Assembly: GCF_018873765.1 (NCBI RefSeq)
Contig: NC_057920.1
Span: 11,111,307 to 11,175,306 of the forward strand
Reading direction: 5' to 3'
DNA length: 64,000 bases
Source of the DNA: Telopea speciosissima
Lineage: Eukaryota; Streptophyta; Magnoliopsida; Proteales; Proteaceae
A program made the position numbers and the translations under genes. Below, in pieces: positions 1 through 64,000 of the stretch (position 1 is its first letter; every line of letters starts with the position of its first letter). The notes beneath the pieces were generated by a model. The model did no database searches. It saw only the letters and a program-made list of their open reading frames with translations, and was not told where the DNA came from.

Positions 1-778
1 CGATCGTCATCATTGTCGGTTGGATAATCTATCTCGCAAGCGCTTGGATTGAATATTAATACCAAGAAAGTTGAATTCCCATTGTATCTGAATACGAGAA
101 AGTGACCAACAGAAATAGAGTAGTACTCCAAGAACCCTCGCAAGCCATTTTGGAACCTAACTGAATCATCTACTTTCTTAACCTCTACTTGCCATTTTCT
201 CCCAGATGGAACCTTGAGGACTGCAACATCAGCTATTTCCATTGCAAATTGCCTTGTGAACTCTTTTGGGATCACCTGTAACAACACCAAAATAATATCA
301 AATGTAATGAAAAAGATTTCCTTTCCATCACCCTGAAACATGGGAATTCGGATCCCAGAATGTGTGTAGTGACAACCACGAACACATCATTCTCTGCAGA
401 AAACACGCATGGAAATTGGAACCCATGCAGGGATTCTATGCAGAGTAAAAAAGGGTCAATCTCAATCACGCGATGGGGAAAATAACATAAACCAAAAGTT
501 GTTTTTTTACCCAAAACGATCAATTCAGTTGTGTTCTTTTATCAAATGCCTACCACGCGATAAACGAAATGGAATAAAAATCTGAAATAAACAGAACTGA
601 AATCCAAAAGCCATGAGATAATTCAAAGAGTAACAAACAAACAATGGACGGAGAGAGAGAGACTTACGAGCTCTCCACTTTCAAAACTTGAATTGACAAT
701 TATTTTGAAAAAATGGGGTCTCTGCTCCGGCTGACTTGGCCTACGGGAGGTTTCTTGGATTTTCCGGCGTCGTCGCAT
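1..778 (-). CDS. REM-type B3 transcription factor, gene A (3' part outside window)
   Basis: Predicted nuclear DNA-binding protein of the plant REM/B3 family; the DNA target is unknown. Exon 1 is 668..778, with ATG at 776-778 opening MRRRRKIQ and reaching FFKIIVNSSFESGEL. Its donor CTC|GTAAGT is in phase 0. Exon 2 starts at 275 after TTACAG and runs off the window, encoding VIPKEFTRQF, VLKVPSGRKWQVE, GFLEYYSI, FLVFRYNGNS and CEIDYP. These are the strands of a complete first B3 domain (about residues 22-122). Exon 1 is exactly as long as in gene B (37 codons), and the protein resembles B and C more than D-F. An in-frame TTG upstream is not a plausible start. It lies head to head with gene B. 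The second B3 domain and stop are not visible, so integrity cannot be judged. Confidence 0.88.
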
Positions 779-1261
779 TTTCTTTTCTGTGAAAGGATGA
801 GAACCTTGTTGATGAATTGATGAAGACAACGATTATCAGAAGACGAAAACAAGAAATGGAAAGAAAGAGAAAATAAGTTAAGAACAAAAAAACAAGAACA
901 GAAGTAGAAGAGGAGAGGTAGTCTGGATTTTCTCCTCTGGTTTTAGTTTCCAATTTGGAAAGAAATCTCGTGTGAAGTAGATACGGAATACCAGATTTTA
1001 GAATTAGAACTTTCCAAATAAAAGGAAACAAGGTTGGATAATCTCGTAGGTTTCGCCTCTAAATCTTTTTAGTAGAAAACGTAGTTAGCGTGACAAAGGG
1101 AAGACTCCCTTTAACTAAACACCAGAGTCCATTGTTCAACTCGTCTGTAACGTTTCTAGTAACCGACAATTCGGCGATTATGGAAATCAATATGATACCT
1201 TCATGGATCAGCACGGATCGGCTCATATCAGACAGTTTTGAGATCCAGATCCTCTTTCGCA

Positions 1262-1413
1262 CGCTGCCTGTAGCGGCCTGAGCGGCGCAGACTGAGCCGT
1301 GCAATGCAAAGACCGCTTTACCCCCATCCAAATACCTTGCCCAAGCGGGGGTAAGGCGGTCATTATGCGTGCGGCCCAGTCTACACCGCACAGGCCGCTA
1401 AGGGCAGCTGCGC
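1262..1413. mobile_element. Foldback MITE
   Basis: GC-rich imperfect palindrome. The left arm holds GCTGCCTGTAGCGGCC and the right arm GGCCGCTAAGGGCAGC, with further inner pairing around ACCGC...GCGGT. It has no coding capacity. I found no clear target duplication, so the exact ends are approximate and the superfamily is not assigned. Confidence 0.55.
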
Positions 1414-1739
1414 TGTAGACAATCTGAATTGACAGTTTTGCCCTTGAGTTTTTTTTTAAAATCGGTCAAGTATCAAGGATTAGTGGTTAGTGACACCAAT
1501 GTGGATTGCCCATGATCCTGATACCACAAACCATGTTCATGTCCAAAAAAATGGAATTTTTTGAGGAGGCAAGATAAAGCTAAGGCTTGGTCGTGTAGCT
1601 CCTGCATCAACATGGGGCCAATGAGAGTATGTGCAATGGCATCAACATAGATGAGATTTTTATTTTCAAGAGGGGTTGGGTTGTAACTTTGTGTGGTCCT
1701 GTGTCTTAGCCCAGGAGTCACATGACCAAGTAGCTTTCT

Positions 1740-2330
1740 TTTTTCATTTTTTTATTGAAAAAAAATGATTTCGAGATATTAAAAAATGATTTTTGATCTC
1801 GAATCAAGCTTATACGAGCTGATTTAACTAATATGTATTAGTGTCAATTGGACCAGTTACGGAACCAATATATGTCTGGTGATACTGATAATTAAACTTT
1901 GTTTTGAACTGTTTTGCTTATTTCTTCATGGATGGAGCAGTGACGAGTAGGGATGTAAATGGAAAGTTGAAAATTCATTTTCAATTCTGTTTAGGGATTC
2001 AAATTTGATATGAATGAAATAGGACTGCAAGAGAAGGTTATAAAAAGGATTGCTATTAATGCTGGTACCGAATCAAGATCTTTGACATTTTCTAACAATC
2101 CAATTCTTTTGCTTGATAAAAAACTAGGGCTATTCCATTGCACCTAAGATTTGCTAGTTAGTAACTCAGTATCAATACTTTATTAAGGAAACGTTGTTAC
2201 CTTGGCAAAAAGGCCATGCATAAATGGTAAGAGTCATAATGAACATCAATGAGGTAAAACAATTGATAAAATCTTTAGGATGAATCAGTGGACCTAGATG
2301 GCCTAAAAATAGATAGAGTTTTTACACCTG
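1740..2330. other. Intergenic, no recognised feature
   Basis: AT-rich stretch between the promoter side of gene A and an LTR fossil. I see no domain-bearing ORF, inverted repeat or RNA gene here. Confidence 0.5.
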
Positions 2331-2339
2331 ATAAACCCA

Positions 2340-3110
2340 AAATTGCGCTGGCCAATTGAGCCACCACGTGTCCCCGGCCCAAGGAGGTGGGCCATCCCAA
2401 GCCCGACAGAGAACCAGCTCAGATGCAGAATAGGCACGGCCTCAGGCAAGCACAACCACGGGCACGGCCTCACAGGCGACCTTACGACCACGAGCGTGGT
2501 CTCATGGGCGCGGCCTCACGGGCGCGGCCTTAGGTGGGCGCGGCCTCACGACTACGGGTGCGGACTCGGGCATAGGCGCCGACTTCGGATGTAGACCAGT
2601 TCAGGGGGCAGGATCGCCGCCAAGATCCAAAGTACAAGTGCTGAAGGTTATTACTACTGCCATCAACAAGACATACACCACCTCAAGGACACTAGGCCAT
2701 CGCCTACCAGCCACACAGTCCCAGACGGACTCAAGCACCAAGGACCCTATCCAACACGTATAAGCGTCTATCTATTAAGGACATCGACCCTACTGGGACA
2801 CTACCTCTCGTAGGGAGACAACCTACCAAGGAAGAACCCTGCTACCTAGGAACTCTATCCACAACTTGTCATCAACGGGGACTCTCCACACTGCCACACT
2901 CCACTATAAATGCGAAGGTATTCTACCCCGTTGACCCATCTTGAATTCTAATCATTCATCTATTTGCTCAGAGAGATCTAACTTAGGCATCGGAGAGTCC
3001 TAGGCCGGAACCACACCGGTTCTCCTTTGTCACCCAGGTCCTTTTGCAGGTTACGATACTTGAGGGACCGCCGGACAATTTCTTGATGCAACAACACCCA
3101 AAACACTAGG
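2340..3110 (+). mobile_element. LTR retrotransposon fossil, LTR-like segment (plus)
   Basis: Reads as a plus-strand LTR. A GC-rich, short-repeat upstream part (repeats around GGGCGCGGCCTCA) is followed by a CTATAAAT box near 2905. Next come a CAT-rich transcribed part and a segment like the R/U5 of plant Ty3/gypsy elements (GGCATCGGAGAGTCCTAGG). I see no paired LTR in the same orientation and no open protein frame. It is an old, broken fragment with approximate ends, abutting another fragment in the opposite orientation. Confidence 0.5.
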
Positions 3111-3179
3111 GGATATGGATAATTTTGTTCAGATCTTGTATCCTAAAAAAAAAAAAAAAAAAGGGGGGGGGGAATTAGT

Positions 3180-4290
3180 CTTTGAGGGTCTTAGTGTCTC
3201 ACTGCTTCACAATTGTCAGGCTAATCAGAGTTGCTGCACAGGGTCTGAAGTGTCGTTATAGTACTCAAACGTCGACATCGTGAACTCTTTCGGGAACAAG
3301 ACACTCATGATCTCATCAGAGAGGGCTGTCTTGCCAGAGAAGACTGGCTTCTCGGTCCTGGTTTGGTTTTGCATCACCTTTTGGAATCGCTCCTAGAGCT
3401 CCTTCACTTGCTTAATTATTGAGGTCTTCATGGGTAGTTTTCCCATTGCAAGGTTCTTCCAGCTGGCATTTGGAGAGTGTCTCATCTTGATCTCCATTGT
3501 TCTTTGATCATTGTTCGTTGGCACGGTTATATGGATTACGACCTGAATCAGTAGATCCGTAGCTGCTAGGCCTCCTCCCATTGTTGTCCTGAGGTACATG
3601 GGTGCATGGAACCTCGTGCGACTGTGCTTGAGCCAGGATCTTGGAGTTTTTCTAGATGGCCAGCGTTGGTTCGCGAAACTATTGCTGTAGGGTAAGAAAC
3701 TATTCTTGGGCCACTGGGGCTTGCAGATCAGGCTACTGCACGTTCTGGGCGACCTAGTTACGCCATTGGTATTTCTACTGTGTAGCTCGTCTTTGGGTCC
3801 CGCCTCCAACGTTGGCGTTGCATGGTGCGGATGAAGGGACTTGCTATGGATTTGGAGGGCTTCCTCTAGAGTGTTGGATACATTGACTGTGTTCAGGGTT
3901 GTTTTGATTCCTCTCTCCCCGTTTTGAAGCAATCCCTCATGTACTTCTAGTTGTTGCCATGATGAATCTCTCTCTCTCTCTCTCTCTCCCTATTTTTTCA
4001 CAGACGACGCTAATCTGTTGCAGTCGGAATCTTAGTGGGTGACGTGGATGACCTGCAAAAGGTGAAAGGCATAGAAGAGACCTAGAGCGGACTCCGAGGG
4101 GGGACTCTCCAATGCCTTAGTCATATTCCATCCAACAGTAAGAATGAGATGGGAGTACAGAGAGAGTAGCAAGTTGTTAAATGCCTCACACCTGGGTTGC
4201 TCCTTTATTATACAATGGATAGACGATTGCAGAGTTCTATCGGTAGTTAGAGTCTTCCCATGTTCGCTTATGCCCTTGTACGTGGTAAAG
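3180..4290 (-). mobile_element. Ty3/gypsy retrotransposon fossil (gag-like part and LTR piece, minus)
   Basis: On the minus strand, an LTR R/U5-like piece (about 4290-4030, including GGCATTGGAGAGTCC) and a short leader precede a gag-like coding remnant (about 3960-3180). Family-level gag features are visible. The element is clearly broken, with several interruptions, and no pol region is present. A (CT)n tract lies at 3967-3988. It is a truncated fossil of uncertain age. Confidence 0.6.
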
Positions 4291-4922
4291 TGGGATAGGT
4301 AGTTCCCTTTATTTGGGGAATGTGTCCTACCCCCTCCTGGATGGAGTGGGGGTTCAAATCTTTAACCACTTCTCACAATGGTGAGTGGCCTTTTGTGCAA
4401 AGTTTGTGTCTTGCCCTTGATTGGTTTCTTACCACATGTTACGTGCCTATTGAGGGTTTATTTTTCGGGTGTATCAGTAACCATAGTAGTTTCTATTTTT
4501 GGGCCAGAAAAGAAACAGAAACGCATTTGTTATGCACAATAATTTCTGTTTCCGAAACTTCTATAAATTTTAAAAAATATCATTGAATACCCAAAAATTT
4601 TGTGGAGGTGGTGGCGGACTGGTGGCAGTGATGGAGGTGCTGGCGCTAGCAATGGCAGACGGCGGTGGTTGAAGTTGCATTGGAGGTGATGTTTTATTTT
4701 GAACATAAAATTACTATTTTGCCCATGAAATTAACCATATGCTTATTAAAGAGCAAATCCCCCCCCCTTTTCTTTCTTTTATTACTGGGAATTTTTTTTC
4801 TGGTTAAGTTTTATTACTGGGGTAGAGGAGCTTTAAATTGGAGTTTTTAAAAAAAAAAACAAATTTTATCAACTTTTTTGTCTTTAGAAAAAAAAAAAAA
4901 AATTTATGTCAAGTTTTTAGTG

Positions 4923-5132
4923 CATGGTATCGGTAAACTCGAAACCCAATATGGTATTGGATCGGCTATATCTGACAAATTTGTCCTTGATCCTCCTTTA
5001 AAAATAGGTTTTCTGATTGATTTACCTCTTGTCCATACAGTGTCACCAATACAGTATTGACATGGTATCAGGATCGGCAAGGTGTAAAACCATTACGAAT
5101 GGTGCGATCCAATACCTATACTTAGAACCATG
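4923..5132. mobile_element. hAT-like MITE, 'TATCGG' family copy 1
   Basis: About 210 bp bounded by CATGGTATCGG on the left and CTTAGAACCATG on the right, with internal GGATCGGC and ACCAATACAGTATTG motifs. It matches the family whose copy at 26936..27167 shows a perfect 8-bp target duplication. Non-coding. Confidence 0.55.
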
Positions 5133-5265
5133 GTGTTAACAAATGGTTTTCTATATTTTTTTGGCAACAATTTTATTATACGGCTATGCATGTGCATGAT
5201 ATGTATTAAATGCAATTAGATTCGACATAAACCCCTACACCCCTGAATCAATTATTTGGAGTGAT

Positions 5266-5442
5266 GGGAGAATCTGGATCATTATCACCTACAATTCTGA
5301 CACCCTCCAATTCCCCTACGATCCCTCACATGGGAGTTGAAATGTGTCCAGGCAATGGGTTATTTCAACTCCCATGTGAGGGATTGTAGGAGAATTGGAG
5401 GGTGTCAGAATTATAGGAGATAAAAATTCGGGAGAATCTCCC
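5266..5442. mobile_element. Foldback MITE with about 80-bp inverted arms
   Basis: Nearly complete palindrome of 177 bp. The left arm reads through CTACAATTCTGACACCCTCC and CTCACATGGGAGTTGAAAT; the right arm is its reverse complement with few mismatches. The loop is only about 15 bases. RNA from either strand would fold into a long hairpin. No clear target duplication was found. Confidence 0.75.
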
Positions 5443-5901
5443 GTGTGCGAACACCAACGATATTAACTTCCCGTAAGCTTTCAAAAATACATGAAACTCT
5501 TATCCACTAATACAGTAAAACTCGAATACTCACTCTTCCGAATTCTGACAGTCACGATTCATTTCCAATCCAACGGCTGTGTTCTAAAGTTACTCAGTTG
5601 GGATCTGTTTATTCTTGCTTGATTTGACCAGACAAGAGTCAAATCACAACACTAACCAGCCAACTGAGCAACTTGAGGACCTCGGGATTCCAAAGAAGTA
5701 TGAAGGAGTACTGAAAGAACAGTTCGCAATCCAATTCAAAAAGAAGGCAAGTTTCTCTTTTCGTTTTTCGTCTTCTTCAATTCTTCTTAGCTTGATTCGG
5801 CAAGTAATGTTGAACGAACTTGCAATCTCCAGTTTCAGTCGAGCCCACCCTAGCACAATCAAAAGTGTCATTCACTTTAACATTCCTTGGTGGTCGATGC
5901 A

Positions 5902-8632
5902 ATGCGCCGTTGCCGGAGAAACAGAGAAATCCCTAATAGCCTGAAACTCCCGGCGGAAACATTTTGTTTCTTCAAGATCATTCTCCATGCCAATATTCGA
6001 TATCAACGGCTAGTAATCTCTCTCTCTTTCTCTTATGTACTCTGGTTTTTATTTCTGATATTTATGATGATACTTTAGAAATATGTTGTACATTGTAGAA
6101 ATTCTACTGTTTATACTAGTGTTGATCTGTTAGTTCACAATGAATCATGAAGTTCTGATCCATTCAGAGAAGGGGATGGAAGAATTCTTGCTCTGAGTTC
6201 ACTACTAATTTTGAAAGTAATGCTGGCTGAAGCGTTCTTGCGTGCAAAAAATTGATTGAGGTGGAGATCAACCTTTGAAGAACTCCTCCACCAATGCCAT
6301 TGCATTCTAAGTTTTGTCGATCCAGTATTGTAAGAAATTTAAAATAGGTATCCAAATTTTTTATTTTTGCCAAATTTATGTAATCATGTAAGTGATTTGA
6401 TTTGATTTCAAGAGCAATTACAATATATTTTTTCAGGGGTAAATAAGAGTTCTCTTTGATTTAGTCTCATTTATATATTTCAGTCCATAAATTTTCTTTT
6501 ATTTTGATGATTATTTCTTGTCACCTCTCCCCCCCCCCCTCCCCCCTAAAAAAATCAATATAATAACAATTAGGATAATACAGAGCAACCCAGTGCACGA
6601 GGCTCCTGCTACTGCAGGGTCTGGGAGGAGCAAACGTATGCAGCCTTACCCCCCTGCTTCGCAGGATAGGCTGTTTTCGAGGTTTCAACTAAACAATTAG
6701 GATGATAAGTTGAAAAAAAAAAATCAATTACCATAAATTGATATAGTGATCTGTTGAGTTGGTAGATATCACCTTATTATTCTATATCAATTTCAATGTG
6801 TCAAGATTAGAAAAATTGTTTTCTCCCTCCCAACATTAATCACTGAAAAGTGCCTAAAATCATGCTTTATGATCTTTATTATTTGTTTGGATATAGCTGC
6901 AACTCACTAGGTGTTGTCCCAACCATTTCCATGAAGTAACTCTTATTTATTCATCCAGACCACTGATGCAAGTTGTTATGGTGGGACATTTAGCTACTGC
7001 CATGTTTACAGAAAATTGAAGTACTCCTGCTAGAAAGCATTGAAGACCTTTATTACAGTGCCAGCATCAGTAGATATCTATTTAGAATTGTCTAAGATTA
7101 GAGAAGATAATCCTTTTTCCTTTTATAAATCATATGAAACTTACTTGATTTCCTCCTCCTCCCCCCCTCTCTCTCAGAGGATTCCTGTAAAGTTTATCAG
7201 GGAATTCAGAGACGAACTTTCCAACATTGCAGTTCTCCAGGTTCCCAGTGGTAAAATCTGGTCTATAGGATTAAGGAAATGCAATGAGATGGTTTGGTTT
7301 GATACAGGCTGGCAGGAATTTGTAGAATATTATTCTATACTCGAGAATTACTTTTTAGTTTTCAGATACGATGGGAATTCAAAGTTCTATGTTTCTATAT
7401 TTGATACAACGACTTGCGAGATAGAATATCCATGTGATACTATGGATTTTGAAGAAAACAATCCTAATGGTGGATGTAAAATTGAGGAAATCGAAGAGCA
7501 GTCCTGTAAAGAAATCTTTGATGTTCCTCCAAGGCGAAGCCACACTACTGCTGCTTCAAGAAAGATGATGAGTGATGAACTAGAAGAGCAACAGATTTTG
7601 AAAAGTAGAGGTAATCCATCATCTCCATGTATTACATACTCTTGGCCCATATAATGCAGTTTGATGAGTTGCAAACTATTTCACATAATTTGGGCTACAA
7701 ATACGCAGAAAGAAGTAGTTTGAGGCTGCAACAAGAAGAGAATGAGAACATGCCTGCTGCTCAAAGGTGTGTGCTTGCAAAGGATTCTATTATGGCCCGG
7801 GAAAGTGAATGTCAGCTTCAAGCAGCCACCACTTTCAAGTCTACAAACCCTTTCTGCACTGTGAAAATGCAGCCATCTTATGTGTCTCGTGTTTTTAGTT
7901 TGGTGAGCTTCAAACTTAAACTAGATCGAAGTTTGAGAATGGGATAGTCGTCATTCATCATATATTATACTGCTTTCCACTTTTATATTGGACTAGTGAA
8001 GCAAACCAAATATCATCTTTGTGGGTAGAACACATACATTTCCTTGCAGAAGCAGGGGCTTAAAGATTCATCCCTAAACCTTTTTTCAACTTGTTTCTGT
8101 TGTATTCGTAATCTAACAAAGTTCAAACATTCAATTTCTATGATTTCTGCAGAATGTGCCGAGAAGCTTTGCCAGGACATTTGTGACAGGGACCTATGAG
8201 GAAGTCACACTCCAGGTTCCAGATGGAAGAAGGTGGCATGTGTGCTGCTGCCCTTCATCTGGAGGCGCCACCAAGGTAACAAAGGGGTGGAAAGTGTTTG
8301 TACAGGAGAATAATTTAGAAGAAGGTGATACTTGCATCTTTGAGCTAGTTAAGAAGAGCCCTATTGAGTTGAAAGTGTTCATATACCGACTCACTGAACG
8401 TGGCCGCACAAAGAAATTAGGTAAGTCTGTGGTTGCATTTGACTGTAACTATAAATAGTAAATTTAGAAATAATTAAAAAGACAACTACTTATACAAAAT
8501 TGAATAAATTATAATTAATGATGTATAGAGATAATACACAGTTGTAAATCACATCCTTGTTTCTTCAACAAATACAATGTGGATGCAGTAACTACAGATA
8601 TGGGTATTTTTTCTTATGCAGCTGAAGACTGA
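5902..8632 (+). CDS. REM-type B3 transcription factor with two B3 domains, gene B
   Basis: Predicted nuclear DNA-binding protein of 338 aa. Exons by hand: 5902..6012, 7178..7610, 7709..7902, 8153..8420, 8622..8632, with phases that all agree and GT-AG introns. The start is ATG 5902 (MRRCRRNREIP); the upstream in-frame TTG is not used. B3 domain 1 (about residues 22-122) carries FFKIILHANIRYQRL, RIPVKF, VLQVPSGKIW, GWQEFVEYYSI and FLVFRYDGNSKF. An acidic linker (EEIEEQS) follows. B3 domain 2 (about 225-330) carries NPFCTVKMQPSYVSRVF, NVPRSFARTF, VTLQVPDGRRWHV, KGWKVFVQENNLEEGD and CIFELV. The last exon adds only AED and the stop. Exon 3 must begin at 7709 (98-nt intron) to keep frame; a closer AG at 7659 would shift it. 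A diverged copy, gene C, lies 9.4 kb downstream with the same exon sizes. The intact frame suggests a working gene; targets are unknown. Confidence 0.88.
6582..6690 (-). mobile_element. Au-type SINE fragment (intron 1 of gene B)
   Basis: The minus strand reads AAGGCTGC, the CCCTGCAG core and GCCTCGTGCACTGGGT, the conserved 3' half of the plant Au SINE as I recall it. The tRNA-like 5' head is degraded (near CCTCGAAAACAGCC). A poly-C tract (6528-6546) lies just outside. Confidence 0.65.
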
Positions 8633-8639
8633 AGAACAA

Positions 8640-10400
8640 TATAAATGTCAATGTTGGATCTGGTTGCAAATTAGATCGAGGCTAAAGATTTTTGTGGAAG
8701 GATGCATCATTTTTGCCAATGATATGATTCCACAATCTCACTGAAAATTGTGGTAACTTTTTATCCTTAATGTATTTCAGACGAGAAGCTACCATATGAA
8801 CCATGTAGTGATAGTAATTTCAATTCCTATGGGCACTTACAATATCTACTAAACAAAAGACTTGGCTCTGAGCTAGATTTGATCAATACCCAACTTTTTC
8901 TCCCTTTAATCATCTTCCATATCTGATATTGATTGAATTCTATTTTCTAGTTTTTAGACCATTAGGTCCACAGTGACAGGGTAACAAATAAGATTTAGGG
9001 TGTGATGACCATGAGAATTGAGAAAGTTACAGATATTATATATACAGAGTCTGTTAAAAGGATAATTGATTAATTGTTGGTCTAACAAATGGGTTATTGC
9101 TATCAGTCATCAATGGATATGGTGGTCATCACAGTGGTTCTTGAATGCTTCCTCCCTCTTGATAGGTGTGAGCATTTCTTAGAAGATGCTTCAATGGGGA
9201 TATTTGTATATGGCATAATGTAGAGCAAACTTTCTTTAGTGATAGTAGCATTCTATTTAAATCCTGAACTGGATCTGGGTTAAAGTTATTTGGATAATAT
9301 TTTGTAGGGGGAAACAAAGAACCCTCCATTCTATAGAGTACAATAGAAGAGAAGTCAGTCTATTCATGTATATGGTGGACATAATAAATGGGGGTGCACA
9401 CATGCATTTTTTTTCAACTGCAACCTAAAATATGGAGGAATGACATTAGAGTTGATGGGAGGCTTTTATGATTAGAAATGACAGTTTATGAAAATGTCAG
9501 CTTTCTCTTTGCCCAAATAACCATGTTGCATATCAATTGGAACTGAAATTTGTGTAGATAGATTGCAAGGTCCTTGATTCAAACAAAGATTCATCCAAAC
9601 AGAGATTGCAATGGCAAAAAAAGCTTAGAGAATCTAGTATAAAAAATATGGGTAAGAGTTTGTTGTGTGGTCTTGTAGTGCCTGCAACAGCACGAGGGTG
9701 AATGAGAGCGCACGTACGGGCATAATCACAGATCCGATTTTTGATTTCATAGGGGGTTTGGGGGAAAAGGTGCTACTCTGTCATGCTCATGTCTCTAGTC
9801 GCATAAGCCACTCACAGGTAGCATTCTTTTTTCTCAAAAAAATAAAGGACAGTTTTCCTCCTCCTTTAGAGGATGGTTCACCCACCATCCAAGGGTTCGC
9901 AGACCCTAATAGGGTTTTAGTATTTTTCCCAAAAAGCCCTCGTGATGTTCTTTCCTATCCCCGCTGTGAATGGGATCTCATTCCCCATGTGTGGAAGAAA
10001 ATGTAGTCCAAAATTAAAACTACGATTAAAAAGAAATGAATTACTGAAAATACGATGGTAAATGCCACTACAAAGGAGGGTGTATATTTGACTTTGTTAA
10101 GTAGTTAGTTAATCGAAACAAAAGAAGAGACATGCTTCCTCGACCTTTACTATTCCTTGCAAGTTGCAACTAAAGGGGAGTCTTTCAAAAATTTCACTTT
10201 CCTTCTCCATCTCTAAGTAAACCAGAGAGTGAGTGCAACAAAGGCCAAGGTAATAAAATTTTTGAATTTAACTACAGTTCAGGAAATTATGCCATTAACG
10301 CATTCACTAAGTTTCCCCACCAACCAAACAATTGTAAATGAGCAGTTCATTGATGTCACTTGGAGGGTTGGATGTGGCTAATTTGCCCATGTCAATATGT
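8640..10400. other. 3' flank of gene B shared with gene C, no gene
   Basis: Non-coding. Much of 8640-9640 recurs in the same order after gene C (about 19290-20250), for example the tract with TTCTTAGAAGATGCTTCAAT, so the B/C duplication extends about 1 kb past the stop. A diverged repeat (about 9835-10005, with GAGGATGGTTCACCCACCAT) recurs inverted at about 29340-29480. Confidence 0.6.
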
Positions 10401-10409
10401 TAAATTTTC

Positions 10410-11924
10410 GGGCAAATTTCACAGACACCCCCTATAACTATTCGAAATGGTAAATACACCCTAAATTTTATTAAAATATCAATTTTCCTCCTGACGTTAA
10501 GCAAGGTTACCTCCAAAATTAAAATGTCGATTTTACCCTCTTAATAATTTAAATACAAATGACTAAGATTCCATCATCTTCCCAAATCGAACTTCCTCAT
10601 CACCACCACTGTCTCTCCGACCGCCACTGATTTTACTTCCACAGGTTATCTCACCACCACCACCACCACCTTTCTTTCCGGTACCGCCGCCACTGATTTT
10701 AGTGCCCTGAAAGCTGGTGATGGAAGAAGAGTCTCTTCTGAAGCACTGCAACGGCTTAGGCAAGCTGTGGGCGTCGTCGTATAGAAAGCCATTACCAACT
10801 ATTTTCGCTCCTCTCCTCACTGCAACAGCTAAGTCGCCGTAGCCGGAGCAGGTGATGGTCTCCTTTTCTTTTAAGCTTGCTCCACTGGTTGCAGGTGAAG
10901 ATGTGTCCTATTTGGTTCATCTTCTCCCCCCTTCTGGTTCCCCCCTCCCTCCCCCACCACCAAATTCTTTCTTTTTCGATTTTTTTTTGGTCTCGGCTCT
11001 TCTTCTCTCTTCTGAATAGAAATAGTATGAATTGATGGAAGTTGGTTACAGTTGAGGCATACTGTTTTAAGATCATGGGTTCTTACAGGAAAGCTAAGCT
11101 TGCTGTTGATGCCTTTCGGGGCTTCGCTTCGAGGATCATAACCCGAGCTCCGATTGGAGAGGCAAGCCAGGGATTCAAGCGCCAGCCTCATTCTTCGATT
11201 TCTGGAACTGGGAACGCTAGGACTTTTGGCCTTTCTGGTTCATCCTTGATTTCCTGGAGAACAAATCTTCAAATTGGAGGGAAACAGAGTCATCACCTTC
11301 CCTTTCTTGGCTATGGGAAGAGATTCTACTATGTAGATCGGTATCGAGTTCAGCATTTCAGACCCAGAGGCCCTAACCGATGGTTCCAAAAACCACGGAT
11401 CGTGCTCGTTGTTGTTCTTGTCGGTTCAGGTGTGTTGATTACTGTTTACTTTGGGAGTTTGGAGACAATTCCTTATGCAGGACGGAATCATTTCGTGCTT
11501 TTGCCGAAGAGGATTGAGAGGCAGATTGGAGAAACTCAGTTTCAGCAGTTGAAGGCTGAGTTCAAGGGAAAGATCCTTCCTGCTATACACCCTGAGAGTG
11601 TTCAGTTGCAAATGCCTCTGCTTCATCTCACTGATAATCAACTGGGTATCTTCCAATCGCCCAAACCCTCTTTCTAAGTTCCTCTCTGGTTTGTATTTGG
11701 GATATTGGGGATTTAACCTTAAGGGTATAATAGAAAGTTCACCCTATGGTAAGGGTAATTTTGTCATTATAAAAGAGTTAACAACCACTTAACTTCACAG
11801 ACCTAACAGAGTGGACTAAGTTGAAGTAAAAATATAAAATAAGGGTAATTTGTGTTATTTTGATAAAATTTAGGGTGCACTTATCATTTCCAATAGTTAT
11901 AGGGATTGTCCGTGAAATTTGCCC
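10410..11924 (+). mobile_element. Pack-MULE (Mutator-like transposon with captured host gene sequence)
   Basis: A 1515-bp element. The left end reads GGGCAAATTTCACAGACA and the right end is its inverse (TGTCCGTGAAATTTGCCC). Homology between the ends continues inward for roughly 75-90 bp (CCCTATAACTATT, then CACCCTAAATTTTAT). The flanks are TAAATTTTC (10401-10409) and TAAATTTTA (11925-11933), a 9-bp target duplication with one mismatch, as expected for Mutator-like elements. No transposase is present. The interior holds an OMA1-like exon fragment (11075-11677) and an unidentified GC-rich segment (about 10560-10900). This is the classic architecture of a Pack-MULE. Confidence 0.88.
11075..11677 (+). 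pseudogene. Captured N-terminal fragment of OMA1-like mitochondrial metalloprotease
   Basis: ATG at 11075 opens a 200-codon frame beginning MGSYRKAKLAVDAFRGFASR, an Arg-rich presequence-like start. It continues with RFYYVDRYRVQHFRPRGP, then a hydrophobic segment (IVLVVVLVGSGVLITVYFG) and GETQFQQLKAEFKGKILPA. From memory this matches the N-terminus of plant OMA1 homologues (peptidase family M48, inner mitochondrial membrane). The similarity stops near IHPESV, after which the frame runs through unrelated residues to TAA. The zinc-binding HExxH protease domain is absent, so it cannot be an active protease. It sits inside the Pack-MULE. It could still encode a small membrane-anchored mitochondrial protein, which is untested. 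Confidence 0.82.
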
Positions 11925-11939
11925 TAAATTTTATTAGGT

Positions 11940-13280
11940 ATGTGAGTATTGTTGTAGTCTGGGGCGGTTACTATAATTGAGAGGGTGTTGTAGTGGGTTG
12001 TTCTACTAGTTATCCTAAATGGTAGGGGTGGTTAACCATGGTGGATAGTTACTCGAGTTCGGTTCCTTTGCATGTACCAACAGGTGAACATACATGTGAG
12101 AGCCAATCACCTGTTATATTTTTGCCATTTACAAGGGGAGGAGAGGTTTTTATGGAAAGAAAATTAAAATGTGATTGGCTTTGAGATGTACGTTCACCTG
12201 TTGGTACGTGCAGATGATCCATTCGCTAGTTACTTGCAATTGTGTTGTTTTTAGGATTGTTATGTAATGGAAAGACATCTCCATGGGGATCAAGTTGTTG
12301 AACCCAAAAATCAAAACATAATCTTTTGTATGAGGAGGTCGCCTTTATACGGTAAAATTTCCTTTCTATCCCATCTCTCTTATTCTAAAATATGCAACCG
12401 GTACTTATCAAGTGGTATTAAAGCATCAGGTACTAGACGAGGTCAAGACTTCCTAGTGTAACGCTCCACACACACACCACTAGCATGATAGTGTCCGTTT
12501 TGACCCATGGGCTTCATGGTTTCAAAAGGCCTCATGCTAAGGTGGGGTACTTGAGATGTGGGACTAAAGTTTGCACTCCCTCGACAATTTCTTAAACTCT
12601 TTGGTACTATGTCCTTTTTTTGTAGGACCTCTCAACAATCTTCCAGACTGACCAGTACTATGCCGTCCCTTGGTGTCATACCCAATCTTCCATGTTTTAC
12701 TTTTAAAGAAAAAGTTAGGGGATGGCGTCCATGGTCACTGCACCTTATCTATCTTTGTTACAAGATTAGGATTTCATGAACATCCTCAAGCAATCCTTGA
12801 TAGCTGAATGAAAGAAAGAAATCCTTATTCATGGAGTGGCTTATCTCCTATAGTAGCAAGGTGGGAAGAGCTCGAAGATATCAAGAAGCAATCTACAAAT
12901 TTGGATATTGAGGACAAGCCCGAATTTTAAGGAGGAAGCCAGGAAGGAATGTTACGTGATAGATTAGTGTGTGGGTGTTGTTGTAGTGTGGGGCAATTAC
13001 TATAATTGAGGGGTGTTGTAGTGGGTAGTTCTAGTAGTTATCCAAAATAGTAGGGTGGTTAACCATAGTGGATAGGTTACCCGCAGTAGTATTGTTTTAG
13101 GGTTGTTATTTTAATGGAAAGACATCTCCTTGGGGGATCAAATGTTGAACCCAAAGTCAATCCCAATCTTTTGTATGAGGAGGTCACCGCTACCCAACCA
13201 AATTTTCCTTCTCTCCATCTCTCTTGTTCCAAGATACGTAATTGATACGTATCAGTGTGGTATCAAAGTAGCCGATCCTC
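11940..13280 (+). mobile_element. LTR retrotransposon fossil with two direct LTR-like repeats
   Basis: Two direct repeats start near 11944 and 12960 (both with GTAGTGGGT.GTTCTA.TAGTTATCC, then GGAAAGACATCTCC and CTTTTGTATGAGGAGGTC). Each ends in a TGGTAT.AAAG motif resembling a primer-binding site for initiator tRNA-Met. The internal part is only about 530 bp with no recognisable protein, so the element is internally deleted and non-autonomous. It is broken. The first repeat is interrupted by a small MITE and the 3' side by a TIR element. Confidence 0.55.
12070..12211. mobile_element. MITE inserted in an LTR-like repeat
   Basis: Terminal inverted repeats of about 40 bp: GCATGTACCAACAGGTGAAC on the left and GTTCACCTGTTGGTACGTGC on the right, then AGCCAATCAC against GTGATTGGCT. 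It is absent at the matching place in the second LTR-like repeat (around 13080), so it inserted after the two repeats separated. Confidence 0.72.
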
Positions 13281-13289
13281 AGTCCCAAC

Positions 13290-14182
13290 TAAGGGTGTCA
13301 ATTGGGATAGTTCCCGGTATTTGGGATGGGACAGTACCGGTACCGGTACCAAAAGTGCCAATCCCAGTACCGTCCCATTTAGTTAATGGCACCAGACCTA
13401 GATCCCAGTCCTGATTACTAGCGGGACGGGACGGTACCAGTGCTTAAACGGTTCTAGGCACTATAGAAAAAGTGAAAAGAAGTTTAATTGTTTCTAACAA
13501 GGCGGGTTTATTAGTGTTGTAGAATTTTTCACTATCATGAAATCTAAGTTGTCTACTGATTTTTATAAAGCAACTTAAATTATGAAATCATAGTTTTATT
13601 TCTTCAAACTCCCTAAGATCACATGTAATAAGTTTCTTATTTTTTTAAATCTAGAGAAGTTCTACAAAATGGAAGAATCCCGTTGTGTTTCCTCTTTGAT
13701 TTTTCCAAACAAAACTCTATTTATCACACATGTCACATGGTAGTATCGTACGAAATATGAAGTGCAAAAAGGAAGAACCTGGTAGATGTAGATGGTCGAG
13801 GGAGGAGGGAGTAGCATTGTTGCAGGTTCTGTGAGGAGAGACTTCAAGTTACGGCTGTTGGCTTGTTGTTCCTCTTCGTATTCAAAAGGCAATTAGTGAA
13901 ACTCTAATGAGTCATAATTCTTATACCTTTTATTTTGTTTTAAAAAAAAAAGATCTTATATACTCTTTCTTTTTAAACGATACTAGTAGTTTCGGTACCA
14001 TCCGGTACCTAATTGGTATTTCGGTACTGGTGCCGTTGGGAATCCCATCCTAGAACCGTCCCATCCCATTTATCATTCGGTACCAAAATCAAATACCAGT
14101 ACTGTTCCATTTACTAATGGGATGGTCGGGTACCGAGTTTTAGCGGCACGGATCCCAGTTTCTGTCCTAAATTGACATCTTT
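13290..14182. mobile_element. Non-autonomous TIR transposon with GGTACC-rich ends
   Basis: An 893-bp element flanked by identical AGTCCCAAC (13281-13289 and 14183-14191), a 9-bp target duplication. The ends are TAAGGGTGTCAATTGGGA and the inverse of AAAGATGTCAATTTAGGA. Both sub-terminal regions are dense in GGTACCGGTACC- and GGGATGGGAC-type short motifs in inverse orientation; the middle is AT-rich. There is no transposase. The 9-bp duplication points to a Mutator-like mover, though hAT-like relatives share the GGGTGTCAA end. Confidence 0.75.
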
Positions 14183-14213
14183 AGTCCCAACCCTAGCATG
14201 AGGGCGACCTGGT

Positions 14214-14455
14214 CATGGTTCTAAGTATCGGTATCGGATTGCGCATATTCGTTTCAATTTTGCACCTTGCCAATCTCAATACCGTATCAGTGACATGGTA
14301 CAAACAAGGACTAAATCGATAAATAAATAATTAAAAAAAAACCCTATTTTTAAAGGAAAATTAGGGGTAAAATTTGATACGGCCGATCCTTGCCGATTCC
14401 ATATCAGTTTATGAGTTAATCGATAACTGTTCCATTACCGTGCACTGAAACCATG
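14214..14455. mobile_element. hAT-like MITE, 'TATCGG' family copy 2
   Basis: The ends are CATGGTTCTAAGTATCGGTA and the inverse of CATGGTTTCAGTGCACGGTA. It is 242 bp, non-coding and the same family as 26936..27167. It lies just right of the GGTACC element. Confidence 0.65.
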
Positions 14456-15290
14456 GACCTGGTGCTAGAGTGAAGTCACTAGGAAACGATTACCTACCAC
14501 CATATAGAAACACTGGTGCAGAGGAGAGCCGCTGAGAAAGGCTTACTTGATTTGTAGTAGGCTATCGTGGACGTCAGTTTGGAAGCTGTGATGGATTGTT
14601 ACTATTCTATATTAGCCATGGGAGCTGATCCCAGGTCGGTTGGCTTCCCAAGTGGGGTGCATTGGGCAATGCACTGTACTTGAGGGAAAAATCCTCTATA
14701 ATGCCTTAATCTTGCGGTATTTTACAATTCGGGTCTGAGAGCTCAACACGTGGAAGATGCGACATCCAACAGTGCCGAACTCAAGAAAAAAAAAAAAAAA
14801 ACAAAAACTGGGTCAATCGAACTCTTTGGATGAAGAATGCTCTCAGACGCCAACTGCAAGGCGCCGCAAGATGAATTTTTATCCTATGCAACAGCAAGAT
14901 GAAGGATTTGGGAGAAGATTTGCAGAGAATTTTAATCCGCAATTGAGAGGATAAATTTCCATGGAATTGTACACTTTAGCTTCAGAACTTTGAAGGAGTA
15001 AAGAAAATTATCGAGAGAGGGAAAAAGTAATTTTGGTGGCAGCCCAAGAGTCACCAGCAGATTGAGCAATCTGAGGACCTCGGGAATCCGAAGAAGTTTG
15101 AAGGAGTAATGAAACGATGGATGGTTCGCATTCCAATCCAAAAAGGGGCAGCCACAAGTTTCTCTTTTCGTTTCATCTTCTTCTTAGATTCATTCGGCGT
15201 GGAATGTGGAACCTGCAGTCTCCAGTTTCAGTCGAGCCCTAGCGCAATCAAAAGTGTCTGTCACATAAACCTTCCTTGGTGATCGATTCA

Positions 15291-18200
15291 ATGTTTAACC
15301 AGAGAAATCGTCTTAGTCTCCCGGCGGGAAAATGTCATTTCTTCAAGATCAGTCTCCAGGCCAATATTCGATATCGACGGCTAGTAATCTCTCTTTCTCT
15401 CTCTTGCTCTGTCTTATATACTCTGGTTTTATATTTCTGATATATGATTATGACACTTTAGAAAAAAAAATGCTGGATATTATAGAAGTTCAGCTGTTTA
15501 TGCTTGTGTTGATCTTTTAGTTCATAATGAATCATGAAGTTCCGGTCCATTCAGAGTAGGGGATGGAAGAATCCTTGCTCTGAGTTCACTTCTAATTTTG
15601 AAAGTAATGTTGGCTGAAGCGTTCTTGCATGCGAAAAATTGATTGAGGTGGAGATCAAAATCACTTCTCGTAGAGTCATTTTATGCACATCACTATCTCT
15701 TTCAACTCCTTCAATCTGAACCAATTCACCCCTTCGAAGTTCAAACTGAAGCATTCAAAGACCTTGGTGAACATGTTCATGTCACCTTAAACAATATTTT
15801 TCTAAATTATCTTTAATTTGTTCATTCCTTATTTTATTTTCCCTGTGTATCACTAATTTATCTCAACATCCTCATTTTAGCTAAACTAAGTTTATTTCTC
15901 TTTCCTTACTACCCAACATTTAAACTTCTTGCAGCATTACTGGTCGCTATGAAATTTTTCATTGGGTTTTAATGAAACACGTTGATCATACAACACTCCG
16001 GATGCACCCCTACACTTCATTCATCGTATTTTAGTTTTTTTTTGTGTAATATTATGCTCTGTTTCTCTTTCTTTATTTATGATTGAATCCTAGGTATCTA
16101 AAATTTTCACTCTATGCTATCTCCCTATCATCAATTTTCATCATCCTATTTTCAGTTCTATTGTTATTAAAGTTATACCCTTTCTTTTCTTTTTTTTAAT
16201 TTACTTATCCTAAAAACTTTTAATTACAGTGTTAATCTCCATAATTCTAACTTCGCATTTGTCCTTGTTTGTTTTCAATCACTAAAGCAATATAATCAGC
16301 AAAAAAAAAAAACACCAAGGGATCTGATTTTATTATCTCTAGTCAGGTCATATATGATTAACACAAACTAAATATGGGCTTAGAGCTGAGTTGAGATAAA
16401 CAAAGTTTTACAGAGTAGATTGATTAGTTACAAAAGGTGAAGAAGATAGACATTCAATTTTGCAGATATTTGCATGGAGCAGCACAGGAAAAATATAAAT
16501 TTTTATCTGTTATGGACTGGATAAATTTTTAAGAGTAATAGAAAAACAATAGGGTCTGACCCTCTTTGTTGGATCTCATGAGTAAGAATCAAAATGTAAA
16601 AGAAACCTTTTCATCAGAATATATACCATATTCCTCAAGGAAATAAATTGTCACTGGAATGGAATTCTTTTCTTTATTCTAGTATTTAAGATCTGAAAAG
16701 ATAAAGCCAGTGAGGAAAGTGGGCTTTTTATATTTTAATGCTACACAGACAAGAGCAGGCACTAAAGATATGGTGTATCTATTAGCTTCTTCATGTTATT
16801 ATCTCTATTCACTAGCATCTTGTAGATCTGTTAAAACAGGCCGCCGTATAATAGAGATATGGTTGGAATGCGGATGATATGTGGTTGCTGATCTTGGTTG
16901 GATTAAAATGTCTATCCCTTCTCAACTTTGTCGATATAACTCAGAGGCAGTGCCCATCACCCCAGATAGCTTCTTCCTCAGTAAAGGCATACTCAAGTTT
17001 TCTTTTCATTTATCCCTTCTTGTTGCTCTTGCACTTCCCCTCTCCCTCTTTCCCCCACACTCCACCCCCCCCCCCTCCCCAACCAAAAAAAAAGAAAGAA
17101 ACATCTCATCTATGTCCTGTAAGAAATTTAAAAGAGGTACCCAAATTTCTTCCAAAATTTTGTTTAACTGATTTGATTTGATTTCGTGAGCAAATTACAA
17201 TATACTTTTTCAGCGGTAAATTAGAGATCTCTTTGATTTAGTCTCATTTAGATATTTCAGACCATAAATTTTCATCTTTTATTTTTATGCTAATTTCTTG
17301 TCACCCTCCTCCCAAAAAAATATAACAATAATAATAATAATTAGGATAATAAGTTTAAAAAAATTCTCAATTACCAGAAATTATACTAGTTACCTGTTGA
17401 GTTGCTAGTTATCAACTTATTATTCTATAACAATTTCAATGTGTCAAAATTAGAAAAAGCGCTTTCTCCTTTCCAACTTTAATCACTGAAAACTGCTTAA
17501 ATCATGCTTTAGCATCTTTATTATTTGTTTTGATATCGATGCAACTTCCTAGGTGTTATCCCAATCATTTTCCAGAAAGTAACTCTCATTTATTCATCCA
17601 GACCACTGATGCAAGTTGTTTTGGTGGCACATTCAGCTATTGAAATTTTTACAGAGAATTGTATTACTCCTTTTAGAAAGCATTGAAGACCTTTATTACA
17701 GTGCTAGCATCAGTAGATATCTATTTAGAACTGCCTGGCATTAGAGGAAAATAATTCTTTTTCCTTGTATAATTTATATTAAACTTACTTTATTTTTCCC
17801 TCCTTCCCTTTCTCAGAGGATTCCTGGAAAGTTTGTCAGGGAATTCAGAGACGAACTTTCTGACATTGCAGTTCTCCAGGTTCCCAGTGGGAAAATATGG
17901 TCTATAGGATTAAGTAAATCCAATGTGGAGGTTTGGTTTGATAAAGGCTGGCAGGAATTTGTAGACTACTATTCTATACTTGAGAATCACTTTTTAGTTT
18001 TCAGATATGATGGGAATTCAAATTTTTATGTTTGTATATTTGATACAAATGCTTGCGAGATAGAATATCCATGTGATATTATGGATTATGAAGAAAACAA
18101 TCCCAAGGGTGGATGCCAAATTGAGGAAATCGAAGAGCAGTCTTGTGAAGAAATCTTTGATGTTCCTCCAAGGCCAAGCAAAACTACTGCTGTTTCAAGA

Positions 18201-19295
18201 AAGGTGATGAGTTATGAACCACAAGAGAAAAGAATGACTAAAAGTAGAGGTAATCCATCATCTCCATGTATTACAAACTTAATGCCTATATAATGCAGTT
18301 TGATGAGGTGCAGACTATTTCACATAATTTGGTGTACAAAAATGCAGAAAAATTTGGTTTGAGACTGAAGCAAGAAGAGAATAAGAACATGCCTTCTGCT
18401 CAAAGGTATGTACATGCAATGGATTCAGTGTCAAGAAGGCCTATTATCGCCCAGGAAAGAGAACTAGAGCTTCAAGCGGCCATAGCTTTCAAGTCTACAA
18501 ACCCTTTCTGCACGGTGAAAATGCAACCATCTTATGTGTCTCGTCGTTTTATGTTGGTGAGCTCCAAACTTAAACTCGTTCAAAGTTTGGGTACCTTGTA
18601 ATCATCACTCATCATATATTCTACTGCTTTCCACTTTTATATTGGACTAGTGAAGGAAACCAAATATCGTCTTTGTGGGTAGACCACACACATTTCCTTG
18701 CAGAAGCAGGAGCATAAAGGATTCATACCTAAACCTTTGTTCAACTTTGTTTCTGTTGTATTCTTAAATCTAACAAAGTTCAACCAATCAATTTCTATGA
18801 ATTCTGCAGAATGTGCCGAGAAGCTTTGCCAGGACATTTGTGACAGGGACCTATGAGGGAGTCACACTCCAGGTTCCAGATGGAAGAAGGTGGCATGTGT
18901 ACTGCTGCCCTTCACCTGGAAGCGGCACCAAGATAACAAAGGGGTGGAAAGGGTTTGCATAGGAGAATAATTTGGAAGAAGGTGATATTTGCATCTTCGA
19001 GCGAGTTAAGAAGAGCCCTATTGAGTTGAAAGTGTTCATATACCGACTCACTGAATATGTGAAAGCACAAAAAAGTTAGGTAAGTCAGTGGTTGCATTAG
19101 ACTGTAACTGAAAATAGTAAATTTAGAAATTTAGAAATAATTAAAAAGACAAAACATAAAAAATAGAATGAATCATAAATTAATGATGCATTGAGATAAT
19201 ACACAGTTGCAAATCACACCCTTATTGCTTCAACAAATACAATGTGGATGTAGTAACTACAAATATGGGTATTTTTTTATGCAGCTGAAGGATGA
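15291..19295 (+). pseudogene. REM-type B3 gene C: tandem copy of gene B with broken second B3 domain
   Basis: Exons by comparison with gene B: 15291..15383, 17817..18249, 18348..18556, 18810 onward, and a tiny last exon near 19285..19295. Exon 1 starts MFNQRNRLSLPAGKCHFFKI. B3 domain 1 is intact (RIPGKFVREF, VLQVPSGKIW, FLVFRYDGNSNF). Exon 4 begins NVPRSFARTF but meets TAG at 18960-18962, where gene B has CAG. Near the exon end an extra two bases relative to B also shift the frame. The predicted product stops after 295 aa, losing the last third of B3 domain 2. Promoter, introns and 3' flank are colinear with gene B. It may be a pseudogene or a truncated factor with one complete DNA-binding domain; expression would decide. 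Confidence 0.8.
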
Positions 19296-19299
19296 TATA

Positions 19300-20680
19300 T
19301 GCCAATGTCGGATCTAAGTAGATCGAGGCTAAAGATTTTCCTGGAGGGGATGTGCCATTTTTTCTAATGATATGATTCCACAATTTCACTGAAAATTGTG
19401 ATAACTCTTTTTACCTTTAATGTATGTCAAATGCGAAAGCTACAATATGAACCATCTAGTGACAGTAATTTTCTATGGGCACTTACAATATCTACTGAAC
19501 ATGACTTGTTTCTGAGCTAGCTTTGATCAATTCCCAACTTTTCTCCCCTTTAATTATCTTCCATATAGGATATAATTTAGTTGTATTATCCAGGTTTTAG
19601 ACCTTGAGAATTGAGAGAGTTACAGCTTTATTACATCTACAGAGTCTGTTAGAAGGATAATTGATTGATTGTTGACTGGCTTTAGCATTTCTTAGAAGAT
19701 GCTTCAATGGGGATATTTGTATGTGTCATATTTTAGAGCAAACTTTCTTTTAAGTGATAGTGACTGTCATTTTAAATTCTGTACTGGATCTGGGTTTAGA
19801 AAAATAACCCTCCATTTTAGTAAGGTTATTACTAATACTCTTAGTATTGAGTATAATAGAAGAAAAGTCAGTCTATTCATGTCTATGGTGGACATAATAA
19901 ATAGGAGTGCTTACTTTGAAATTTGAATGCATTTTTTTCTCAACAGCAACCTAAAATATGGATGAATGACATAAGAGTTGATGGAATGCTTTTATTTATA
20001 GAAATGCCAGTTTATCAATATTGAAGGTTTCTCCTAGACTGCCCACTTAGGATACCCTTTCTGTTTAGCCAAATATCCACTTGGCACATCAAATGGAATT
20101 AATTGAATTGAAATTTTGTGTAGAGGTAGGTAGATTCCAATGTCCCTGATTCATAACCAAAGATTCAATCCAAGTAGAGCTTGCTAAGTGGCAAATTAAA
20201 GCCTAAGGAATCTTGAATTAAAAATAAAACTATGGTTGAAAAGAAATAAATGACTTAAAATATGAGGGTAAATACCACTAAAGGTCTTCCAACTCGATCT
20301 TTTTGTTTTTTACAAATCCTTTCTGTGAACCATTTAATTGGATCTTGTAATGTTTAGAGATCTGTCACTGGTTCCCCCTTTCCCATTACCCTCAATTGAG
20401 CTTTGGTGTATCCCTCCCTCATTACCATGTTCGACCTCTCCTTGTGGTCTTTTACTTTTTAATCTTTCTGTGCACATCCTCTCTGGTGCGCATCCTACGG
20501 TTGGCACACCTGGCTTGCATCCTAGTGCGCTACCCATCCGTCAGATGCACATTGGAGAGGGGATCTGATGATAGGAGCCGAAGGCGGAACTTTTGCTGCC
20601 AAGTAAGCCACCACATGGCAGAAAAAGAAGGTCCATGGTCTCCGTCATTGTTGCAAGTAAAAGCTAAGGGAAAGTAAAAT
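19300..20680. other. 3' flank of gene C, no gene
   Basis: Diverged copy of the 3' flank of gene B up to about 20250, then unique non-coding sequence. ORFs around 20330-20700 show no domain or codon pattern I recognise. Confidence 0.5.
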
Positions 20681-20689
20681 AAGTAGGTG

Positions 20690-20775
20690 CGTTTCATGCC
20701 CATGCTCACCAAGAGGTCTCGAGTTCGAGTCTCCTAGCTGGTACCTTATCCCCTCCCCGATTCGATCCCCCCTTT
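20690..20775 (+). mobile_element. Possible tRNA-derived SINE remnant
   Basis: GAGGTCTCGAGTTCGAGTCTC resembles a Pol III B box (GGTTCGANTCC). It is followed by a pyrimidine-rich 3' part and an A-rich tail with TATATATA. No convincing A box is visible, so this is a weak call. Confidence 0.3.
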
Positions 20776-20889
20776 ATACAAAAAATATATATAAAGCTCC
20801 CAATTCCAACAACAAAAAAAAAAAAAAGAAGTTAAAAGTTAAGGGAAAGTAAAATAAGTTTTTAAAAATAATTTTTTTTGACAAAATTA

Positions 20890-21240
20890 TGATTGTGGAG
20901 AGAGAACGCTACTTGGTCCCGTTGGTCCCTATATAGGAACCAATGGGATCACACGCCAAAGCATCCAATATGGGTGTCAGGGCCACGGGGTGGTCATTTT
21001 GCCTCCCATTTGGTTGGGTGTAAGAGCTGCCACTAAGTAGCCTTCTTTTTCCTCCAAAAGGATCCTGTCCAACACCCTGCCCAGGCTGCATGTGCAGTGC
21101 TAGACACAGTGAGGCATGAAAAGACTGTCTCACCCTTGCTCGGGCAGGAGTGAGGCAATCTTTTCATGCCTCACTGTGTCTGGCGCTACAGGTGCAGCCC
21201 GGGCAGGGGTGAGGCGGTCTTTTTCCTAGCTACCTCAAAC
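20890..21240. mobile_element. Two adjacent or nested foldback MITEs
   Basis: The first (about 20892-21053) pairs GAACGCTACTTGGT with the inverse CCACTAAGTAGC. The second (about 21054-21235) has arms of about 46 bp around TAGACACAGTGAGGCATGAA and its inverse, with CCCTGCCC and GGGCAGGGGTGAGG outside. No coding sequence. Target duplications are not evident, so the nesting order is unclear. Confidence 0.6.
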
Positions 21241-21258
21241 TATTATTAATTATGTTAA

Positions 21259-21428
21259 GGAAAAAAGATCTCTGTCCGGGAGTGTGACCTATGCTAGCAC
21301 TTCCATGAGTCTATCTCTCTCCTCCCCATGTGAAAAGACACCCCCTGCCACCTTGTTTTAAGGAGGAGAGAGATAGACTCATGAGAGTGTTGGTGTCCGC
21401 CACACTCCCGAACAGAAAATTGCTTCCC
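21259..21428. mobile_element. Mutator-type MITE with perfect 9-bp target duplication
   Basis: Flanked by identical TTATGTTAA (21250-21258 and 21429-21437). The terminal inverted repeats are GGAAAAAAGATCTCTGTCCG and the inverse of GGGAAGCAATTTTCTGTTCG. Arms continue through GGGAGTGTG and ATGAGTCTATCTCTCTCCTC to a short loop, so nearly the whole 170 bp is a hairpin. Confidence 0.85.
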
Positions 21429-21609
21429 TTATGTTAATGCAAAAGTTTCTACGCAGTCATCGGATAGGAAATATGGAAAAAAAGACGAGGGGGGGGGGTG
21501 GTTGATGGTTGTGGTGGTTTGGGATCGAAATGAGCAACCCCCTATTTGATGCATTGTCGTTCATTCCCATTCCCAAAACAGCCGTGATTGTAAAATGTAG
21601 TTTAATTTA

Positions 21610-21806
21610 GGGAAAGAGAACGTCACCCGTCACCCGGTGGCACCAGACATGCCACCCCTGCACCCTGACACGAGCACTCAAAATGACCACCACACCCCTG
21701 GTCATGGGGTTCCAGACTTCCAGGGGTGCAGCGGTCATTTCAGGCACCCCTGTGTCAGGGTGCAGCGACAGCATGCGCTGCTTGACCAAGTGGGTTTCTT
21801 TCTCCC
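21610..21806. mobile_element. Mutator-type MITE with perfect 9-bp target duplication
   Basis: Flanked by identical TTTAATTTA (21601-21609 and 21807-21815). The ends are GGGAAAGAGAACG and the inverse of GGGAGAAAGAAAC. The GC-rich interior pairs GGGTGCAG with CTGCACCC-type arms. 197 bp, non-coding. Confidence 0.85.
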
Positions 21807-21819
21807 TTTAATTTAATAA

Positions 21820-24200
21820 CCAAATCATATTAAGTAATGATTCCAAAAGTTTCCATTTTAGTTTTGAATTCCACTTCTCTTCGATTCTACAGAACTTTTA
21901 AATCCCTGAGCATGGACCAATATAAGGCAATCCAAAAACACAGTCCATAGCATCTCTCAATGAAGCGTTGGATTCTAAATATACTTGCACAACCCAAGGA
22001 ACTGCCATCGACCAAAGACATACCTTCTATTCATGTCTGAAATTGTAAATATGCAAAGAGTGTGTGTGGCACTGTGATGAAATCAAGCTATGGTAACCAT
22101 CTCATGAAATCAGATTCACTAACACAGCCAATGCAGGTCCAATTCCAATATATAGTAAGAAAGTAAGCATCAATCGAAAAAACAACCCTGTTCTTGGTGA
22201 TATCAAAGTACTCAAAAGCAGGAACTAAACCTCTAAAAGTTGGGAAGAACCAGGGAGCCCATTCATGCTCAGCTAATTAGGTTTGATCCCACAAGCAGTC
22301 CAGCCAAGCAGAGGTTACTGAAGGTGTATAAGGAAAGCCATTGAAGTGCCACTCTTTAGGAGGTCACGACCTAAAATACAAAATTGTTACAGTTAACAGT
22401 CTAGTTATAGCATATGTAACTCATCAGCTTACTTCAAATCAAAACAGAGGTAAAGTCCAAAATGACAAACATAGAGCAACATTAGAAAGATATATTACAA
22501 CACAGAGAACATATAGATATCATCATGAACTGGAATCTAATATAATGTGTAGTTGTAGTTTATGGCGACCAGCTGAAATCCAATCCAAAGTGTAGAAGCA
22601 CAAACCCAATTGCAACAACCAACCTTGGTCAAGCCTAGACAGAGATCTTTATGTTTGTGTGTGTGTGTATGTGCCGTGTAGGCCTCAGAAGAAAAGGGTG
22701 GAGAGTATTAACATGGATCAAAGAATCTTGCAAATGTCATCAACATTAGCCACACTCCATACAGATTCATTTAGGATCTAACTCAAACACAGTAGTTGCC
22801 AAGAAATGGTGCAGTTCTATGTGGTAAAAAATGGTTTTGTGCATGCTTTGTTTATAGCTTTGTTTCTGAACTTGTATTTCCTTTCTTCTCTACAAGTTCT
22901 AACAACTACCATTGAGAAGAAAGAGGAAAGCAAACAATTTCTGCAAAAAACTTCTATTAAGAAGATATAAAAGGAAGCTAGTAACCTGATCAAGAACATC
23001 CAGACCCCATATACAAAAGAACTACGTTGAAACAACTACATGATACGCAAAACACGAGGATGGTGCCATAAATAATTAGTATTCTCCAGATGCGCAACAG
23101 AAATACATAAAACAAGTACCATATCACAATACAGTTGGTACATGTCAAAAATGTCCTAGAGTGCCAATAATTATTTGTTGGATACATTTTGCAAAAAGGT
23201 AAATTTTCCCTGGAGACCATATTAAAGAACTATTAAATTTTGGAATACACAAGAAAACTCTTTGCAAGCATTCAAATGATTCTAAATGTTGTTTCCAAAG
23301 ATTAGTGTATAATAATAGAATGGTTGTGTTTTCCTGAGACAGGTCGTCCTGAGAATGTCTGTACCAAGAATACAATTGCACACCAGCTTCCAGGTGAGTG
23401 CAACTAGGGCAGGGACAATGGATCCTAGCATATACCAATGTTACGACCTACCCCTCAAACATACTCGTGACCTGCAAATTATGTCCCCTACAATGTCCAT
23501 ATAACCATGTAAAGGTAACGCTACAATGACTAGTATATGTTAAAAATTAACTCTTCCACCCATGGTTTGAGGAATCGGTTAAATCCGATCAAAATAGGAA
23601 GAGGAATCCAGTCAAATCCGATCAGGATTAGGAAATTCCGATTCTGATTCGGGCAGATTCAAATTGATCAATTTGTACTTGATTTCTAGGGTTCAGGCCA
23701 ATCGGCCTGAACTGGAATCGGCAGGGACTGATTCCATTTGATTACGCTTACTTGAACCATGCTTCCACCCAACCATAAAAATATTTTAAGTGTAATATAT
23801 ACATCTAGAAAGACATCAGTAAGTCTGAAAATATATATATCATTTTGTGCCATATTTTGAGCTTAATTTCAATTTGGGACAGGTCATATGAGACTTCAAC
23901 ACTAGCCTATCCTTGAGAAACTTTCAAAACTGGGTCACTGCGGATTTTGCCTCTCAAAAGCATTCAGGTTTGTACAGCCCAAGTTGCAACCTAACTCATA
24001 ACTAATCCTGCAAAAATTGAGTCTCAATCTCTCAGCATAGAAATTGAGTACTTCATCGGCTCTGTAGTTCCAAATTGAAATTCTGCCTAGTGAAAAGTTA
24101 AAATTGATGCTGCTTGGACCCATAATATTCACAACCCCATATTGGATTTCCTCAGCGAAAAGGGCCTTCTACATGAATATAGCATCAAGAACAGAGAATA
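21820..24200. other. Intergenic, no gene recognised
   Basis: AT-rich. Its minus-strand ORFs (22817-23438) have no domain I know. A (GT)n tract is near 22655. At about 23560-23760 an imperfect inverted unit (GGAATCGGTTAAATCCGATC ... TTGAACCATGCTTCC) looks like another small CATGGTT-ended element. Confidence 0.45.
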
Positions 24201-25335
24201 TATGATGGATAAAGGAAGCTTACAAGGAACTCTTGCTACGTCCACGCCCTTGCCCAGAAGCTCCACCTCTCAGAGTTTTCCTTGCACTGCTGTCCGACCG
24301 AGGAGCTCTGAGGCAAGTTAGGGGAACCATCTCTTCAACCGCTCGAAAGCTGCAAACTTTTAAGATAATTTCCTGCTTCTCCTGCTTCTGCACTGGATCG
24401 ACAAGCTCGAACAAACAAATGTCATCTTCCTCTATGTTGTTTTCGAGATCAAAATCAGCCCAACCCTTCGAAAACGTTCCACCAACAGGGTTTTGTCTAG
24501 GTTTAAACATGACAATCTTTTTATGGTCTTCGCAGCAAAGAGTGCAATATTTTTTCTTTGGAGGAAAATGCTTCAGAGCGAAGTCGTAAGGAATCGTCTA
24601 CAAATACAACAATTTGGTAGATTAGGGAATAAAGTTACAAAGATGCATAAACCAAAGAAATAGAGCTCAGCTTTATAGTTACCAACTGAAATCCTCTATA
24701 AACATGGGACTTTCGCATGACGACCAAGAAGCTCCCATTCGAGGAAGTAGCAAAGGCTTCGTCGGCCAATTGTTGGATTTTTTTCTTTTCTTCTTCAGTT
24801 GTAGGCCGTCTACCAGATTTATGTTCACGAACACTTGAACTTGAAGTTCGATGGCGGAATTTCACCTGATTCTTCTAATTCATCACCTGAAGAACAATCT
24901 CACCTAATTCATCACTAAAAGCCGAACCTTCCAATCGAACAATGGAGAAGCAAATTAGAATTTCAGAACAGAAGACCACAAACTGAATTACAAAAACAAA
25001 TATATTAGAAGGGAAGATAAACAAAAGGAAATTGGTACCAGAACTAGAAGATTCGTGCTCTTCACTCCTAAATTTCTGTTTCACAGTGACGGTTCTAGTG
25101 CTCGGACAGTATCCCAACCCTTGCAACAGGAGCTTCAGAGGGAGTATGTTGAGTAGATGGTTGCAGCGGCAGCGTTGGGTGTGGCTTCACCCTGTCGCTT
25201 CGATGCTTCTTCGATGATGTGGGTGCTCCAAATAGGTTGGGTGAACGAGGGGCTGAAGGTGAAACTTCCTCATAATCGTCCCAGGTGACGTGGCAGCCTC
25301 GACGAAAAAACGAACAAGCTTTCTCACAGAAGCTT

Positions 25336-26205
25336 TAAAAAACGGTGTATCCAATGCACAAAGCTCCCGCCACCGCGAGGTCTAGAAAGGGTCATAATGT
25401 ACGCGGCCTTACCCCTGCTGTAGTTTTGTAATACAATGTATGGTCTTCTGTTTTGTAATTCCGATTTGCTTCTCCATTGTTCGATTGAAAGGTTCGGCAT
25501 TTAGTGATGAATTAGGTGAAGATTGTTCTTCAGGTGATGAATTAGATGAACCAAGTGAAATTCGACCGTCGGGCTTCAAGTATAAGTGTTCGTGAACATA
25601 AATCTGGTAGACAACCTGCAACTGAAGAAGAAAAGAAAAAAATCCAACAACTGACAGACGAAGTCTTTGCTGCTCCCTCGAATGGGAGCTTCTTGGTCGT
25701 CATGCGAAAGTCCCATGTTTATAGAGGATTTCAATTGGTAACTATAAAGCTTAGCTCTACTTCTTTGGTTTATGCATCTTTGTAACTTTATTCCATAATC
25801 TACCAAATCGTTGTATTTGTAGCCGATTCCTTACGACTTCGCTCTGAAGCATTTTCCTCCAAAAAAACAAATATTGCACCCTCTTCTACGAAGGCCATAA
25901 AAAGATTGTCATGTTTAAACCTAGACAAAACCCTGCTGGTGGAACGTTTTCAAAGGGTTGGGCTGATTTTGATCTAGAGAACAGCATAGAGGAAGATGAC
26001 ATTTGTTTGTTAGCTTGTCGATCAGAGGCGAGAGGAGCAGAAAATTGTCTTAGAAGTTCGCATCTTTGGAACGGTTGAAGAGATGGTTCCCCTGACTTGC
26101 CTCAGAACTCCTCGGCCGGGCAGCAGCGCAAGTAAAACTCAGAGCGGTGGAGCTTCTAGACGAGGGCGTGATCGAAAATGGGTCATAATGTACCCAGCTT
26201 CACAG
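25336..26205 (+). pseudogene. Inverted duplicate of the 3' half of REM gene H
   Basis: The plus strand repeats the order found on the minus strand at 25030-24220: DELGEDCSSGDELDE-type linker, SVREHKSGRQPATEEEKKK, NGSFLVVMRKSHVYRGFQL (exon 25546-25740), then the second-B3 C-terminal exon (about 25822-26150). That last exon carries indels relative to the minus copy, so it is not translatable throughout. An Au SINE piece (about 25350-25425) sits at the left junction, and GGGTCATAATGTAC occurs near both junctions. It interrupts exon 2 of gene H. Confidence 0.72.
25350..25425 (-). mobile_element. Au-type SINE fragment at the inverted-duplication junction
   Basis: The minus strand reads GGTAAGGCCGCGTACATTATG and then GCGGTGGCGGGAGC, the typical 3' half of an Au SINE. 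It is truncated at both ends. Confidence 0.6.
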
Positions 26206-26935
26206 AAGCTTTCATGATCGAAAATGGAGACATCGAAATGTAAATGCCAGTGTATCTGAACACCAACAGATTCCCTGCTTCCAGGCAATTATCTTTTACG
26301 AACTGTGACCAACCATTTTGGGAAAAGAAACCATCTTGGATCTTATTCAACTCCACCCACCAAGTCTTCCTAGAAGGACCTTTCAGACTAACAATTCCAC
26401 AAAGCTCCTAAACATTCTGAACAAACTTGCTCATATTTGCTCTGCAATTATCAAAGAACATGGAAATCATTAATAAAACACAGAGAAATAGAGAGAGGAA
26501 AGAGGTAAAATTAGACTTACGAGCTGACGATCGAAACCCTAAGGCAGAACCTGGTAGAATCGCTTGGACTGAAACCCGGTCTAGTAAACATATTCGTGAT
26601 TAATGCAGGTTTCATCCATTTTTGTTCCAACTGCTCCAAAAATACCAAGGAAGAAGAAGAACAGAAAAGGGAAAGGGAGAGAGCACTAAAAAAAGGACAA
26701 GAGAAGGAAAAGTAAGATAAGAGGTGCAGGGTGAAGGTGAAAGAAATAAGTGGTGCTTTGTCAGGTTGCAGTTTCACCAAATAACCACCTGGAGATCATG
26801 TAGTTGTGGAGTTACAATTTGACTACTTTACTCTCACTGCGCGTGGGGATTAGCCTCTGGAACAAGCCTCATAACTAGTGACGTTACAGAAGAAAGATAA
26901 AGGAGAAAGATGGTTCAAATCGATACAATCGAGGG

Positions 26936-27167
26936 CATAGTTCTAAGTATCGGTATTGTATTGGACGATACGTATCGATTTTGCTAGTCACTGATAGTAT
27001 ATCGGTAGCACGATAAGGACAAAGAGTAAAATGATTAGAAAACTCATTTTAAAGAATTTCAGGGGTAATTTTGTTCGATATAATCGATCTAGGTCGATAC
27101 CGTATTGATATCGTATAGATTTTATATGTTGCCGATACCCGTTCCAATACCGTGTACTAAAACCATG
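26936..27167. mobile_element. hAT-like MITE, 'TATCGG' family copy 3, with perfect target duplication
   Basis: Flanked by identical ATCGAGGG (26928-26935 and 27168-27175), an 8-bp duplication typical of hAT elements. The ends are CATAGTTCTAAGTATCGGTA and the inverse of CATGGTTTTAGTACACGGTA. The interior is rich in TATCG/CGATA words. 232 bp, non-coding. This copy defines the family boundaries. Confidence 0.85.
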
Positions 27168-27379
27168 ATCGAGGGGCTTTAGCCTTTAGAGGAACCCACG
27201 GTCCAACCAACCATCACCGGGTAACCCAGGACATGTAAGATCTAGCAACCCTTATACGGATCAACAGATCAGGGGCTATGAGAACCATTGTGAATTGTGG
27301 AGATTATAGTGTTTCAGAAACCATTTAAACCAATCTGGTCCAACCAAAATAAGCCCAAAACCAAACTGACCTTTAATAA

Positions 27380-27381
27380 TC

Positions 27382-27422
<41 letters not shown>
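27380..27422. repeat. (GA)n microsatellite
   Basis: About 19 uninterrupted GA units starting after CATATGA. Shorter GA/CT tracts occur near 3967, 35672 and 55061. Confidence 0.9.
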
Positions 27423-27639
27423 CACACATCGTCAACCATCGGGGCATCTTTGTAGTGTGAAAAAATGTGTAATGCATCATCCGATGACCGGGGTATTGGG
27501 CGGTGTGTCCAAGCATTACAGCCCATTGGATGTACGTTGCACATTGTGTCGCACTATAGAAGACCCAAGGACGATGCCCTCCAAGGAGAGGGGCCCAATC
27601 CAAGAAAGAGAGATATAGAATCACCACCATGAATCACCG

Positions 27640-29080
27640 TTGCAACCCTCACTCTACTAGCAATCTTCTGTTGTAATTTGCAACCGAGTCACCACTACAA
27701 CCCTCCCTCTTCAAACCTGCAAAACCTCTCTCTCTCTTTCTCTCTCCATGTCTTCTCTCCGATCAGAAGGTCTTCATTTTGAGCTTAGTCAATGGAGTTT
27801 GTGGCCACATAGAAGTTAATATGAAAATTTTATAATAAACAATTAGGTCATCTCAATATATACTTTAAAAATAGATCTAAACTCGAAACGAAAAACCAGT
27901 GAACAAGTGCTAATAAGGGGTAAATTTTTTATTACATTACTCATGTGAGAAAACCATTATGCTAAAATATAAAGATTGGACTATCAATTGATCCCCATTT
28001 TAAGGTTTGTTGGAAAACTCGTTGTCGGACTTGATTCATAGTTCTTTGTTGTTCAAACTAAATAGTTTCATTTTTTGTAATTTTTTAACCGTTTCAAATT
28101 CTTATAAGTGGAATTAATCAAATTTAATTTTTTTGTTCTATTTTGAAATTTATTTATATTTTATCCCTTTTCTCAAAACTTCGTTCCATGTGGCTTCATC
28201 CTTTTGGGCCATAATTTGCCAATTAGAATGTAGGGCAAAACTGGTCCATAAATTAAGGCTAGTTGCCTCAAAGCAGGAAAACACGCTCCATTGACATACA
28301 AGGCCTAAGGAGACCGAACAAAACTTTTTAGCCCAATATTGCCTCGAAAGTTGACGATCTGGATTTAGTGCTTGGTATCGGAACGGATATCGGGAACATG
28401 TAAAACCGATATGATATCAATATGGTATCGGCGTAGATCGGCTGTATCGAACAAAATTACCCTTAAAATTTCTTTAAAAATGAGTTTTCTAACCATTTTA
28501 CCCTTTATTCATATCGTGCTATTGATACGATATCGATATCGATGACTAATAAAACCGATACGTATCTCCCAATACGGATGATACAATACCGATACTTAGA
28601 ACCATGCCTTAGACAGAACCTAAGAAAAGGCTATGAGCAAGATGAGCTTAAACCCTTTGGCCTATGATTGTACATAAATTCAGCCCAGTTGAACCAGTTG
28701 TGACATTAATTCGTAACACGAGCACTTGCCAACCCTACTTCCCTAACTTGAGTACAAGGGATTTTTGGTTCACCCGGATAAACCAGTTCTGACGTTAATC
28801 CATAGTACGGACACTTGCCAAGCTTACTTTTCCCAACTTGTTTGGGGACAAGAAATTTTTGGTTCACCCAGTCCTTTCTCATGGTGGAGAGAGGGGTCTT
28901 GCTGGGTCATATCTTCTCATGATAGATGAAATCAAATGGTCGCCATCTAGATTTGGGTTTAGGACTCATAAATTTCTCTTTTCTTTTCAAAAAGAGATTG
29001 GTTTCAAATGTAATTAGTCAAACCAATGGTTTGGGTAAGTGTCAAATTACTGATAAACCATATCTAGAAACAGCCCCTCT
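27640..29080. other. Intergenic with one reversed 'TATCGG' MITE (about 28368-28606) and a short direct repeat
   Basis: 28368-28606 is a reverse-orientation copy of the 26936 element, ending ACTTAGAACCATG. Two direct units of about 95 bp (about 28690 and 28785) share ACACTTGCCAA...TTTTTGGTTCACCC with small differences. No gene recognised. Confidence 0.55.
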
Positions 29081-29088
29081 GCAAAAGC

Positions 29089-29170
29089 AAGGGTAATGCT
29101 ACGTACATTATGATCCTTTGCAGACCTCGCAATGGCGGAAGCCTCGTGCATTGGGTTTGTCCTCTTTTAT
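29089..29170 (+). mobile_element. Au-type SINE fragment
   Basis: GTACATTATGATCC, then CAGACCTCGCAATGGCGGA and GCCTCGTGCATTGGG followed by CCTCTTTTATT. This is the 3' half of an Au SINE in plus orientation, lacking the tRNA-like head. Confidence 0.65.
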
Positions 29171-30549
29171 TATTATTTAATTACTGATAAAACATACCTA
29201 ATTATGAAGTTTAAACAAATTTTAAATAGTTTTATGGGTCAATCTTACTATGGTTATTTTGATCATTTATCCTAAAACCTTTCATTGAGAGAGAGAGATG
29301 GGTCACCTCTCCCACCAAAAATAAAAAGGACCGAGTTTCCCTCCATGAATGGGATCCCATTCATTGTGGGGCAGGAATGGGTATCATGAGGGTATTTTGG
29401 AACCTACAAAACCCTAGGAGCGGTTTGTGAACCCTAGGATGGTGGGTGAACCATCCTCTATGGATAGAAGGAAACTTAGTCCAAATAAAAATATCCATTT
29501 CAACATTGCTGATAACTTCTCCAAAGTGACAAAATGTGATGTCTACAACTTGGTATACAATTGAGCAACAACCTCCTCCAAGTCCAAGCATCTCTCTCCC
29601 CATTATACCCACCCAAATTATTCTTTTAATGTTATGTGCTAGAATTAAACTCAGTTCTAGGGTTGTCCTAAACCTTTGGATGGGAATGTTTACATTGGAT
29701 TGATGAAATAGCTCCAAGTTTAAACTGTGAAAAAACTGTTGGATTATAATCTTCTATCTCAATGCACATGGACTAAAATCCCAATTGTTGAAAACTTAAA
29801 TACTTTTTATCAACCTTTGTGATAGAATATTTCAATAAAATCTGAGCTGCTGCATCTCATATGGATCCCTTCTATTCATAGAGCTAAGATTTCTACTTGT
29901 ACATACATATATAGCAAAACTGAACCATTCTATTTTTTTAAGGACTATATGGGTATTTCGGTAAATTTTCTGTATAGGGTTTTCGCTATAAATCTGTAGC
30001 GAGAGTTCTTTCTTTGTATTAAAAAATCTGGGAGAGGTGTGAGGAACGAGTGACTGTAACCCTATTCTCCATTGATAAGGAAACAGATCCTCATCTCACC
30101 ATGGACGTAGGCAACCTTGCCAAACCACGTAAATCTTTGTGTGCATTGTGTGATTGTGTTTGCGATTTCCATTCTTCTCTGCATCGTGTTAGGTTTTACA
30201 TCTATGCACAGAGATAAGAATTCTACTTGTACATACATATATAGCAAAACTGAACCCATTCTTGTTACAGAGACAAGATTTCTACTTGTTCATACATATA
30301 TAGCAAAACTGAAAGCAAAGCACAGTGCATATAAATTTTTTTAATGAGTTTCTATGCTAAAATATCTAATGAAACCATGCCCATACCAACATTGTCTTTC
30401 TCAATGCAAAAATGAAAAGACTGGAGTAGCATTTCCTACAACATTCTATTGGCTTTTTTCTGGGACTGTACTTATCATAGGATGCTAGGAAATAACAGGA
30501 TGATACCCCATCCTGACAGAAGATTTCAAATTTGTTCTTCAGTAGCATA

Positions 30550-33500
30550 TTACACTTTCTTAACTGCTTGGAAAATATGGACATGCATTTCAAACTTACC
30601 CACAAGCTCAAAAACGCAGATATCTGCTTCTTGAAGTTTATTAGCACGTACAAACTCCCGCCAACCTCCACATAGGAAAGTCCTTCCCCTGCTGGTATAA
30701 ACTAAGTTTATTCTCCAAGCTTGGCCTTTTCTGTTCCGAAGGGTAACCTTTCCGTTCTGTTGAATATGACCATGTGTTCTGGCAAATTTGATTGGGATAT
30801 ACTGTGTGAATAATGTTCGATTAGTAAAAGAAGAATCAATAATAATAACAAAAAATTCCTGTTAATAAAAGAATAGCTTGCAACATCCTTGGAAGGCTTT
30901 GAATAGGTGTCATCCATCCTTATTATTAGATATCTCTTTCTTTAACTTTATAGAAAGGTTTAGCACCTTCATAGAGCAGCTGATCCACCTCTGGACTTTT
31001 TAGCTTCCTTTCATTATTTCATATAATGAAATCATGTTGTTCTATCTCAAACGTTTGGACATTGGGCATCGCTCGCCTAATCCAAAACTATAATTACTGA
31101 AATAACAAGAAGCATTGGGAGGGAAGATAGATAGAGAAGTTGAACATTTCAGTACTGCTTTTGCATCTTTCAGAGGTCATTGTGAAATATTTTAACTAAC
31201 TCACATATGAAATCTAGAACCTTGTAAAATATAACAGGAACGATTGTACAAGTGCATTAACATATGCAGGGATGCAACTAATGTCCCATATAGGTGCCAC
31301 GACGTCTACCATGATGGCTTTTAGAAGGTGAATACCAAATTCAACTTTGTGAACTTCAGAGCAATATTGTTCTAAATTTTTCTACCCAGACAATTCTTTT
31401 TAGAAGTCCAAGCAGCACCACAGCTAAACAAGTCAGATACAATAAATCCCACAAAATCTAAATTAAATTCCTCGAGAATAATTGTTAGTACATTGTTGAC
31501 AATATGGGCAGACAGATATAGAAAAACACACATACATGGCAATTAGTTCTGCCAAGAATGCAGCACTATCAATTTTTATCTTGAAGAAAACCAACAGTAG
31601 AATAACTAACAGCGAAGAAATACTTAGGCCTCTGCAGAAAACAAATGAAAGTATAATAAGATGCTACAACCCAAAACAGTGAACCTTCAATTCCCAATTT
31701 TGTATATGAACCAAGAATACTAAACAAAAAATGACAAACCACGTCACCATTTGATATCCAAATACAGACAATCCAATTATTTAGTTCATGGGTAACTTCT
31801 CCACCTCAGCCAGGGACCATCAACCATGTAAATGGAATCCCATCTAGAAGCTTCAATAGTTTTTTTACCTTTTTATCTAATCCTGACCAAGGAATTCTGG
31901 AAAGCTAACACATACTTGGAATATGGTATAAGTATTAATCCAAGCATTCAACCCTAAGATGCTAGGGTTTTCCATTTTAGCTAGCAATCTGAAATATTCC
32001 ACTGGGAACAATAAGCTTGGGTTTCCTGCAGATCTCTACTCTACCTCTACAACGATAAAATATGGGCTGCAAGTTTAAGGCTCCAAAGATGGAGAGTCAA
32101 AGTTGAAACCTTTTTAAAATATTTCACTTATGATCTTAACTGGTCATGAGGTGCTTTACAATGTCCTATAAGATTAAATTGACTCAATCTTTCTACACCC
32201 TAGCCCAGTTTGCAACTGCATCCAACTCTCCCATGTTTGGAGATAGATAGTGCACTGGGAAGTTTTATTACAGAAATTAGTCAGCTAGTTATGTATAGGT
32301 TTGGCTTAATTAAAATGTTGATCATAAGATTGTAAAAAGAAGCAACCAAGTTGCATAAAAACTCACCACAACTCCCCTGGACACATTTGATGTAGTTAAA
32401 CACCTCAAAAAACAAGGAAACTTTGAAGTAAAAGACTTTGCTTCTTTCCAAACTTTTGCCTTTTCTTCTTCACTTGGAGGCCGCCTTCTTGAAGAGGAGC
32501 ATATAGTTTTTGATTGTGGTTCACGGGTCAGCTCAACATTCTCTCTTCTAGCTTTTTTAAGCCCCTTTGGTTTAACAGTTGGAAGGCGTTGCCCTGTTGC
32601 ATGTAAACCAATGCCACAAAAGCATTTATATGGTACCTAGAAGTAAAAATATATTTCTGTACTAGTTCTCACTTATTGGACGAAGCAACATCCAAAAGAA
32701 ATATGAACTGAAGGACTATGAATCAAAAGAATTTTAATTTCTAGATCCAGTCAGTGACTTGTCAAGAGTTCAAAATTCACACATACTAAAAAACTAATGA
32801 AGTTTTGGTAATCTTAGAAACATTTGGACTCAGTATTCTTTCACCCACAGTCCACTTTTGGTGGTTAGATGAGAAACCTGGAGCAGTGTCAAGGGCATTT
32901 CAGACCTTTAAACCATAGGGGAAGTAATTCTGAGATCACAGTGGTGGGTGTATGTTTATCGTGGGTGAAGAAAAACTTTCTCCTAAACATTTTGATTGAT
33001 TAAAATAGAAATATCTGCATGTGCATTCAAATGCAAAAAAGGGACAGTTGCATTTACAGTTAAAGTGGAAAGATATGGCCAGAAATTGAAGAGGTGCAAG
33101 TAATTTTTCGCATTCATACCTGGATTATCTTTACTGTCTTTTTGAACAGAGTCAGTAGAAGTCTTTGATGGTTTATCACATTTCTTAGCTCCATTGGAGA
33201 AGGCAGGTTCTTGATTTGGTTTGGTACTAAACACATAATCTCTTTCACATGCACTCTCATCAAAAATGTTTACATCAAAACACGTATTTCCATCATATCC
33301 AAAGACGAGAAAGTTATAGTCATAGATGGAGTGATCTTTTACAAAATCTTGCCAGCCATCCTCTAGATATGTACCATCTGTAGTTTTATTTAATTTGATG
33401 CGCCAGTGACTACCACTGGAATCCTCTATGGTGGCAAATTTATATGCTTCTGTCGAAATGTGCTCCGCAAAGTCTGGTGGGATCCGCTGCAAGTTATTAA

Positions 33501-35630
33501 TAATTAAATATACTAAATTTCAGAAAAATATCATCAAAGCTGCAGAAGAAACACCCAGGGTGGAGAGAGCAAGGGTGAATAGTGCATATTTGGTTACACC
33601 ATAAATAGAATTCACATATGATTCTGATATAATGCTTTTATGTTTGAATTATTCTAAAAAGAAGAGGGAAAGAAATTAAAAGCTGCTTGATCCTGTCTTG
33701 ATTCCATGATGCAGATAAATATTCTTATTCTACACCTAAAGTGTTTTGCCTGATTTTAAGCCATATCTGTGCTTTTAAAAGTGAACTGTGCTTGAACCCT
33801 GCAATGAGTTTTTACCCTTCCATGAATTTACTACAGGGCATCACAGTACACAATTGTAGCTTGGTTAAATATTGTATGTGAAACACTGTGGGTCAGATGT
33901 TCAGCTATACAAAACCCAAAAAAGGAAAAATAGAAACAAGTACTGTACTGCTATATCAGGACCATCTATCACTATTATTATCGAATCTGATACAACAATA
34001 GAGATCTTGTTCATCCGTCTTTCTCCATCCTATGTTTTCATTTATGCTACTGGGTATTGCACTTGACCAAATAGGTCAGAGTGGGCTGTGCACTTATAGT
34101 CATGCCACACATTGACCATGTGCTCTAGCAACAGGATTATGAAGTAGTAATTCTTCAGTTCCTTTTCTGCATCTATGCACCGCTGCCTTCGATCACAAGG
34201 TACTTGACCTGAGACTTTCGATGTTCTCTGGTCCTAACCAGTGAAGATGGGAGAGTTCAACACTATGACATTTGGAATTTTACAATGTGATGGATATATA
34301 TGTTCAGGTACATATACTTACAGAACAAGATTTCAAGTGGATAGTGATGGAGTGGAGAGGGGCTTCCGGAGGGTAATGTGATCGACAGAGCCCTTTAAAG
34401 CTTGAAGGAATGTTTTATAGGACAGTCATAAGATCGGCTATGAGGAATGGCATGGAATGTTGGAGAGTTAAGAAGCGTCATATAGGTAAGCTAAGTGTAG
34501 CAGAGATGATCAGGATTTTGAGATGGATGAGTGGCAAAACCAGGAAGGATGAAAATAAGGAATGACCATATTAGAGCTGGTTTGGAGTAGCCTTGTTCAA
34601 CGGAGCCCTCTGGACGCTCCAGTTTGGAGGAATGACTTGATTCATATTGAAGGTACTAAAAGAGCTAGAGGCAGGCCTAAAATGATCCTAGGAGAAGTGT
34701 TGTGGAAAGACATGTATAGTTTAGGTCTTGTCTCTAGTATGACGTCGAATAGAGTTGATTGGAAGGCAAGGATCCGTGTATCCAACCCCAATTAGTTTGT
34801 ATAAGACTGATTTGTAATAGTTGTTGTTGTGTTCCTTTACTTTTACTTTTATTTTTAATATTTTGTCTTCGCAAGGACCCGTGTAGCCAATCCCATTTAG
34901 TTGGGATACCTGAGTTGTTATTGTTGAAGTGATGGTACTCAGGGTAGAAATTCACAACTGGGAGCTCAAGTCTCCTTTGTAGAGCATAATCCAAACCCTA
35001 CCATTGGATGGGGCTGATAGGATGTTATTGGGAAGACTCCAAAATTTTCTTTGACATTGTAGGGCAGAAAAGGCCAAGCTAGTACACCAAATCAGTGACA
35101 ATAGTTGGAAGAAATATTTAACCACTACCCTGAGCTTCCTTCCTACATCAAAACCAAACCTAGGACCAATATGGCACTACTTACAAAGATCATCAACATA
35201 ATGGGTCCAACCAACAAGGCCAATATGAACCTATGTTTTTTCAGACAACTGAAAAGATGTTTAAGATCAGCCACTGCGTCTGTCATTTAACTACCCAATC
35301 TCCCAAACACATTCATAGCATAAAAGCAAGCTTGTACTAATGAGGAAACCGTGGAAGACACCTCTGGTTCTTAAAGGTAGTACATTATTCATTTTCATAG
35401 ACTCCAAACTAACCAGAAACCTCTGTTTTTTCTATCAGCTGGCAAACTAAGAGAAGGATCAACAGGAAGAGAGAGAAAAAAAATTTACCCACAAGATGGA
35501 AATAAAAATAAACTTATGTTTAGAGGTGAAAGACAAGAACTACCAATCTTCTTGTTGAAAAGCCGGGAAACATGATCTTGAAGAAGTGATTCCTCTCGTC
35601 TGGAGGTATGTTCTGGCTCCTATTCACCAT
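30550..35630 (-). CDS. REM-type B3 transcription factor with two B3 domains, gene D
   Basis: Predicted nuclear DNA-binding protein of 310 aa. Exons: 35544..35630, 33120..33486, 32367..32593, 30550..30801, with GT-AG introns and consistent phases. Exon 1 is MVNRSQNIPPDERNHFFKIM to STRRL. B3 domain 1 (about residues 16-112) carries RIPPDFAEHI, HWRIKL, DGWQDFVKDHSIYDYNFLVF and GYDGNTCFDV. A basic, Ser/Lys-rich linker follows (KPKGLKKARRENVEL, SSSRRRPPSEEEKAK). B3 domain 2 (about 207-305) carries FPCFLRCL, YIPIKFARTH, KVTLRNRKGQAWRINLVY, GGWREFVRANKLQEADICVF and ends KKV-stop. Exon 3 must start at 32593 to keep frame. Its C-terminus is seven codons shorter than E and F because the stop comes earlier. 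Intron 1 (2.06 kb) contains a LINE insertion. Confidence 0.87.
32839..32970. repeat. Intronic MITE shared by genes D, E and F
   Basis: A unit bounded by TTCACCCAC and GTGGGTGAA lies in intron 2 of D here, of E at about 40357-40482 and of F at about 48752-48884. Its presence in all three copies means it predates the tandem duplication. Confidence 0.6.
34351..34927 (+). mobile_element. 5'-truncated RTE-like LINE in intron 1 of gene D
   Basis: 577 bp flanked by identical AGTGATGG (34343-34350 and 34928-34935). The plus strand encodes the degenerate C-terminal end of a LINE ORF: ECWRVKKRHIGKLSVAEM, LRWMSGKTRKDE, GTKRARGRPK and DWKARIRVSNPN, with several stops and frame changes. The 3' tail ends in TTGTTATTGTTG-type repeats, as in plant RTE elements. 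Genes E and F lack it at the same site, so it landed after the duplication. Confidence 0.85.
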
Positions 35631-35970
35631 TTTTGGGTTTTGAGTTACAGAACAAGTGTGTTTGTGTGTGTGAGAGAGAGAGAGAGAGAAAGAGGGGTGG
35701 GGGGTTAGTGCTGCAAGAAAAGTGAAGTTTGAAGCTCTCAACTCATGCTGTCATTTCATCTCCAGCTACTGTTTTTGACAGTTATATCTATTGGCGGGAA
35801 TTCAGACCGTGAGAAGTAAATGATACTTTTTCCTCTTACGGCAGGTCACCTATAGCCTATTTTATTTGAACGCTTGATTTGCCTTGTTAATGGACGGATG
35901 GAGGGTATTCTAGTAATCTGGGTCTTCTTTTCAAATGAAATTTCCCACTCAACCCTTGGTGGGATCATCA

Positions 35971-36125
35971 TCCTCTCCAGTTCGCTGCCCAGTACAGTTG
36001 TTTGGTTCCTCTCATAGAGGGACGGAAATGACGACCTAATCTCCTGCCTGAACACACTGCCCGAGTGAGGTTAAGTCGTCATTTCCGCCCCTCTATGAGA
36101 GAACCGGGCAGCGAATCTGAGAGGA
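35971..36125. mobile_element. Foldback MITE upstream of gene D
   Basis: Arms of about 60 bp: GTTCGCTGCCC...CTCTCATAGAGGGACGGAAA against its inverse TTTCCGCCCCTCTATGAGAG...GGGCAGCGAA. It is absent from the matching place upstream of gene E. Confidence 0.7.
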
Positions 36126-36243
36126 AAAAAATTCCCTTTGGCGCAGGGAGTGGCAAGTTGGAGAAGTGAGGACTGGATCTTAGAATCTCCATTTTGGAAT
36201 TTGGATGGATACCGACCTCAACAATGAGTTACTAATATCCTGT

Positions 36244-36642
36244 GCATGGTTTTAGGGATTGGTAGTGGTTTGGTAGAATCGCCTTGATTGGATCGGTATC
36301 GATCATGGGCAATCCCGATTCTAGGCAATTCAATATCGGTGGATCAATATGGACCAAGGGTAAAAGGGTAAAAAATCATTGTTTAAATGAAAACCAAATT
36401 ATCTCCTCCAGTTCCCCAGTCCCTCTAATAAGGGGGGCAGTGGACTGCACCCAGGCAGAGTGTTCATGTAGGGGTAGGGTGGTCATTGCCCCCCCCCCCC
36501 TTGTTAGGGGAACTGGGCCGGGAGAACTGGAGGAGATACAGATCCAGGGTAAATCCGTCCGATCCAGACTGACATTGGGTGATCCAGATCGGTATCTACC
36601 GAGACCGATCCATATCCAATACGGATTCCTAAAACCCTGGTC
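36244..36642. mobile_element. 'TATCGG'-type MITE with a second MITE nested in it
   Basis: The outer element is bounded by CATGGTTTTAGGGATTGG and CGGATTCCTAAAACCCTGG. A matching copy without the insert lies at about 43985-44220 in the gene E segment. The inner element (36400-36538) has ends TATCTCCTCCAGTTC / GAACTGGAGGAGATA and a poly-C tract. A fragment of the same inner family is at about 54750-54852. Confidence 0.7.
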
Positions 36643-36934
36643 CGGTGAGCTCCTTGAAGCATTAGGTCAACTTAACGGTCTCAAGATTTTTTTGGTAAAA
36701 GTATGGTCTCAAGATTGTACTCAGATATTTATGGTCATTATTATCACTCCTTTATATTTGCTCTATATTTATTCAAATTCTTCTACTTCAAACTTTTTTT
36801 TTATTTTTCTGATTTATCCAAGAAAAGCAAACTTTTACCTCTTTCTCCCCTGTTAATTCAAAATCCTCCCCCCCCCCCCCCCAACTACTCCTCTCCAATG
36901 TGACAGCGCTTACTTGTTTTTGACTCATATTGGG

Positions 36935-37880
36935 AACATTGCATTGTTTCTTGCTTCAGTTCAGCTTGGATGTCAATGCCATTATAGAAACAGCTCTCAT
37001 TCATTCTGTTTGACAGAATGCCCAACAAAAAAAATGTTTCTTGGGATGTCTTATTTCAGGCTATTCGTATAATGGATTTAATGAAGTGGTTCTTTGTGTC
37101 TTTTTAAATTGATGTTGCGGCTGAAATCCGCATGAGGTGAACCTGCACATAGAGAGCCAAGAAGCATGACCGAAGAGCTAATTGGAGTGAGCTCCGGGAG
37201 TCTGGGGGACTCTTCGATGCCTAAGTCAGATCTCAGGGAAACAACAGTGGAGCGAGAGAGTATAAAGAGCAGTAGGCTTAAGATTGCTTGATTTCACCTG
37301 TGTACTTCAAGTGTTGTAGTTCTCTTCATAGGACGAGGAAGGAATGTCTTGAGTTTACGTAAGCTTCAGATTCACGTAGTCTTGAGCTCATGCAGAACAC
37401 ATACTTTCGAGTTTGGGCAGGAGATCCAAGCGAGAATCGTTGAACAGAATTTGTCTCTTCATGTGTGGACTTGCTTACATGACTTGAAGCTTGAGTCCCT
37501 ACCATGTAGCGCTTACCCTTTGGTGAGCTAATCTTATATGTATCATTGATGCAAAGAATGGGTTCCTTGTAGATCTCATGACAATTACGAGCTTCATATC
37601 TGTTTGCTCAATTTGAGGTTGTTTACAGACAGGAACTGCAATTCATGGTTACACAATTAGAAATGGCCAAGACTGCTCTAATTGATATGTAAGTAAAGTG
37701 CAGGTGCACTGAATAAGGATACAGAGTGTACAAAATGTGATATCTGTCAGAAGCAATTCCAACAGACACCTTGAAACTTTGATGTTCAGAATTTACAATG
37801 CTATACTTCATTCTTATGGGATGGATCAACTGGCTCAGACCTTTGCCCTGCCCCAACTGGTTAAGATTTGTATGATCCTT
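36935..37880 (+). pseudogene. PPR gene remnants interrupted by an LTR fragment (segment 1)
   Basis: 36945-37110 encodes PPR-like pieces (LDVNAIIETALIHS, then LISGYSYNGFNEVV) and 37625-37700 another (KTALIDM and VKCRCTE), all out of frame with each other. Between them, about 37125-37330 resembles a minus-oriented LTR R/U5 piece (fossil). About 37720-37830 matches a PPR-like stretch found again near 45570. Not translatable as a whole. Confidence 0.6.
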
Positions 37881-38692
37881 GGTAGATAAGAGATGGTTTA
37901 AGAAAGCAAAAGCCCTGAGACTACCCCATAACCTTAATCTATGTTATCGGACACGGCAAAAGATACAGCGGGGTGTGGAGAAGATTCAATTTCTAGCATT
38001 CTCCTTGGCTTAAATGCAGTGTTGAACACAGGTACAAATCATAGTTTGAAGTATCCAGATAACATAGTCACTAATATATACCATAGGTGGGATGGATATC
38101 TTTTGGTGTACTAGTTTGCAGATAGATTTGGTAGGGAAGTGACAAGTGATGAACCTAACATGTTGCCATCCCTACCCAAATTATTCTTTTAATGTTATGT
38201 GGTAGAATTAAACTCAGTTCTAGGGTTGTCCTAAACCTTTGGATGGAAATGTTTACATTGGATTGATGAAATAGCTCCAAGTTTAACCCGCGAAAAAACT
38301 GTTGGATTCTAATCTTCTATCTCAATGCAGATGGACTAAAATCCCAATTGTGGAAAACTTAAATACTTTTTATCAACCTTTGTGATAGAATATTTCAATA
38401 AAATCTGAGCTGCTGCATCTCTTATGGGTCCCTTCTATTCACAGAGCTAAGATTTCTACTTATATATATAGCTAAACTGAAAGCAAAACACAGTGCATAC
38501 AAATTTTTTTTAAGAGTTTCTGAGCTGAAATATCTAGTGAAACCATGCCAGAGTAACTGTCTTTCTCCATGCAAAAATGAAAAGTCTGGAGCAGCATTTC
38601 CAACAACATTCTAACTACCATCTTCTGTAAGTACTTATCATAGATAGGGAGCTAGGAGATAAGAGGAGAATCCCCCATCCTGAAAGGAGACA

Positions 38693-41600
38693 TCAAATTT
38701 GTTCTTCAATCGCAAATTTAACTTCCTTAACTGCTCGGAAAATATGGACCTGCATTTCAAACTTACCCACAAGCTCAAAAACGCAGATATCTGCCTCTTC
38801 AAGTTTATTAGCACGTACAAATGCCGGCCAACCTCCACATAGGGAAGTCCTTCTTGTGGTATAAATTATGTTTACTCTCCAAGCTTGGCCTTTTCTGTTC
38901 CAAAGGGTAACCTTTCTTTTCTTCTGAGGATGAAAATGTGTTCTGACAAAGTCGCTTGGGATTAGCTGGGTGAATAATGTTTGGTTAGTAAAAGAACAAT
39001 CAATAATAATAACAAAAAATTATTGTTAATAAAAGAATATCTTGCAATAATAACAATCAATAATAATAACAAAAAATTCCTATTATTATTTGATATCTCT
39101 TTCTTGTATTTTATATCAAGGTTTAGCAACTTCATAGAGGAGCTGATCCACCTCTGGACTTTATAGCTTCCTGTCATAATTTCATATAATGAGATCATAT
39201 TTTTCTATCTCAAACTTTTGGAATTTGGAGGGCCAATGATCAATTTGAACATACTCACTTCTAAATTTGATTCTTTTATTTATTTTAATGCTTGTGGGCA
39301 TCTCACCTTATCCAAAACTATAATTACTGAAATAACAAGAAGCATTGGGAGGGTAGAAAGATTGGGAATTTGAAGCAAATCCAAGCTTCACAAAAGTAGC
39401 AACCAAAACACACATTGACCGAGATATATTTCACTCATGTTTTTGTCCTTGTGGATGATTTCAGGTTCTAGTTAGGTTCTGGAGACAACTTAAGGCAATA
39501 TAAACTTGGGTTTCATGCAGTTCTCTACCTCTACAAGGACAAATTATGGGATGATACAAGTTTAATGCTCCAAAAATGGTGAGTCAAAGTTGAGAGCTTT
39601 TTAAACTACTTCCTTTATGATCTTAACTGGTCATGAGGTGCTTTACAATACCCTTTAAGATTAATTTGACTCAATATTTCTAGACCTTGCCTAGTTTGCA
39701 ACTGCATCCAGCTCTCTTATGTTTGGAGATAGATAGTGCACCAGGAAGTTTTTATTATAGAAATTATTTAGTTAGTTATGTATAGATTTGGCTTAATTAG
39801 AATATTGATCATAAAATTATAAAAAGAAGCAAACAAGTTGCATAAAACTCACCACATAAAATCCCCGGTGCACATTTGATTCAGTTAAACACCTCAAGAA
39901 ACAAGGAAACTTGGAAGTAAAAGACTCTGCTTCTTTCCAAATTTTTGCCTTCTCTTCTTCAGTTGCAGGCCGCCTTCTTGACGAGGAGCATATAGTTTTT
40001 GAAAGTGGTTCATGGGTCAGCTCAACATCCTCTCTTTTAGCTTTCTGAAGCCCATTTAGTTTAAAAGTTGAAAGGAGTTGCCCTGTCGCATGTAAACCAA
40101 TGTCACAAAAGCATTTATAAGGTACCTAGAAAAAAAATGTAACCTTATGGAGTATAAATCCAAAGCATTTTCATTTCAACTCCTCGGAACAATGTTTCAT
40201 GAACTTTTTCAATTAGTGTGATTTTCTTTTAATTAAAAAAAAAAAGCATTTTCATTTCCAGATCCAGCCAGTGACATGTCTTAATGCTCCAAATGCACAT
40301 ATACTAAACAACTAATGAAGTTATGTAATCTTATAAACATTTGGATTTAAAATTCCTTCACCCACAGCCCACTTTTTGCAAATGGATGGGACTCCTGGGA
40401 GCCGTGCCGATTTCGGACCTTTGTACAATAAGGGGGATAATTATAAGATCACAGTAGTGGGTGAATGTTCACCGTGGGTGACAAAAACTTTCCCCTAAAC
40501 ATTTTGAGTTTTTTAAAGAAATATATGCACATACATTCAAATGCATAAAGGGCAGTTCTATTTACAGTTAAAGTGGAAAGATAGTGTTAACACAAACACC
40601 AAGAAACACGAAGAAACAAAACAGATTCAAGGAAGATGACACAGATTTAACGTGGTTGACACACCAATCTGATGTGCTAAATCCACGGGCGAAACTGAAG
40701 ATGATTCACTATGTGATGGCAGAAGAATACAGTGGAGATCTCTCAAGAACACCAAAAGTCACTATAAGAACTCTCCCCATAAACCCTAACATGAAAAAGC
40801 CCCAAATCTCACTTCTTTTTCCTTGCTTAAACAACAGGACAATAAAACAAAGAAACACTGTCAGGTTGATCCATAGGATAGGAAAAATGGGCTGCCACCA
40901 AAATTGTCGCAGCGGGGGAAAACTTTGAAATGGGTACAAGAATTCAAGACGCACATAATAGATATGGCTAGAAATTCAAGAGCTGCGAGTAATTTTTCAA
41001 ATTCATACCTGGATCATCTTTACTGACTTTTTGAACACAATCAGTGGAAGTCTCTGATGATTTATCACATTTCTTAGTTCCATCGGAGAAGGCAGATTCT
41101 TGATTGGGTTTAGTACTAAACACATAATCTCTCTCACATGCACTCCCATCAAAAATTTTTACATCAAAACAAATATTTCCATCATATCCAAAGACAAGAA
41201 AATTATGGTCATAGATGGAGTGATCTTTTATAAAATCTTGCCAACCATCCTCTATATATGTTCCACTTGTAGTTTTACTTAATTTGACGTGCCAGTGATT
41301 ACCACAAGAATCCTCTAGGGTGGCAAGTTTATATGCTTCAGTCGAAATGTGCTCCACAAAGTCTGGTGGGATCCGCTGCAAGTTATAACAATTTAATAAA
41401 CAAATTTTCAGAAAAATATCATCAAAGTTGCAGAAGAAACACCCAGGATGGTTAGACCATAAATAGTCAATTCACATATGATACCCATATAATGCTAGTA
41501 TGTTTGAATTCTTATAAAATAAGGGGGGAAAGAAAATAAAAGCTGCTGGATCCATTCTTGATTCCATGAAGCAGATAAATACTCTAATTCTAAACCAAAA

Positions 41601-42810
41601 GAGTTGTGTCTGAATTTAACTATGATCGAACCTACCCTGCAATGAGTTTTTACCCTTCCATGAATTTACTACAGGGCAGCACAATACACAAATGTAGCTT
41701 GGTTAAAATTGTATTCGAAACACCATGGGTTAGCAGTTCAGCTATACAAAACCAGAAAAAAAAAAATAGAAACAAGTATTGTACTGCTGTATCAGGACTA
41801 TCTATCACTAGTGTTATCGAATCAGATACAACAATGGAGATATTGTTCATACATTTTTCTCCATCCTGTATTTTCATTTGTGCTGCTGGATATTGTACTT
41901 GACAAAATAGACCAGAACAGGCTGTGCACATATATTCATGCCCCCACAATGACCATGTACTCTGGAAATAGGTTGATGAAGTTTTCTGCATCTATGCACC
42001 TCTGCCTTCGGTCACATGGTATTTGACCTGAGACTTTCGGTGTTCTCCGGTCCTAACCGGTGAAGATGGGAGAGTTCAACACTATGACATTTGAAATTTT
42101 ACAGTGTGATGGATATATATGATCAGGTACAAATTCTTACAGCACAAGATTTCAATTGGATAGTGATGGAGCTGTGTGTAGAAATTCACAACTGGGAGCT
42201 CTAGTCACTTTTGCAGAGCATGATCCAAAACCCAACCATTAGATGGGGCTGATAGGATGTTTTGGGGAAGACTCAAAAAATTTCTCAGACATTTTAGGGC
42301 AGAAAAGGCCATAAACTGTTCCTATATCTCTCCAGTAGATAACAGCCCAAGCTAGTATACTAAATCAGTGAAAATAGTTGGAAGAAATATTTAACCACTC
42401 CCCTGAGCTTTCTTCCTACATCAAAACCAAACCTGGGATCAATATGACACTACTTACATAGATCATCAACATAATGGGTCCAACCAACAAGGCCAATATG
42501 AACCTACGTTTTTTCAGACAACTGAAAAGATGTTTAAGATCAGCCACTGCGTCTGTCATTTAACTACCCAATATCCCAAACACATTCATAGCATAAAAGC
42601 AAGCTAGTAGTAAGGAGGAAACCGAGGAAGACAACTCTATTCTAGCTTAGAGAAAAAAAGTTTTAAGCCCAGAAGATGGAAATGAAAATAAACTTATGAT
42701 TAGAGGTGGAAGGCAATAACTACCAATCTCATTGTGGAAAAGCCCGGAAACATGATCTTGAAGAAGTGAGGCCTCTCGTCTGGAGGTATGTTCTTGCTCC
42801 TCTTCTCCAT
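38693..42810 (-). CDS. REM-type B3 transcription factor with two B3 domains, gene E
   Basis: Predicted nuclear DNA-binding protein of 318 aa. Exons: 42724..42810, 41009..41375, 39853..40082, 38693..38965, all in phase with GT-AG introns. Exon 1 is MEKRSKNIPPDERPHFFKIM to FSTMRL. B3 domain 1 carries RIPPDFVEHI, HWHVKL, DGWQDFIKDHSIYDHNFLVF and GYDGNICFDV. The linker is NGLQKAKREDVEL and SSSRRRPATEEEKAK. B3 domain 2 carries FPCFLRCLTESNVHRGFYV, LIPSDFVRTH, KVTLWNRKGQAWRVN, GGWPAFVRANKLEEADICVF and ends FAIEEQI. Exon 2 is almost identical to that of F, whereas exon 4 differs far more. Intron 2 contains a solo-LTR insertion. The 5' leader has a duplicated unit of about 70 bp. Confidence 0.87.
40584..40959 (-). 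mobile_element. Copia-like solo LTR (fossil) in intron 2 of gene E
   Basis: 376-bp insertion relative to genes D and F, bounded by AGATA on both sides (40579-40583, 40960-40964). On the minus strand it starts near TGTGCGTCTTGAATTCTTGT and ends near GTGTTTGTGTTAACA, with the TTAGCACATCAGATTGG/CCACGTTAAATC words common in plant copia-type LTR ends. It has no coding part. Related to the large LTR fossil at 51478-54294. It is younger than the tandem duplication. Confidence 0.7.
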
Positions 42811-42814
42811 TTTT

Positions 42815-42985
42815 GGTTTTTTTTTTCAAACTTTGAGTGTCGTAGATTGCAGAGCAGCAGTGACAAGAGTTGGAGAACAGGTAAGGGAGATTTTTTGGTT
42901 TTTTTTTCAAGCTTTGAGTGTTGTAGATTGCAGAGTAGCAGTGATAAGAGTTGGAGAACAGTAAGGGAGAGAGAGAGAGACAGAT
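42815..42985. repeat. Tandem duplication of about 70 bp in the 5' leader of gene E
   Basis: Two direct copies (about 42825-42895 and 42897-42965) share TTTTTTTTTCAA, CTTTGAGTGT, GTAGATTGCAGAG and AGAGTTGGAGAACAG. Gene F has one copy upstream of its start (about 50937-51003). Confidence 0.8.
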
Positions 42986-43067
42986 ACTGCAACTGCAACA
43001 AAAGGGAAGACTTGCGGTTATATCAAATCATTAATTGCGGGAATCCATATTCCAGACTCGAACTACA

Positions 43068-43793
43068 AGGGTGTCAATCGGTTCGGTTTCGGCCATTCAG
43101 TTTGGTTTCGATTCGATTTCATGAAGTAATGATGTGATCCACATCCAAATCGAGAACGGTTCTAGAATTAAATCCAAATCCAAATCCAAACCTGTTCGAT
43201 TCGGTTCGAATACGGTTTCAATTCGAGTCTTGATACGTTTTAATTCAATTATACAGATCAGTTCGTATTCGGTTTGCTAAACGGTTCTACTATTTGGCTT
43301 TAAATTCCCAGCAACATCTGCTATTAAAAGTTCTACAAATGCCCATCTTGTATTTTTGGGCCTTATATTTTTAAATGCACAGTTTGAAAATCCATTTAAT
43401 TAAAAAGTTATGAAAGGTTGGAACTTGGAATTTGGGATTTGAGAGAGACGAAGAGTTGTAGATAATAGAGATAATAAAACTCTTTTAAAATTATAAAAGG
43501 TTGGAACTTGGAACTTTGGAAGGTAAAGAGTCTCCTGCAACAAAGGAATGAAGAAATACAGCATTAAAGCCTAAAACCTAAAGGTCAACTCTTAAACGTA
43601 AAGTTGTAAAACTAAAAAAACTAGGGATTTAGGTTCGGTCATTCGGTTAGAACCGATGGTTCTTACATTGAAACCATATCCAAATAGAATCGAAATAAAA
43701 TCTTGTTTGGTCGATTCAAATTAATTCGGTTTGATTCGATTTAGTTAATTCGACTCGGTTTTGGATTCGGTTCTGATTACATTTTGACACCCT
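43068..43793. mobile_element. hAT-like non-autonomous element with CGGTTCGG-rich interior
   Basis: About 726 bp with ends AGGGTGTCAATCGGTTCGG and the inverse of AGGGTGTCAAAATG. Flanks AACTACA and AACTGTA suggest a slightly diverged target duplication of about 8 bp. Both sides are rich in GGTTTCGATTCG-type words; the centre is AT-rich. Segment 1 has the empty site near 35805, so the insertion followed the duplication. Confidence 0.72.
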
Positions 43794-44429
43794 TAACTGT
43801 AAGAAGTAAATGATTCTTTTTTCTCAAGTGGAAGAAGGTCAACCGTTCGATCTTTTCTAATCACTTTATAGCCTATTTTATTTGAACGCTTGATTTAGGC
43901 GAAGTCCATTGCCATGCATCATGGGCAGTGGCTAGTTGGAGAAGGGAGGAACTGAGGCTCAACAATGAGTTCCTAATTTCCTGTGCATGGTTTTAGGGAT
44001 CGTAGTGGATCGGCAGAATCGCTTGGATCGAAATGGTATCGGTCATGAGTGATCCCAAATCGGTGGATCAGCAAAGACCAAAGGCAAAAAAATAAAAATA
44101 AAAAATCACTTTTTAAATGAAAATCAAGTGTAAATCTGTCCTATCCAGACCGATACGGATTGCTCTACATCGGTATCGGCCAAGACCAACCCCATGTACT
44201 GATTCCTAAAACCCTGATCCTGTGAGCTCCTTGAAGCTCAAGGTCAACCCTCTTGTAGTAGTTGAATCTAGTACTAATCCTATTTAAGACAGTCCCTAGA
44301 TTGTACTCATTTATTTATGGGCTAATTATTAAAGAAAAAACAAACTTCCACCTCTCTTTATCCCCTGTCAATTCAAAATCCCTCCCCTCCCCTTCCTACC
44401 TGCCATTGCTAACTTGTGTTTGAGACTTT

Positions 44430-45700
44430 GAGTCATATAGGGAACATTGGACTGTTTCTTGCTTCAGTTCAGCTTGGATGTCAATGCCATTATAGAAACA
44501 TTTCTCATTCATTCTGTTTGACAGAATGCCCAACAAAAAAAAAAAAAATCTTGTGAAGTTGATGCAGAGAATAGGCTCTTGCTGGAATTCCATGATTTCT
44601 GGTGGTGGGATGAATGGGTATGGTTGATCATGCAATTCATCTCTTTCTGCAAATGAATAGGTCTGGCTTAGAGCCTGAAAATTCATTCTACTCTAGTGTG
44701 TACTGTGTTCATGTAACCATTCTGGAATGGTTGATCATGGGCTCCATATTATCAATTGTATGGTTAAAGATTGGCTTATAATGACGAATTTGCAACACTA
44801 TGCGCAGTCTGATGCTGGGGTTTATGAGGCCTTGCTTGGTGCTTTCAGAGTTCATGGAAATATAGACTTGGGGCTACAGATTTCGCGATAGCTTTTAGAG
44901 TTGGATCCAGATGATGCTGACAAGTAACTACATCTTGCTTTCAAATATGTATGCTGCTGCTGGAAACTTGGAGGGTATCAAAATGACCAGAGTATTATTG
45001 AGATCAAAGGGATTGAAGAAGCCCCAGGGTTAACTTCAATTGAGATAGATTGAGTGATCCATACATTAATGGCCAGAGACAGAGATCACCCCCAGTATCC
45101 TGAAATTTATGAGACGTTAAAGGGTTTGATTACAAAGATTGAAGCAGCAGGACATGTATCAGACACCAATTATGTTTTCCAGGATCTACCAGATGAGACA
45201 GATAAACATCCTGTATCACCATAGTGAGAAGCTAGCAATAGCTTTTGGGTTATGAGAACCCAACCTGGTACTACCATTCGAATTACAAGAATCTTTGTTC
45301 CTGTAATAATTGTCACAAAGTGGGAAAATTTACCTCCAAGGTCACTGGAAGAGAACATGCCATAAGATATGCAAATCACTTCTACTTTTTATGAGACAGA
45401 GTCTGCTCTTGCAAAGATTACTGGTAACTTTGAGAACAGCACATGTAAAATCTAATCAGGTAAGTTCCTTCCATCTTATATTATACTGTTTGTTAGTAAA
45501 TGAACAACTTTCATAATCAACAGTTCAAATGGAGGTTCTTGATCTGATGTATTATAAGAGTGTAAAAAATGTGAGATCTGTCAGAAGCATTTCCAACAGG
45601 CACCTTGAGACTTGGATGTTTAGAATATACGACGATATGCTTCATTCTTATGGGAGGGATCAACTGGCTTAGACCTTTTGCCTTGTCCCAACTGGATAAA
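44430..45700 (+). pseudogene. DYW-class PPR protein pseudogene (segment 2)
   Basis: In changing frames the plus strand encodes: a PPR piece (GSWNSMISGGG); HSGMVDHGLH and CMVKDWLIMTNLQHYA; an E-domain-like part (YEALLGAFRVHGNIDLGLQ, LLSNMYAAAGNLEG); an E+ / DYW-like part (DRDHPQYPEIYETLKGLI, AAGHVSDTNYVF, SEKLAIAFG); and a further PPR-like piece near 45570. DYW-class PPR proteins edit organelle RNA. Multiple stops and frame changes make this a non-functional relic. The same gene's remnants occur in segment 1, so the original duplicated block already contained it. Confidence 0.8.
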
Positions 45701-46004
45701 TTTTTGTATGATCCTTGATGAATAAGGGATGGTTTAAGAATGCAAAAGACCTGTGATTACTCCATAAAATTCGTAGGTGTCCCTAATCTATGTTTTCAGA
45801 CATGGCAAAGGATACAATGGGTGAATGGGTGTGGCAAAGATTCCATTTCCAGAATTCTCATTGGCTGAAGTGTTGAACATGGGTACAGCTCAAAGTTTGG
45901 AGTATCCAGGTTACATGGTCAGTGGTCACTAATATACCACAGGATGTGATGGATAGATTTGGTAGGGAAATGATAAGTGCTGAACCTAACATGTAGCCAT
46001 CCCT

Positions 46005-49000
46005 ACCCAAATTATTCTTTTAATGTAATATGGTAGAACTAAACTCAGTTCTAGGGTCCCATTCCCCTAAAAACATTTGGATGGGAATGTTTCCATTGGA
46101 TTGATGAATAGCTCCAAGTTTAAACTGTGAAAAAACTGTTGGATTATAATCTTTGTCTCAATACACATGGACTAAAATCCCAATTATGGAACTTGAAAAC
46201 ATTCCATCAACCTTTGTGATGGAATATTTCAATCAAATCTAAGCTGTATCACATATGGGTCACTTCTATTCACAGAGCTAAGAATTCTACTCGTAACTAT
46301 ATATATATATATAAGCTGAAAGCAAAACATGGTGCATACAAAAATTTTTAAGAGTTTCTGTGCTGAAATATCTAATGGAACCATGCCGGAGCAACATTGT
46401 CTTTGTCCAAGCACAAATGAAAAGCCTAGAGGAGTATTTCCAACAACAATCTAATTACCTTCTTCTGTGTCTATGGATTTATCATAGGGAGCTAGGAGAT
46501 AACAGGATAATTCCCCATCCTGATAGGAGATTTCAAATTTGTTCTTCACTCGCAAATTTCACTTTCTTACCTGCTTGGAAAATATGGACCTGCATTTTAA
46601 ACTTACCCACAAGCTCAAAAATGCAGGTATCTGCTTCTTCAAGTTTATTAGCATGTACAAATGCTGGCCAACCTCCAGTTAGGAAAATCTTTTCCCCGAA
46701 TCTTTTTATGTTTACTCTCCAAGCTTGGCCTTTTCTGGTCCAAAGGGTAACCTTTCCGTTCTGCGGAAGATGAATATGTGTTCTGGCAAAGTCAACTGGG
46801 ATATACTGTGTGAATAATGTTCAATTAGTAAAAGAAAAATCAATAATAATAACAAAAAATTCCTGTTAATAAAAGAATAGCTTGCTATAACAACCATGTA
46901 TGAAATGTGCTTGTCCTTGGAAGGTTTTGAATAGGTGCCATCCACCATTATCATTACTAGATATCTTTTTCTAATATTTTACAGCAAGGTTTAGCACCTT
47001 CATAGAGAAGCTGATCCACATCTGGACTTTTTAGCTTACCTTCATAATTTCATATAATGAGTTCATATTTTTCTATCTCAAACTTTTGGAAATTGGAAGG
47101 CCAATGATCAATGTGCATGTATATACTCACTTCTAAATTTGATTCTTTTATTTTAATGCATGTGGGCATCTAGCCTAATCCAAAACTATAATTACTGAAA
47201 TAACAAAAAGCATTGGGAGGGAAGATAGATTGGGAAATGGAAGCAAATCCAAGCTTCACAAAAGTAGCAACCAAAACACACATTGGTCAAGACAGATACA
47301 TACAATTCTTTTTAGAAGTCCAAGCAGCACCATAGATAAACAAGTCAGAAACAATAAATCCCTCAAAATCTAAATTAAATTCCTTGAGACTAATTGTTAG
47401 TATAGTTTTGACAAGATGGACAGAACAAACTTGGGAAACACACAGATAAGTTCTGCCAACAATGCAACACTATTAATTTATAGCCTGACAAAAACCAACA
47501 ATAGGATAACTAACAGAGAAAGAAGAAAACTTAGGCTTCTCCAAAAAACAAATGAAAGCGTAATAAGATGGTACAAACCAAAACAGTGAACCTTCAATTT
47601 CCAATTAATTGTGTACATGAACAAGGAATACCAAACAAAAATTGACAAACCAAATCACCATTTGACATCCAAATACAGGCAACCCTACTATTTACTTTAT
47701 GGGTAATTTCTCCACCTCAACCAAACCATCAACCATGTAAATGAAATCCCATCTAGAAACTTCTATAGTTTTTGACATTTTTATCTAATGCTGACCAAGG
47801 AATTTGAGAGAGTTAAAACATCCTTGGAAATTGGTATTTCTCTACGTATTAATCCAGCTAATCCATACAAAGATGCTAAGGTTTTCCATTTTAGCTAGCC
47901 ATCTGAAATATACTCGTAGGGAACAATAAGCTTGGGTTTCATGCAGAACTCTTACCTCTGCAAGGATAAAAAATGGAATGCAAGTTTAATGCTCCAAAGA
48001 TGGAGAGTCAAATTGAGAGTCTTTTAATCTACTTCCTTTATGATCTTAACTGGTCATGAGGCGCTTTACAATGCCCTTTAAGAGTAATTTGACTCAATCT
48101 TTCTAGACCATGGCCCAGTTCGCAACTGCATTAAGCTCTCTTTAAGTTTGGAGATAGTGCACCGGGAAATTTTTATTACAGAAATTATTTAGCTAGTTAT
48201 GTATAGGTTTGGCTTAATATAAATATTGATCATAAGATAGTAAAAAGAAGCAAACAAGTTGCATAAAAACTCACCATAGAAGAACCCTTGCACACATTTG
48301 ATGCATTTAAACGCCTCAAGAAATAAGGAAACTTGGAAGTAAAAGACTCTGCTTCTTTCCAAACTTTTGCCTTTTCTTCTTCAGTTGCAGGCAGCCTTCT
48401 TGACGAGGAGCATATAGTTTTTGAAAGTGGTTCATGGGTCCGCTCAACATCCTCTCTTCTAGCTTTTTCAAGCCCCTTTGGTGTAGAAGTGAAAAGGCGT
48501 TGCCCTGTAGCATGTAAACCAATGTAACAGTAGCATTTATAAGGTACCTATAAGTAAAAATAAATATTTATGTAGAAGTTCTTACTTATTCGATGAAGCA
48601 GCATCCAAAAGAGATATAAAGTTATGGAATATGAATCAAAAGCATTCTCATTTCCACATCCAGTCAGTGGCATGTCTAAGGCTCTAAATGCACATTTACT
48701 AAACAACTAATGAAGTTATGGTAATCTTAGAAACATTTGGACTCAGTATTTCTTCACCCGGTGTCCAATTTTGGCGGTTGGATGGAACTCCAGGAGCAGC
48801 GCCGAGGGCATTTCGGACCTTTGTACAATAAGGGGAGTAATTATGATATCACTGTGGTGGGTGAACATTCACCATGGGTGAAGAAAAACTTTCTCCTAAC
48901 CATTTTGATTGATTAAAATAGAAATATCTCTTTTATTTCTTTTTTTTCCCGGGAAATATCTGCATGTGCATTCAAATGCATGAGGGACAGTTGCATTTAC

Positions 49001-51260
49001 AGTTAAAGCAGAAAGATATGGCTAGAAATTCAAGAGCTGCGAGTAATTTTTCAAATTCATACCTGGATCATCTTTACTGGCTTTTTGAACACAATCAGTG
49101 GAAGTCTCTGATGATTTATCACATTTTTTAGTTCCATCGGAGAAGGCAGGTTCTTGATTGGGTTTAGTACTAAGCACATAATCTCTCTCGCATGCACTCC
49201 CATCAAAAATTTTTACATCAAAACAAATATTTCCATCATATCCAAAGACAAGAAAATTATGGTCATAGATGGAGTGATCTTTTATAAAATCTTGCCAACC
49301 ATCCTCTATATATGTTCCACTTGTAGTTTTACTTAATTTGACGTGCCAGTGATTACCACAAGAATCCTCTAGGGTGGCAAGTTTATATGCTTCAGTTGAA
49401 ATGTGCTCCACAAAGTCTGGTGGGATCTGCTGCAAGTTATGACAATTAAATAAATGAAGTATTGGTATGGTGAAAACCATCTTCTAAATAAATCAACTTT
49501 CAGAACAATCTCATCATAGCTGCAGAAAAAAACACCTGGGGTGGAGAGAGCATGGATGAATAGTAAATATTTGGTTAGACCATACATGATACCAATAGAA
49601 TCTAAAATGGAGGGGCAAAGAAAATAAAAGCTGCTGGATCCTGTTTTGAGTCCATACAGGGCAGCACAATACACAAATGTTGCTTGGTTAAAATTGTTTG
49701 TGAAACACCATGGGTTAAAAGTTCAGCTACACATAACCGAAAAATAAGGAAAAAGAGAAACTAAGTATTGTACTTCTATATCAGGACTACCTGTCACTGT
49801 TGTTATCGAATCTTATTCGACAATGGAGGAGATCTTGTTCATGTGCTCTTCTCCATCCTGTATTTACAGTTGTCTACTGGGTATTGCATTTGTCCAAATG
49901 GACCAAAAAGACCATGCACTCTTCAGAAACAGGCTGATGAAGTTATAATTCTTCAGTTTCCTTTTCTGCATCTATGCCACCACTGCCTTATGATCAAATG
50001 GTATCTGACTTGAAACTGTTCGGTGTTCTCTGGTCCTAACCAGTGAAAATGGGAGAGTTCCAACCAACACTATGACATCTGGAATTTTACAGGGTGATGG
50101 ATATGTTCAGGTACACATTCTTACAGGTTACAGCACAGGATTTCAATTGGATAGTAATGGAGCTCTGTGAAGAAATTCATAACTGGTAGCTCAGGTCTCC
50201 TTTGCAAAGCATGATCCAAAACCCTACTTTTCGATGGGGCTGATAGGTTGTTATTGGAAAGACATAAAAAATTTCTTTGACATTTTAGGGCAGAAAAGGC
50301 CATTTACTGCTCCTATATCTCCCCAGTAGAGAACAGTCCAAGCTAGTAAATCAAATCAATGAAAATAGCTGAAGAAATATTTTAGTAACTACTCCCCTGA
50401 GCTTCCTTCCTAAATCAAAACCTGGGAACACAATACACATAGATCATCAACATGCAGTCAATGGGTTAAACCAACAAAACCTATGCGATTCCAACCTTCC
50501 CCTTATAAGGATATACTTCTTTTTGTAGACCTATATGAATCTACATTTTTTTCAGACCTATCAAAAGATGTTTAAGATCAGCCACCCAATCTTCCAAACA
50601 CATTCATAGCCATTTTAACAAGAAAGCAAGCTAGCATTAAGAAGGAAACTATGGAAGACATCTGATTCTTAAAGGATGGTTACAATATTCTTTTCAAAAG
50701 AACTCTAAACTAAACCAAAGACCTCTGTTCTAACTGCTAGCAAAATACGGCAAGAATCAACAGGGATAGAGAAAAAAAATAATTTAAGCCCAGAAGATGG
50801 AAATGAAAATAAATTTTTTCTTAAATGTGAGAGACAATAACTACCAACCAATCTTGTGGGAACTCGCGGATACATGATCTTGTAGAAGTAAGGCCTCTCG
50901 TCTGGAGGTATGTTCTTGCTCTTCTTCTCCATTTTTTGTTTTTTTTTTCCAAGCTTTGAGTGTTGTAGATTGCAGAGGCAGCAGTGATAAGAGTTGGAGA
51001 ACAAGCAGAAAGAGAGAGAGAGGGCAAGAGAGGGAGGAGTGAAGTTTGAACAAAAGTGCTAGTCTTAGCTCTTATCAGCTACCAGTGTCCAGCTTTCAGT
51101 TTTGACAGTTACCAGTTTTGGAAGGAAGGTCAACAAATAAATCTGATCAATCCTAACCGTTCGATCATTCTAATCACCTTTCAAAGCTTTCTCTGCACTC
51201 TTCCTAGTGAATGGAAGGGTGGGGTTATTCTAGTAATTTGACGTCGTCTTTTAAAAGAAA
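46005..51260. repeat. Tandem segment 3 (carries REM gene F)
   Basis: Third copy of the repeated segment, from the marker at about 46012 through gene F and its leader. No PPR remnant is visible to its right. It lacks the private insertions of segments 1 and 2. Confidence 0.7.
46533..50932 (-). CDS. REM-type B3 transcription factor with two B3 domains, gene F
   Basis: Predicted nuclear DNA-binding protein of about 317 aa. Exons: 50849..50932, 49063..49429, 48275..48504, 46533..46805. Exon 1 is MEKKSKNIPPDERPYFYKIM to PRVPTRL. B3 domain 1 starts QIPPDFVEHI (Q where D and E have R) and is otherwise almost the same as in E. The linker is KGLEKARREDVER and SSSRRLPATEEEKAK. B3 domain 2 carries FPYFLRRLNASNVCKGSSM, YIPVDFARTH, KVTLWTRKGQAWRVN, GGWPAFVHANKLEEADTCIF and ends FASEEQI. 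The exon 1 donor has a 4-base repeat (TTG|GTTGGTAG), so the in-frame site is GTTGGT while the site matching D and E would shift the frame. All other junctions are normal. It is probably coding, but splicing of exon 1 is the weak point. Confidence 0.8.
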
Positions 51261-51956
51261 ATTTCCATCTTCTCTAACGGCTTTTGGGACAAGATCCACC
51301 TGGCGCGCGCGGGCTTTTTGATTCCTGGGAAGAAAAGATAAACCGAGAGAGAGAGAGAAAGGGAAAGAAGATTAAAATGTTTAATGGTGCTTTTGTCTTG
51401 CCTGGCTTTTTTTCATGAGAAAAAAAATCAAATGCTTTAGGATTTGAGATTATGTCATTATAAAGATCTGCTATAAACTTAAAACAAAAAAATCAAGAAA
51501 TAAGAATAAACAAAAACAAAGCAAAAATGACACATAGATTTAACGTGGTTTACATATCAATATGATGTGCTATGTTTACGGGCGAAAAAGAAGATGATTT
51601 ACTGTGCAAATGGAAGAAGATTGTAGTGGAGATCTCTCAAGAACATCAAAACTGTAGCAAGAACTCTCGCCCAAAAACCCTAAAAAATCCTCAAAAATCT
51701 CACTTGTTTCACACATGCTTGCACAACAGAACATGAAAACATATAAATACTCCCCAAATCTCAACCAATAGATGGATCCAATATTCTGGATCGAATGTAT
51801 CTCTTATGTGGAGTAGTCTATCGTCAACAAATTATCCACATCAATGGCTGAACAAAAACCAATTGCTAAACTCAGATTATCAAAGTGGCAAACCAGAGGT
51901 TAGAGAAAAAATATATGAAAGAGAAAGAAAAGGATTGAGGGAAAAGGGAACTAACT

Positions 51957-52226
51957 AGGGCTGTAAACGGATCGGATTCAGTTCGGATAGTGCTATATCC
52001 GCATCCGCATCCGAATAGCTATCGGATGGATTCGGATAATGCTAAACGGATACGGACACGGATACAGATCGGATATTTTATCCATTTACATGTAAATATA
52101 GCTTTTCGGATAGCTATAGCCTATCCGTATCCGCATCCGTTTAGTTTTCGGACGGATTCGGATAGTGCTAAACGGATATGGATATGAATACGGAAACGAA
52201 TTTCGGCTATCCATTTACACCTCTAG
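51957..52226. mobile_element. hAT-like MITE with CGGATACGGAT-rich interior
   Basis: Flanked by AACTAACT (51949-51956 and 52227-52234), an 8-bp target duplication. The ends are AGGGCTGTAAACGG and the inverse TCCATTTACACCTCTA. Almost the entire body is built of CGGAT-, GCATCCG- and CGGATA-type words, so it is close to simple sequence inside TIRs. Non-coding. Confidence 0.85.
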
Positions 52227-52439
52227 AACTAACTAAAGAGTTGAGATTGAACTAGCAATACCCCCCTCCCCAAAAAGATAATTATTTAAATAAGTGAAAG
52301 TAAGTTGAAAGAGGTACAACCCAAAAAATTAGGAAAATCACTGCTACATGATGTCAACAAAGGAACTCTAAAAAGCAGTTAGACACTAAACAAAAGAGTG
52401 ACTCTAAGACATTCAAATAAATTAGGACTCCAAGACTGA

Positions 52440-53430
52440 AATAGACACAATGTGGGCAGTGGGTTTCTCCTAAATTCAAACCTAAAATTTATTTATTTAT
52501 TTTTTTATTCTACTACTAATTTGGGCAACAAGATTCTTCTTGGAATTCAACTTTTTCTACTATGGGCTTATTCTACTATTAATATGGGCAGAACTGCAGA
52601 AGGCTTATTCTTGCAAATTTAACTTTTTCTACTGTGTCATATCTTCCCTCCGGGTAGTGAACTTTTTCTTTGAAATTGAAGTTTTTCTATTATTGGTAGG
52701 CCTGTAAACGGATCGGATTCGGCTCGGATACGGATCGGATGCAATCGGATTCGGATATTTTCTGGTCGTATACGGATACCTCTAAACGGATTCGGATGCG
52801 GATGCGGAACGAATTCGGATTTTTGGCCATCAGTTTACACCTCTACCTTGTGTAACCCGAACCTTCCTCCCCCTAGTGGATACAATTCACTCTCAACCCA
52901 TAGTTTTAGATCATGATTCTCTTTTCCGTCTAGAACCTATTGAATCTTCAAAAACCCCAAAGATCGTTATTTACTTAATTTTTTATAATTAAGTATTCGG
53001 ATTCGAATTTTTATCGGACTATTCGGATTTTTGTCCGGATATCTCTAAACGAATACGGATGCGGATTGAATTCGAATTTTCGGTTACCCATTTACAACCC
53101 TAATTATTGGCTTATTGTTGTGGGCAGTGGGTTTCTTTCTGCAAATTCAACTTTTTCTACTGGGTCAAATCTTTCCTCCTCTCCAATTCCTTGCTTATTC
53201 TAGTACTTACCAACGTGGGCAGTGGGCTTTTTCTTAGAAATTCAACATTTTTCTACTCTGGGCTTATCTGCTACTAATGTGGGCAGTGGGCTTCTTCTAC
53301 CAATTCAACTTTTTTCTACTGGGCTATATATCCCTCCCCTCAATACATTGCTTGTTCTATACTAATGTGGGCAGTGGGCTTCTTCTTGGAAATTTATCCT
53401 TTTCGACTGGGTCATATCTCTTCCCTCCTC
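52440..53430. repeat. Tandem array, about 65-90 bp unit (GTGGGCAGTGGGCTTCTTCT)
   Basis: At least six diverged units with GTGGGCAGTGGG, AAATTCAACTTTTTCTAC and TGGGTCATATCT begin near 52448, 52535, 53118, 53216, 53279 and 53366. The run is split by the hAT-like element at 52697-53102. Confidence 0.75.
52697..53102. mobile_element. hAT-like element, 406 bp, perfect 8-bp target duplication
   Basis: Flanked by identical ATTATTGG (52689-52696 and 53103-53110). The ends are TAGGCCTGTAAACGG and the inverse ACCCATTTACAACCCTA. Both flanks are CGGATTCGGAT-rich; the centre (about 52846-52975) is ordinary sequence. An internal TTTACACCTCTA at 52834-52845 mimics a terminus and may mark an older nested end. 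Confidence 0.85.
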
Positions 53431-53449
53431 GAAACAAGACACGAAACAG

Positions 53450-54290
53450 GTTAATACTCCTCCTAGACAGGTCGTTCCATTGGCTCAAGCCCTATGCTAC
53501 CATCACAGATCTCAGAAAAAAAAATAAAAATTCTCAATCAGGTCGCCAACAAAATATGTCAGAGTGGGCCAATCTTTGAAAAGGGTGTAAGAATTCGAGT
53601 TGGATCGAACTGTACCAGCCGTATCAACCCAAGCCCTCCGCTACCATCACAATTCTTAGAAAAAAAATTTTAATTCGTATTGCTGCCAAAAATGTCAGAG
53701 CTGGCCAATCTTTGAATTGGTATAAGAATACGAGTCGGAGAGAACTGTACCGGGCCTATCTGCCCATGGCCTCTGCTACCATCACAAACCTCAGGAAAAA
53801 AAATCCATTCAGGTCACCACCAAAAAATATCGGAGCAGGCCAATCTTCGAAACTGGTACAAAAAATTCAAGTCGAATCGAAACGTACCGGGCCTATCGGC
53901 CCAAGCCCTTTGTTACCATCACAAACCTCAAGAAAAAAAATCTCATTCGTGTCCCCACCAAAAATGTCAGAGCAAGCCAATCTTTGAAACAGAGACAAGA
54001 ATTCGAGTCGGATCAAACTGTAGTGGGCCTATCGACCCAAGCCCTCAACTACCAACATAGATCTCAGAAAAAAAAAAAAAAAAAAAATCACATTCAAGTT
54101 GCCACCAAAAACTGTCGGAGCGGGCCAATCTTTGAAATGGGTACAAGAATTTGAGTCAGATCAAACCATACCAGACTTATCGGCGAAGCCCTCCACTACC
54201 ATCACAAACCTCAGAAAAAATTTCATTTAGGTAGCCACCAAAAATGTTGGAGCGAGTCAATCTTCGAAACGGGTATAAGAATTCAAGACA
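53450..54290. repeat. Tandem array, about 136 bp unit
   Basis: Six units, with GCCAATCTTTGAAA-like anchors at 53567, 53703, 53839, 53975, 54123 and 54256, so spacing is 136, 136, 136, 148 and 133. Each unit includes TATCGGCCCAAGCCCTC, ACCATCACA, an A run and CCACCAAAAATGTC. The last unit runs into the LTR end. Confidence 0.85.
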
Positions 54291-54299
54291 CACATAAAA

Positions 54300-55500
54300 A
54301 GATCTCTTCCCCTCTTGAAAAAGAAAAAAAAATCTTTTACTCTTGATCTAAAACATCAATTACAACAAGATACCATGCCTACAGTTGTTGAGTAGGCACT
54401 CAGAGGATTACATCAATACAATATGATTATGGTTACTTTAGAGCCCAAAAGATCTTCGGTATCTTCAAGAAAATGATCTACAGATAATAGCTACACCCTA
54501 CTTTGACAGATGTCAAGGTAGTGGGACAAAAGTATAACATTTTGATTCGATTTTTTTAGAAACAGCTTTTCTCAGGGGTGAAGTGGCATACATTATGATC
54601 CTCATCAGACCCATAAGTCATTTTTAGAAACAATTCTGCATGACAAAAATAGAAACAAACAAACCCCCTTTCTCCTATTTTTGAGATGTTGCTTGAATCA
54701 ATGGATCGTAATACTCTCTCAAGAGAAGGATAAATCAGGATCTTTATCTCCTCCAAGTTTCTTGTCCGATCTAATTTTCCAGTTCCTCTAATAAGGGGGA
54801 GGGAGGTTGGAATGACCACCCTATCTCTGCCTGAACACTCTGCTCGGGTGGAGGAGATAATTTTTCGCTAGATCGTACCCATCTGACATGTATATTCTAA
54901 TCCATCCCTTAAGCATTTTCTTCTACAGCTGTTTCTGGTTTCGGGAACCAGTTCCTATAATTTGATTTGAATAAATGTTTTTCCATGGTTAATATTTGAT
55001 CCAAGTACCCTCTTAAAATGACAATCTCTGTCCTTTCATAATCCTTAGATAAACCAGAGAGAGAGAGAGAGAGAGAGAAAGAATAGTGACAACTTCAATC
55101 CCTTAAATAGCAAACAAGAAGATACCATTTAGAGGAGAAAAGAAAAATGAGAAAATTTTCTTTTTTGGTAAAGAAATATGAAATATTGAAAACTCTGAAT
55201 GTAAAAATTTAATGGTATCTATTTGGAACCATGAATTCCTATGAAGTTGACATCAAGACATTCTAAATTATTGTGATAAGTTCAAATCTATGGGTCCTCT
55301 TGGTTATAGATGGGGTCCATCCAAAATGACATTTCAAATGTGGAGTCTGGACCACCATATGGTGAGAGAGTGTTTCTTTTTCTTGGGTCACCATTTTTCT
55401 TCTGGAGTTCTGCTGTGGTTGCATCCTTATCAAAAAAAGTTCTGCTGTGGTTGCACTACTTAAATGACCTAGCAACCAATTATGAGTAGGTATTTCAGCT
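54300..55500. other. Intergenic, small element pieces only
   Basis: Holds a fragment of the TATCTCCTCC-ended MITE (about 54750-54852), a short SINE-like scrap (CATTATGATCC...CAGACC, about 54590-54615) and a (GA)n tract near 55061. No gene recognised. Confidence 0.5.
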
Positions 55501-55525
55501 AGTTTAAATAGGTCATAGTTATATG

Positions 55526-55713
55526 GGATCCGACTCCTCTACTTTCGCCTGTCTGGTATTGTCATGCGCCCCCATACATAAGTGTGGCAGAAAGTACTGC
55601 CTTACCCCCACTCAAATAAGACGCTCGAATAGGGGTAAGGCGGTACATTCCGCCTTGCTTGTGTGTGGGGCACACACGACAGTAGGACAGGTGGAAGTAG
55701 AGGAATCGAATTG
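55526..55713. mobile_element. Mutator-type MITE
   Basis: Flanked by TAGTTATATG on both sides (55516-55525 and 55714-55723), a target duplication of 9-10 bp. Arms: GACTCCTCTACTTTCGCCTG against its inverse CAGGTGGAAGTAGAGGAATC, continuing through GCGCCCCCATAC / GTGTGTGGGGCAC. The centre pairs GCCTTACCCC with GGGGTAAGGC. Confidence 0.83.
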
Positions 55714-56199
55714 TAGTTATATGAAAGCCAATCTCCCCCCCCCCCCCCCGCCCCCAACACACACACACACTTTATTGATATCATTACAACTTGAGTGTTT
55801 CATAGTTCATATTTAGGCTTCTAATAAGGTATCAGATTTTGAATTAATTAGTATATATGTGCATATGTGGATGATGACTATGTTCCCCTGTCTCTGGTTG
55901 TTTTCACTTTTCTAGTGGAACTCATGTTTGAGTCTCCAAAGGTAGTTCAGTTGTTGTGGAAGAACCATTCCTGCAAATCAAATCACTTTTAGCCACATTC
56001 CTTTGTAAAAACACTGGGATGATTGCACATTCCAATTCAAAATTGAAACTCTGTTTTATCAATATCAATATGATGGTGGGTTCTTAGTGGCTCCTGAAGT
56101 TCCTTCTCCATAAACCAGTGTTTAAAAACCCAAAATCAAGATCCAAAATCGACTTAAAAATACCTTAACCCTAGTTTCCATACAGAATCAGCCCAAGCC

Positions 56200-56540
56200 G
56201 GATCTGTCGAAATATCCAATCTTGATTTAAATTTAGGGCGTAAACTTACCATTGAATCAGGCGATCCCCATGATTCCAAAGTATTACAATAGAGTTGATT
56301 CATCTGAGTCGTGAGGAGATGCTGACCTTTTAGGTCCAACAATCATTTTCAGCATTTGCCGAGTGACTAGAGACATTGGCTCTAATATCAATTGTTGGTC
56401 TTTCAGATTATGCGCTTATCGCTACACTAAAACCAATTAGTGGTATTAATGATGTAACTTTATTACCACATGCAGGAAGGACGGATATTCTCATAGTCGT
56501 GAGGAGACGCTGACCTTCTAGGCCCAACAAAATGCATTAA
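56200..56540 (-). mobile_element. Possible LTR retrotransposon scrap (fossil)
   Basis: On the minus strand a primer-binding-like motif (inverse of GGCTCTAATATCAATTGTTGG) lies between two copies of a GTCGTGAGGAGA.GCTGACC unit (about 56310 and 56495). Too short and degenerate for family assignment. Confidence 0.35.
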
Positions 56541-59500
56541 TGCAAAACCATAATCAAAATCCCCCCATTTTTACAAGTTCAAACAGGGTTAGAAGCTAAT
56601 TGATTAATATTTTCTGATCTCCCATTCTAATAGGGTGTGTTTTCTAGTTAAGGGGGTCCACCTTTTGGTTCAGTATGAATGATCTGGCCCCTGTACTAAA
56701 GCAGCAAAAGGGATATAGACAGGAGCTTTAAAATTAAAATGGTTAGAAGACAAATCATCTTATGGTTTGTGGGTGCTTCTCTTCTTTTAGTAAATCCTAT
56801 GGGGGCCATTGTTAGATAAGATTGTTTATCTGCTCATGTGAACATAGCTTATTATATGAGCCATTGATATCTTTGAAGAGATCTTTTGCTCTTTTTTTAT
56901 TCTAGAAGTTCTTCCCTAATTAACCTATCTTGATGATGATGATGATGATGGTAACCAATATCTTGAGGAGCTTTAATGGATATTCTTCATCTAACCAAAC
57001 CACAATAAGGGCTTTTATATAATTTTTTTTTATGGCCATGTAGGTCTTCAATCAAGAACAAAGGAGAACCAAATAATGTTTTTTGTAGCTTTGTTCTTGT
57101 TTCACATAGGAAAAGCTAGGTTGGTCCCTTTGACCATGGTGGACCTGGTGGACCACTAGGATCATGGGTAGACCATTAATGGTCTTTTTGAGGATCTACC
57201 TGATCCAATGGTGAACTTTTGAGGTGCACCATGATCATGGAACCAATTTGTTTGTTCTCTTTAGTCACCATCATCAGGTCATAAAGGAAGGGTCCAGGCC
57301 AAACAACTTTTGCAAATGCTAAAAAGTAGAATTTAAGTATCTATTTATTTGCTTGGCAAACAGAACCTAATGGGTATGGCTCATTAATTGTTAGCCAGAA
57401 AAAGGAAATTAAAACCTAAACACAAACCCATCACCCAAAAAAAATTGTTGAAAGGGGTTCCAACTTCCAAGTCCCATAAATGGAGTTAAATTCTATTTCC
57501 AGGTCAACTTATCAATCTTATTTATTTCTTAAAGGGTTTTTCTAGGCATCACTATACCTTGTGAAGTATAATGTTTCAGTATTTGTCACTCGATAATACT
57601 GGGTTCATCCATGTGATAGAAGACACAATGTACACCTTAATGAACAGAATTTTAGTCCAAAATAAGTATATAAAGTGACTCAAACTCTTATTCAAAGTTT
57701 TAGTAAAATTATCAAAATAACATAAAAAATGAATATAAAATAAAGAATGAAATCTTTTGTAATTTTAGTTACTTTCCTTCACTCATTTTATGCCCAAATT
57801 GTACTAATGAGATGTTTGCTTTGTTCTCGCTGACAAGGACTCAAGGAAGTAAAGAATGAAACGTTATACACTAGGCGTAGTTACATATTTATTTTTCCTT
57901 TCTAAAAAGGGATTTTCTTCATGATACCTTGAAGGTGTTAAATAATTTATAATTTTATTTTTTTACCTTTTTACTATAACATTTTTTTTTTTTTCAAATA
58001 AAGATAAGTTATATCATTTCATATGTATACGAAAGTGACACCTTTTGATAATAACATAATAATAATTCACTTTCAAATTATTTTAAGAAAAAAAGAACAC
58101 TACCAGTCTGCATGGCGAACCCCGGTGCCTCCTTGTGGCTATCTCTCTTTTCTTTTCTATGACATGATAGCTATGCAACTGGACAAGAAACTCAATTCCT
58201 TTTTTAAATATATATTTTTTGACTACAGAGTAAGAACAATTAAAAGAAGGTTATACATTCCAAGTATATCTTTAGAGCTGCCATCATTTAGACAATCCCT
58301 ATTTAAAAATATCTTCAAGCCGCGAAGGGAAGGAAAAAAAGAAGATAAAGGAGAATCATCAACAGCTAGATTTATGAAAATCAGAATCAATCAGAATCAA
58401 CTAGAATTGATCTCAGAAATCCTAGAATCGACCCCTTGGTTATGAAAACCCAACGATCCAATGAAAAAAACCAAAGCATCCTAAAATCAACTGAACCGGA
58501 ATGTCCAAAATAGGATCAATCGCAGCCAAGTCTAATACAAATCGGCCCATTCGATCAATTCGATATTAATTTTTTTTTTTTAAAATAATGTCAACAGCCC
58601 AAAATTTCTGCATCTTCTTTAATTGAATAGAGCAAATAAAACATGGACACGTTAATTCTACATTTAGAACAACAATTTGTCATATTAATAAAGTTTTCTT
58701 GGTTGCTGACTTTGATAGGTTTTCAATATTTAATGTAAGAGTGGAGTGAGTCTTCTGGGATAAGCATCTCCATTGAATTATTCTAAAAACGATTCTTGAA
58801 CCTGATCTTCTGAATCAGATTCTTGGACTTGACCTTCTGAATCAAGACAAAATAAGAGCAAAACTAGATCCTCCTTGAACCTGACCTTCTGAATCAAAAC
58901 AAAATAAGAGTAAAGATTAGACTAGAAGGTTCCAAGTTTTCTTATGTTCATGTATGACTAAAAATCAATCCAGAAGATTAGGATTTTTCTTCTGCACCAA
59001 GGGACCCAAGTCAAATCTCATTTAATCAAACATGATGCCTCTACATGGTATATCAAGAGTTCAGAAATAAGATCATGCTTATCTACCAAACAAATTATTT
59101 GCACTCTGCAATGTATGACAGATCTAACATGCAAAGTTGGAAGCATATTAGAAATGGGAAACTTCATTCTATAGCCTCCTAAGAAAGCAACCAGAACAGA
59201 TAAACAAGAACCATAAACCCATCATTCAATAGAAAGATAATGTCATCGAAAATAAAGAATTGCAGCAGCCTCAATTGCTTTGCACTGCAATCCAAGCAAC
59301 TGTAAGAAATCTGTGATCTTTCATAAAGTAGATAATGAAACCCAAATTGTCATCAATTTCACAGCAATATAACCTGACTGAATTCAACGATGTTAAAATG
59401 GGTGCAAGGAGGAGCAGAGAGACATATAACTCAGAGGCCAATGAAGCATAAAAAATAGAAAAATCTGCGGAACAATATTGTCAAGAGAAAGAAACCCTAG

Positions 59501-60338
59501 CTCGATTCAAAATCCAACATGCTAAAAAAAGAAATTGGAGGTCATATAGATAAAATTCCCTCTCTTAATAAAACAAAGATCATACCATAAACCAGCATTA
59601 CCAGACCTGTTTAATCAAATTGCCCCCACTAATTCTTCCACCCTGCCTCAAATAGTAAATCTATTTCTTTATTTCTTCAGCTCTAATTACTGTTACAAGG
59701 AACCAATCTCTTTCCTGTCAACTTAATGTTGCAACCCTGAGAGTTAAACTACAGAATGCAGAGCGTGTCAAATAACAGAATTATAAGTCCCCTCGTCATT
59801 AGCAAAACTTCCTCATTTTCTTCATCAAGAAATACAATAATGAATATCACTCACAAAGCAGATATATTTGCTTACATCAACACACAACTCACAAATATGG
59901 TGTTAAACCTCCATTTAAATCATAGCATCCCATCACTGATCATGTACACAGAACAAGGCGAATAAACAAAACTGGGGGGGGGGGGGAATCAAAATAGCGG
60001 AACTTGATTGCTGCCCATTTCATTATGCATCCAGTTCCAAAGTCTGCTTGAGATGATACACATTTCTAAAGCAAACTCTACATGAACCCGAGAAAAATAC
60101 ATACCAAATAAGGAAGAAAAAAAAAACCAAGAATAAACAAATCCACCCGCTCATGGAAAACCTCTTCAGGAATATCAGAAGACTGTTCCGGATATCCAAC
60201 CCCCTGGTAGTCCCAGAAAGTGCACCACAAAGAATGCTCATCATCTCTTTTCCCCAGAAAAGATGAGAAGGGTTTCGCAGCCGTGGGGGTCTATCTCACT
60301 TTAAACTTGAAACAAAACATCTATACCACCAGCATAGA
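56540..60338. other. Intergenic and 3' flank of the MOCOS-like gene
   Basis: AT-rich with no domain-bearing ORF; the 140-codon frame at 58023-58445 has no recognisable motif. (GAT)n is near 56930 and a short direct repeat (CCTGAATCTTCTGAATCA-like) near 58800-58890. A poly-G tract lies at about 59974-59986. The part nearest 60338 is the probable 3' UTR. Confidence 0.5.
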
Positions 60339-63176
60339 TTATGTTTCTGAACCCTCAGGGACAGTGGGTAGTCTGTCCCCTTCAACAAACGAAGGGTTAA
60401 GAAACTTGGCCACAAATGCCCACATCTTATACACATCTTGGAAATTAGTTAAAAAGCTAAGGGATGCGGTAACAACCTCAACCCGATGGAATGCATTTTT
60501 ACCGTCTTGGCAGCCATTCATCATTGGTCTGCACAAGGCAGTGTCATCTAGGTCTAAGGACCCACTATGCTGTTTCAGGCTGTCCACAACCCGTATATGA
60601 CTAAGGAAACCAATGCCCAGAGATATGCCATGTTTATCCGCTAGCCTCTGAACAAGTTCTGGGCTAATTAACCCCCCATTACAGTGTCTCACATTGAAAG
60701 CCACAGCTGCACCCCTTTCATATTTGATCTTTGGGCCATAGATGTGAACAAGATGCTTTCCCATACTACCATCTGAACTGGAAAACTGAAGTTGCAGTAA
60801 TGAGGTCACGAGCCAATTGATCAGGTACCGCAATCTGAGGGTAGTTTTGTTGAGACCCAACATATTAACATGGTCAAGATGATGGCATATTATCTCAGGT
60901 TCTCTTCTATCCCACTCTAGGCCATCCTCATCTTCTCCATCACTCAATAATTCGTCATCACCAAGTGTTGTCGCAGAAACTTCTCCAGGCTCAAGGATAT
61001 GACTTCGATGTTCTTTATGGCTGTCCTCCATGCTGAAGGATACCCTCCGACCCATGCTCATAACTCTTTCATTCTCCTCCACCCCAAAGAATCTACCTCC
61101 ACCAAATCTGGTACCTTCCCTCCTTCCCAGCAACCTAAAATCGCCTTCTGTTTCTCTCCTTATTGCACTTTCCTTGGTCTCTTTGCATACTTCAGGGTTT
61201 GAGCCATTTTGATGGCTACCATGCTTAACACCTGAAGAAGAATCTTTGAGTGCAGATCCATTTGCAGTAGAATACAACCTAGAACCAGATAGAGTTGATT
61301 CTTCCTCAATCTCACTAACATGATGAAAATCCGCATCCTTTCCGCCATTCTGTGAAGTTGGATCTGTTTCAGAAAACTGTTCCTCTTCAGGTACTTCCTT
61401 AACACGATCTAATTCCTGTGAGACTGATAATACAGCCGCATCAAATGACAAAACATGCTCTTCATGTGGTCTGAGATTTACTCTACAGTCATCGTAGATT
61501 GGACTCCTAGACATCATTGATGCTGGTTTGGGAGACATCCTATTATGGTTTTTCCTGCCAGTAAACCATGAGGGTGGTAATGGAGAGCCTGGCTTTGTTT
61601 TGTTCAACTGGCCAGAATGGTCAGATCCAAATGGGCTCTGACCCAAATCAATCCAAAATAAGTTGTCCGATGACTCATCTTCACTGAAAACAGGGCTCCT
61701 CATTACTTCTCCAACAGAAATGCTCTCAGCTTCTTCAAATATTGTGCTTGCACCATCCCTGTCAGAACTGTTATCTTGCTCCATCTCGGTCTCAAACACA
61801 TCCCTCACCTGTGCAGAAGTGAATGCACCAGAAAAAGCAGGCAATTGTAAACCACGGTGAGTTTCAGGTGTCAATTCTTCATTATCGTCCATCCCTTCAT
61901 CTTTAATTCCGGTCAATCCGTCCAGATCATCCACCGAATCACTCAAGTACTGAGGGTAAACAGGCACAATCCTCACCATCCCAGACCCAGTGTTCACACA
62001 CTGACTTTGCAAGCTTCCCATGACAGATTTCTTAATCAGGAGACAACCAAAGCCAGTAGGATCAGACCCAAATACCCTGTAAAACGATGTTATGATAAAA
62101 TCTGGCCGGAAGAGAGACAAGCCGAGTGAATCCATGTCCTTGGGACCCAACGACCCAGCATCAAGCAAGACATGCCAATTGTTCTGCTGCGCCAGCGCCA
62201 TCCATTGGTAAGAATACTTGGCTCCAGTGACCCTCGACTGGACAGGGAACACGAAAAGCCCAACTGCAGAATCCTTCTTCCTCCTTTTTTTGTTGGAGAT
62301 TTGCTTTTTCAGCTCCATGGAGCAAAGTTTCAATGTCGGCCACTTAAACCAAGCACTGTAAGTCTTAGCACCTTTCTCTTTCGCACTCTGAGCCATCCAG
62401 TTCACAGACTGGCTCTCATAGTCAAACATTGTCAGCAACTTCTTGTTCGTCTGGAAAGGATATGATTCTGCTAACAATTTAAAAGCAGAACCTCTACTGA
62501 CAGTGAACACAAGGCCGTATTCATTCTCAGGGATGTTCAAGTAATCCATTATCCTAGTCTTTATATCGTGTTCCGCAGTGCCTTTATCGGCTCCACCATA
62601 GAGAGCATGGTTGCTCAAGTTTGCAGTTATCTCAGAAAGGCTAAAGGCACAAGACTCCCAATACTGAAGGGTCTGAAGATAAGAAAAGAGCCCAAAGCCA
62701 CAGTAATCAAGACATACCTTGGCAACCAAATCAGAGAGGTGCCCGTACTCGTCCGATCTCAACTGGTCGATCTTCTCGGAACATTGAAACTTGGGGTACA
62801 TGGTGAGGAACTTGGAGAAGGCTTCATGGATGTCGGGAATGGAGTCTTCAGTCTCGAAGGTTCGTTCAGCAGCAAGGGAGGTGGCACGAAGGAACTCCCG
62901 TTGTGCGTGGAGTCTGGCGAGTGATCTCGACCTGCCGAAGCTCCCATCTTGATTGGAGAAGGACTCAGAATCCATATCTTGCGATTTGACGAGTGACCCA
63001 TCTTCTGATGCTTCCTCAAGAGCCTCCCTGAGCTTGTTCTCCTGTAACTGCCGGAGGATCGAAGGTTTGCCCTTGCTGCTTTCCTCCGTCAAATCCAATC
63101 CATCTCTCCTCCTACTCTTCTTGTCAAGGATTAAGGACGCACAGTGGGATATAGGCTTCCATAGTGAAAGATGCAT
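60339..63176 (-). CDS. Molybdenum-cofactor-sulfurase-like protein (PLP-transferase fold), plant-specific clade
   Basis: One uninterrupted exon of 945 codons. The start ATG 63174-63176 opens [20 protein letters not shown], the conserved opening of this plant family as I recall it. An N-terminal Ser/Glu-rich region includes [20 protein letters not shown]. The aminotransferase class V-like domain (about residues 140-400) carries [77 protein letters not shown] and [18 protein letters not shown]. Residue 367 is Arg where MOCOS-type enzymes have the PLP lysine. A long acidic, low-complexity middle part follows. The C-terminal domain carries [43 protein letters not shown] and [17 protein letters not shown]. 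There is no MOSC domain. Related to MOCOS/ABA3 but probably not a sulfurase; cellular role unknown. Length fits the family. Confidence 0.9.
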
Positions 63177-64000
63177 TGATTGAAATGCTCCTCACAAGAT
63201 CAATCTTCGACGTGAGAAGTCCAGAAATGAAAACCAGCCACAGCGCAACTCGAACGCAGGTGTTAGCCCATCTAAAAAAACCACACAAAAACAGATTCAG
63301 TATTCCAAATTTTCAAACCCTAGAAGGTCGAACAGAAAGCAAAAGGAATCTGAGCTTTCCGAAAAAATCAAACCTCTGCTTTCGAAAATCAAAACCCTAA
63401 TTTGAGGAGGGAAAAACCGCATAGAATCAACGACATTCCAAACTTTGGCTGGACCCAGGAGGCTTTACTTTATTCCAAACATTCAAACACTCTGAATCAG
63501 AGATTCTTCCATTAACACCCAGAACTTTAACAAGAACTCCAAGACTACGTCCAAAAGAAGGGAAAAGGGGAAAAAGACCAAAGAAAAATCCGGTTCCCCT
63601 CTGACCTTAAACCTTAATCAGTCAAACCCTAATTTTATTCCGAGTCTGACCACTGAAACTCAAAACCACCAAGATTCAAATCAGAAACAATTCAACACAT
63701 CAACATCACAGAAAATGAGAGAGCATATAAGATCCCAAAACAAATTCCAGGTTTCAATCCCGTAGAAGAATGAAACTTCACATTTTCAGACAACCAAACA
63801 AAAACCCCAGAAAACCAGGGAGTCCGAAACAAATCCAGCAACCCCCACACTCCACCAAAGCGTAAAGGAACCTCAAACCCCAAAAATTATTCACAGAATC
63901 CCAAAACCCAACAAATAATTCCCCTGAAAATTAAAATTGAACCTAGTTAGATGGAAACAGAGGCAAAACCAGAACCCAAACGACAAATCCCCAGTGCAAG
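63177..64000 (-). promoter_or_regulatory. 5' leader and upstream region of the MOCOS-like gene
   Basis: No other coding feature is seen. The sequence is AT-rich with CAAACCCTAA-type words, usual in plant 5' leaders and introns. A leader intron is possible, but I cannot place its borders with confidence. Confidence 0.4.

Follow-up and report, generated by a model that had tools for sequence, protein, structure and literature searches.

The locus at 10410-11924 of the window, the whole stretch of 64 kb that was analysed, holds an open frame resembling the N-terminus of the mitochondrial protease OMA1, and it raises the question of whether this frame is a gene, a pseudogene or the cargo of a transposon. 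The evidence below makes it almost certain that the locus is a non-autonomous Mutator-like element (a Pack-MULE), which moved after it had captured pieces of several genes, and the 200-codon frame inside it looks like a remnant.

Ends of the element and its target site

The element occupies 10410-11924, an interval defined by terminal inverted repeats (TIRs), a target site duplication and the lack of any transposase match. These three features had been described in the sequence-only reading, and all were recovered. The duplication (9 bp, no strand) reads TAAATTTTC on the left (10401..10409) and TAAATTTTA on the right (11925..11933). Comparison of the flanks gave 8 matching bases of 9, with the one mismatch that had been noticed, and the target site is of the TAAATTTT type. 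The inverted arms measure 81 nt (10401-10481 and 11853-11933) and are 86% complementary. Since the outer nine bases of each arm are the target duplication, the TIRs proper extend over 10410-10481 on the plus strand, starting with GGGCAAATTTCAC, and over 11853-11924 on the minus strand. They are 72 bp long and match at 63 of 72 positions. The account of tomato Pack-MULEs set the minimum TIR length at 50 or 100 bp, gives 9-11 bp for the target duplications of MULEs and also mentions terminal repeats as promoters (PMC3310237).

None of the nine listed frames of at least 50 codons within the element matched a transposase in Pfam. A 211-codon frame had CE2_N as its sole match, below threshold; the remaining eight of these frames were free of any protease or transposase domain. 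The element thus has the features of a Pack-MULE: long TIRs, a 9-bp duplication, no transposase, host fragments with parents elsewhere and movement as a unit. The Pack-MULEs of rice are said to have been described by Jiang et al. in 2004. They are likewise reported as non-autonomous MULEs with host gene fragments inside (PMC13317346, PMC3310237). The present family differs from them in species and donor genes and is described from one assembly only.

Captured host gene pieces

The OMA1 fragment lies at 10906..11603 on the plus strand and contains upstream (presumed 5' untranslated) sequence and the first 176 codons, with 96% identity to a parent gene at C1:75.23 Mb. The insert of 698 bp ends mid-exon within exon 1 of this parent, at 11603, which agrees with the predicted match to exon 1 and its abrupt end near 11600. 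In the parent the open stretch runs on past the capture point to a total of 332 codons and has a Peptidase_M48 match of 43.1 bits (cut-off 20.3); the proposal of a Pack-MULE with an OMA1 N-terminus is upheld by a parent that reads on into the protease domain. At the element itself no OMA1 gene continues past 11677: the capture stops at 11603 and is followed by an antisense PPR piece and element sequence. A second M48 match is located 32 kb downstream of the first on the same strand (C1:75.20 Mb), read through three stops. It lies perhaps across an intron, and its membership in the same gene is only putative. A homologue on C6 was ruled out as the parent, with 79% identity and an interrupted frame in exon 1. 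Downstream of the OMA1 exon 1, reverse-transcriptase-like frames were recognized by eye on the reverse strand of L031 (about 6822-8394). No Pack-MULE carrying OMA1 was found in the literature searched.

OMA1 had been proposed as the cargo; it is one captured gene and does not stand alone, because at least three donor genes contributed and a fourth is probable. Judged from these alignments, the interior is a mosaic of OMA1, an aldo/keto reductase gene family (two pieces) and a PPR gene, probably together with a HIPP-like piece. The PPR fragment (11597..11663, minus strand) consists of 67 identical bases antisense to a gene at C3:49.96 Mb, which has a 497-codon open stretch with PPR matches. The 7 bp at the OMA1/PPR junction (AGTGTTC, 11597-11603) are common to both parents.

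The two aldo/keto reductase pieces have opposite orientations. The first (10697..10863, minus strand, antisense) matches C1:81.99 Mb at 97% over 167 bp and corresponds to an inferred exon 1 region. The second (10859..10903, plus strand, sense) covers an inferred intron end and the start of the next exon; it is 100% identical over 45 bp to C5:18.95 Mb and 96% to C1:81.99 Mb. The C5 frame has an Aldo_ket_red match. The exon 1 frame at C1:81.99 Mb had no Pfam match, and because the C1 reductase frame contains a stop this locus may be a pseudogene. Parts of the reductase pieces are also matched at C1:85.96 Mb and at two C4 loci, so that the pieces are assigned to the gene family, with several matching loci as candidate donors. 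A weaker call is the probable HIPP-like fragment (10632..10691, minus strand, antisense), a Gly-rich sequence of low complexity with 85% identity to a C8 gene; the left junction of this fragment (L054 position 1241) is the same in two siblings of the element. The C8 gene has an HMA match of 21.4 bits, below the curated cut-off of 24.8; we take it to be HIPP-like from its appearance.

Capture from mRNA is thought unlikely, because the OMA1 piece starts before the coding region and the inferred intron end falls within one of the reductase pieces. Template switching during gap repair is a model proposed for other Pack-MULEs. In the present element the pieces would have been added stepwise by such switching at the DNA level, and a MULE transposase supplied in trans would then have moved the composite.

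The orientation of the pieces bears on a possible effect on the donors, namely that transcripts or small RNAs of the element reduce the expression of at least one parent gene in trans. We consider this unlikely, albeit with several points in its favor. The element and the OMA1 locus have 353 21-mers and 324 24-mers in common, with a longest run of 122 bp; with the C6 homologue the element has 17 21-mers in common. With pieces in opposite orientations, a transcript of either direction would be antisense to at least one parent. An account of maize transposable elements with captured sequences, Pack-MULEs included, presents them as siRNA reservoirs able to silence donor genes, but also states that purifying selection may remove the silencing of essential donors (PMC13317346). 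It seems highly improbable that the element family serves as a shared antisense source, which co-regulates unrelated genes in trans via one set of small-RNA loci. If this were true, transcripts of one direction would be antisense to OMA1 and one reductase piece; for the opposite direction the antisense targets would be the PPR gene, the remaining reductase piece and the HIPP-like gene.

Five copies and the 200-codon frame

The protein search gave 14 matches (all 16 candidates were scored). These represent five composite copies and a partial one at C1:81; the remaining matches are the parent on C1, the homologue on C6 and the PPR match on C3. The composite with the OMA1 insert is present at five places, on C5, C8, C9, C2 and C7, each with its own flanks; the copies have the same ends and the same PPR and reductase junctions, and different flanking duplications. 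Pairwise K2P distances among them are 0.050-0.067, and their tree is nearly star-like; its internal branches are short and have support values of 0.60 and 0.81. The copies may have spread in one burst soon after the capture and have been decaying since. With the parents known and five copies available, the order and timing of the capture and the silencing of donors become testable.

Three copies contain further insertions (C9, C2 and C7). Those on C9 and C2 each have a nested stretch that is bounded by a separate pair of inverted arms, whereas on C7 an insertion is accompanied by a duplicated stretch. The nested stretch on C9 (L035 2308-3874) is a different inverted-repeat element inside the OMA1 element; it carries BLOC1 subunit 2-like pieces, with two BLOC1_2 matches above the cut-off. 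The search for an empty site found no full-length paralogue of the left flank among the best 40 of 1365 candidates, only a dispersed repeat, and thus demonstrated no empty site. This repeat (9844-10015, about 150-170 bp) has at least 42 other matches at 73-90% identity among the best 40 candidates.

The open frame of 200 codons on the plus strand (11075..11677) was confirmed from its ATG at 11075 to its stop at 11677. It consists of 176 OMA1 codons followed by 24 that derive from the antisense PPR piece and from the element itself. Over the 176 codons at its start the alignment with the OMA1 gene has no gaps. The OMA1-like content attributed to the frame holds for this part, including the N-terminus, the YYVDRYRV and FRPRGP stretches and a hydrophobic segment (a putative presequence and anchor), and fails for the last 24 residues, which are not OMA1. 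The protease domain is missing, as claimed; Pfam gave no protease match.

The frame is open in two of the five copies, the window element and the copy on C9. In the others it is broken, by two TAG codons on C2, by a TGA and a 2-base deletion on C8, and by a TAG and a rearrangement on C7. For the substitution test the majority state of the five copies served as the reference for the 176 OMA1 codons. A change common to two copies was counted separately for each of them, gaps were disregarded, and C7 was represented by one of its two duplicated stretches. Against a neutral expectation of 0.668 : 0.296 : 0.036, the five terminal branches contain 35 nonsynonymous changes, 20 synonymous changes and 4 stops. 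This Ka/Ks check gave an omega of about 0.77 (p 0.38), which does not differ from neutrality in a test of little power. The window branch alone has 6 nonsynonymous and 4 synonymous changes and no stop. Ten neutral changes are free of stops in about 69% of sets, so that the intact frame in the window is unremarkable. The majority state differs from the parent at 7 coding positions (3 nonsynonymous, 4 synonymous, no stop), a ratio that would also fit weak constraint.

These data also bear on the idea that the frame is a young chimeric gene encoding an OMA1 N-terminus that is targeted to mitochondria and anchored in the membrane but lacks the protease domain, and that perhaps interferes with OMA1. 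The intact frame with its N-terminus and hydrophobic segment would suit such a gene, as would the open C9 copy and an omega point estimate below 1. However, the frame is broken in three of the five copies, omega is not distinguishable from 1, and the stop-free window branch is an outcome to be expected without selection. We therefore find this explanation very hard to credit, and the functional new membrane-anchored mitochondrial peptide that had been suggested is unsupported. In terms of its sequence, the frame looks like what is left of OMA1 exon 1; no selection on it was detected, and it probably has no function as a protein. The reading that no transposon is involved, and that a partial OMA1 pseudogene lies by chance between inverted repeats, has the OMA1 homology alone on its side and is refuted by the recurrence of the composite at five places, each time with these ends and with the PPR and reductase junctions but with other flanking duplications.

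The element family in the genome

The Pack-MULE in the window belongs to a large set of elements with the same TIRs, as had been expected. The assembly searched has 1287 contigs and amounts to 822.9 Mb; nearly all loci were found on C1-C11, and C1-C10 have 64-88 Mb each. With up to 3 mismatches allowed, a 32-base end pattern detected 309 forward and 306 reverse termini, 615 in total, while the reversed control gave 0 + 0. If the termini pair, the family comprises roughly 300 elements.

With strict ends, 14 of the 17 elements with both ends located have target duplications matching at 8 or 9 of 9 positions; among mismatched flank pairs, the control, 4 of 272 reached at least 8/9. When the ends were shifted by up to 3 bases, 16 of 17 elements reached 8/9, a count that has no control. 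This comparison omits L038 and L047, in which the pattern found one end only, and L039, which is the PPR gene and not an element. L045 and L046 have common flanks and are not independent, and A or T runs occur among the duplications (L034, L045, L046 and L049).

Siblings without OMA1 share the left end (10410..10636, plus strand, about the first 227 bases) and the right end (11685..11924, plus strand, about the last 240 bases). The interior of most siblings is unlike that of the window element. Two siblings match the window element over the first ~284 bases; one of them, at C2:24.25 Mb, contains 959 aligned bases of the C8 HIPP-like gene with 92% identity. Of the OMA1 piece, the sibling at C1:81.25 Mb has just the final 58 bases, adjoining the same PPR piece, and its interior includes a different PPR-like piece with a PPR_2 match below the cut-off. 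This structure suggests stepwise replacement of the captured sequence.

PF10551 matches numbered at least 150 (the best 150 of 827 candidates). No autonomous partner was found among these 150 listed MULE domains; the nearest is 41 kb from any of 99 listed termini (of 615), a list that lacks one terminus listed on C302. Eight MULE-domain loci (L023-L030) had no matching terminus within their 3.3 kb, with a best result of 12 mismatches of 32. An 8.6-kb inverted pair on C4 (L051) was rejected as the partner, since it resembles a non-autonomous sibling that has grown through the nested insertion of a retrotransposon. The latter is copia-like by eye, with direct repeats of about 1 kb. No target duplication was found for L051 (best 5/9).

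The tomato PM-ZIBP family resembles the present one in that a single captured fragment was amplified to many copies, 14 (13 + 1) in the published account, which gives AT-rich duplications of 9-10 bp and sizes of 0.9-1.4 kb among the entries tabulated (PMC3310237). In that account 13 of the 14 copies have tandem terminal repeats and a fragment of a zinc-ion binding protein (PMC3310237), whereas in the present element the terminal repeats are single and the donor genes number at least three. The Pack-MULEs of sacred lotus are of the same element class, with 1,447 elements reported, at least 10 of them expressed (PMC4053705). Nelumbo is, like Telopea, a member of the order Proteales, and the comparison with lotus concerns the element class only. 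A limited literature search for Pack-MULEs in Proteaceae met just one work, on lotus, and we claim nothing wider from it. A Pack-MULE family with 615 termini and clear multi-donor capture is now documented in a Proteaceae plant; the family is otherwise as expected of Pack-MULEs.

Other inverted repeats were observed in the window. A short foldback (12047-12234) with 75-nt arms at 76% and a 38-nt spacer lies just downstream of the element. A long imperfect inverted repeat at 24243-26170 is foldback-like (arms of 96-351 nt at 85-92%), and a 1.5-kb stretch at 26993-28534 between inverted arms of 119 and 61 nt, both at 82%, is possibly another DNA transposon. In three window frames (7040-7654, 32983-33492 and 49022-49480) the match to a B3 DNA-binding domain exceeds the Pfam cut-off, which indicates several B3 genes or gene fragments. 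On the minus strand, an open frame of 945 codons at 60339-63176 had no Pfam match at E 0.01; by eye we take its product to be molybdenum cofactor sulfurase-like.
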